Positions 1 to 38,153 of a DNA stretch of 38,153 bases are shown in pieces. This DNA is from Secundilactobacillus similis DSM 23365 = JCM 2765. GTDB lineage: Bacteria; Bacillota; Bacilli; Lactobacillales; Lactobacillaceae. A program made the position numbers and the translations under genes. Position 1 is the stretch's first letter; every line of letters starts with the position of its first letter. The notes under the pieces were generated by a model. That model worked only from the letters and a program-made list of their open reading frames with translations. It had not been told where the DNA came from and searched no databases. The stretch is from NCBI RefSeq assembly GCF_001311075.1, contig NZ_BBAD01000026.1, forward strand, positions 1 through 38,153, given 5' to 3'.

Positions 1-76
1 CCGAAGGCGACTCAGACTAATTTTGACAAGGTCGCGAATACTTGACTGACTATAACTATGATCAGGCGTTTGGTGA

Positions 77-244
77 ATCATATTCACCAGTGAACAGTCG
101 GCCCAATCTTTAATGCGGCTGTTTCATGAAGACCACAATTTCGTGGGTGGGATTAACCGAGAAACGTTTAATTTTGAACTTCCAAAAAACTTATTTGACT
201 TTGCGGGTAATTCAGGACGAAACAAGACAATTCCAACGGATTAG
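77..244 (+). pseudogene. 3' remnant of an unidentified coding sequence
   Basis: A frame with no upstream start stays open for 55 codons and ends in TAG at 242-244; its tail reads NLFDFAGNSGRNKTIPTD. A second frame upstream (about 40-112, reading DYNYDQAFGESYSP) looks like the preceding part of the same protein, so the gene appears to be broken by a frame change near 100-115 as well as cut by the window edge. I do not recognise the family. It lies just upstream of another decayed gene, so this end of the window is probably a degraded oxidoreductase region, but that is inference from context only. Confidence 0.35.
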
Positions 245-249
245 TCGAT

Positions 250-283
250 AAACCAACGATATAGTAAGGATGTCCGTTGGTTT
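250..283 (+). terminator. Hairpin after the left-edge remnant
   Basis: AAACCAACG (250-258) pairs perfectly with CGTTGGTTT (275-283) around a 16-base loop. The following bases are A/T-rich but lack a clear T tract, so this is at best a weak intrinsic terminator closing the remnant gene before the MerR-type promoter. Confidence 0.35.
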
Positions 284-305
284 AATAAAATAAATTAAAA
301 AAGGC

Positions 306-336
306 TTGCCTTGGAGTTAAGACCATGGTTTACACT
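306..336 (+). promoter_or_regulatory. MerR-type promoter/operator (19-bp spacer)
   Basis: A -35 box TTGCCT (306-311) and a -10 box TACACT (331-336) are separated by 19 bp, the over-long spacing that MerR regulators act on. Within the spacer an imperfect dyad CCTTGG...CCATGG is visible. The pattern TTGCnTTGG-N6-GACCAwGG is shared base for base with the promoter at 5393-5423. It lies about 50 bp before the operon that contains a merR gene, so autoregulation is likely. Confidence 0.7.
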
Positions 337-385
337 ATGGTCATCAGTTAAATAAATCATATCTTTCATCAGATAGAGGTATAAC

Positions 386-845
386 ATGGTTATCGTTTAT
401 TTTTTCTTATTCCGACCTGACGCAGTCGGCGGTATTGACCGTTCAACGTTTGATGGGGCCAAAGTGGTCCGAATTGAACCGATCAACGCATATCCTAATT
501 CATACAACGAATTGGTTGATGAATCTCGACAAGAAGCGGAAGAACATGTTGCTCATGAAGTCCAACCCACTAATTTTGATTTCTCAAAGAAACAGACGAT
601 TTTTGTTAGATTTCCGTCAATTTCACCAACTGCCACTATTCATTGAAAAATTTTTGAACAGTTATGATTTGACCGATAAGAATATTATTTCATTTACAAC
701 AAGTACTTCTAGTACAATCAAGGAAAATTTTTCGTTCATGCAACAAATTTGTGCTGCAATTAGCGCGCAACAATTGCCAGGTTTTACAGTGAACACAACG
801 GACGAAATCGCGGACTACTTGACGCAAAACAGTTATATTAAATAA
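386..845 (+). pseudogene. Decayed flavodoxin-like gene
   Basis: The first frame (386-646) starts MVIVYFFLF and contains VVRIEPINAYPNSYNEL, typical of the flavodoxin_4 family (compare RIEPVxxYPxxYxE). The second frame continues from about 620 with LPLFIEKFLNSYDLTDKNI and a degenerate form of the family's PFxTSGGS loop, ending TAA at 843-845. The FMN phosphate loop (SxTGNT) is missing from the N-terminus, about 20 residues are gone there, and the usual IWW motif is lost at the frame change. These are real deletions rather than homopolymer slips, so I read it as a true pseudogene. A ribosome site (AGAGG) is still present and the gene is first in the MerR-controlled operon. Confidence 0.7.
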
Positions 846-1715
<870 letters not shown>

Positions 1716-1727
1716 AGGGTGAATAAA

Positions 1728-2126
1728 ATGAACATTAACGAAGTCAGTAAAAAATTCGATCTTACAAAGGATACGCTTCGGTACTGGGAACGAATGGGCC
1801 TGTTGCCAGAGATTACGCGTAACAAAAGTGGCTACCGCAACTACACGGAACATGATTTGAACTGGGTCTTTTACATTCAAGTGTTGCGTAAGGCCGGCAT
1901 GTCGGTTGAAGCACTAATTGAATTTGTGAAATTGTACCGCGAGGGAAGCCAGACTGCCGAATCTCGGAAGAGCTTGTTAATAGATCAACAAACCGATTTG
2001 AAGGAACAAATGGCTGCAATGAAAAAGACAATCGACTACTTAACCTACAAAATTGATCATTATGAAGATCATACACTCAACTACGAACGGGAAAAATTGG
2101 CGTATGAAGGTGACACAGATAAGTAA
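1728..2126 (+). CDS. MerR-family transcriptional regulator
   Basis: About 132 residues: an N-terminal winged HTH (INEVSKKFDLTKDTLRYWER), the typical SGYRNYTEHD stretch, then a C-terminal dimerisation helix (near residues 75-115). I chose ATG 1728 because AAAGGG at 1714-1719 is well spaced for it; a GTG at 1719 would overlap the ribosome site. The protein has no cysteine, so thiol sensing of the NmlR/AdhR kind is not possible through its own residues and a small-molecule ligand is more likely. It sits in the aldo/keto reductase operon whose promoter has a MerR-type 19-bp spacer. A matching site lies 3.7 kb downstream before an SDR gene, so this protein is the obvious candidate regulator of both. 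Confidence 0.9.
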   Translation: MNINEVSKKFDLTKDTLRYWERMGLLPEITRNKSGYRNYTEHDLNWVFYIQVLRKAGMSVEALIEFVKLYREGSQTAESRKSLLIDQQTDLKEQMAAMKKTIDYLTYKIDHYEDHTLNYEREKLAYEGDTDK

Positions 2127-2165
2127 CGATATTTGAATTTAAACATGCACTGGAGGGAAAAAAAC

Positions 2166-2816
2166 ATGAATGTATTAATTTTAGCCGCAAACGGCCAAAT
2201 CGCGCGAATTGTCGAAAATCGAATTTTGAATGAAGACCAATTTAAAGACGTTAAATTAACGCTCGGATTACGTCATGCACAGCGAATGGAAAGTACCGCT
2301 GACAACGATCGCGTCAAGGTTGTGGAAGCTGATTTAGGTAATGCAAAGCAGATTAACGAAGCACTCAAAGAGCAAGATTTAGTATTCACAGCCGTTGTCG
2401 ATCATGATCGGCATAATGCTCCGACGAAAAACGTCATTGTGGGAGCTAAAGCGAATGGAGTTGAACGAATTATTTCGACCAGTTTATTAGGATTATATGA
2501 TGAAGTTCCTGGTAAGTTTGGCGAGTGGAACCATCAGATGGTAGACAATGGTCTTCCGGCTGCCATTCATGCGGATGAATTATTGGCACAATCAGGAATC
2601 AACTACACCACGCTTCGGTTACCATGGCTAAACGATCGAAACGAAGTTAAGTATTCGATTACGCATCGTCATGAGGAATATGTCGGTGTTTCTGGATCAC
2701 GTCAAAGTATTGCAGACGTGGTACTCAAAATTATTGCAGATCCAAGTTTTGTGGTGAACGATAGTATTGGCATCGCGGATCCAGCCACGCAGGGAAATGA
2801 TCGACCAGTGTATTAA
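2166..2816 (+). CDS. NAD(P)-binding oxidoreductase, NmrA/atypical SDR type
   Basis: A 216-residue Rossmann-fold protein. It begins MNVLILAANGQIARIV, where the glycine pattern of an atypical SDR or NmrA-like protein is visible in reduced form (AANGQIA instead of GATGxxG). Further landmarks are VVEADLGN (second strand), a VERIISTSLLGLYDE segment where the active-site region lies, and TTLRLPWL. The start at 2166 follows GGAGGG; an upstream Met at 2133 lacks a ribosome site. It is the last gene of the MerR operon and is followed by a terminator at 2834. Members of this group reduce or isomerise small carbonyl compounds or only sense NAD(P); the exact reaction is unknown. Confidence 0.85.
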   Translation: MNVLILAANGQIARIVENRILNEDQFKDVKLTLGLRHAQRMESTADNDRVKVVEADLGNAKQINEALKEQDLVFTAVVDHDRHNAPTKNVIVGAKANGVERIISTSLLGLYDEVPGKFGEWNHQMVDNGLPAAIHADELLAQSGINYTTLRLPWLNDRNEVKYSITHRHEEYVGVSGSRQSIADVVLKIIADPSFVVNDSIGIADPATQGNDRPVY

Positions 2817-2833
2817 AGAAAATCAATGAAGAT

Positions 2834-2864
2834 GGCTAGTTGAAGTAGCCGTTTTTATTTTTTT
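2834..2864 (+). terminator. Terminator of the MerR operon
   Basis: GGCTA (2834-2838) pairs with TAGCC (2846-2850) and is followed by a long T-rich tract (2851-2864). It closes the 386-2816 gene set before the tetR promoter. Confidence 0.75.
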
Positions 2865-2869
2865 GAATA

Positions 2870-2886
2870 AATGACTGGTAGTCATT
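2870..2886. promoter_or_regulatory. Palindromic TetR operator, upstream of tetR
   Basis: AATGACTGGTAGTCATT is a perfect 7+3+7 palindrome. It overlaps the -35 region of the likely tetR promoter (-10 TATACT at 2907-2912) and ends about 45 bp before the tetR start. The same ATGACT-N3-AGTCAT core recurs at 3558-3572 before the next transcription unit, so it is very probably the binding site of the TetR protein encoded between them. Confidence 0.75.
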
Positions 2887-2931
2887 GTTTTGACTTTGTG
2901 ATGTAGTATACTTCGTTTTGAGGTGAAAACG

Positions 2932-3522
2932 ATGGGAAAACGTGAAGATAACGCCCGGCAAACACGCCAAAAATTATTGGATACCGCCAACCGACTGATT
3001 GTCAAAAATGGTTATGAAGACGTCTCGGTAGACAGCATTGTTCAAGAAAGCGGCATTGCAAAGGGTACTTTTTATAATTATTTCCAGCATAAAGAAGATT
3101 TAATCTTTGAATTGAGTAAAGCACGTTTCTCTCAAGTCATCGACGAAGAAACGTTTCGGAACTCAAAAGCTGTTGAGGTTATTCAGAGTTATCTCGTAAA
3201 CTTTATTACAGTGATCTACAAGTCAAACGTTGAATTAACGCGTCAGTGGGTGCGATATATTTCAACGGCGAATACCAGTAATCAGCAAAAATGGCAATTA
3301 GATGTTGAATCATTACAGCGATTACTGGAACGACTCGTGACGGATCAGCGATTGCAATCAGATACACCGGTTGCATCGTTAGCAACGGTGTTGTTAACGC
3401 AAATGTACGGCGTCATCCTGGCTTGGTGTATTGCCCCAAATAGCGTGAACCCTGTTCAGAGTACGAATGATTTTTGTGAACGACAGGTACCATTGATGTT
3501 AGATCAATTTTTAATCGACTGA
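2932..3522 (+). CDS. TetR/AcrR-family transcriptional regulator
   Basis: 196 residues. The N-terminal HTH is clear: RQKLLDTANRLIVKNGYEDV, then SVDSIVQESGIAKGTFYNYF, then the characteristic HKEDL. The C-terminal ligand domain is variable, as usual, with two cysteines near its end. ATG 2932 is preferred over GTG 2923 because GAGG lies at the right distance from it. It has its own promoter with an overlapping palindromic operator, and the same palindrome precedes the flavodoxin-MFS unit immediately downstream, so it most likely represses both itself and that unit. The inducer is unknown; the neighbours suggest a redox-active or toxic compound that the MFS protein exports. Confidence 0.92.
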   Translation: MGKREDNARQTRQKLLDTANRLIVKNGYEDVSVDSIVQESGIAKGTFYNYFQHKEDLIFELSKARFSQVIDEETFRNSKAVEVIQSYLVNFITVIYKSNVELTRQWVRYISTANTSNQQKWQLDVESLQRLLERLVTDQRLQSDTPVASLATVLLTQMYGVILAWCIAPNSVNPVQSTNDFCERQVPLMLDQFLID

Positions 3523-3557
3523 ACCGCTTATATGGCCGTTTAAATTTAACAACAAAA

Positions 3558-3572
3558 ATGACTAATAGTCAT
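3558..3572. promoter_or_regulatory. Second palindromic TetR operator
   Basis: ATGACTAATAGTCAT has the same half-sites and 3-bp spacer as the tetR operator at 2870-2886. It lies between the tetR stop and the flavodoxin ribosome site, about 20 bp before the start codon, a position suited to blocking transcription of flavodoxin and the MFS gene. Confidence 0.75.
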
Positions 3573-3592
3573 AAATAAGGGGGAAACAAGAA

Positions 3593-4171
3593 ATGAAAAA
3601 TAATAAAGGACGTGGCGCAGTTTCAGACGGACATGACACCAACCGTTATCAACAGCCTGAACGAAAATTAACTAACAATGCAAAAATATTGGTAATCTAC
3701 TTTTCGCGCGGCGGAAACACTGAACAGCAGGCTCAATTTGCACAACAATATTTAGGTGCAGATCTGTATGAATTAGTAGTGCAGCACCCGTATCCTGCCA
3801 ATTATTCGGCGTCGGTAAATCGAGCCACACAAGAACGTGAAAGTAGAAATTGGCCGGCACTGGACATACAAGATTTTCCCAATTTAATGCAATATGATCT
3901 AATTTTGCTTGGACATCCTATTTGGGCTATGACAATTGCTAACCCGATGCGCTCATTTCTGGAACAGGATGGTGACCGATTAAGCGACAAAAGGGTAGCG
4001 TCATTTTCAACTAATGCCGGCTATGGATCGGGAGAAACGCAACGCATACTGAGTGACCTGTTACCGGCTAGTACACGTATTTTAGAAAATTATTCCATTG
4101 AAGACGTCGACTTAGATAGAGATCGTCCCCGGTTTACGCGGTGGCTAAACCAAGTCAATTTAAGAAAATAG
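3593..4171 (+). CDS. Flavodoxin family protein
   Basis: A 192-residue FMN-binding electron-transfer or quinone-reducing protein of the flavodoxin_4 type. After a polar 30-residue N-terminal tail comes the first strand and phosphate loop ILVIYFSRGGNTEQQ, then ADLYELVVQHPYPANYSASV (the family's ELxxxxPYPxxY signature), DLILLGHPIWAMTIANPM, and the glycine-rich ASFSTNAGYGSG loop. A strong GGGGG ribosome site precedes the ATG. The long tail without hydrophobic residues is unusual but does not look like a signal peptide. It is the first gene behind the second TetR operator and is followed after 13 bases by the MFS gene, so the two are likely co-induced. Confidence 0.9.
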   Translation: MKNNKGRGAVSDGHDTNRYQQPERKLTNNAKILVIYFSRGGNTEQQAQFAQQYLGADLYELVVQHPYPANYSASVNRATQERESRNWPALDIQDFPNLMQYDLILLGHPIWAMTIANPMRSFLEQDGDRLSDKRVASFSTNAGYGSGETQRILSDLLPASTRILENYSIEDVDLDRDRPRFTRWLNQVNLRK

Positions 4172-4184
4172 GAGAATAAGCATC

Positions 4185-5371
4185 ATGCAAATCAAAAATA
4201 AATCACTCATGAAATTATCAATTTTGTTGGTATCGGTGATTACCGCATCAGCACCGGCGATCAATGCCAATATCCCTGTACTCGCCAAGGCTTTTCCAAC
4301 TGTGCCCTTAACGCAAGTTGAGTTACTCACCACGATTCCGTCATTTTTTCTAATGATTGCGTTACTCGTTAGCAACCTGATAGCGAAACAAATTGGACTC
4401 AAACAAACCGTGATGATTGGTGTGACTCTGACAGCAATCGCCGGATTGTCGCCGATCATCATCAATAATTTTTGGGCTTTGATGGCGTCACGGGCGATTT
4501 TTGGATTTGGGGTTGGGTTGTTTAATTCGCTTTTGGTGATGATTATTAGTCACTTTTTTGAGGGTTCAGAACGAGCACGGACAATTGGTCTGCAAAGCAC
4601 CTTTGAAGGACTGGGTGGTGTTTTAGTGACGTTTATTGCCGGTCAGCTAGTTCAAATTAACTGGCACATGTCATTTTGGCTTACGCCATTACGATTCCTG
4701 CCTTAGTTTTGTTTGGCTTGTTTGTGCCAGCAATTACACCTGAAAAACACACTGGCCGTGAACAAGGCGTCGTCAATGATAGTTCAAGTGAAAAGTCGGC
4801 GAAATTGAATATTGGCCGGTATTTACTCTTAATTTTCGTGGTGATTACAGTGTACATGATTATGGGTATTAAAGTCCCAACGTTAATGGTAACAGCAGGC
4901 TATGGGACAGCAACAGATGCTAGTTATGTCATACTGGGACTGAGCCTAGGAGCCATGCTGGGTGGCCTCATCTTTGGACGTGTTTATGAATTGCTCAAGA
5001 CTGCTATTTTTCCGGTATCGATGCTGATACTGGCATTGGCTATGGGATTGATTGCGGTATCGAGTAGCACGGCGTTGACAGTTTTGGGCGGCTTTATTAC
5101 CGGTGTGGGCATTCGAATGTTTTTCCCATGGGTGCTGAATACGGTGAATGCGAACGGTTCCGGAAGTGCTTTAGGAACGTCATTAATCCTTGTCGCCTAT
5201 AATCTGGCCGGTTCATTATCGCCTTATTCAGCGCTAGCGATTCAAAGCGTAGGCCATGTAGCAAGTTTGAGAGGTCTATTTTGGGTCATCGTTGGCACTT
5301 TTCTGATCCTGACGGTGATTGGCATCATTACTGCAATTACAAGTTCAAAAATTAAACAACAAATCGCATAA
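4185..5371 (+). CDS. MFS transporter (one-base frameshift)
   Basis: A major facilitator superfamily permease of about 395 residues with some 12 hydrophobic segments. The first frame (4185-4705) covers the N-terminal six-helix half, including SRAIFGFGVGLFNSLLVMII; the second frame resumes at LAYAITIPALVLFG near 4676 and runs to 5371. Adding one T to the four-T run near 4675 restores SFLAYAITIPAL, so the break is most simply a homopolymer error. The sequence resembles the cyanate/nitroimidazole (CynX/NimT-like) group, but the substrate is not readable. It follows flavodoxin by 13 bases with AGGAG as ribosome site and probably exports the compound to which the TetR protein responds. Confidence 0.85.
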
Positions 5372-5392
5372 TACAAAAAATGTACAAAAAAC

Positions 5393-5423
5393 TTGCGTTG
5401 GTCCGAGGACCAAGGAATATGAT
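5393..5423 (+). promoter_or_regulatory. Second MerR-type promoter/operator
   Basis: TTGCGT (5393-5398) and TATGAT (5418-5423) are spaced by 19 bp, and the spacer holds the perfect dyad TTGGTCC-GA-GGACCAA (5398-5413). This is the classical geometry of a promoter that a MerR activator untwists. It shares TTGCnTTGG-N6-GACCAwGG with the promoter at 306-336 and drives the SDR gene at 5484. Confidence 0.78.
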
Positions 5424-5483
5424 CAATAAGTAAAATAATTGTAGAACATAGTCGGTGAATAAAATTAAGGAGAAATAGATTAA

Positions 5484-6227
5484 ATGACAAAACAAAGTAA
5501 GGTAATTGTAATCACGGGGGCTTCAAGTGGCATTGGAGCAGCTTCTGCAGAACTACTGGCGAAGGAGGGCAATCGAATCGTTCTAGCTGGAAGACGCAGT
5601 GAGCGTTTGCAGGAAATTACTTCTAGTCTGCTGAGTAAAGGATATGATGCAATTTTTGCGACGACTGATGTCACTTCTAAAAAAAGTGTAGAATCATTGG
5701 CAAATGCTGCAATTGAAGAATATGGGAAAATTGACGTTTGGATTAACAACGCCGGATTGATGCCACATTCAGAATTCATCAAAGACCGTGTGGAAGATTG
5801 GAATCGAATGATCGACGTTAATCTCCGTGGTGTTTTGTATGGAATTCATGCAGCACTACCAAGCATGCGAAATCAGAAGTCAGGTCAATTTATTAATGTA
5901 GCGTCCGTTGCAGCACACAGTGTACATGCTGGTGGTGGTGTCTATAGTGCCACTAAAGCTGGTGTTTGGATGATTTCTGAGGCGCTTCGTCAAGAAGAAG
6001 CCGCTGCACAGAGCAATGTCCGGGTGACAGTCGTTTCTCCCGGAGCAATTGCGACAGAGCTAGTTGACAATGTAACAGACAGAACAACTCAGCAAAATTT
6101 AGAGAAGTACTATCAACAAACTGCCATTACTCCGGATCGGGTGGCGATGGCAATTACAGAAGCAATTAATCTTCCAGAGGATACGGCAGTGAATGAAATT
6201 GTGATTCGGCCAACAAGTCAGGGATAA
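5484..6227 (+). CDS. Short-chain dehydrogenase/reductase (classical SDR)
   Basis: A 247-residue cytosolic NAD(P)-dependent oxidoreductase. TGASSGIG (11-18) is the cofactor loop and AGRRSER with two arginines after the second strand favours NADP(H). NNAG is at 88-91, and the catalytic set is N113, S141, Y154 and K158 (YSATK). It continues with the SPGAIATEL segment after the sixth strand. Length and motifs are those of the serine 3-dehydrogenase/YdfG-like group often annotated only as 'SDR family oxidoreductase'. AAGGAG precedes the ATG. It stands alone behind the MerR-type promoter at 5393 and is probably part of the same regulon as the operon at 858-2816. Confidence 0.92.
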   Translation: MTKQSKVIVITGASSGIGAASAELLAKEGNRIVLAGRRSERLQEITSSLLSKGYDAIFATTDVTSKKSVESLANAAIEEYGKIDVWINNAGLMPHSEFIKDRVEDWNRMIDVNLRGVLYGIHAALPSMRNQKSGQFINVASVAAHSVHAGGGVYSATKAGVWMISEALRQEEAAAQSNVRVTVVSPGAIATELVDNVTDRTTQQNLEKYYQQTAITPDRVAMAITEAINLPEDTAVNEIVIRPTSQG

Positions 6228-6273
6228 ATTAATGTACATTATTGTGAGACTTTATTATCCCGTGTTTTAAAAT

Positions 6274-7023
6274 CAAGTTAGCTACCCACGCCATCGTTTC
6301 AAGAAAATATCAAGACAATATGTCCTGTTATCATTAAAGTTCCTACACAAACAACAAGAAAAGAGGATATCGTCTTGATGCAAAGCAGCTTATTACGTCT
6401 CGCCTGTCACCGCTTCACGCTGAGAGGGTATCTAATCGACAGATTGCACTGATCATTGGTGTTTTTCACCAAACAATCGTTAATAAACTGGCTCGTGGCA
6501 CTGTTAATCAGGTGAAGAAGGTTAATGATAAGCTACATTATTATCGTCAATACATCCCCAAAGCCGCTCAAACGCGTTACGAGATGAATTGACAACATTG
6601 TCATCAACTACTCAGGTTGAAACAAGCAGTTAATTTTCTTGCCTACTTTACTCGGCATTTTAAGCAAGATGGTTGGGCACCTGATTGATAGTCGTGATAG
6701 CCGATTCAGTCAACTACGCCTACGTTAAATTAGTGCCGAACGGCGATGTCATCAAGACGCTTATAACGGCTCTGAATTCGCTGAACTTGAATCGATTTTC
6801 GATGATGTCGCTACAGTCTACTATGCTCATCCCTACCGTTCCAGTAAACGTAGGACCAATGAGGTTCACAACAAGATGGTTCATCGATACTTCCCTAAGC
6901 ACAACTCTCTAGATACTGTGAGTCTAATTCGGCGTCGCACCATTAAGGTTGCGACTACTGATTAATTGACACAATCATAAATTCAAGTCTTCTCGTTTTA
7001 ACGAGCGCAAGGTAGCTAACTTG
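6274..7023 (+). mobile_element. Degenerate IS30-family element
   Basis: The element is bounded by perfect 13-bp inverted repeats, CAAGTTAGCTACC (6274-6286) and GGTAGCTAACTTG (7011-7023), and weaker similarity continues inwards. At about 750 bp it is shorter than a typical 1-kb IS30 relative. Inside are pieces of an IS30-type transposase. The N-terminal part SNRQIALIIG...HQTIVNKLARG, then VNQVKKVNDKLHYYRQY, runs to a TGA near 6592. The C-terminal part YYAHPYRSSKRRTNE leads into MVHRYFPKHNSLD and ends near 6965. The central catalytic region with the first Asp is missing. It is therefore a dead remnant; the short inverted repeats could still be recognised by an active relative. Confidence 0.8.
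6390..6965 (+). pseudogene. IS30 transposase remnant
   Basis: Two separated reading-frame pieces of one IS30-type transposase. The DDE core is broken: the stretch with the first Asp is deleted, and the second Asp motif DNGSEF reads YNGSEF here (TAT for GAT near 6765). The Glu of the RTNE motif remains. An in-frame TGA and frame changes exclude a functional product. Confidence 0.8.
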
Positions 7024-7186
7024 TTCATACAATGTTCTTGCAATTTTGAAACAAAAATCAAAAACACGTTTACCAAGAAGCACCAAGGCAAGTGGTAATT
7101 TATCAGAAATATGGACAGAAATCCTATATATTTTGTAAAGACCATCGTAGAAAAATGCGTCACTTTATTTAAATAGTTGAATAAGC

Positions 7187-7234
7187 AAAGCACCAAGGTA
7201 TCTTGACCGAATTTTCAAGATACTCTGGTGCTTT
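7187..7234. terminator. Strong hairpin, probable bidirectional terminator
   Basis: A 20-bp stem (7187-7206 with 7215-7234, one 2x2 internal mismatch) around an 8-base loop has A-rich sequence before it and TTTT after it. No intact gene lies just upstream now, so it is probably the leftover terminator of a lost gene. The palindromic repeat at 7242 begins right behind its T tract. I see nothing else in 7024-7186. Confidence 0.6.
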
Positions 7235-7241
7235 TGATTAA

Positions 7242-7493
7242 TTGTCGTTTGTGTCCGGTGTAAATGCCCCTACATGCAGCTCTCAGTCTCGCGCAGCACC
7301 ATTGGCGTGGTGGCCAGAAAACGCGTGGTTGACAAGCTTATATAACTTCAGGAACCCTAGAAATAACAGTTTAAGTGGCGCCGAATTTTGTAATCTGAGA
7401 GCGCCGGTTCTCGTGCGGCTTTGGCGAGCGAAGCAACGACAAACAGCCAACACCCCAAGTACACCCAACACTTACGCTGGACACAAGTGACAG
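7242..7493 (+). repeat. Palindromic repeat family 1, copy A (deleted centre)
   Basis: About 250 bp highly similar to 31679-31995 and 37899-38153. Its ends form an imperfect terminal inverted repeat, TTGTCGTTTGTGTCCGG (7242-7258) against CTGGACACAAGTGACAG (7477-7493). Compared with the other copies, the outer left arm and the left half of the central hairpin are deleted: the sequence jumps from the terminal repeat to CCCCTACATGCAGCTCTC. The conserved right part (GCGCAGCACCATT, ACTTCAGGAACCCT, AAGTGGCGCCGAATTTTG) is intact. No convincing protein is encoded. It lies between two intrinsic terminators. Confidence 0.85.
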
Positions 7494-7501
7494 CAAAAAA
7501 A

Positions 7502-7528
7502 CGGATTACTAATCAACATAGCAATCCG
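7502..7528 (-). terminator. icd terminator
   Basis: On the minus strand CGGATTGCTA pairs with TAGTAATCCG (one mismatch) and is followed by a run of seven T residues (plus-strand 7495-7501). It ends the permease-icd unit; the repeat at 7242-7493 starts right behind the T tract. Confidence 0.75.
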
Positions 7529-7536
7529 CTTTAAAA

Positions 7537-8799
7537 CTACAATTGTTCAGCAACATATTCACCAAATTCGCTAGTGCTTAAAATCGTTGCGCTATCAGTT
7601 GTGGCAAAGTCCATCGTGACGTGTTGACTAGTAATGGCCTTGGCAATTGCCTGACGAATTTCCGTCGCAACTTCTGACCAGCCGAGGTAGTCAAACATCA
7701 TGGCACCGGACAGGATAATTGAGGTTGGGTTCAACTTATTTTGACCAGCGAATTGTGGCGCGGTCCCGTGAGTGGCTTCGAAGAGGGCGTGGCCGGTTTG
7801 GTAGTTGATATTACCACCGGGCGCAATACCGATCCCGCCAACTTGAGCGGCTAAGGCATCGGAAATGTAGTCACCGTTAAGGTTCATTGTGGCAACGACT
7901 TCAAAGTTTTCTGGGTGTAACAGTGTTTGCTGGAAGAAGTTATCGGTAATAACATCGTTAACGATTAACTTACCGGCATCTTTAGCGGCCTTTAATGCCG
8001 CATCCGCAGCGTCTGAGCCTTGATCAGCCTTAAGTTGGGCATATTGGTTCATTGTGAAGGCTTGGTCAGCATAGTCGGTTTCAATCAGCTGATAGCCCCA
8101 CTTTTTAAAGCTCCCCTCAGTTTTCTTCATAATATTGCCCTTATGAACGAGGGTCAGGGTGTGGCGGTTGTGCGCCAGTGCGTGCTCAACAGCTGCACGA
8201 ACGATTCGAGCTGATCCCTCACTTGAAATTGGTTTGATGCCGAAAGCTGCAGTTTCTGGGAACCGAACTTTTTCAAGTTGATTATAACGAGCCAATAGCT
8301 GTTTGAGGTCAGCTGCTTCATCCGTGTTCACATCGGCTTCGATACCGGCGTAGATGTCTTCGGTATTTTCCCGGAAAACGTCGATATTCACGCGTTCTGG
8401 GTGCCGGACGGGTGATGGGGTACCATCGTAGTAGGTCACTGGACGATAGCAGGCATACAAGTCTAGTTTTTGCCGCAACGTAACGTTGATTGACCGGTGG
8501 CCTTCACCAATTGGGGTTGTGAGTGGTCCTTTGATGCCAACTAGGTGGGTGCGAAGGGCACTCAGTGTTTCGTCAGGGAGCCACTGACCAGTTTGCTGGT
8601 AGGCCGTTTCACCAGCGAGAAGTGGCAACCAGTTGACTTGACGTTTGCCAGCATAGGCTTTTTGAACCGCAGCATCAAAAACTTGACGAGCGGCCGCCCA
8701 GATTTCAGGGCCGATACCATCACCTTCGATAAATGTAATGGTTGGGTGATCAGGGGTCACTAATTGACGGGCTTGCATGTGAATGGTTTCAGTTGACAT
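7537..8799 (-). CDS. icd: Isocitrate dehydrogenase
   Basis: A 420-residue enzyme of the E. coli Icd type converting isocitrate to 2-oxoglutarate and CO2. The substrate loop GEGHRSINVTLRQKLDLYA carries S103, N105, R109 and R119; FRENTEDIYAG and HKGNIMKKTEG with the catalytic Tyr and Lys, and the metal-binding Asp region (IVNDVITDNF) follow. Five positions that fix NADP in E. coli Icd (K344, Y345, V351, Y391, R395) are here Q349, F350, L356, M396 and T400 by my alignment, so NADP preference is doubtful. I use the ATG at 8799, nine bases after AGAAGG; an ATG at 8808 would touch the ribosome site. It lies 27 bp behind an AEC permease and probably serves glutamate synthesis from imported organic acids, since these bacteria rarely have a full TCA cycle. 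Confidence 0.95.
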   Translation of the reverse strand: MSTETIHMQARQLVTPDHPTITFIEGDGIGPEIWAAARQVFDAAVQKAYAGKRQVNWLPLLAGETAYQQTGQWLPDETLSALRTHLVGIKGPLTTPIGEGHRSINVTLRQKLDLYACYRPVTYYDGTPSPVRHPERVNIDVFRENTEDIYAGIEADVNTDEAADLKQLLARYNQLEKVRFPETAAFGIKPISSEGSARIVRAAVEHALAHNRHTLTLVHKGNIMKKTEGSFKKWGYQLIETDYADQAFTMNQYAQLKADQGSDAADAALKAAKDAGKLIVNDVITDNFFQQTLLHPENFEVVATMNLNGDYISDALAAQVGGIGIAPGGNINYQTGHALFEATHGTAPQFAGQNKLNPTSIILSGAMMFDYLGWSEVATEIRQAIAKAITSQHVTMDFATTDSATILSTSEFGEYVAEQL

Positions 8800-8826
8800 A
8801 ATAGACATCCTTCTCTCTTAAAATAA

Positions 8827-9737
8827 TTAGCTTAAGGCGACTAAAAATACAGCTAGCGTGACAAACGAACAAACAGTGCTCCAAAATTGAGTTGAGGCCA
8901 GTTCGGATTCGTGAACGTTGAACTGAATGGCCAAGCTGGTTGGCATCGTTGCTGTTGGAATGGCCAATGTCAAAACAACGATCCGTTGGAGTTCGGATCC
9001 GGCACCAGCGGCCATCATAATCAATAAAATAACGATTGGAAAGATCACGTTTTTGCCTAACACGGTTAACACGATTGGCACGTTGATGAGAATCTTCCGG
9101 GTGTATAAAACGATCCCGGTGGCGAAGATGGCTAGCCACCAGCGCCCTTGCCGAGCAGTTCAAATGAGCCGGCAATCTGCTCCGGCATTTGCCAACCTAG
9201 CAGTGCCAAAATGAAGCCGAGGAGTGCGGCAACCACTAGCGGTTTGCGCAACGTGTTCACGACCCGTGACCCCAGAGAACCATCGCTGCTTAGGGCACCG
9301 AAAACGACGGGTAAGATAATGATGTTGATAATCAGGGTGCAGATCCCGATGGTGATGGCGCTTAGCGAATTCCCGAAAATGAGGGGAAGAATAGCTGAAC
9401 CGATAAATGGCACTGACGGATCAGCCACCGACATCGCGCGCAGTGATGCAATATGTAGCTCGGTGTGAAGGACGTAGCGATAAACCAGTAATAGCAGAAC
9501 GTAACAGCCAACCATGCTGACTAATAACCAGCCGGCGAGCGGAATATCTTGAATAATGATTTTTCGCGGTGTACTCCAGATACCGGAAAAGACGCTGAGG
9601 GGTAACATGAAATTCATGACTAACCGAACGAATTTGCGGCTATCTTGATCATCAAAGTAATCTCGAGCGGCGGCCCAGTACCCTAAGGCAATTGTGACGA
9701 TGATGGGCAGTAATGCGAAAATTAACGTTTTGAGCAA
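8827..9737 (-). CDS. AEC-family permease (one-base frameshift)
   Basis: A transporter of about 303 residues with some ten hydrophobic helices, of the auxin efflux carrier/malate permease family (MleP-like in lactic acid bacteria). The N-terminal frame ends at LLGKGAGG followed by a stop near 9135; the other frame resumes with LAIFATGIVLYTRK and runs to 8827. One extra G in GGTGG|CTAGCC restores GAGGLAIFATG. The family's conserved NFMLPLSVFSG and PSVPFIG segments are present. Translation appears to start at a TTG (9737) eight bases after AAAGGG, an uncommon but credible start. It precedes icd with a 27-bp gap, so the pair is likely one operon for uptake and oxidation of a citrate- or malate-like acid; the substrate is inferred. 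Confidence 0.85.
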
Positions 9738-9829
9738 ACTATCATCCCTTTGTGTTATTAAAATTAGATTATAAACTATCTGATTTTATTTGCAATGGTA
9801 TGATTAATTATTCATTAAATTCAGTCATT

Positions 9830-9848
9830 TTTATTCAAAATGAATAAA
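9830..9848. promoter_or_regulatory. Palindrome upstream of the permease-icd unit
   Basis: TTTATTCA-AAA-TGAATAAA is a perfect 8-bp inverted repeat in the A/T-rich region 9738-10050, about 95 bp upstream of the permease start. It could be an operator for the organic-acid operon. No regulator is encoded beside it and no firm promoter is visible, so the assignment is tentative. The rest of this gap shows nothing I can name. Confidence 0.35.
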
Positions 9849-10050
9849 GTGGCGAAAGGTTGATATGATGCGAGTTACGTTGAATTGTTGCTCAATGGGA
9901 TACTTAAAATATGCAAAGCTAATTGTTTTGTAAACGTTTATTAGTCAACCATTAATTTTTTAGTGTGATTAGATTGAATTTTATTACACCTGAATTTTGC
10001 TATAAGTTAAATTAAGATGAGAACAATTGCTGATTTACCGTAATAAAAAA

Positions 10051-10089
10051 CTAACGCCCAAATTCTAATTTTCAGAATTTGGGCGTTAA
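10051..10089 (-). terminator. Universal stress protein terminator
   Basis: A near-perfect 16-bp stem (10051-10066 with 10074-10089) has a seven-base loop. On the minus strand it is followed by TTTTTTATT, giving a strong intrinsic terminator for the usp gene. Confidence 0.85.
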
Positions 10090-10110
10090 CTTTGGATGAT
10101 TCAGAAATAA

Positions 10111-10556
10111 TTATTGTGCTTCCGCAACAACGAGGACGTTTGTTTGGGTGGTCCGAACGACACTGGCCGTGGTTGAACCAACGAGTAAGCGGTCCATGCA
10201 TCCGTCCCAGATTTACCCATCACGATCAAATCAACTTTGTGGTCGTGGGGGAAATCCTCCGCAATTACTTGTTTGGGATTGCCGTGTAAGATTGCCGTTT
10301 CGGCAGTGATCCCTTGTTTAGCAGCGATTGCTTGACCCTCTGCCAAAACGTCTTTCGCATGGGTGGTCAGCTCTTCATAGTAACCGCCAGTGTGAGCGAT
10401 ACCAGTACTGGTAACGGAGTAAATAAGGCGTTTATCGTCAATGACGTTAATCAACGTCAACTTTGCGTTGAAGGTTTTAACGAGTTTCAGCGCTTCGTTC
10501 AGCGCAAGTTGGGCGTTATGACTGCCATCAAGTGGTACTGCAATGTGTTGATACAT
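10111..10556 (-). CDS. Universal stress protein UspA family (one-base frameshift)
   Basis: A small cytosolic ATP-binding stress protein of about 148 residues. It starts MYQHIAVPLDGSHNAQLAL, with the nucleotide-contacting D after the first strand, and has VDLIVMGKSGTDA near the end. One missing base just after GATGC (near 10195) hides the true C-terminus. Restoring it gives MDRLLVGSTTASVV and then the strand RTTQTNVLVV with stop at 10111, completing the G-2x-G-9x-G(S/T) ATP motif. Without the correction the reading frame ends in nonsense. I place the start at 10556, since the 14 residues upstream have no Usp counterpart. It is a single-gene unit with its own terminator; regulation is not visible. 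Confidence 0.88.
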
Positions 10557-10767
10557 TGTAATCAACTCACTTTCCGATGATTTAGTAACCACTTTCATTA
10601 TACCGTGGTGACGTTGGTAACGTCCAGATGTGGCTCTTCTGGGTTTGTGGTCGTGACCAACTAAATAGATTCAACTATCACGCTGAACCGTAGTGCCGGT
10701 GCGGGATTGCTGTATTTCAAGTTTAAAATATGGTATAGTTTTTGTGATAGAAAATGAGGGATATGCC

Positions 10768-11240
10768 GTGGAAAAATTAGACTTTTATAAGCACCATATT
10801 GAGACGTCATTAATTGATATTATGAATACCCGGGCTCAGGATAATAATTTCGAGCGGCAGTGGATTCAGTTACACGTGCCGAACCGGGATCTTCAGTACG
10901 CGATTTCGCAACTCAACACGCTCAGTTTAAAGCTGTTGCGTCAGATTCAACTGCTGGGGCCAGTGAGCGAAACGGACCTTGTCCAAGCTCTGGATCTAGG
11001 GCTGGGTGTGATCTCTAAAAACGTCAACAAGCTGGTTCGGTTAGCTTCGCCAACAAAACGGGCGTGGTTAGCAGTCAGGCAGTCTACCAGCTGTCAAAAA
11101 CGGGGAACCGAGTGGCAATGGTTCAAAAGCAACTCGATGACCTACTAGATAAGCAACACGAGGAACTGGTATCGCATTATACGCCCGAACAGTTGGAACT
11201 GGTGGCGACTTTTTTGAAGGAGTTGCAGGAAGGGCATTAG
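10768..11240 (+). CDS. MarR-like winged-helix regulator (one-base frameshift)
   Basis: About 157 residues. The N-terminal half is helical (MEKLDFYKHHIETSLIDIM). The winged-HTH region runs from LRQIQLLGPVSETDLVQAL through LGVISKNVNKLVRL. A missing G near 11042 breaks the frame; adding it gives LGFANKTGVVSSQAVYQLSK and TGNRVAMVQKQLDDLLDKQH, then a helical tail to the TAG at 11240. This is the recognition helix, wing and dimerisation helix order of MarR proteins, although the first helices diverge. The GTG start at 10768 follows GAGGG by seven bases, and a TATAGT -10 box is at 10734-10739. It is divergent from usp with no other partner, so targets are unknown; autoregulation is usual in the family. 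Confidence 0.75.
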
Positions 11241-11241
11241 A

Positions 11242-11291
11242 GTGCGGAACGAAGCGCTTTGCTTCGTTCCGCACGTTTCGGCGTGGTGACC
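11242..11291. repeat. Palindromic repeat family 2, short copy E
   Basis: Starting one base after the marR stop, GTGCGGAACGAAGC (11242-11255) pairs perfectly with GCTTCGTTCCGCAC (11261-11274) around the loop GCTTT. It is followed by GTTTCGGCGTGGTGACC (11275-11291). The same 14-bp arms and the same flank occur in reverse orientation at 17171-17308, where a 65-base inner hairpin sits between the arms. The flank TTCGGCGTGGTG also occurs in family 1. It may terminate marR transcription, though no T tract follows. Confidence 0.8.
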
Positions 11292-11419
11292 TAAAGGCAC
11301 TAACGATGACAAACTACTGAATGAAAATAGAACGACTAATAGTTGAGCTTACGCTAAGCCGAAACAGACGTTGCCTTCCAGACGACACTAATCGATAAGC
11401 GCAACACCTAACCACAGTA

Positions 11420-11460
11420 AAACGGTCCAGCCTGATGTTCTCCATCAAGCTGGACCGTTT
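11420..11460 (-). terminator. gtrA terminator
   Basis: AAACGGTCCAGCCTGATG (11420-11437) pairs with CATCAAGCTGGACCGTTT (11443-11460) with one mismatch. On the minus strand it ends in TTTT, so it closes the glycosyltransferase-gtrA unit. The stretch 11292-11419 shows nothing else I can name. Confidence 0.75.
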
Positions 11461-11475
11461 CATATTCATCAAAAT

Positions 11476-11883
11476 TCAAGGCTTCTTAAAAATAAACCAC
11501 TTTGAGAAAAAGTAATTCAACAAAATCACCACAACTTGATCAATAATCTTGACCAACAAAGCGTTACCTGACAATAACGTGATCCCAATCCAAAGAATCA
11601 ACATATCAATGACCAACGAAGCGAGTCGGAACCCGAAGAAGGAAAAAGTTTCCCACACAAAGGTTTTGAGTTCAAACGATTTCGAATGAAAGACCCAGAG
11701 CTTATTGGTAATGAACGCAAACAAAACGGACAGGAACCAGGCGATGGCGTTGGCAACCTGATAGTTCATGTGGTGGTAAAGGGCGAAGAAGACCACCGTG
11801 TTGATGACAGTGGTTAAGCCACCAAAAAAGAGGTAGCTGATCGCAGATTCATAACGGTGGTAAAGGTTCATAATCGATTTCAT
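11476..11883 (-). CDS. GtrA-family membrane protein
   Basis: A 135-residue protein with four hydrophobic helices typical of GtrA, thought to flip undecaprenyl-phosphate-linked sugars across the membrane. Signatures are ISYLFFGGLTTVINTVVFF near the N-terminus, NAIAWFLSVLFAFITNKLWVF in the middle and LLNYFFSKWFIFKK at the end. It lies 32 bases behind a GtrB/CsbB-like glycosyltransferase on the same strand, the standard partner: the transferase makes the lipid-linked sugar, GtrA moves it outwards, and a third enzyme (not in this window) adds it to a wall polymer such as lipoteichoic acid. The start could be the Met at 11883 or the second Met four codons later. Confidence 0.9.
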   Translation of the reverse strand: MKSIMNLYHRYESAISYLFFGGLTTVINTVVFFALYHHMNYQVANAIAWFLSVLFAFITNKLWVFHSKSFELKTFVWETFSFFGFRLASLVIDMLILWIGITLLSGNALLVKIIDQVVVILLNYFFSKWFIFKKP

Positions 11884-11915
11884 ATTTTAAATAGTCCTAA
11901 CTAAAGTGAATGACG

Positions 11916-12857
11916 CTATTTGCGTTCTTTAATGATGTACTTTGGGCGGTGCTTGGTTTCAAGGTAAATTTTATTGATGTACTCGCCAACGATCCCTAGA
12001 CAAAAGAGTTGAATGCCGCCTAAAAGCAGGATAATGGAGACCATGGATGGCCAACCGGCGACAGGATCGCCGACCAAGAGTGCGCGAACAACCACCACGA
12101 TCAAACCGATAACGGCCAAAATAAAGGAGGCCCCCCCGACCCAGGTCGCAATTTTTAAAGGGACGTCGGAAAAATCAATGATGCCTTCGATGGCGTAGTT
12201 AAATAATTGCATCAGTGACCAGTGAGTATCACCAGCTGCACGGGGTTGACTCTCGTACGTCAGGTATTTAGTTCGGAAACCGACCCAAGAGAAAATGCCC
12301 TTGGAAAACCGGTTATATTCAGGTAGTGACGTGATTGCATCGACCATTTGGCGGGTCATCAAGCGGTAGTCACGAGCGTTTGGCTCAATATGTACCTCGG
12401 AGATGGCGTCGTTGATTTTATAAAATTTAGTGGAGAGGTAGGCCCGAAACCGGCCTTGTCCCCGACGTTTCTTTTGAATGGTGCCCACACAATCGTATCC
12501 GTGATTTTCAATCAAGTCGATCATTTGCGGGAGTAGCTCTGGTGGATCTTGTAAGTCAACGTCCATGACGGCAATCAAATCACCGGTGGCAGCATCTAGT
12601 CCAGCTGCCAGTGCGGGTTCTTTGCCGAAGTTGCGTGAAAACGACAGGTAATGGACGGTTTCTGGATGCGCGGCTTGCAGTTGCTTGAGGATGGTCAACG
12701 TGTGATCACTGGAGCCGTCATCAATAAACGTATATTCAGGTTGATAACGTGGTTCGTCAGTATTAATCGTGGCGAAAACCTTTGTGACCGCATCAAAAAA
12801 GAGCATGATGGACGGTTCCTCATTGTAGCAGGGAACAATCAGACTGACGGTGCGCAT
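11916..12857 (-). CDS. Polyprenyl-phosphate glycosyltransferase (GT2, GtrB/CsbB-like)
   Basis: 313 residues. The N-terminal GT2 domain holds VSLIVPCYNEEPSI, TFIDDGSSDHT for the nucleotide sugar and IAVMDVDLQDPPE with the metal-binding DXD-type motif. The FSRNFGKEPALAAGLD segment and a GTHW-like loop (AAGDTHWSL) are also typical. Two C-terminal transmembrane helices (roughly residues 230-255 and 268-290) anchor it. These are the hallmarks of DPM1/CsbB enzymes that load a sugar onto undecaprenyl phosphate. AAAGGAAG precedes the ATG. With gtrA directly behind it, the unit probably glycosylates a surface polymer; the sugar is unknown. Confidence 0.93.
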   Translation of the reverse strand: MRTVSLIVPCYNEEPSIMLFFDAVTKVFATINTDEPRYQPEYTFIDDGSSDHTLTILKQLQAAHPETVHYLSFSRNFGKEPALAAGLDAATGDLIAVMDVDLQDPPELLPQMIDLIENHGYDCVGTIQKKRRGQGRFRAYLSTKFYKINDAISEVHIEPNARDYRLMTRQMVDAITSLPEYNRFSKGIFSWVGFRTKYLTYESQPRAAGDTHWSLMQLFNYAIEGIIDFSDVPLKIATWVGGASFILAVIGLIVVVVRALLVGDPVAGWPSMVSIILLLGGIQLFCLGIVGEYINKIYLETKHRPKYIIKERK

Positions 12858-13185
12858 AGCAAATCTTCCTTTCGAACAGTTTAGGCTTTATTTTACGTCA
12901 AAAGGGGAGGGGGCGCAAATCTGTGGTATACAAGAAACTGAGCGATGTTGAATTGAATTAATTTGCGATATTATGGCTGATAGTTGGCTGATCACGTGGT
13001 GTTAGACGGGTTAAGTTGAATTTGTTGAAATGAATTGAGCTGTTTAACTAGGGTTACAATTGGTTATTCAGCGGGAAATCGTTGCTAAATCTTTACCGAA
13101 TTTTTAGATTACTTTCACGATTGAGCGCATTAAAGGTCGTGGTTGATAGTGGTTAATCAAAAAAGTCTACGAACCAGTTGGAATT

Positions 13186-13194
13186 TGGTATAAT
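13186..13194 (+). promoter_or_regulatory. Extended -10 promoter of wecB
   Basis: TGGTATAAT matches an extended -10 box (TGnTATAAT), 35 bp before the wecB start, and no good -35 box is needed or seen. The rest of the 370-bp divergent gap 12858-13228 shows nothing else I can name. Confidence 0.6.
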
Positions 13195-13228
13195 TGGGGA
13201 GACTATATTACAGATACGGAGGTTCACT

Positions 13229-14347
13229 ATGGCACAACGAATCAAGGTAATGACGGTATTTGGTACCCGACCTGAAGCAATCAAGATGGCCCCAATTGTC
13301 TTAAAAATGGCACAACAACCGACAATTTTTGAACCGGTTACGGTGGTAACGGCTCAGCACCGCGAGATGCTGGATCAAGTGCTAGCCATTTTTCACATTC
13401 AACCTGCGTATGATTTAAACATTATGCAACCTAACCAAACCTTGGCACAGATCACCAGCCGGGTGTTGACCCAGTTGGATTCGATTATTGATACGGAAAA
13501 GCCCGATATCATTCTAGTGCACGGCGATACAACGACGACGTTTGCGGCCAGTGTGAGTGCGTTTTATCATCAAATTCCACTGGGCCATGTCGAGGCTGGT
13601 CTCAGAACTTGGGATAAGTATTCACCATATCCAGAAGAAATGAATCGCCAGTTAACGGACGTGCTAAGTGACGTGTACTTTGCGCCAACGACGCTCAGTC
13701 AACAAAATTTGGAGAAGGAAAATCACCCCAAAGATGCCATTGTCGTGACTGGTAACACGGCAATTGATGCGCTTCAACAAACGGTTAGTGCTGATTATCA
13801 TCACGCGGTTTTAAACGATATTGACCCCAAACAAAAGGTGATTTTATTAACCATGCACCGGCGTGAAAACCAGGGTGCACCAATGGAACGGGTTTTCAAA
13901 GCGATTCGGCAAGTGGTCGAAACCCACCCAGATACTGAACTCGTTTACCCGGTTCACTTGAGCCCACGAGTTCAGAAAGTGGCCCAACAAGAGTTAGCAG
14001 GTGTTGACCGGGTTCACTTGATTGAACCGCTTGATGTGGTTGATTTTCATAATTTAGCGGCGCGGAGTTACCTGATTATGACGGACTCTGGCGGCGTTCA
14101 AGAAGAGGCGCCATCATTAGGTAAACCAGTCTTAGTGTTACGGGATGAAACGGAACGGCCAGAAGGGGTCACTGCCGGCACGTTGAAGTTGGTCGGTACC
14201 GATCCCGAACGAGTCACGGAAGCGATGACGACCTTATTAACGGATGAGGCCGCTTATCAACGAATGGCTGAAGCGAAGAATCCGTATGGTGATGGCCATG
14301 CTTCCGAACGGATCTTGGATGCAATTCAGTCACGGTATGCGAAGTAA
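13229..14347 (+). CDS. wecB: UDP-N-acetylglucosamine 2-epimerase (non-hydrolysing)
   Basis: A 372-residue cytosolic enzyme that interconverts UDP-GlcNAc and UDP-ManNAc, supplying ManNAc for the teichoic acid linkage unit. Motifs in order: VFGTRPEAIKMAP at the N-terminus, TAQHREMLDQVL, VHGDTTTTFAAS, GHVEAGLRTWDKYSPYPEE (catalytic and substrate residues), TMHRREN, then TDSGGVQEEAPSLGKPVLVLR with ETERPEG, all diagnostic of WecB/MnaA. ATG 13229 follows a good GGAGG; a GTG/ATG further upstream has no ribosome site. Its TAA overlaps the ATG of the next gene by one base, so the two are translationally coupled. A tagD-tagF set lies 5 kb downstream and probably shares the wall polymer pathway. Confidence 0.95.
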   Translation: MAQRIKVMTVFGTRPEAIKMAPIVLKMAQQPTIFEPVTVVTAQHREMLDQVLAIFHIQPAYDLNIMQPNQTLAQITSRVLTQLDSIIDTEKPDIILVHGDTTTTFAASVSAFYHQIPLGHVEAGLRTWDKYSPYPEEMNRQLTDVLSDVYFAPTTLSQQNLEKENHPKDAIVVTGNTAIDALQQTVSADYHHAVLNDIDPKQKVILLTMHRRENQGAPMERVFKAIRQVVETHPDTELVYPVHLSPRVQKVAQQELAGVDRVHLIEPLDVVDFHNLAARSYLIMTDSGGVQEEAPSLGKPVLVLRDETERPEGVTAGTLKLVGTDPERVTEAMTTLLTDEAAYQRMAEAKNPYGDGHASERILDAIQSRYAK

Positions 14348-15333
14348 TGGCTGCCAACGATCCACAACAAACTAAGCATGATTGGTTGGCGTTTGTGAAG
14401 TTTTTTTGGCAACGGTATCTCCGTGCTAATATTAGTGATTCAGCAGCCGTGCTGTCCTATTACATGTTGTTGTCGGTGTTTCCAATCATGCTGATTGCCG
14501 GAAACCTGATTGCCTACCTCAAGTTCGATACGACGCGAATTTTGGGCTATATCGAACCACTGCTGCCAGAACCCGTCTTCCAAACCATGTCGCCCATTAT
14601 CCGCTCGTTTTTGGAGCAGGGGAGTACCGAAACGTTCTCGTTAGGAATCTTGGTGACGATTTGGTCGGCTGGTCGAGCAGTATCGGCATTTCAGCGGAGT
14701 ATTGATCAGGCTTATGGTATCAAAACGCCGAATGCGATTTTTAGCCGGTTTTTCTCGTTTCTGTTTATTTTGCTCATTATCATTGCGATTGTTCTGATTG
14801 GCTTGCTGTTTAGTTTGAGCGAGTGGTTGGGCGAAATTTTGAAGCCGTGGCTCTCCATTTCCAATCAGTTCACGGATCTTGTGGGCAGTGTCCGATGGCC
14901 GATTTCGTTTGCGGGCATTTTACTGCTGAGTGCTGTTTTATACGCAGTGGTCCCATCGGCTAAGGTAAAGTTACGCTACGTGTGGCTTGGGGCACTGGTG
15001 ACAACGGTGGGCTGGTTAGCGCTTGCGCAAGGCTTTTCGATTTACATTAGTTACTTTGCCCGAAACATCACGGGTTATAAAACCATTGGGACGTTCGTGG
15101 TGTTATTGATTTGGATGAACGTTTCTAGTTTGATTTTGTTGATTGGTGGCGTAGTGAACGCCACGATTCAAGAGTGGCGACAGGGGAAGATTGAAGCGTT
15201 GAACCTGTCAGCAACCATTATGAATCAGGCCCGAACCCTTCATCGCAAACAACAACTGGCGGCTAAGAAACGGCGGCGACCTAAGTCTAAAAAGGGTGCC
15301 GAACGGTCAGCTAAACCGCGACGAAAGCAATAA
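14347..15333 (+). CDS. YihY/virulence factor BrkB family membrane protein
   Basis: 328 residues with about six membrane helices. The family landmarks are present: SDSAAVLSYYMLLSVFPIML after the first charged segment, TIWSAGRAVSAFQRSIDQAYG, and ARNITGYKTIGTFVVLLIWM with the conserved Gly-Thr-Phe. It ends in a strongly basic tail (RKQQLAAKKRRRPKSKKG). Proteins of this family were once called RNase BN but are integral membrane proteins of uncertain function. The ATG overlaps the wecB stop by one base, so translation is coupled to an envelope precursor gene, which suggests but does not prove a role in the envelope. A bidirectional terminator follows. Confidence 0.92.
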   Translation: MAANDPQQTKHDWLAFVKFFWQRYLRANISDSAAVLSYYMLLSVFPIMLIAGNLIAYLKFDTTRILGYIEPLLPEPVFQTMSPIIRSFLEQGSTETFSLGILVTIWSAGRAVSAFQRSIDQAYGIKTPNAIFSRFFSFLFILLIIIAIVLIGLLFSLSEWLGEILKPWLSISNQFTDLVGSVRWPISFAGILLLSAVLYAVVPSAKVKLRYVWLGALVTTVGWLALAQGFSIYISYFARNITGYKTIGTFVVLLIWMNVSSLILLIGGVVNATIQEWRQGKIEALNLSATIMNQARTLHRKQQLAAKKRRRPKSKKGAERSAKPRRKQ

Positions 15334-15371
15334 AAAATCCAGATGATTAAGTGCTAATCATCCGGATTTTT
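15333..15371. terminator. Bidirectional terminator between convergent genes
   Basis: AAAAATCC-A-GATGATTA pairs with TAATCATC-C-GGATTTTT around a five-base loop. The A tract before and the T tract after make it work for both the YihY gene and the convergent flavodoxin gene. Confidence 0.88.
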
Positions 15372-15385
15372 AATTTGGTAGTGAA

Positions 15386-15835
15386 TTAAGCCGTTGCCTT
15401 TTCAACAAGTTGATGCGTAAAGGCATCGAGTTTTTCAATGTCACTTTCGTCTGGTTCGAGGTCGATCTTGAGGTTGTCAGCACCCTGGGTTGCGCCAGCC
15501 TTCTTTAAGGCTTCACCGAAGGCGTCAACGGCAACACAGAAGTCATCCTCGTAGAAGACGTCGCCAGAACCGGCAACGCCGTAAACTTTGCCCGTTAAGT
15601 TGATATCGGCGAGGTCGTCGTAAAAGTCCATGCCTTCTTCTGGCAATTGACCTTCGTCGTAAGTGTAAGGACAAACAACGCAAATATCAGCATCTGTAAA
15701 GTCATCGGCATCAGTTTGTGAAATCTCTGATTCGGTGACGTCGATCCCTAATTTTTCAAATTGTTCGCTGATAATATCAGCAATATCTTCGTTATTACCT
15801 GTAATGGTTGCAAAAACAACGCGTGCAACAGTCAT
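15386..15835 (-). CDS. Flavodoxin (short chain)
   Basis: A 149-residue acidic FMN-binding electron carrier. The FMN phosphate loop FATITGNNEDIAD lies at residues 8-20, the second loop VCPYTYDEGQLPE at about 54-66 replaces the usual aromatic-Gly segment, and VAGSGDVFYED at about 87-97 with a stacking Tyr is the third FMN loop. Length and motifs match the short flavodoxins of lactobacilli. AGGAG precedes the ATG. The gene is monocistronic and convergent with the YihY gene. The electron partner is not visible here. Confidence 0.93.
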   Translation of the reverse strand: MTVARVVFATITGNNEDIADIISEQFEKLGIDVTESEISQTDADDFTDADICVVCPYTYDEGQLPEEGMDFYDDLADINLTGKVYGVAGSGDVFYEDDFCVAVDAFGEALKKAGATQGADNLKIDLEPDESDIEKLDAFTHQLVEKATA

Positions 15836-16000
15836 TGAACTCAGCTCCTATCAAGAAATCGTGTTAGCCTTAGTATAGCATAGTTCTCGTGGGAGAAAAG
15901 AGCCGCGATTTGGTGGAAAATACCGGGTAACTTACCTCAATCCCAATATGAAGCCCATTACACGATTGAAATCAAAATCAGAAAGGAATCCTCACTGCTT

Positions 16001-17044
16001 ATGACGGATCATCATTTTAAACCAATTCGAATTACCGATGTCCCGGATCCTGATCAACCCGCTCGGCGTCGGCAACCAGTCACGCCACCGACAAGCAAAT
16101 CGGAGCGCGCCAAATCAGTTAGACAGCGCGGTGACACAGAAACGCGGCAACGTTCCAAGCAGCCCGCTAAGCAACGTGTTCAGCGACTGAAAACGGCTGG
16201 TAGCGACCGAGTCGCTGAAATTGTGGCACAACATCAGCAAGAAACGCAGGGCGTTGTGACCAAAATTGAAGCTCAGAAGCGTCCTGGTCGCTATAACGTT
16301 TACGTTGACGATCGCTATGCATTCCCAATCAGCGAAGAAGTCATGTTGCGATACCGGGTGTTTAAGGGCAGTGAAGTCACGGCTGAGTTGGCCAAAGAGC
16401 TTGAATCAGCTGACAATGAGTCCAAGGCCTGGGATGCGGCGTTAACGTACTTGTCGTATCAGCAACGAACCGAAAAAGAAATTCGGGCGTATCTCGTTAA
16501 AAAGGAGGTCCCTGAAGCTTTTCACGACCGGGTCGTTGATCGGTTGAAGTCTGAACGGCTCCTAGACGATGCCCAATATGCTGTCAGTTATGTTCGAACC
16601 ATGAAACGCACGAGTGATAAGGGCCCCAGTGTGATTCGGCGCCAACTTATTCAACGTGGTGTTCAAGCGAACTTCATCGAAGCCGCATTACAAAACGAGT
16701 ATTCGTCTAGTGAGCAACTTGATCAAGTCATGACGTTGATCGAAAAATTGAAACGCCAGTATCGCAAACAAACGCCATCGCTACAAAAACAAAAAGTCCA
16801 TCAACGATTGATGGAAAAGGGGTTTTCGGGGGATGTCATCGCAAGCGGGTTGGCAGAAACCGAGTTTTCGATGGATCAAGACCTCGCTAATGAATTACTG
16901 GATGCGCAGGCGCAGAAACTTTGGCGACGATATGCTGGCAAGGCGTTCAGAGAACGACAATTGAAAGTTCGGCAGGCGTTGTATCGTAAAGGGTTTGAGA
17001 GTGATGCGATTTCTCGGTGGTTGGCGGAACAGGCGGATGAGTGA
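16001..17044 (+). CDS. recX: Regulatory protein RecX with N-terminal extension
   Basis: RecX modulates RecA filaments during recombination and the SOS response. The usual RecX body begins near residue 86 at VVTKIEAQKRPGRYNVYVDD and carries the three-helix repeats: ALTYLSYQQRTEKEIRAYL, LLDDAQYAVSYVRTM, KGPSVIRRQLIQRGV and two later copies ending in LYRKGFESDAISRWL. Before this lie about 85 extra residues rich in Arg, Lys and Gln without hydrophobic stretches, making 347 residues against roughly 265 in related species. The ATG at 16001 has AAAGGA about 12 bases upstream. An internal GTG at 16257 would give normal length but has only a weak ribosome site. It is on its own promoter; a large palindromic repeat follows. 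Confidence 0.9.
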   Translation: MTDHHFKPIRITDVPDPDQPARRRQPVTPPTSKSERAKSVRQRGDTETRQRSKQPAKQRVQRLKTAGSDRVAEIVAQHQQETQGVVTKIEAQKRPGRYNVYVDDRYAFPISEEVMLRYRVFKGSEVTAELAKELESADNESKAWDAALTYLSYQQRTEKEIRAYLVKKEVPEAFHDRVVDRLKSERLLDDAQYAVSYVRTMKRTSDKGPSVIRRQLIQRGVQANFIEAALQNEYSSSEQLDQVMTLIEKLKRQYRKQTPSLQKQKVHQRLMEKGFSGDVIASGLAETEFSMDQDLANELLDAQAQKLWRRYAGKAFRERQLKVRQALYRKGFESDAISRWLAEQADE

Positions 17045-17170
17045 GTTGTGGTGGTTAAGCTAGCTGGAATCTCGTCTGTGATGTTGCGGAAATTGGCAAC
17101 GATTTTCGGCTTGATGGGAGCTGACAATCATTGAGTTTAGTGACGTAGTTGAAGCGAATACTTTGAGTTT

Positions 17171-17308
17171 TTTCGGCCACCACGCCGAAACGTGCGGAAC
17201 GAAGCAAAGAACTATGTGTAAGGGGGACTAAGGTAAAACTGGCTAAAGTTCAGCCAGCTTTACCTTAGTCCCCCTTACACGCCGTTCTTTAGGCGCTTCG
17301 TTCCGCAC
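17171..17308 (-). repeat. Palindromic repeat family 2, copy D with giant nested hairpin
   Basis: Outer arms GTGCGGAACGAAGC (17192-17205) and GCTTCGTTCCGCAC (17295-17308) are followed inwards by AAAGAAC (17206-17212) and GTTCTTT (17284-17290). Then comes a 29-bp stem, 17216-17244 with 17252-17280, which has one mismatch and a seven-base loop. Together about 50 of 58 positions per side pair. The plus-strand stretch TTTCGGCcaccacGCCGAAA at 17171-17190 is the flank seen beside copy E (here inverted) and is itself a small hairpin. The inner stem starts GTGTAAGGGGG, as does the inner stem of copy B. It lies between recX and the promoter of the DUF402 gene; no protein is encoded. The remainder of the gap 17045-17396 holds only that promoter. 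Confidence 0.88.
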
Positions 17309-17335
17309 TCTGTCCTTTTCCCCCACCCTCACTTA

Positions 17336-17344
17336 TGTTATAAT
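17336..17344 (+). promoter_or_regulatory. Extended -10 promoter of the DUF402 gene
   Basis: TGTTATAAT is a perfect extended -10 box 53 bp before the ATG at 17397. It lies only 28 bp behind the giant hairpin of copy D, so the upstream region of this promoter is formed by the repeat. Confidence 0.6.
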
Positions 17345-17396
17345 GACAGATGAATTTTCATTAAATCATACCCGATGCTTGGAAAGTAGGGTTAAT

Positions 17397-17945
17397 ATGG
17401 CGCGCGAAGCTAGAGGACCTAAGGAAGGCGACTTCATTACGATCAAAAGCTATAAGCACGACGGAAGTTTGCATCGAACTTGGCGCGATACAATGGTACT
17501 CAAAACAAGCGAGAACGCCCTCATTGGGTGTAACGACCACACGTTAGTCATTGAAGATGATGGCCGACGTTGGGTCACTCGTGAACCGGCAATCGTTTAT
17601 TTCCATAAACACTATTGGTTTAATGTCGTCGCAATGATTCGGGACAACGGGATTTCGTACTACTGTAACCTCGCGTCACCGTTCGTTTTAGACAAAGAAG
17701 CATTAAAGTATATTGATTATGACTTAGACGTTAAGGTTTTTCCTGACGGTGAAAAACGGCTACTCGATGTTGACGAGTACGAAGTTTTTAGCCGCCGCTG
17801 GAACTATCCGCCAGAAATTGACAAGATTTTGAAGGCAAACGTGCTGATCCTTGTGGATTGGATCAACAACCGCAAGGGGCCGTTTTCTAAAGAATACGTT
17901 GATTTATGGTATTCACGCTATCTCGAGCTTTCCCGCCGAAAGTAA
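17397..17945 (+). CDS. DUF402 protein, nucleoside tri-/diphosphatase-like
   Basis: A 182-residue cytosolic protein with the DUF402 fold. Typical stretches are [20 protein letters not shown] near the N-terminus, [20 protein letters not shown] in the middle, [20 protein letters not shown] and [12 protein letters not shown] with the acidic residues that bind metal, and [20 protein letters not shown] at the end. Characterised relatives (Ntdp of Bacillales) hydrolyse nucleoside tri- and diphosphates. I choose ATG 17397 because upstream in-frame codons lie on or beside the -10 box. It commonly lies beside recX in this order of bacteria, as here. A terminator follows at 17959. Confidence 0.88.
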
Positions 17946-17958
17946 TGAGTTGTCGACT

Positions 17959-17992
17959 AAAACGAGGTCGGGCTGATGCCTGACCTCGTTTT
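17959..17992 (+). terminator. Terminator after the DUF402 gene
   Basis: AAAACGAGGTCGGGC pairs with GCCTGACCTCGTTTT (one G-T pair) around TGAT; the 3' arm ends in TTTT. It lies only 26 bp before the AI-2E-family gene and separates the two units. Confidence 0.85.
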
Positions 17993-18017
17993 AGTTTGAA
18001 ATTAAGGAGGTGTGCGG

Positions 18018-19163
18018 ATGCGAAACTGGTTGCAACAGTCAAAGCTCCTCTTCTGGACGCTAGAATTACTGATTGGCGCAACGTTGATTTGGGTTTGTAC
18101 CAAAATCGACTTTGTGTTCTCGCCAATTGGCACGTTTTTTCGGACAATTTTTATGCCGATTTTATTAGCTGGTATTTTGTTTTACTTATTAAATCCAATC
18201 GTAAAACTACTGCAACGCGTTAAGATTGGCCGTTTTCACTTTAATCGAACCGGTGCGGTAGCGGTGATTTTTCTGGCACTGGCAGGCATTCTAGTGGGTG
18301 GCATTGGTTGGCTGGTGCCGCGGTTGATTCAACAGGTGGCCAACCTGATGAATCATATTCCAGCCATTGTTCGAATTATCCAACAGGGCCTAAACGACAC
18401 CAATACGCATCTGAGTCACATCGAATGGCTCCAAAACGTTGATTTTCAACAGTACGCGGATCAGTTAGAAAAGGGGCTTTCGAATTACGCCCAGACCTTC
18501 ATGAACGGCCTGACTAACGGTCTCGGGACCGTGATCGGTTTAGCCACTAGTGTGACGATCGTCGCGGTTACCGTGCCCGTCATGTTGTTTTACATGTTAA
18601 AGGATGGTCCCAAGTTAATGCCAGCGATTCGGCGGTTATTGCCAGAAAAGCACGCGGATCAAACGATGACGTTATTGGTGAAGATGAGCCAAACTTTGTC
18701 CCGCTATATTGGCGGTCAAGTAATCGAATGTCTCTTCGTTGGCACGTTCACGTCAATTGGGTTTTCACTAATTGGTGAAAAATACGCCCTGTTGCTTGGC
18801 ATCTTTGCCGGCATGTGCAACATCATCCCGTACGTTGGCCCCTATATTGGAGTGCTACCAGCGTTGATTGTTGGTCTTGAAAACGGCTTGATGCAGGTCA
18901 TTGCCGTGTTGATCGTAACCGTGATCGTGCAGCAAGTTGACGGGAACTTCGTTTATCCTAACGTGATTGGCCGGAGCCTCAACATTCACCCCCTGACGAT
19001 CATCGTGATCCTGTTAGTTGCCGGCAACATTGCGGGCTGATTGATGATTCTCGGGGTACCACTCTACGCCGTTGTTAAGGTAGTTGTGGGCTACATTTAT
19101 CACATCTGGCGATTACCACAAGAAGCTGCTAGTCAGGAGACGAAGAACGTTAAAAATTCTTAA
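18018..19163 (+). CDS. AI-2E family transporter (interrupted by TGA)
   Basis: A membrane protein of about 381 residues in the AI-2E/PerM family (YdbI, YtvI, TqsA relatives), which move small organic molecules or ions. Hydrophobic helices cover the N-terminus (residues 10-60), FLALAGILVGGIGWLVPRL, the SVTIVAVTVPVMLFYMLKDG helix and the long C-terminal set with MCNIIPYVGPYIGVLPALIV and GNFVYPNVIGRSLNIHPLTI. A TGA at 19038-19040 interrupts NIAG; reading through gives LMILGVPLYAVVKVVVGYIY in the same frame to 19163, which is the conserved family ending. Many family members read GLxGMILGVP here, so small lost bases (TT to T, GGG to G) could create the TGA. ATG 18018 follows AAGGAGG by seven bases. 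The transported molecule is unknown. Confidence 0.85.
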
Positions 19164-19283
19164 GGTTTGGTTAGGTCGATTAAGAATTCCCTTACCAGTT
19201 GTTTTGTTACGGGGTGTTTTATGCTATTATAGTCGAGTTAGGACTCAGCGAATTAATCCAATAATAGGTAAGCAGGAGATTTC

Positions 19284-19693
19284 ATGAAAAAGTAATTACG
19301 TACGGGACCTTTGATCTATTACACAAGGGCCATGTTAGACTATTGAAGCGCGCCAAGGCGTTAGGGGACCACTTGACGGTTTGCTTGTCATCTGATGAAT
19401 TTAACGCCGTTAAGGGCAAGAAGGCTTATACGTCATACGAAGATCGGAAGTATATCCTTGAAGCAATCCGCTACGTTGATGAAGTGATTCCAGAAAAGAA
19501 CTGGGACCAAAAAATCAAGGACGTTCAAGATAACGACATCGATATTTTTGTGATGGGCGATGACTGGAAGGGTAAGTTTGACTTCTTGAAGGATTACTGT
19601 GAAGTTATCTACTTGCCACGGACAGAAGGCATTTCAACCACTAAGATCAAAGAAGACCTTGGTTTGAAAGCTGAAGCGGACTGGAAAGAATAA
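19284..19693 (+). CDS. tagD: Glycerol-3-phosphate cytidylyltransferase (one-base frameshift)
   Basis: Makes CDP-glycerol from glycerol 3-phosphate and CTP for teichoic acid synthesis; about 136 residues, cytosolic. The start ATG at 19284 follows AGGAG, but the A run after it has five instead of six A's; restoring one gives MKKVITYGTFDLLHKGHVRL with the nucleotidyltransferase HxGH motif. Further signatures are LSSDEFNAVKGKKAYTSYED, VMGDDWKGKFD and the RTEGISTTKIK loop (RTEGISTT is diagnostic of TagD). As written the gene would stop after three codons, which is not credible for an otherwise perfect essential-type gene. A terminator follows at 19736, then the next teichoic acid genes. Confidence 0.93.
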
Positions 19694-19735
19694 GCAGCAT
19701 CAATTAATGCTCGACACCAGAGTATAACTGCAATG

Positions 19736-19769
19736 GGCAAGGATTCTGGAGCTGAATCCTTGCCTTTTT
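19736..19769 (+). terminator. tagD terminator
   Basis: GGCAAGGATTC (19736-19746) pairs perfectly with GAATCCTTGCC (19754-19764) around a seven-base loop and is followed by TTTTT. It may also act as an attenuator for the downstream tagF pair, for which I see no clear separate promoter. Confidence 0.88.
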
Positions 19770-19812
19770 CGTTAGGGTGTCGTTAATCAATAGGCAAAAA
19801 GTGAGGAAGCAG

Positions 19813-20648
19813 ATGGAACAGGCATTCTTTTTGGTAACGTCACTTGCAGGGCTTAAAAAACTGACGTTCCAACAAAAAATTAAAGCGTTACTTGAAGAAC
19901 ACGTTCAAATTACGGCGTTGCTAGCAATTGTTCAATTTGATGAATATGAAATTGCCCGGCAAACGTTACAAGCAATGGTCAAACCAGAACAGGCTGCCCA
20001 GTTTGAGATTCGAACCATGGCAGAATTAGTGCCAATACGTCAGGGGTTGCTTTGCGGGCAGAAGACCAATTTAATGATGATTTTGAAACCCTACCAAGCA
20101 AACAGTTTGCGACCCAAACAATCGCAAATGGCACGATTCACCGCTACATTGATGCGGGTGAGATCGTTGCTGAAACGGTAACGGATGCCACCCAAACGCC
20201 ATTAATGAAGACCCGGTTAGTCGATAACCAACCCGTTCAAAGTGTCGTCTATGAAGATCAACGTCCTGCTGGGATGATGACTTATCAAGATGGTGTGATC
20301 GAACAAGCGATGTTACTGAACGCACAGGGGGAACTCGTTTACCGGTTTATTCGGCACCAACATCCAGTGACCTATGCATATGATATGGGCCGGACTTCTA
20401 AACTGGTGTTTACCAACCTGCTATCGGAAACTGACGATCAAAAGCACGTGGTTTATCAGGCAGCTGAAGACCGCGCTGACTACGAGGTGATCGACCACGT
20501 CGGTTACCACCGGTTCAGTGATGCGTACGAATTTTACGCTCAGTTGTTGCAAACGACGGTTCCTGAGGGTGCAGAGATCTTTATTGACCTCAACGATAAC
20601 CCCAAGCTAGTCGAGCACCTACCACAACAGTTGATTTTTAACTACTAA
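19813..20648 (+). CDS. Uncharacterised protein between tagD and tagF (one-base frameshift)
   Basis: I do not recognise this family. Adding one G to the GGGG run near 20044 joins two frames into about 278 residues: MEQAFFLVTSLAGLKKLTFQ at the start, PIRQGVALRAEDQFNDDFET at the join, and EGAEIFIDLNDNPKLVEHLP near the end. The middle is a row of short beta-strand-like units with repeated aromatic and Asp/Gly residues (IHRYIDAGEIV, SVVYEDQRPAGMMTYQDGVI, YRFIRHQHPVTYAYD). This recalls the N-terminal beta-sheet extension of TagE/GtfA/GtfB-type glycosyltransferases, but no transferase domain follows. No signal peptide or membrane segment is seen. The ATG at 19813 follows GAGG. Position between tagD and tagF suggests an accessory role in wall teichoic acid modification. 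Confidence 0.6.
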
Positions 20649-20676
20649 TCAATCTTACAAGAAGGAGTCGTTCCGC

Positions 20677-22701
20677 GTGCGTGCGATATTATCAGGGCTA
20701 CACCAAAAAAAGAAAAAACAAGAACTAGAATTTGAACTCATCGACGTTCCGGGATCCTTTGACCAATTGCGGGTCACGTTTCTTGAAACAACGAGTTTAG
20801 CGACCATTACGTTCCCAGTGACAAAGGTGATCGATAACAACCTTGTCCGGGTTCGCGTGGATCCAGAGCAACTTCAATTTAAAGCGTTTGATCAAAGTGA
20901 ATTTACTTGGCAAATGTTTTTTGCCTTTGAAGCGAACTCAGAGCGGGTTATTCTGCAGGTTGAAAGTGAATATTTGAGTGATCGGCATCAGTTATCCTTG
21001 ACGAGTTACTATCAATTTAACTCGGATTCTGAGGGCATGGCGACCTTTAACATTCACACGAAGCAGTCCGAAGATGAGTTTAGTATCAACTCGGTCAACT
21101 TGTTGAACGACCAGTTGCAGATTACCGGTTATAACCGGATCAACGGGCAGCCAATTGTTGACCAAAAAGTGATTTTAAAGAGTCGTCATTCCGATGCTAA
21201 CCTCTCTTACCCAACTGATAAGGGCAGCTTGCGGGGAATGTTTAACGTTTCGATTCCACTGTCTGATCTACCAACGGATTCCGTTGAAGATGTTTACATT
21301 CAGTACATGATTGGCACTCGTGAAATCAACCAACACTTGATTTTAGCACGGTCGTTAGCAGGGCAAAATACCCAAGCGGTGTTACCCGGCGGGCGCATGG
21401 TGCTGATTGAAAAGAACTACCATAATGGCATCGTGATCAAAGAGTTCCCAGCACCATCATTTGGCGAAAAGTTGGGGGCTGTACCTCAAAAATTCCAGTC
21501 AGTATGGGGCTTGGGTAAAACCATCCAAGACAAGCTTAACCTGCAACGGATGCGGTGGTTATTCAAGTCTGGGCACCGACCATTTGAACAACCGACCATT
21601 GTGTTTGAAAGCTTTGGTGGTCGTCAGGTGAGTGATAGTCCGTACGCCATTTACCGGCTGTTTAGCGAACTATATCCTGGCTTTAACTTCGTTTGGTCGA
21701 TTGACCGTAGCGTTAAAGGGTTCTGTAAAGCCAACAACATCCCTTACGTCATTCGGCGGACCTCTAAGTGGGTGCGGACGTTAGAGAAGGCCACTTACTG
21801 GATCAGTAACGCCCGCTTCCCAGCCTGGGTCAAGAAGCCTAATTACGTGACTTATATCCAGACTTGGCACGGGACGCCGCTGAAGAAGTTGGGCTTAGAT
21901 ATTGAAAACGTGTCGATGCCGGGCACCACGACCAGCAAGTACCACGCGAACTTCGTTAAGGAAGCGAACCGTTGGGATGCACTGGTCTCACCAAATGATT
22001 ACTCAACCCAAATCTTCCGGTCGGCCTTTGGGTTTAACAACCAGATTTTAAAGGTGGGGTATCCACGAAACGATGAACTCATTAATTCGTCGACGAGTGA
22101 TATCGAAGAATTAAAGGTGAAGTTAGGCATTCCGTTAGACAAGAAGGTCGTTTTATACGCGCCAACTTATCGGGATAACCAATTCGCTGAAAAGGGTAAA
22201 TACACCTTTGAACTGCCATTTAGCTTGGATGATTTCAAGCAGCAGTTTGGTGAGGATACGGTTTTGATTTTACGGATGCACTACTTGATTGCTAATGCGT
22301 TAGACATTAGTGACTACACGGACTTCGTTTACGATTTCTCAAGTCATCCAGATATTTCAGACCTGTACCTCGTCTCAGATATGCTGATCACCGATTACTC
22401 ATCCGTGTTCTTCGATTATGCCTACCTGAAGCGGCCAATTTTGTTCTATCCGTACGATTACCACTTGTACAAGGACGAATTGCGGGGCTTCTACCTGAAC
22501 TACGAAAAGGACCTCCCAGGCGCCATTGCCAACAACGAGACCGAACTACTCGCTGGGGTGGCAGATTGCTTGAAGCAGCCTGATATGAGTAATGATAAAC
22601 AGTTTATGAAGTTCTACGACCGGTTCTGTGCGATTGATGATGGGCTGAGTTCCCTGAAGGTCGTCAACTACGTCGTGCACCAAATTGAAAAGAACGGTTA
22701 A
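20677..22701 (+). CDS. tagF: CDP-glycerol:poly(glycerophosphate) glycerophosphotransferase
   Basis: A 674-residue membrane-associated polymerase adding glycerol phosphate units from CDP-glycerol to wall teichoic acid. The C-terminal half (about 300-670) is a Glyphos_transf domain: TWHGTPLKKLGLDIENV with H398, VSPNDYSTQIFRSAFG, VGYPRNDELI, VLYAPTYRDN, LRMHYLIAN with H535 and TDYSSVFFDYAYLKRPILF. The two histidines match those essential in TagF. The N-terminal 300 residues are a beta-rich extension seen in many lactobacillar homologues. Translation begins at GTG 20677, nine bases after AAGGAG. It lies 28 bp behind the unrecognised gene at 19813 and downstream of tagD, which provides its substrate. 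Smaller TagB/TarF primase activity cannot be excluded from sequence. Confidence 0.93.
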   Translation: MRAILSGLHQKKKKQELEFELIDVPGSFDQLRVTFLETTSLATITFPVTKVIDNNLVRVRVDPEQLQFKAFDQSEFTWQMFFAFEANSERVILQVESEYLSDRHQLSLTSYYQFNSDSEGMATFNIHTKQSEDEFSINSVNLLNDQLQITGYNRINGQPIVDQKVILKSRHSDANLSYPTDKGSLRGMFNVSIPLSDLPTDSVEDVYIQYMIGTREINQHLILARSLAGQNTQAVLPGGRMVLIEKNYHNGIVIKEFPAPSFGEKLGAVPQKFQSVWGLGKTIQDKLNLQRMRWLFKSGHRPFEQPTIVFESFGGRQVSDSPYAIYRLFSELYPGFNFVWSIDRSVKGFCKANNIPYVIRRTSKWVRTLEKATYWISNARFPAWVKKPNYVTYIQTWHGTPLKKLGLDIENVSMPGTTTSKYHANFVKEANRWDALVSPNDYSTQIFRSAFGFNNQILKVGYPRNDELINSSTSDIEELKVKLGIPLDKKVVLYAPTYRDNQFAEKGKYTFELPFSLDDFKQQFGEDTVLILRMHYLIANALDISDYTDFVYDFSSHPDISDLYLVSDMLITDYSSVFFDYAYLKRPILFYPYDYHLYKDELRGFYLNYEKDLPGAIANNETELLAGVADCLKQPDMSNDKQFMKFYDRFCAIDDGLSSLKVVNYVVHQIEKNG

Positions 22702-22717
22702 TAAAGGCCGTAGTGAG

Positions 22718-22755
22718 ATCCCAATGGTTAGTTGTTGATGACCAGTGGGATTTTT
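22718..22755 (+). terminator. tagF terminator
   Basis: ATCCCAATGGT (22718-22728) pairs with ACCAGTGGGAT (22741-22751) with one mismatch and is followed by TTTT. Confidence 0.8.
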
Positions 22756-22863
22756 CGCTATTACGTCGGTTAGTTTCTTACGGCGGTTAGCGACAAGCGA
22801 TGGTTAATCGTGTTATACTAAAAAATAGCGTGATTTTGAACGATAGGTGAAAGGAACAACGAT

Positions 22864-24431
22864 ATGACATTATCCCAAGACGTCGCAACACGGCGCACAT
22901 TTGCAATTATTTCTCACCCTGATGCTGGGAAAACCACCATTACCGAACAGTTATTGCTGTTTGGGGGCGTAGTTCGTCAAGCCGGAACGGTTAAGGCGAA
23001 GAAGAGTGGTAATTTTGCTAAATCCGATTGGATGGAAATTGAACAAAAACGTGGGATCTCGGTAACGAGTTCCGTGATGCAGTTTGACTACGAGGGGAAA
23101 CGGATCAACATCTTGGACACCCCTGGGCACGAAGATTTCTCTGAAGATACTTACCGAACCTTGATGGCCGTCGATTCAGCTGTCATGGTCATTGACTCTG
23201 CAAAGGATCGAACCCCAAACAAAGAAACTGTTCCAAATCTGTAAGATGCGGGGCATTCCGATTTTTACCTTCATGAACAAGTTAGACCGTGATGGTCGCG
23301 ATCCGTTGGACTTGATCGCCGAATTGGAAGAAGTTTTGGGCATCGAAGGTTACCCAATGAATTGGCCAATTGGGATGGGTAAGGAATTGAAGGGCTTGTA
23401 TGACCGTTACCATAAGCGGGTGGCCTTATTCCGAGCCGATTCTGATGAAACCACGTATTTGCCATTAGATGAAAATGGGGACATCAGCGATGATCAACCA
23501 TTGAAGACCAACTCGTGGTACCAAGATGCGCGGGACAACATCGAGTTGATTGAAGACGCTGGGAACCAGTTTGATATGGATAAGATCGCCAGTGGGGATC
23601 AAACGCCAGTCTTCTTTGGGTCAGCTTTGGCGAACTTTGGGGTTAAGACGTTCTTGGAAACGTACCTCCAATTTGCGCCACAACCAGCTGCTCACCATAC
23701 GCAAGAAGATGATGACGTTGAACCAACTGACGACCAATTTTCAGGGTTTGTCTTCAAGATTCAAGCTAATATGGATCCTAAGCACCGTGACCGGATCGCC
23801 TTTGTGCGAATCTGTTCTGGGATGTTCAAACACGGGATGGATGTGACGTTGGGTCGGACGGGTAAAACCATGCGGTTATCCAACGTGACCCAGTTTATGG
23901 CGGATACCCGTGAAAACGTGGATACCGCCGTGGCGGGAGATATTATCGGGCTCTACGATACCGGTAACTACCAAATCGGCGATACAATCTACACCGGTAA
24001 GCACAAGCTTCAATTTGAAAAAACTGCCACAATTTACGCCAGAACTGTTTGTTCGTGTTTCAGCAAAGAACGTGATGAAGCAAAAATCGTTCCACAAGGG
24101 GATCCAACAACTGGTTCAAGAAGGGGCTATTCAACTGTATACCTCTTATACGACCGGCGATTACATCCTTGGGGCCGTTGGGCAACTTCAATTTGAAGTC
24201 TTCCAGTTCCGGATGAAGAACGAATATAACTCAGATGTTGTCATGGAACCAATGGGCCACAAGATTGCCCGTTGGATCGATCCAGAACAACTGGACGAAC
24301 GGATGTCATCAAGCCGAAACTTGTTGGTCAAGGACTTGAACGAAGAACCACTGTTCTTGTTTGAAAACCAGTTTGCGGAACGTTGGTTTAAGGATAAGTA
24401 TCCGGACGTGACGTTGACGGCGAAGTTGTAA
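22864..24431 (+). CDS. prfC: Peptide chain release factor 3 (two frame breaks)
   Basis: A GTPase of about 522 residues that releases RF1/RF2 from the ribosome after termination. The first frame has G1 [12 protein letters not shown] (17-28), the switch region ([10 protein letters not shown]) and G3 DTPGHEDF (85-92). The second frame has G4 [12 protein letters not shown] and the RF3-specific [15 protein letters not shown]. The third frame has [20 protein letters not shown] and [15 protein letters not shown]. The first break is near 23207, where AAG-G-ATC should read AAGGGNATC (two G's lost, restoring [13 protein letters not shown]). The second is near 24024, where a run of six A's should be five. 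Both lie in homopolymers. A terminator follows. Confidence 0.92.
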
Positions 24432-24448
24432 TTTGTGAAATGCGTCAT

Positions 24449-24495
24449 AAAAGCGTGATCTAAAAGTCATTAAGTGACTTTAGATCACGCTTTTT
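24449..24495. terminator. Bidirectional terminator between prfC and the dipeptidase
   Basis: A 20-bp stem with one bulged A (left arm 24449-24469, right arm from 24475), loop TTAAG, with AAAA before and TTTTT after. It serves both convergent genes. Confidence 0.9.
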
Positions 24496-24517
24496 GTGTA
24501 CCTGTAAAGTTAGGTTG

Positions 24518-25938
24518 TTACAAATTGACATCCATATTAAACGTCAGCTTCGACAACGTTAAACCTTGTTCGAATAACTGGTTGATCAATTGCGTCGTGC
24601 GTTCCTGAGTAACGTCAGCAATCGCGCGATTTTGGGCTGTTAAATAAGCAGTCAATTCAGCGCCGTCTAATTGCTGAGCCGCAGTATCCGTTGCCGCAAC
24701 GTGAGCGGTGAAGGCCTGCTTTGAGGCGGTCAGAAAATCGATATCTGGTTGAATAAATTCAGCGTAGTGGGATTCGACCAAGACGGACAGTTTTCGGTAC
24801 AACCAGTAGGCACTGACGTTATCGGCGTGCAGTGGTGTTGTGCTGTAAGTTGGGGCGGTGTCCGTTGCATTTGCGAAGAATGGGACGAATGGACTAAATG
24901 CTGGCACGCCTAAGCAGAGCCACATGATAGCTGATTGAGCAGCTGGCACGTCATTGCGGAGCTGGAGGACGTGAGAATTTTGGGTCCGGTTCATCGCAAT
25001 TGGCCGGAATTTTGTTTTGAGCGCTTGTGGACCACGTCCCAGTGGGTCATAGTCGGTTTCATTGTAGTGGGAGCCTAAGATAGCTGACACGTCATCAACG
25101 CTAATTTTACGGTTTGCATGGCAGATGAATGGCAGGTCAGATGAATCGGGTTCCTGATGCACATCGGGGGTTAAATACCGTTGGCCGTACCAGACCCGTG
25201 GGGTGTTGTAGTGGCGGTCCTTTTCAGTATCCGTCCCGAAAATTCGACGGAAGTTCCAAGTTGTTGGGTCTGGATTCAAGTGGTGCTCACTGACGAAGTC
25301 TTGAATACCAGCTGACCACATAAATTGGTCAGGATCATCGAAATCTACGTTTTGAATGGCAACTTGATTGGCCGTCACAACGTAGGCATCGTCCGGAATG
25401 CGTTGGGCAACCCAGTGATGACCGGTAACGATTTCCATGTACCAAGCTTCATCGTGGTCGGCAAATAAAACGGCGTTGCCTCAGGGGAACCGTATTGCTT
25501 GATCAAGTCACCAAGCACGCTAACGCCGTGGCGCGCAGATGTGATCACGGGAAGGACCATTGTTGGCATCGTGTCTTCAGCAAGACCATCCGGAACTAAT
25601 GGATCAAAGGCCAGTGCTTTAGGGTTACCGTAAACACTTTCTGTGGCGCTCATAGCAACATTATTAGCGTTAATGCCACTTTCTTCGTACAGGCCCTTTT
25701 CAGCGACTTCAACGTTGGGGGTTGCTTGGTAAGCCACACCGTTTTCAGGTAATGGGGCTTCGAAGCCGTTTTGAGTTGATTTTAAGATTTCGTGCCGATC
25801 GTGGACCGCCTCATGCATGTAAAATCGTTGTGGCGTGAGGGGGTAAAAGGTATCGTCATTTCGGGCGATTATGACGGAACCATCGATACTAGCGGCTTTC
25901 CCAACTAGAATCGAGGTACAGGCTGAATGTGGTTGCAT
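24518..25938 (-). CDS. pepD: C69-family dipeptidase (one-base frameshift)
   Basis: An N-terminal-nucleophile peptidase of about 473 residues (PepDA type), hydrolysing dipeptides from casein or peptide uptake. The catalytic Cys is C7 (PHSACTSILVGK), followed by DGSVIIARNDDTFYPLTPQR typical of the family. The N-terminal frame is lost at GSPEATP near 25482. Adding one G (GAGGC to GAGGGC) gives GSPEGNAVLFADHDEAWYME and then IVTGHHWVAQRIPDDAYVVT, which runs to the stop at 24518. No signal peptide is present, so it acts in the cytosol. The gene is convergent with prfC and divergent from nox. Several pepD paralogues are usual in lactobacilli, so the exact member is not assigned. Confidence 0.92.
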
Positions 25939-26167
25939 AAAAAAACTTCCTTTATCGTTAAATTAACTCCTATGATAGCGTAGTTGCGTGAAAATTTGTG
26001 AAGAATTAGAAAAAATCATCGAGTGGTATGTCGAAAATTGCAAGTCGGTTACAATGCCGGCTTGCTCACTGAAAACTCGGTACACTTCAAGATACTTGTG
26101 TCTCGAAGTAGTTATACCAATTGATTCAAAAGCATTTACAACCGGGAAAAACTCGGGTAAAACAGTT

Positions 26168-26209
26168 TCACTTGTGAAATGTTGACAAGTGATGATGATT
26201 GTGTAAAAT
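26168..26209 (+). promoter_or_regulatory. nox promoter with overlapping inverted repeat
   Basis: A -35 box TTGACA (26182-26187) and a -10 box TAAAAT (26204-26209) are 16 bp apart. The inverted repeat TCACTTGT-N9-ACAAGTGA (26168-26192) covers the -35 box. Its core TTGTGAAATGTTGACAA resembles, but does not match exactly, the Rex redox-repressor consensus TTGTGAA-N4-TTCACAA (one base short and one half-site altered). Control of an NADH oxidase by the NADH/NAD+ sensor Rex would make sense, but this is inference. The rest of the 325-bp gap 25939-26263 shows nothing else. Confidence 0.55.
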
Positions 26210-26263
26210 ATAGTTGTGAACAAGTTAACGTTATAACCTGCACCCACATAGGAGGAATTTTTC

Positions 26264-27601
26264 ATGAAAGTTGTTGTCATTGGTTGTACTCACGCTGGTA
26301 CCTTTGCGACGAAACAAATTTTAGCGGAACATCCTGATGCGGACGTGACCGTTTACGAACGAAATGACGTGATTTCGTTTCTGTCTTGCGGCATCGCACT
26401 TTACCTTGGTGGTCAAGTGAAGGATCCACAGGGGCTGTTCTACTCGAGTCCGGAAGAGTTGGCTAAGTTAGGGGCCAACGTTCAGATGCAACATAACGTG
26501 AAGAACGTGGATAATGGCACGCACACCGTGACGGTTGAAGACTTGGCAACTGGTGAGACCAGTGTGCAACATTATGATAAATTAGTGATGACGACTGGCT
26601 CTTGGCCAGTGGTACCACCAATTCCTGGAATCGACAGTGACCGGGTATTGCTGTGCAAGAATTGGGCGCACGCACAAGCGTTATTTAAACAAGCTGCGAG
26701 TGCCAAACGAATCGCCGTGATTGGTGCGGGCTACATCGGGGCAGAATTAGCCGAAGCCTACTCGCTTGATGGTCATGAAGTGACCCTAATTGACGCGCAA
26801 GAACGGGTGATGCCCAAGTACTTCGATGCCAGCTTTACGGATAAAATTGAAGCCGATTACGAAGCGCACGGGGTTAAATTAGCGTTGAATCAAAAGGTGC
26901 AATCCTTTGAAACCAACGGTCAAGAAGTGACGATCAAAACTGATAAGGAAACGGTTACGGTTGACCTAGCAGTGCTTTGCATTGGCTTCCGACCAAACAC
27001 GGAACTTTTAAAGGGCAAGGTCACGATGGCCGAAAACGGGGCAATTATCACCAACGATTATATGCAAAGTTCAGATCCAGACATTTTTGCTGCGGGTGAT
27101 AGTGCAGCAGTTCACTACAATCCAACGGGTAAAAATGCGTATATTCCATTGGCAACCAATGCCGTTCGACAAGGCATCTTGGTTGGGAAGAACTTAGTTA
27201 AACCAACGACCCGCTACATGGGCACACAATCTTCATCTGGATTGGCACTCTATGGCGTTTCAATCTGTTCAACTGGTTTGACCTATGAAGCAGCCCATGC
27301 GCAAGGCATTGAAGCTAAGCAGGTGATCGTTGAAGATAATTACCGGCCAGAGTTCATGCCAACCACGTTACCCGTTCAAATGTCATTGGTTTACGATCCA
27401 GCAACCCGCCGAATTTTAGGGGGCGCACTGATGAGTAAGTACGATATTTCACAGTCAGCCAACTTGTTATCGGTTTGCATCCAAAACCACAACACAATTG
27501 ATGACCTCGCGATGGTGGACATGCTGTTCCAACCAAACTTTGACCGACCATTTAATTACTTGAATATTTTAGCGCAAGCAGCACAAGCCCAAGAGGCTTA
27601 G
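26264..27601 (+). CDS. nox: FAD-dependent NADH oxidase / CoA-disulfide reductase-like
   Basis: A 445-residue flavoenzyme of the peroxide-reductase family. FAD loop VVVIGCTHAGTFA (residues 3-15), redox-active C42 (FLSCGIALYLGG), NAD(H) loop VIGAGYIGAELAEAY (152-166), and a second FAD motif IFAAGDSAAV. The single active-site Cys and the HAG in the first loop match H2O-forming NADH oxidases of lactic acid bacteria, which remove oxygen and regenerate NAD+. CoA-disulfide reductase or NADH peroxidase are close relatives and cannot be fully excluded. GGAGG gives a strong ribosome site. It is a single-gene unit with its own promoter and terminator. Confidence 0.93.
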   Translation: MKVVVIGCTHAGTFATKQILAEHPDADVTVYERNDVISFLSCGIALYLGGQVKDPQGLFYSSPEELAKLGANVQMQHNVKNVDNGTHTVTVEDLATGETSVQHYDKLVMTTGSWPVVPPIPGIDSDRVLLCKNWAHAQALFKQAASAKRIAVIGAGYIGAELAEAYSLDGHEVTLIDAQERVMPKYFDASFTDKIEADYEAHGVKLALNQKVQSFETNGQEVTIKTDKETVTVDLAVLCIGFRPNTELLKGKVTMAENGAIITNDYMQSSDPDIFAAGDSAAVHYNPTGKNAYIPLATNAVRQGILVGKNLVKPTTRYMGTQSSSGLALYGVSICSTGLTYEAAHAQGIEAKQVIVEDNYRPEFMPTTLPVQMSLVYDPATRRILGGALMSKYDISQSANLLSVCIQNHNTIDDLAMVDMLFQPNFDRPFNYLNILAQAAQAQEA

Positions 27602-27607
27602 TTGCTT

Positions 27608-27645
27608 AAAAGCTTACCTGACAATTGCGTTAGGTAAGGCTTTTT
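27608..27645 (+). terminator. nox terminator
   Basis: AAAAGCTTACCT pairs with AGGTAAGGCTTTTT (one bulged G) around a 12-base loop, with the T tract at 27641-27645. Confidence 0.8.
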
Positions 27646-27788
27646 GATTTTGGTCACAAAAAAATCATGAAAAATTCTAATGGTAATCATAATATTTAAC
27701 GTAAAATACGATACACTAGTAGTAGAAATACAATCTCATTTCACTATCTGATGATTTTTAATAGTGAATTAGGAAAGGACTGCTCGAG

Positions 27789-30440
27789 ATGACAATGACG
27801 ACTGCAACCCAAAGCCGGCAACAACTTGCCGAACAGTTAAAGACGGATCTATCCCGCGGCCTGACCAAAGAAATGGTGATGCAGCGGCAACAACTTGGCC
27901 GAAATGAACTTCAGGAAGAAAAGCCGCCTTCGCTACTTCAAAAAATCTGGCGGCATGTGTCAGATGTGGCTTCGTTAGTTCTTTTATTTGCAGTGGTGTT
28001 ATCAACGTATCTCGCGATTGCGGTGAACGGTGGTTGGACGAAACCAATTGTGATTGGTGCAATTCTTGTCCTGAATATTGTTATTGGGATGTTTCAAGAA
28101 CACAGTGCTGAAAAATCGCTCTCTGCGCTCAAAAAACTGAACGTTCACGAAGTTACGGTGATTCGTGATGGTCAGGCGCAAGTGATTAGCGCGACCGAAC
28201 TCGTCGTTGGTGATCTTGTTCAACTTCGGGGTGGTAACCAAATTCCAGCGGATGGCCGATTAGTTGAAGCGGTTGCACTACAACTGGATGAAGCCATTCT
28301 AACCGGTGAAAGTGAACCCGTGAAGAAAACTGCGGACGCGTTAGCGAAGCAGGCAACTGAGTTGGGCGATCGGCGAAATGAAGTTTTTTCCGGAACTGGT
28401 GTTGCGCAAGGAACTGGTTTAATGGTGGTGACTGCGATTGGGATGGCGACCGAACTTGGCGCCATTGCCGGTATGTTGAACCGAACGAAGAGCCGGATAA
28501 CACCGTTACAAAAACGGCTCAATCAGCTGTCCAGTCGGCTGACTGGTGTGGCAATCGTGGGTGGCATTGCCATCTTTATCCTAGGGGTCTTTTTCCAGGG
28601 CGAGCCACTGACGGACGCGTTGATGATTGGGGTCTCGTTGGCAGTTGCGGCGGTGCCAGAAACATTGCCGATCATTGTCACGATTAGCCTGGCCCATGGG
28701 GTAACTGCGATGGCGAAGCAACACGCAATTATGCGCCGGGTTGATGCGGTTGAAACGATTGGTGGCGTGAATGTGATTTGTTCGGATAAAACGGGGACGT
28801 TGACTCAAAATCAGATGACCGTTACGGATTACTGGTTAGCCGGGCAACCACAAGCGATTCAGGTGAAAAAGATGGCGTTAGCGGATGAGAATTTAGCCTT
28901 GATGCGCTTAATGGGATTGGCAACCAACGCTACTCGTGAAACCGTCAATGGTGAAATCGTTGAAGTTGGTGACTCAACTGAATTGGCGATCGTTCGCTGG
29001 TTGGCTAAGTTTGATCAGTCCCGGGCCCAATTTGAGACAGATTATCCTCGAGTAGCCGAGGATCCGTTTAATTCAACAAAGAAAACGATGGCGACCCTTC
29101 ATCGGATGCCAGATGGACGGTATTTGTTAATCGTTAAAGGCGCAATTGATCATTTACCAGTTACGCAAACGGCGGCTCAACGGGCGGTAACCATGCGAAT
29201 TCATGATCAGTTTGCGCAAAAGGCGTTGCGCGTGCTGGCGGTGGGGTACCGAATCTTTGATCACCAACCGACTGAATCGATCGAGGCGTTGCAAAGTGAC
29301 CTTCAACTGAGTGGTTTGATTGGCATGATTGATCCGCCAAGGGATGCGGCGATTATCGCAGTCCGCCAAGCTGCTGACGCTGGCATTCGCACGGTGATGA
29401 TTACGGGTGACCATTTGGAAACCGCTAAGGCGATTGCGAAACAAATTGGCATTTTAAAACCAACGGATCAGGTGCTGACAGGGGCTTCTTTGCGAACATT
29501 AAGCGATGAAGAGTTAACGCAGCGAATCGCAGACGTCAGTGTTTATGCCCGGGTATCGCCGGAAGACAAGATTAGAATCGTGACCGCTTGGCAGAGTCAA
29601 GGCGCAACGGTCGCCATGACGGGGGACGGGGTGAACGATGCACCGGCGCTGAAGGCTGCGGATGTTGGCGTTGCCATGGGCATCACGGGTACCGAAGTCT
29701 CGAAAAATGCCAGTGACATGATCTTGACTGATGATAATTTCGAAACGATCGTTGCGGCGATTGCCACCGGTCGGGCCGTTTATCAAAATATCTTAAAAGC
29801 TGTTGAATTTTTAATCGGTGTTAACTTTGCCCAAATCTTCTTGATGATTACGGCAGTGATGATTGGGTGGGGCGCACCGTTGATTGCGGAACAGTTATTG
29901 GTGATCAACGTGCTCGCCGATGGAATTCCGGGATTCTATCTCAGTCGAGAACCCGCTGAAGCGCAGACGATGCAACGGCCACCAATTTCGCGCCAAACGA
30001 GTATTTTTGCGGATGGGATGACACGTCGGGTGGCGGTTCGGACGACAACGTTTATTATTTTGACGTTGGGCATCTACGGCCTCGGCCGGTTCGGTTTAGC
30101 AAATAACGATCCAATGATTGGGTCGACGATGCTCTTCTTCACGTTAGCACTGGGATCAATGATCGATATTTATCCGATCAAGACTCGTCAACCGCTAACT
30201 TGGCAGTCAATTCGAGGAAATCATGCGTTGAACGTAGGGGTTTGCTTGGCCGCAGCCTTCGTCGTTGCAATCGCGATTATCCCTGGCTTACGCGAACTAT
30301 TTTCAGTAACGACCATGCCGATGTTGAACTGGGTGATCGTTGGGGTGGCAATCTTTATTCCAAGTTGTGTCCTGGAGATTGCAAAACGTATTCGGTTAAA
30401 GCGACAAGATGTGCCACAGATGCTGATGTCGAGTGATTGA
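27789..30440 (+). CDS. Cation-transporting P-type ATPase (P2 type, probably Ca2+)
   Basis: An 883-residue membrane pump. Order of parts: N-terminal cation ATPase domain (QLAEQLKTDLSRGLTKEMVM), two helices near 45-90, actuator domain with TGES (172-175), helix 4 with VPETLPIIV, phosphorylation motif SDKTGTLTQNQM with D333, the nucleotide-binding FNSTKKTMATLH and KGAIDHL, DPPRDAA, TGDGVND (611-617) and six C-terminal helices. Helix 4 reads PETLP where classical calcium pumps read PEGLP; the liganding Glu is kept. That fits the calcium/manganese or sodium P2 group rather than heavy-metal pumps, but ion choice is not certain. AAAGGA precedes the ATG. It stands alone, without a visible regulator. 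Confidence 0.93.
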   Translation: MTMTTATQSRQQLAEQLKTDLSRGLTKEMVMQRQQLGRNELQEEKPPSLLQKIWRHVSDVASLVLLFAVVLSTYLAIAVNGGWTKPIVIGAILVLNIVIGMFQEHSAEKSLSALKKLNVHEVTVIRDGQAQVISATELVVGDLVQLRGGNQIPADGRLVEAVALQLDEAILTGESEPVKKTADALAKQATELGDRRNEVFSGTGVAQGTGLMVVTAIGMATELGAIAGMLNRTKSRITPLQKRLNQLSSRLTGVAIVGGIAIFILGVFFQGEPLTDALMIGVSLAVAAVPETLPIIVTISLAHGVTAMAKQHAIMRRVDAVETIGGVNVICSDKTGTLTQNQMTVTDYWLAGQPQAIQVKKMALADENLALMRLMGLATNATRETVNGEIVEVGDSTELAIVRWLAKFDQSRAQFETDYPRVAEDPFNSTKKTMATLHRMPDGRYLLIVKGAIDHLPVTQTAAQRAVTMRIHDQFAQKALRVLAVGYRIFDHQPTESIEALQSDLQLSGLIGMIDPPRDAAIIAVRQAADAGIRTVMITGDHLETAKAIAKQIGILKPTDQVLTGASLRTLSDEELTQRIADVSVYARVSPEDKIRIVTAWQSQGATVAMTGDGVNDAPALKAADVGVAMGITGTEVSKNASDMILTDDNFETIVAAIATGRAVYQNILKAVEFLIGVNFAQIFLMITAVMIGWGAPLIAEQLLVINVLADGIPGFYLSREPAEAQTMQRPPISRQTSIFADGMTRRVAVRTTTFIILTLGIYGLGRFGLANNDPMIGSTMLFFTLALGSMIDIYPIKTRQPLTWQSIRGNHALNVGVCLAAAFVVAIAIIPGLRELFSVTTMPMLNWVIVGVAIFIPSCVLEIAKRIRLKRQDVPQMLMSSD

Positions 30441-30459
30441 TATTAGTTAGGTACTCTAA

Positions 30460-30504
30460 AAAAGGTCCCATGGCTCCCAAAATTGGGAAGCATGGGACCT
30501 TTTT
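30460..30504. terminator. Bidirectional terminator after the P-type ATPase
   Basis: AAAAGGTCCCATG (30460-30472) pairs with CATGGGACCTTTT (30491-30503), with a further inner stem GCT-CCCAA/TTGGGAAGC. A and T tracts on both sides suit the convergent genes. Confidence 0.9.
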
Positions 30505-30516
30505 CAATTGACGATG

Positions 30517-31571
30517 TTAATCAGCGGTGGTTGGTTGATGTTTTAGTCGAACATAGTGGGCCGGAATGATCCAATCGTGAGTTAAGCGATACCACATAAT
30601 GCCGGCGGGATCTTCTAGTTGACCGGTGATCGTTACGGGCGTGTTATGGGCTAGTTCACCGATAATCAGACCATTTGGTGCATCGTAGTAGGAAACCGAC
30701 TCGTTTGCAACGAAATCGATGCGCCCCTCAAAGTGAACGGCATCAAACTGTGGCCCAGCAGGAATGTCGTCATCATTATCGATTGGTGTTTGTGCTGGGC
30801 GGTCGGTGATCACGATTTTATCATTCAAAATCCATTGGGGACCACCGAGGTTGTACCAAACATCACCGTTCGTTAACGTCACCTTCATAAAAGCCGCCAA
30901 ACGGAATGGCTGGGAAATTCGTACGGATGGCGCTTGCCGGCAGGTGTGTAATAAATTGGCGTTGACTGATTCAACTCTAGGTAGTAGTTGACCCGCTGGA
31001 CAGATTGCCAATTGGACTGCCGAAGTAGGGCAATCAAAACTTGAGGTTGATCGGTAAAGTGACCGGTCAATGGTCGGCTAGCTTTAATCATCCGATACCC
31101 TTCAATTTTAGGTGTTTTGAAGAGAAAGGGGACGTTTAGTGGGCCGGAGAGTAGTTTTGGCACGGCAACGAGTCGCCCAGTATCGTAGTCGATGGGATAA
31201 AGAATCGCCGGATGGCCAAGCTTTTTAATAAAATGCAGGGTCATGATATGGTAGGGCGCGTCAAAAGTCGTGGTAAAGCCCTGAATATCTGCGAGCAAGT
31301 AATCATCAAATTGACGAAATTCTAAATGCAACGGTTCGCCCAGTTGGCCATTTAACCACTCCGGATCACTAAGGGCGGTGCCGGCCTCGTCAACGTAGCC
31401 AATCAAGACGACAGCGTTGGTCGTATTCACATTAGGGGTTGAAGGGGCAGCGTAGAATTCAGCTTGAGCTGGCACGTCGTTTTTAGTGGCTGGTTCCGCT
31501 TCCATTGGTGCGTTCGGTTGAGCGTCACTATCGTTACCAAATAGGCGCCGTAGCTGTTCTAAAAAAGTCAT
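30517..31571 (-). CDS. MucBP-like and SH3-like domain protein (one-base frameshift)
   Basis: About 351 residues, function unknown. After an acidic N-terminus (MTFLEQLRRLFGNDSDAQPN) comes a MucBP-type module, VVLIGYVDEAGTALSDPEWL with GxxGEPLHLEF and MTLHFIKK. A middle region contains two DUF5776/SH3-like strands, MKVTLTNGDVWYNLGGPQWI. A bacterial SH3-like end reads VSYYDAPNGLIIGELAHNTP then PAGIMWYRLTHDWIIPAHYV. The frames join if one G is added near 30895 (TGGCGG to TGGCGGG), giving VWRAFMKVTL. MucBP and SH3 modules normally belong to exported wall proteins, yet no signal peptide, lipobox or LPXTG anchor is present, so this one seems to be intracellular or exported by another route. It is convergent with the ATPase gene and divergent from nothing obvious; repeat B lies upstream. 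Confidence 0.7.
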
Positions 31572-31678
31572 TCACACCCCTCCTCACTTAGTTTTAATTC
31601 TAGTATACCGCATGATGGCGAGAAATTAATAGCAGTTTGTGAGGTTTGTTTGGCATTTTTTCTTATGCGTGTTTTAAC

Positions 31679-31995
31679 TGTCGGTAAGTGTGCGGAGCGA
31701 GACGGGTTGAGAGCGTAATGTAAGGGGGTTCGGTGAAAGCGCCCGGGTCTGGCGGTTTTATCGAAACCCCTTACATGCAGCTCTCAGTCTCGCGCAGCAC
31801 CATTCGGCGTGGTGGTCAGAAAGCGCGTGGTTGACAAGTTCCTACAACTTCAGGAACCCTGGAAATAACAGCTAAAGTGGCGCCGAATTTTGTAGCCTAA
31901 ACGAGCGCTTTTCAATGCGACTTTGGTGAGCGAAGAGACGACAAACAGCCAACACCCAAATCGCACCCAATGCTTACGCTGGACACAAACGACAA
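31679..31995 (+). repeat. Palindromic repeat family 1, copy B
   Basis: About 315 bp. Outer arms 31688-31714 (GTGTGCGGAGCGAG then TTGAGAGC) and 31780-31800 (GCTCTCAGTCTCGCGCAGCAC) pair imperfectly. Inside, ATGTAAGGGGGTTCGGT (31718-31734) pairs with ATCGAAACCCCTTACAT (31760-31776), with AAAGCGCC/GGCGGTTT extending the stem. The right end CGCTGGACACAAACGACAA matches the inverted terminal repeat of copy C; the left end is degenerate. Compared with copy C the inner stem has different bases on both arms but still pairs. It fills most of the 500-bp gap 31572-32075 between the MucBP-like gene and clpE; nothing else is seen there besides the clpE terminator. Confidence 0.88.
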
Positions 31996-32028
31996 CAAAA
32001 AGCACGTACCCACAAAGCAGGTACGCGC
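31996..32028 (-). terminator. clpE terminator
   Basis: On the minus strand GCGCGTACC (32028-32020) pairs with GGTACGTGC (32010-32002) and is followed by TTTTTG (32001-31996). Repeat copy B starts directly behind the T tract. Confidence 0.75.
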
Positions 32029-32075
32029 CTTAATGATAAGCGTCTCACAGAACGCTAATTGTTAATCATTGTTGG

Positions 32076-34333
32076 TTAATCATCGGAAGCAGTGGAAGTC
32101 GATTCTGCTGGTGCAGCCGGTGCTTCTTCTGCAAGGGTGATTTCACCATTTTCAATCTTAGCGACAAGGTTCTTAACGTCCGCATGATCAAGATAGTAGT
32201 CAGCGATTCGGTCTTCGATCTGTTCTTGGATGACCCGACGAAGTGGTCGGGCACCCATGGCTGGATCGTAGCCCAGATCAACGAGTTTGTCTTCGACTGG
32301 TGCAGTGACGTGAACGTGTAGCCCTTGGGTAGCTAACATGGCGTTGACATCATCAATCATCAGATCAACGATCTTCGTCAAGTTGGACTTGGTGAGGGCG
32401 TTAAATTCAACGATGTCATCAAACCGGTTTAAGAATTCTGGCTTGAAGTAGTTGGTTAATTGATCCAAAACAGAGTGGGTCTTGCCACTTGCTTCAGCAC
32501 CGAACCCAACGTTGGCTTCAACATCACCAGTCCCTGCATTAGAGGTCATGATGATGATGGTATCCTTAAAGGAAACGGTTCGGCCTTGAGAATCGGTCAA
32601 ACGACCATCATCGAGAATTTGAAGGAACATGTGCATGACGTCTGGGTGCGCCTTTTCAACTTCGTCTAGTAAGACAAGGCTGTAAGGATGACGCCGAACT
32701 TGTTCCGTCAATTGACCGGCTTCTTCGTAGCCAACATAGCCAGGAGGTGACCCGATCAATTTTGCCACTGAATGTGGCTCCATGTATTCGGACATGTCAA
32801 ACCGAATCATGGCTTCCTTAGAACCGAAGAGTTCACGCGCCAATTGCTTAGCAAGTTCAGTTTTACCAACCCCAGTAGGGCCGACGAATAGGAACGAGCC
32901 GATTGGACGACCAGTGCCGTTCAAACCAATTCGGTTCCGACGAATGGCACGTGAAACCTTATCAACCGCTTCGTCTTGACCAATGACGTGGGATTTCAAT
33001 TGCCCACCAAGGTCGCGGAGCTGTTCTTGTTCTTTGTTTTGAAGTTCGCCAACTGGGATACCAGTTTTTTCTTCTACGATTTGTTGCATGTCCGCTTCGG
33101 TGACCTTTGGTTGTTCGTCAGAAGACGATGCCGTTTGGGAACTCTTGGCGTTTTCAAGTTTTGTCACTTGATCACGGTAGTAGGCAGCTTTTTCGTAGTC
33201 TTCCTGCTTTAAAGCAGCTTGCTTTTGATCTTCGGCAGCTTTGATCTTATCATCGATGGTTTTAGGATCGACAACGTTGATCGTCAAATTCTTCTTTGAG
33301 CCAGCTTCGTCCAACAAGTCGATGGCCTTGTCAGGTAGGAACCGGTCTTGAATGTAGCGATCAGATAATTTAACCGCCGCTTCAATGGCGTCATCAGTAT
33401 ATTGAACGTGGTGGTAGTCTTCGTACTTCTTTTGAATGCCCTTCAAAATTTGAATGGCTTCTTCAGAAGAAGGTTCGTTAACCGTTACCGGTTGGAGACG
33501 ACGGGCTAGGGCTTGATCCTTTTCAATATCACGGTATTCATTTAAAGTTGTTGCCCCAACGAGTTGGAATTCACCACGAGCAAGGGCTGGTTTCAAAACG
33601 TTACCAGCATCCATGCCACCCTCGGCGTTACCAGCACCCACGATTTCGTGAATTTCGTCAATGAACAGGATAATGTTCGGGTTCTTTTGAACCTCTTCCA
33701 TTAATTGTTGCATCCGTTGTTCAAATTGACCACGGATCCCAGTCCCTTGAACCAGAGAAACCACGTCAAAACGGATAATCTTTTTATTGATCAGTTTTTG
33801 AGGAACGTCACCCGAAACGATCTTTTGAGCTAAACCTTCGACAACGGCCGTTTTACCGACCCCAGCTTCACCGATTAGGACGGGATTGTTCTTCGTACGC
33901 CGGTTCAGGATTTCGATGACCCGAGCGATTTCCTTATCACGACCGATCACGGGGTCAATTTTACCTTGGCTTGCAAGTTCAGTGAGATCGAGGCCATATT
34001 GACCGAGGAGTCCGCCGCCCTTGTTACCTTGGCCATTGTTGTTACCGCCCCTTGGGCCATTAGGCTGAGTAGGGGGAACTTGTTGTTGATAGCCCTGTTG
34101 ACCATTGTTCAGATTACCATTTTGGATGGATCTGAAAATATCATCAAGCTGTTAAAACCAAATGGGTCTTGTGCCATACGTGCACCTCCGTTTCCAGAAT
34201 TAGGGTTGTTAGATTGCTGATTCTTCAGCAATTGATAGCAATTTTGACATAAATCAACTTGCTGTCGCTCTCCATTAACGTTTAGGTAGAGATGAATTGT
34301 CGCTTCGCGTTGATGACAGTTCTGACAGAGCAT
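32076..34333 (-). CDS. clpE: ATP-dependent Clp protease ATP-binding subunit ClpE (one-base frameshift)
   Basis: A Hsp100 unfoldase of about 752 residues working with ClpP, active in heat and protein-damage stress. It starts [20 protein letters not shown] with zinc-binding C3, C6, C29 and C32, the mark of ClpE. A missing G near 34150 (AGCTTGATGAT to AGCTTGGATGAT) breaks the frame; corrected, it reads [20 protein letters not shown], a Gln/Asn/Gly-rich linker, then [20 protein letters not shown]. The first AAA+ domain has GEAGVGKTA and [11 protein letters not shown]; a UVR coiled segment ([18 protein letters not shown]) follows; the second AAA+ domain has [15 protein letters not shown] and [12 protein letters not shown]. 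The ATG follows AAAGGAG. CtsR and CIRCE-type sites lie upstream. Confidence 0.95.
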
Positions 34334-34382
34334 ATTTTGACTCCTTTCTCATTAAAGTCGTCAGGTCAATTGGTGTTAATTG

Positions 34383-34406
34383 TTTGACCAATCTTGACCA
34401 TTGACC
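34383..34406 (-). promoter_or_regulatory. CtsR operator of clpE
   Basis: On the minus strand GGTCAAG-ATT-GGTCAAA (34399-34383) is a direct heptad repeat matching the CtsR consensus, and a third heptad GGTCAAT (34406-34400) directly precedes it. The site lies right behind the -10 box, so bound CtsR would block transcription of clpE until heat releases it. Confidence 0.88.
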
Positions 34407-34408
34407 AT

Positions 34409-34436
34409 ATTATACAATATTCAAGTCGGAACGCAA
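34409..34436 (-). promoter_or_regulatory. clpE promoter
   Basis: On the minus strand TTGCGT (34436-34431) and TATAAT (34414-34409) are separated by 16 bp, immediately upstream of the CtsR heptads; a vegetative sigma-A-type promoter. Confidence 0.75.
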
Positions 34437-34464
34437 GCGGTTTGCTCACGTTTTCAAGATAAAA

Positions 34465-34491
34465 TTAGCACGACACTTGTGCGAGTGCTAA
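34465..34491. promoter_or_regulatory. CIRCE-like element (HrcA site)
   Basis: TTAGCACGA-N9-GAGTGCTAA matches the HrcA operator TTAGCACTC-N9-GAGTGCTAA at 16 of 18 positions with the exact spacing. It lies 28 bp upstream of the clpE -35 box and 160 bp before the methyltransferase gene on the other strand. The clpE gene is the more likely target. The rest of 34492-34649 shows nothing I can name. Confidence 0.8.
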
Positions 34492-34649
34492 TTCAAGTAA
34501 TGTTGTATCGCAATCAGCGTTTCAGTGCAAGGATTTTGATTCAATTCACGAGATTGATGTTCAAGATATGAAGACCTTGACTATTCTTTCCTTCACGATG
34601 GCGGTACAATTGATGCACTTCTTTTTGAAGTTATTACATAGAAAATGAG

Positions 34650-35402
34650 ATGATGTTATTGAAGTGGAATGCGCAACTATATGACCAGCAACACGATTTT
34701 GTGGCCGCTTACGGTAAGGGGTTGTTGACGTTTATTCCGCAACAACCGAATCAAGCGATTTTAGACCTTGGTTGTGGGACTGGCGGACTAACGGCACAGT
34801 TAACCCAATTAGGACATCGGGTACTGGGAATCGATAGCTCAGCAAGTATGATTGCCGAGGCGAAACAATCTCACCCCACGGCTGAATATCAGGTCCAAAA
34901 CGCCCTTGAGATGACTTATCAAAATGAATGGGACGTGGTGTTTTCAAATGCCGTCTTTCACTGGATTTCCAACCACCAGTTGCTCATGAATCAAATTGCG
35001 CGGGCACTGAAACCAAATGGCGTACTCGTTTGTGAGTTTGGCGCTGCTGGCAATATTGCCACCATTGAACACGGCTTTGATGCGGCCCTACAACGTGTTG
35101 GCGGTCGGTATCAGTCGAGGTTTAATTTTGCAACTGCAGAAACGTTTGGCAATGAGGTTGAGCGCGCGGGAATGACGATTGAACAGGTTGAAACCTATGA
35201 TCGACCAACGCCATTGAAGGGTGGCGAAGCCGGATTAGCTAACTGGGCCCGGCAATTCTTTGCCAGTGATTTGGCGCGATATAACGACCAGCAACAAACC
35301 GAAATTTTAACCATTATGGCCGATAACGTTCGATCGACACTCTGGGATGGCCAACAGTGGGTGGCTGATTATCGACGACTCAGGTGTGTTGCGCACCGAT
35401 AA
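34650..35402 (+). CDS. Class I SAM-dependent methyltransferase
   Basis: A 250-residue cytosolic enzyme. SAM-binding motif I is ILDLGCGTGGLTAQL near residue 37-51, motif II LGIDSSASMIAEAKQ, the acidic post-motif QVQNALEM, and motif IV WDVVFSNAVFHWISNH. The overall order and the FHWI segment resemble trans-aconitate 2-methyltransferase and related small-molecule methyltransferases, but the substrate is not predictable. Two ATGs (34650, 34653) are possible, and the ribosome site is weak (GAGATG overlaps the start), so expression may be low or the start may be further in. It is divergent from clpE and not clearly linked to ptsH. Confidence 0.85.
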   Translation: MMLLKWNAQLYDQQHDFVAAYGKGLLTFIPQQPNQAILDLGCGTGGLTAQLTQLGHRVLGIDSSASMIAEAKQSHPTAEYQVQNALEMTYQNEWDVVFSNAVFHWISNHQLLMNQIARALKPNGVLVCEFGAAGNIATIEHGFDAALQRVGGRYQSRFNFATAETFGNEVERAGMTIEQVETYDRPTPLKGGEAGLANWARQFFASDLARYNDQQQTEILTIMADNVRSTLWDGQQWVADYRRLRCVAHR

Positions 35403-35480
35403 CGGGATAAAAGTTGGGGGAACCGGCAACTTTTTGTTAAACTAGAACAGCAGACTAACGATGAAAGGGGGAGATGACAA

Positions 35481-35672
35481 GTGGCAACTGATTATACAGC
35501 ACTAATGATGCAACTTAAAAATGGTGAAATCGATACGTTTACCGTTGAGCCGGCCGATTTTATGACGTTTCAAACCGCCTACATGGCGTTTGAATTCCGA
35601 AAACGCATCATTGGTAAGGCTGAAAAAAACGGGACCGTGATTTATCATTATGATCACGACCAAACACAATAA
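35481..35672 (+). CDS. Small conserved-looking hypothetical protein (63 aa)
   Basis: No family recognised. The protein is MATDYTALMMQLKNGEIDTF, then TVEPADFMTFQTAYMAFEFR, and ends in a charged YHYDHDQTQ; no membrane segment and no cysteine. It starts at GTG 35481 behind a very strong GGGGGAG, and the codon use is like that of its neighbours, so I believe it is real. It is a short single gene just upstream of ptsH, from which it is separated by a 170-bp gap with its own regulatory signals. Confidence 0.7.
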   Translation: MATDYTALMMQLKNGEIDTFTVEPADFMTFQTAYMAFEFRKRIIGKAEKNGTVIYHYDHDQTQ

Positions 35673-35681
35673 ATTTAGTGA

Positions 35682-35706
35682 TGTAAGCGGTTGATAAATG
35701 CTTACA
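35682..35706. repeat. Inverted repeat behind the 63-aa gene
   Basis: TGTAAGC (35682-35688) pairs with GCTTACA (35700-35706) around an 11-base spacer. It may be a weak terminator or an operator; TGTAAGCGGTTGAT also loosely resembles a CcpA cre site, but key positions do not fit. Confidence 0.35.
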
Positions 35707-35770
35707 TTCGCTTGTATTTTAGTGCATTAATTGATATTCTTAGGATAAAGGTAACTTTCGTTGAATCTCG

Positions 35771-35785
35771 TGAAAACAATTTTCA
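35771..35785. promoter_or_regulatory. Palindrome in the ptsHI upstream region
   Basis: TGAAAA-CAA-TTTTCA lies 58 bp before the ptsH start, upstream of a possible -10 TATAAA (35806-35811). It could be an operator for ptsHI; no binding protein can be named. Confidence 0.35.
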
Positions 35786-35842
35786 TGAAATCTAGCGATT
35801 GAGCCTATAAAGACTATAGTTCGTCGAAGGAGATCGATATTT

Positions 35843-36109
35843 ATGGAAAAACGTAACTTCAAAATCACCGCAGAAACAGGGATTCACGCACGTCCAGCAA
35901 CTTTATTAGTTCAAGCTGCTAGCAAGTATAACGCTGACATCACTTTAGAATATGATGGCAAGTCAGTTAACTTGAAGTCAATCATGGGCGTTATGTCATT
36001 AGGTGTGGGCCAAAACACTGACGTCACGATTGCTGCCGATGGCGATGACGAAAAGGAAGCTATGGAAGAAGTCGCTAAGACGATGAAAGAAGAAGGCCTC
36101 TCTGAATAA
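35843..36109 (+). CDS. ptsH: Phosphocarrier protein HPr
   Basis: An 88-residue cytosolic phosphoryl carrier of the PTS. H15 ([10 protein letters not shown]) receives phosphate from enzyme I, and S46 ([12 protein letters not shown]) is the site used by HPr kinase for CcpA-dependent catabolite control in Firmicutes. Length and sequence are full and normal. AAGGAG precedes the ATG. Its TAA overlaps the ATG of ptsI by one base, so the two are translationally coupled in the usual ptsHI operon. Confidence 0.98.
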
Positions 36110-37826
36110 TGGCCCGTCAGGTACTGAAGGGAATTGCGGCCAGTGATGGCATTGCGATTGCCGAGTCATATCGACTAGTTGAACCTGACCTTTCCTATTC
36201 TAATGCGCCCATTACGGACGTTAACGCTCAGATTACTCGGTTATCAAGTGCCATTGTTGCGGCTAAGGCTGATGTTGCCCGGATTAAACAACGGGCGATT
36301 CAAACAATGGGGGCTGATGAAGCAGCTGTGTTTGATGCTCATCTTGAAATTTTGTCTGATCCTGAGTTGATTCGTCAGATCGTTAAACTGATTCGTGACC
36401 AGCATTTTGGCGCAGAAGCTGCGTTAAAGCAGGTGACGGATCAGTACGTTGATTTGTTTGAGAACATGCAAGATAATCCCTATATGCAGGGACGAAGCAG
36501 CGATATTCGTGACGTTACCAAACGGGTGTTAGCACATCTGTTGGGGGTGACGTTACCCAATCCGGCAATGATCGATCATGAAGTCATTATTGTGGCGCAT
36601 GATTTAACACCAAGCGATACTGCTCAGTTGGATCGGCGCTACGTGAAGGGATTCATTACGGATGTCGGTGGTCGAACATCTCATTCAGCAATTATGGCAC
36701 GAACCCTTGAAATTCCCGCAGTTGTGGGGACTCAAAGTGCAACGGCAATAATTGAAAATGGTCAAACAATCATGGTTGATGGGTTACATGGAACTGGGCT
36801 GGTTGAACCGACAGCTTCAGAGATGACAAAGTACCAGCAAGCGGAACAACAGTTTCGTCAGCAAAAGATTGAGTGGAAACGACTCAAAGATGCACCGAGT
36901 GAAACACAAGATGGTATCACCCACCTCATTGCCGCTAATATTGGGACCCCGCAGGATCTACAAGCGGTGCTCGACAATGGCGGTGACGGGATCGGGTTGT
37001 TTCGGAGTGAGTTTTTATACATGGATGCCACCGATTGGCCCACAGAAGACGATCAGTTTGCTGCGTACCAATCAGTTGTGGCCAAAATGGTTGAAAAACC
37101 GGTCGTTGTTCGAACGATGGATATCGGTGGTGATAAAAAACTACCATATCTTAAGTTACCGGATGAGATGAATCCCTTTATGGGGTTTCGGGCCATCCGA
37201 ATTAGCTTACAACGAACCGAAGTTTTCCGGACCCAACTCCGAGCACTATTGCGCGCGTCGGCATTTGGTAATTTGTGGATCATGTTTCCAATGATCGCCA
37301 CCCTAGCGGAATTACGAGCGGCTAAGGCCGTCTATTACGAGGAACGTCAACGATTGATTGATGAAGGTCAAACAGTTGGTGAGGTTAAACTCGGCATGAT
37401 GGTTGAGGTACCCGCAACCGCTGTGATGGCGGATCAGTTTGCTAAAGAAGTGGACTTTATGAGCATTGGCACGAACGACTTGATTGGGTACACCATGGCA
37501 GCCGATCGCACCAACGAACAGGTCTCTTACCTGTATCAACCCTATAATCCTGCGATTTTAAGGTTGATCAAACAGGTGATCGATGCTTGTCACCACGAGG
37601 CAAAGTCGCTGCAATGTGTGGCGAAATGGCCGGAGATCAGATTGCGGTACCACTTTTAGTTGGTATGGGATTAGACGAGTTTTCAATGAGTGCAACGAGC
37701 ATGCTCAAAACCCGAGCACTGTTTCGCCGGCTCGATTCTCAGAAAATGGCGCGGTTAGTTGATCGTGCCATTCAGGCTCAGACCAATGAAGAAGTGGTCC
37801 AGTTAGTGGACGATGTTGTGTTTTAA
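36109..37826 (+). CDS. ptsI: PTS enzyme I, phosphoenolpyruvate-protein phosphotransferase (one-base frameshift)
   Basis: About 572 residues; moves phosphate from PEP to HPr and so powers all PTS sugar uptake. The active-site H192 lies in [21 protein letters not shown]. The PEP-binding domain shows [40 protein letters not shown] and [21 protein letters not shown] missing G near 37600 (GAGGC to GAGGGC) breaks the frame; corrected, it reads [20 protein letters not shown], with the catalytic Cys in AMCGEMA, and [18 protein letters not shown] to the stop at 37826. A broken ptsI would be a major defect, so an error in the sequence is far more likely. A strong terminator follows. Confidence 0.96.
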
Positions 37827-37837
37827 TCAACTAAATG

Positions 37838-37885
37838 AAGTACGTTGAATTTCAATTTACATTGAAGTTTGACGTGCTTTTTTTT
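37838..37885 (+). terminator. ptsHI terminator
   Basis: A 19-bp stem (37838-37856 with 37861-37879, four G-T pairs, no mismatch) with the loop TTAC runs into a long T tract. Repeat copy C begins 14 bp further. Confidence 0.88.
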
Positions 37886-37898
37886 GCGTCTGTTTTTA

Positions 37899-38153
37899 TT
37901 GTCGCTTGTGTCCAGCGACAGTGTGCGGAGCGAGGCGGGTTGAGAGCTTAGTGTAATGGCACTTCGGTGAAAGCGCCCGGGCCTGGCGGTTTTATCGAAG
38001 TGCCATTACATGCAGCTCTCAGTCTCGCGCAGCACCATTCGGCGCGGTGGCCAGAAAGCGCGTGGTTGACAACTTCTTGTAACTTCAGGAACCCTGGAAA
38101 TAACAGTTTAAGTGGCGCCGAATTTTGTAGCCTGAGAGCGCCGGTTTTCGCGC
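37899..38153 (+). repeat. Palindromic repeat family 1, copy C (cut by window end)
   Basis: The left terminal repeat TTGTCGCTTGTGTCCAGCG (37899-37917) matches the inverted right ends of copies A and B. Then come the outer arm GTGTGCGGAGCGAGGCGG and the inner hairpin GTGTAATGGCACTTCGGT (37951-37968) with ATCGAAGTGCCATTACAT (37994-38011). The conserved right part follows up to the window end, about 75 bp short of the expected right terminus. ATTCGGCGC (38037-38045) can also pair with GCGCCGAAT (38115-38123), giving a second stem. Confidence 0.88.

Follow-up and report, generated by a model that had tools for sequence, protein, structure and literature searches.

The window analysed here is the whole stretch of 38,153 nucleotides from Secundilactobacillus similis DSM 23365 = JCM 2765 (contig NZ_BBAD01000026.1). 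It contains copies, named A, B and C, of a repeat whose central hairpin changes in sequence and keeps its pairing. The question raised by this locus is what kind of entity preserves the fold while the letters change. The original prediction named a mobile element, a structured RNA, or both. This came close to the result described below, except that the two components are separable: copies B and C carry, as their inner hairpin, a member of a family of hairpin units of approximately 120 nt, and throughout this family the hairpin exists as an independent unit. Our reading, which leans on analogy and to which we assign a probability of roughly 0.55, is that the unit is a REP-like hairpin repeat of 3′ untranslated regions in Lactobacillales, probably acting on termination or mRNA stability.

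Copies in the window and in its genome

Copy B of the approximately 340-bp element with terminal inverted repeats (TIRs) lies at 31679..31995 (+). Its left TIR is decayed, and its right TIR is matched at 31973-31988. The hairpin unit of copy B (31687..31806, +) was scored by the covariance model R1 with 107 bits (E 7.8e-28) on the plus strand and 50.7 bits on the minus strand. Copy C (37893..38153, +) is truncated by the contig end; its hairpin unit (37920..38041, +) reached 100.6 bits with R1 and a folding energy of -75.7 kcal/mol. As predicted, B and C are alike save for the inner stem (89.7% identity over 224 aligned columns), the two inner stems are different and paired, and the fixed loop side beside the changed stems is present in the sequence. 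Across the 18 inner-stem positions, the pairing claimed for both copies holds for C, with Watson-Crick and G·T pairs only, while B has one G/A mismatch besides G·T. The plus strand of copy B folds at -70 kcal/mol, compared to a mean of -39.5 for shuffled sequences (z -9.5), and in the two units folded on both strands the plus strand is favoured by 12.3 and 9.5 kcal/mol.

The TIRs had been put at about 19 bp; in better kept copies they span about 25-30 bp (TTTTTGCTGTCGTTTGTGTCCAGCGTAAGTG type). No ORF of at least 80 aa was found within 31679-31995, in agreement with the expected lack of a protein. Copy A (about 7243..7499, +) has its left part deleted save the TIR tip and retains the right part of the TIR element from the right arm onward. 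Its right arm (GCCCCTACAT) matches the commonest stem type of the genome and is therefore not a private third variant.

Two further units were located in the window. The stand-alone hairpin unit at 17186..17311 (-) scored 91 bits on the minus and 56 bits on the plus strand with R1, and has an unrelated inner stem; no such TIR was seen beside it. The minimal unit at 11239..11280 (+) consists of the outer hairpin only (42 nt; R1 29 bits), and the AG with which it begins supplies the last two letters of the TAG at 11238-11240 that closes a frame ending in FLKELQEGH. This frame (10693-11240), whose stop is the TAG completed by the minimal unit, seemingly shifts before its last ~70 codons.

The window's own genome (G000; 3.45 Mb, 176 contigs, listed contamination 6.9%) holds at least 40 near full-length copies of the element, B included, with 84-100% identity among the 40 of 336 first-look candidates that were scored. 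Compensated variants beyond B and C are present: 21 distinct inner stems occur among the 40 copies and C, and their 378 cells (21 stems of 18) comprise 330 Watson-Crick pairs, 40 G·T, 1 A·C and 7 other combinations. Unpaired changes in the inner arms, which had been named as counter-evidence, occur in some stems and are missing from most. Locus L009 combines the arms of two stem types, with three unpaired positions including the sole A·C, and looks like a recombinant of these types; five other stems, in six copies (L001, L007, L013/L014, L025, and L029), have one mismatch each. In L038 (G000:C69:10502-11214) the loop orientation is reversed and the stems are unchanged, as though the palindrome had flipped at its tip. 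The observation of changed but paired inner stems is thus confirmed as real, and it extends far past the window.

Architecture and covariation of the hairpin unit

From its base, the unit begins with a GTGC/GCAC-type stem and a GGA/GNA internal loop, followed by an outer stem (7 pairs) whose sequence varies freely and by a one-sided bulge of 3-4 nt. An AGAGAGC/GCTCTCT-type stem and a GGA/GCA internal loop form the middle part. The core stem (GTGTAAG/CTTACAT type) opens with a conserved G·T, and the tip consists of a freely varying inner stem and a small loop. As judged by eye, left ends are mostly AGAGTG or AAGGTG, and right ends GCACGTTT or GCCCGATT. Units occur singly or in tandem, with the same direction in arrays. 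The same architecture, with unrelated stems and often in tandem, was found at the loci read in other genomes of the genus.

Pairing was counted in 90 units selected by the fixed core alone. The 1080 cells of the inner stem comprise 905 Watson-Crick pairs, 116 G·T, 5 A·C and 54 others, whereas 1000 shuffles of the stem partners gave means of 457, 171 and 99 for the first three classes, and at most 508 Watson-Crick pairs. Stem 3 has 406 Watson-Crick pairs, 42 G·T, 1 A·C and 1 other. For the outer stem, with 44 different arm pairs, the counts are 603, 9, 4 and 14, in a register for which the bulge length was picked per unit for best pairing; its strand asymmetry (9 G·T against 4 A·C) is weak.

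In a wider set of 67 units (145 found, then filtered for pairing and for being less than 86% alike), 95.6% of the cells are paired compared to 31-48% in slid controls. In this set, pre-filtered for pairing, 34 of 42 pairs changed on both sides, and the covariation score is 0.606, compared to 0.190 for shuffled and 0.06-0.10 for slid alignments. Both internal loops, GGA/GNA and GGA/GCA, persist as mismatches. The G·T that opens the core stem at its base is present in 65 of the 67 units and replaced by A-T in 2, and the base stem has a weak pair, columns 6-130, that is unpaired in 35.

A G·T pair turns into A·C when the opposite strand is read, so it is the plus strand that retains the fold. The original claim that the fold matters is supported by the excess of G·T over A·C in the inner stem, the kept internal loops and the pairs changed on both sides. 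The strand-specific pattern argues for selection on the folded plus strand, and free sequence change with matching sides points to a folded piece of mRNA rather than junk.

Distribution

When the whole element was searched as DNA against 60 genomes (at most 12 candidates scored in each), nine had matches: G000 and eight others of the same genus, the latter with ~70% identity and over the hairpin only. The core pattern with a free middle of 28-56 nt was matched 92 times in 12 of 15 genomes of the genus including G000 (reversed control: 0), and a scan of named genomes yielded 31 loci, all from Secundilactobacillus species. The model R1 reached further. All 15 Secundilactobacillus genomes searched have matches, from 10 to at least 150 per genome, as have 95 of 201 Lactobacillaceae genomes from 22 of 40 genera (Secundilactobacillus counted in). 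Across the order, 20 of 198 genomes were matched, 12 of them outside the family; weak matches are included here, and some may be chance hairpins. The same general parts were recognized at nine loci from other Lactobacillaceae genera (L249, L250, L252, and L254-L259) and also at L284-L287, of which L284 and L287 come from outside Lactobacillaceae.

In the window, Rfam gave no matches. At the units of L118, L209, L249, and L255 there were none, or weak miRNA-type or unrelated ones far below gathering scores. A named Rfam family was therefore rejected for the units, with no gathering-score match in the window or these four loci. Away from its unit, L209 has a match (1-79, -) to RF02840 (Ref68, Lacto-3 RNA) that is cut by the locus end, with 43.1 bits against a gathering score of 44. 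A phage source was also considered and rejected: the core pattern had no exact match in viral contigs, a search that would miss diverged ones. The portion of the literature covered by our search contained no description of these units for Lactobacillaceae; such a paper may still exist.

Placement at stop codons

The position of 91 units relative to genes was analysed using codirectional frames of at least 90 codons, taken by length alone and ending at most 400 nt upstream. Such a frame precedes 54 units. Its stop lies within 5 nt of the first stem base in 32 of the 91, and two others overlap the end of their frame by 8 nt, so that 34 units are docked at a codirectional stop (-8..+5 nt). The other upstream stops are found at 6-20 nt (4), 21-100 nt (2), or beyond 100 nt (14). 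Within 400 nt of the right ends 42 convergent stops were found, none of them within 5 nt.

The docked units have TAG 25 times, TAA 9 times and TGA never, compared to 221 TAA, 106 TAG and 51 TGA for frames of at least 150 codons in the fetched loci (overlapping frames included). Units begin with AG-AGTG or AA-GGTG, so a preceding T completes the stop. For first units with a boundary TAA or TAG, 23 of 36 of these triplets are CDS stops, whereas the background share is 3.6% (189 of 5297 TAA/TAG near units, noncoding triplets and CDS stops together). The binomial p of 7e-25 is too small because orthologous sites were counted repeatedly; the units are non-independent, being in part orthologues and tandem copies. 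Outside the genus, in 7 of 14 loci (L249, L250, L252-L259, and L284-L287) the boundary TAG closes a frame of 61 to 499 codons (minimum 60; the longest is cut by the locus end). In L258 the frame ends inside the unit, and the other six have no frame.

The remaining 57 of the 91 units are off codirectional stops. At least seven units (L068, L110, L124, L129, L140, L147, and L204) lie a few bases past a terminator-like T-run, which looks like a second placement class. Further units run antisense to the neighbours on both sides and may not be co-transcribed with a gene. One such antisense site is occupied in five species (L122, L137, L139, L150, and L197). Its unit has a longer loop (GGTGCGCCG...) and compensated stem changes and is a candidate for an independent small RNA.

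Orthologous sites were compared downstream of lplA and asnA. At lplA, a unit or array starts at the stop in G010, G005, G013, G009, G001, and G007, a remnant likewise starts there in G012, and in G011 the unit starts about 4 nt past the stop. A plain TAA with other downstream sequence was found in G003, G004, G006, G002, G014, and G008; in G000, the plain TAA is followed by a terminator-like hairpin and then by the TIR element. At asnA, units stand at the stop in G005, G001, G013, G010, G009, G012, and G000, with a collapsed one in G007 and one about 6 nt past the stop in G003. No unit was seen at asnA of G011, G004, G006, and G002, and G008 and G014 gave no asnA match. In G000, asnA is split into three pieces (G000:C29:12029-12887, L241-L243) and is either a pseudogene or an assembly error.

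At one and the same site, lplA or asnA, stems differ between species with pairing held. As seen by eye, some units reappear in another order, and arrays therefore turn over fast. At both genes the array is placed, again by eye, downstream of the stop and ahead of the next terminator-like hairpin; therefore, it should belong to the mRNA of the upstream gene. An all-against-all comparison of stand-alone unit sites returned mostly differences in unit number and no clean base-level empty site.

Proposed role and alternatives

Taking placement and fold together, we infer the presence of the units in mRNA, an effect on termination or decay, their manner of spread and, by analogy, a REP-like action. 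A very stable structure would meet the terminating ribosome and 3′ exonucleases, and the hairpin could in this way tune how translation of the upstream gene terminates, how ribosomes are recycled and how the mRNA decays. Stem sequences would be free to drift, since pairing and the internal loops would be all that counts. Units would multiply and vanish quickly by tandem gain and loss, by partial deletions and by presence or absence at one site. In G000, one lineage may have been captured by the TIR (MITE-like) element and then spread to intergenic sites, often beside terminators.

If the units act as REPs do, many Lactobacillaceae genes hold a 3′ control element missed by annotation. The units are located where translation ends, and their docking at stops allows a direct test. 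Being common in a much-used family and having no Rfam match in our searches, they constitute a very clear data set of pairing kept under drift, and their ratio of G·T to A·C is a clean case for separating selection on RNA shape from palindrome repair in DNA.

A more far-reaching proposal, which we put forward tentatively and hold to be doubtful, is an undescribed class of mobile, RNA-structured element in Lactobacillales that would be delivered to or strongly kept at the stop, with its first bases rebuilding the stop codon (T+AG or T+AA) and its hairpin controlling how the ribosome ends. If true, many genes per genome may carry a tunable 3′ module in which shape is the signal and sequence is free.

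In our judgement unlikely is a selfish unit that is mobilised in the form of a single-stranded DNA hairpin, the mode assumed for REPs and Y1 tyrosine transposases (RAYT), and whose fold would persist for being read by the mobilising enzyme. This reading would fit the very high copy number, sites that have a unit in one relative and lack it in another, the sharply defined left end, tandem arrays that differ in their number of units and the one-strand fold with its kept internal loops; the same G·T bias would be expected of a plus-strand DNA hairpin read by an enzyme. However, compensated change at one orthologous site is unexpected for a dead copy, and no Y1 transposase (PF01797) was found in G005, G013, and G004 with their 116, 93, and 49 unit matches. 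In a search confined to the Y1 class, 33 of 95 Lactobacillaceae genomes with units had a match, compared to 25 of 106 without units; among genomes with at least 12 unit matches, 25 of 40 were without one. Dependence on Y1/RAYT was rejected as not supported by the PF01797 distribution over the 201 Lactobacillaceae genomes.

The whole could instead be a MITE family in which selection acts on the ~340-bp TIR element, a transposase working on the TIRs moves it and the hairpin is incidental cargo. We consider this improbable, even though the element as such is well supported in G000, where one hairpin lineage lies inside it, a nesting seen in this genome only. The carrier fits the MITE criteria of TIRs, no ORF and many copies, with the at least 40 near full-length copies given above. 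The TIR end TTGTGTCCAGCGTAAG was found with at most 2 mismatches at 151 forward and 150 reverse sites (301 in total; reversed control 0), and facing TIR pairs are ~300 or 750-900 bp apart among the 100 of 301 sites listed. Twelve longer elements of 699-900 bp (L041-L049 and L052-L054) share the TIRs, have longest ORFs of 48-129 aa and carry other hairpins with covarying arms (9 arm pairs, 7 of them perfect; 76 Watson-Crick cells, 1 G·T, 0 A·C, 4 other). Among the G000 elements examined, no transposase of an autonomous parent with the same TIRs was seen. Several contigs end inside longer TIR elements (contig-end stretches L264-L279), and a longer one could therefore be missing from the assembly. 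Among the 20 copies for which long flanks were available, 15 have a right-hand neighbour directed toward the element, at a distance of 22-60 nt in twelve cases; on the left, several flanks close, by eye, with a hairpin and T-run. All this covers the copies of G000 but not the hairpin family: the whole-element query matched the eight other genomes of the genus over the hairpin only, the hairpin model matches 15 of 15, and the unit at 17186-17311 stands alone.

Arm-to-arm correction by template switching in the palindrome during replication, originally offered as hairpin-templated repair, would mirror mutations and give pairing without function. In its favour are the long palindromes, the inverted loop between unchanged stems in L038 (loop inversion is a possible product of palindrome arm exchange) and nearly equal outer-stem G·T and A·C (9 and 4). 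As the principal cause it is highly improbable: such a process would be expected to act on the two strands equally and to remove fixed mismatches, whereas G·T exceeds A·C by 116 to 5 in the inner stem, 42 to 1 in stem 3 and 40 to 1 in the window's own family, and the internal loops and one-sided bulge are kept. It may act now and then, as in L038.

Comparison with known systems

An intrinsic terminator was considered and rejected: units are followed by GTTTCGGC- or GATTAGGC-like letters and, by eye, by no T-run.

BOX and RUP of Streptococcus pneumoniae are MITE-like short interspersed repeats (PMC3049150). Compared by description only, they share with our repeat the short interspersed nature and, in the 340-bp carrier, TIRs with no ORF. 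The hairpin unit, by the same description, differs in having no such TIR and in being kept by pairing instead of by end sequence.

The Efa or Efa-1 repeats, also named EFAR, are likewise stem-loop repeats close to 3′ ends, and Enterococcus faecalis belongs to the same order. In contrast to our unit, Efa-1 is listed at 163 nt and as a pair of adjacent stem-loops, a comparison made by description only. According to PMC1590033 and PMC2267715, Efa-1 stem-loop repeats lie near gene 3′ ends and are said, from unpublished data, to stabilise co-transcribed mRNA. By description, Efa-1 of E. faecalis may be a relative.

REPs are defined as palindromes of 20-40 bp with a GTAG or CGTC tetranucleotide at one end, and the RAYT/Y1 transposase is missing from CGTC REPs and from some GTAG species (PMC3733652). 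For E. coli, two studies placed 260 of 496 and 446 of 4,072 REPs, respectively, no more than 15 nt from a stop codon, a position in which REPs can cause ribosomes to stall and the mRNA to be cleaved (PMC12306157, citing Liang, Rudd and Deutscher 2015). Our units differ from REPs in their length of ~120 nt instead of 20-40 bp (42 nt in the minimal form), in having, by eye, no GTAG or CGTC end tag, in stems that vary freely with compensation, in boundary bases that complete the stop codon and in the lack of a Y1 transposase in three unit-rich genomes. The unit is not filed as a REP, as neither length nor end tags fit and the Y1 link that belongs to GTAG REPs does not apply. Like REPs, the units are palindromic intergenic repeats present in many copies at gene 3′ ends, often near the stop; REPs are their closest working analogue.
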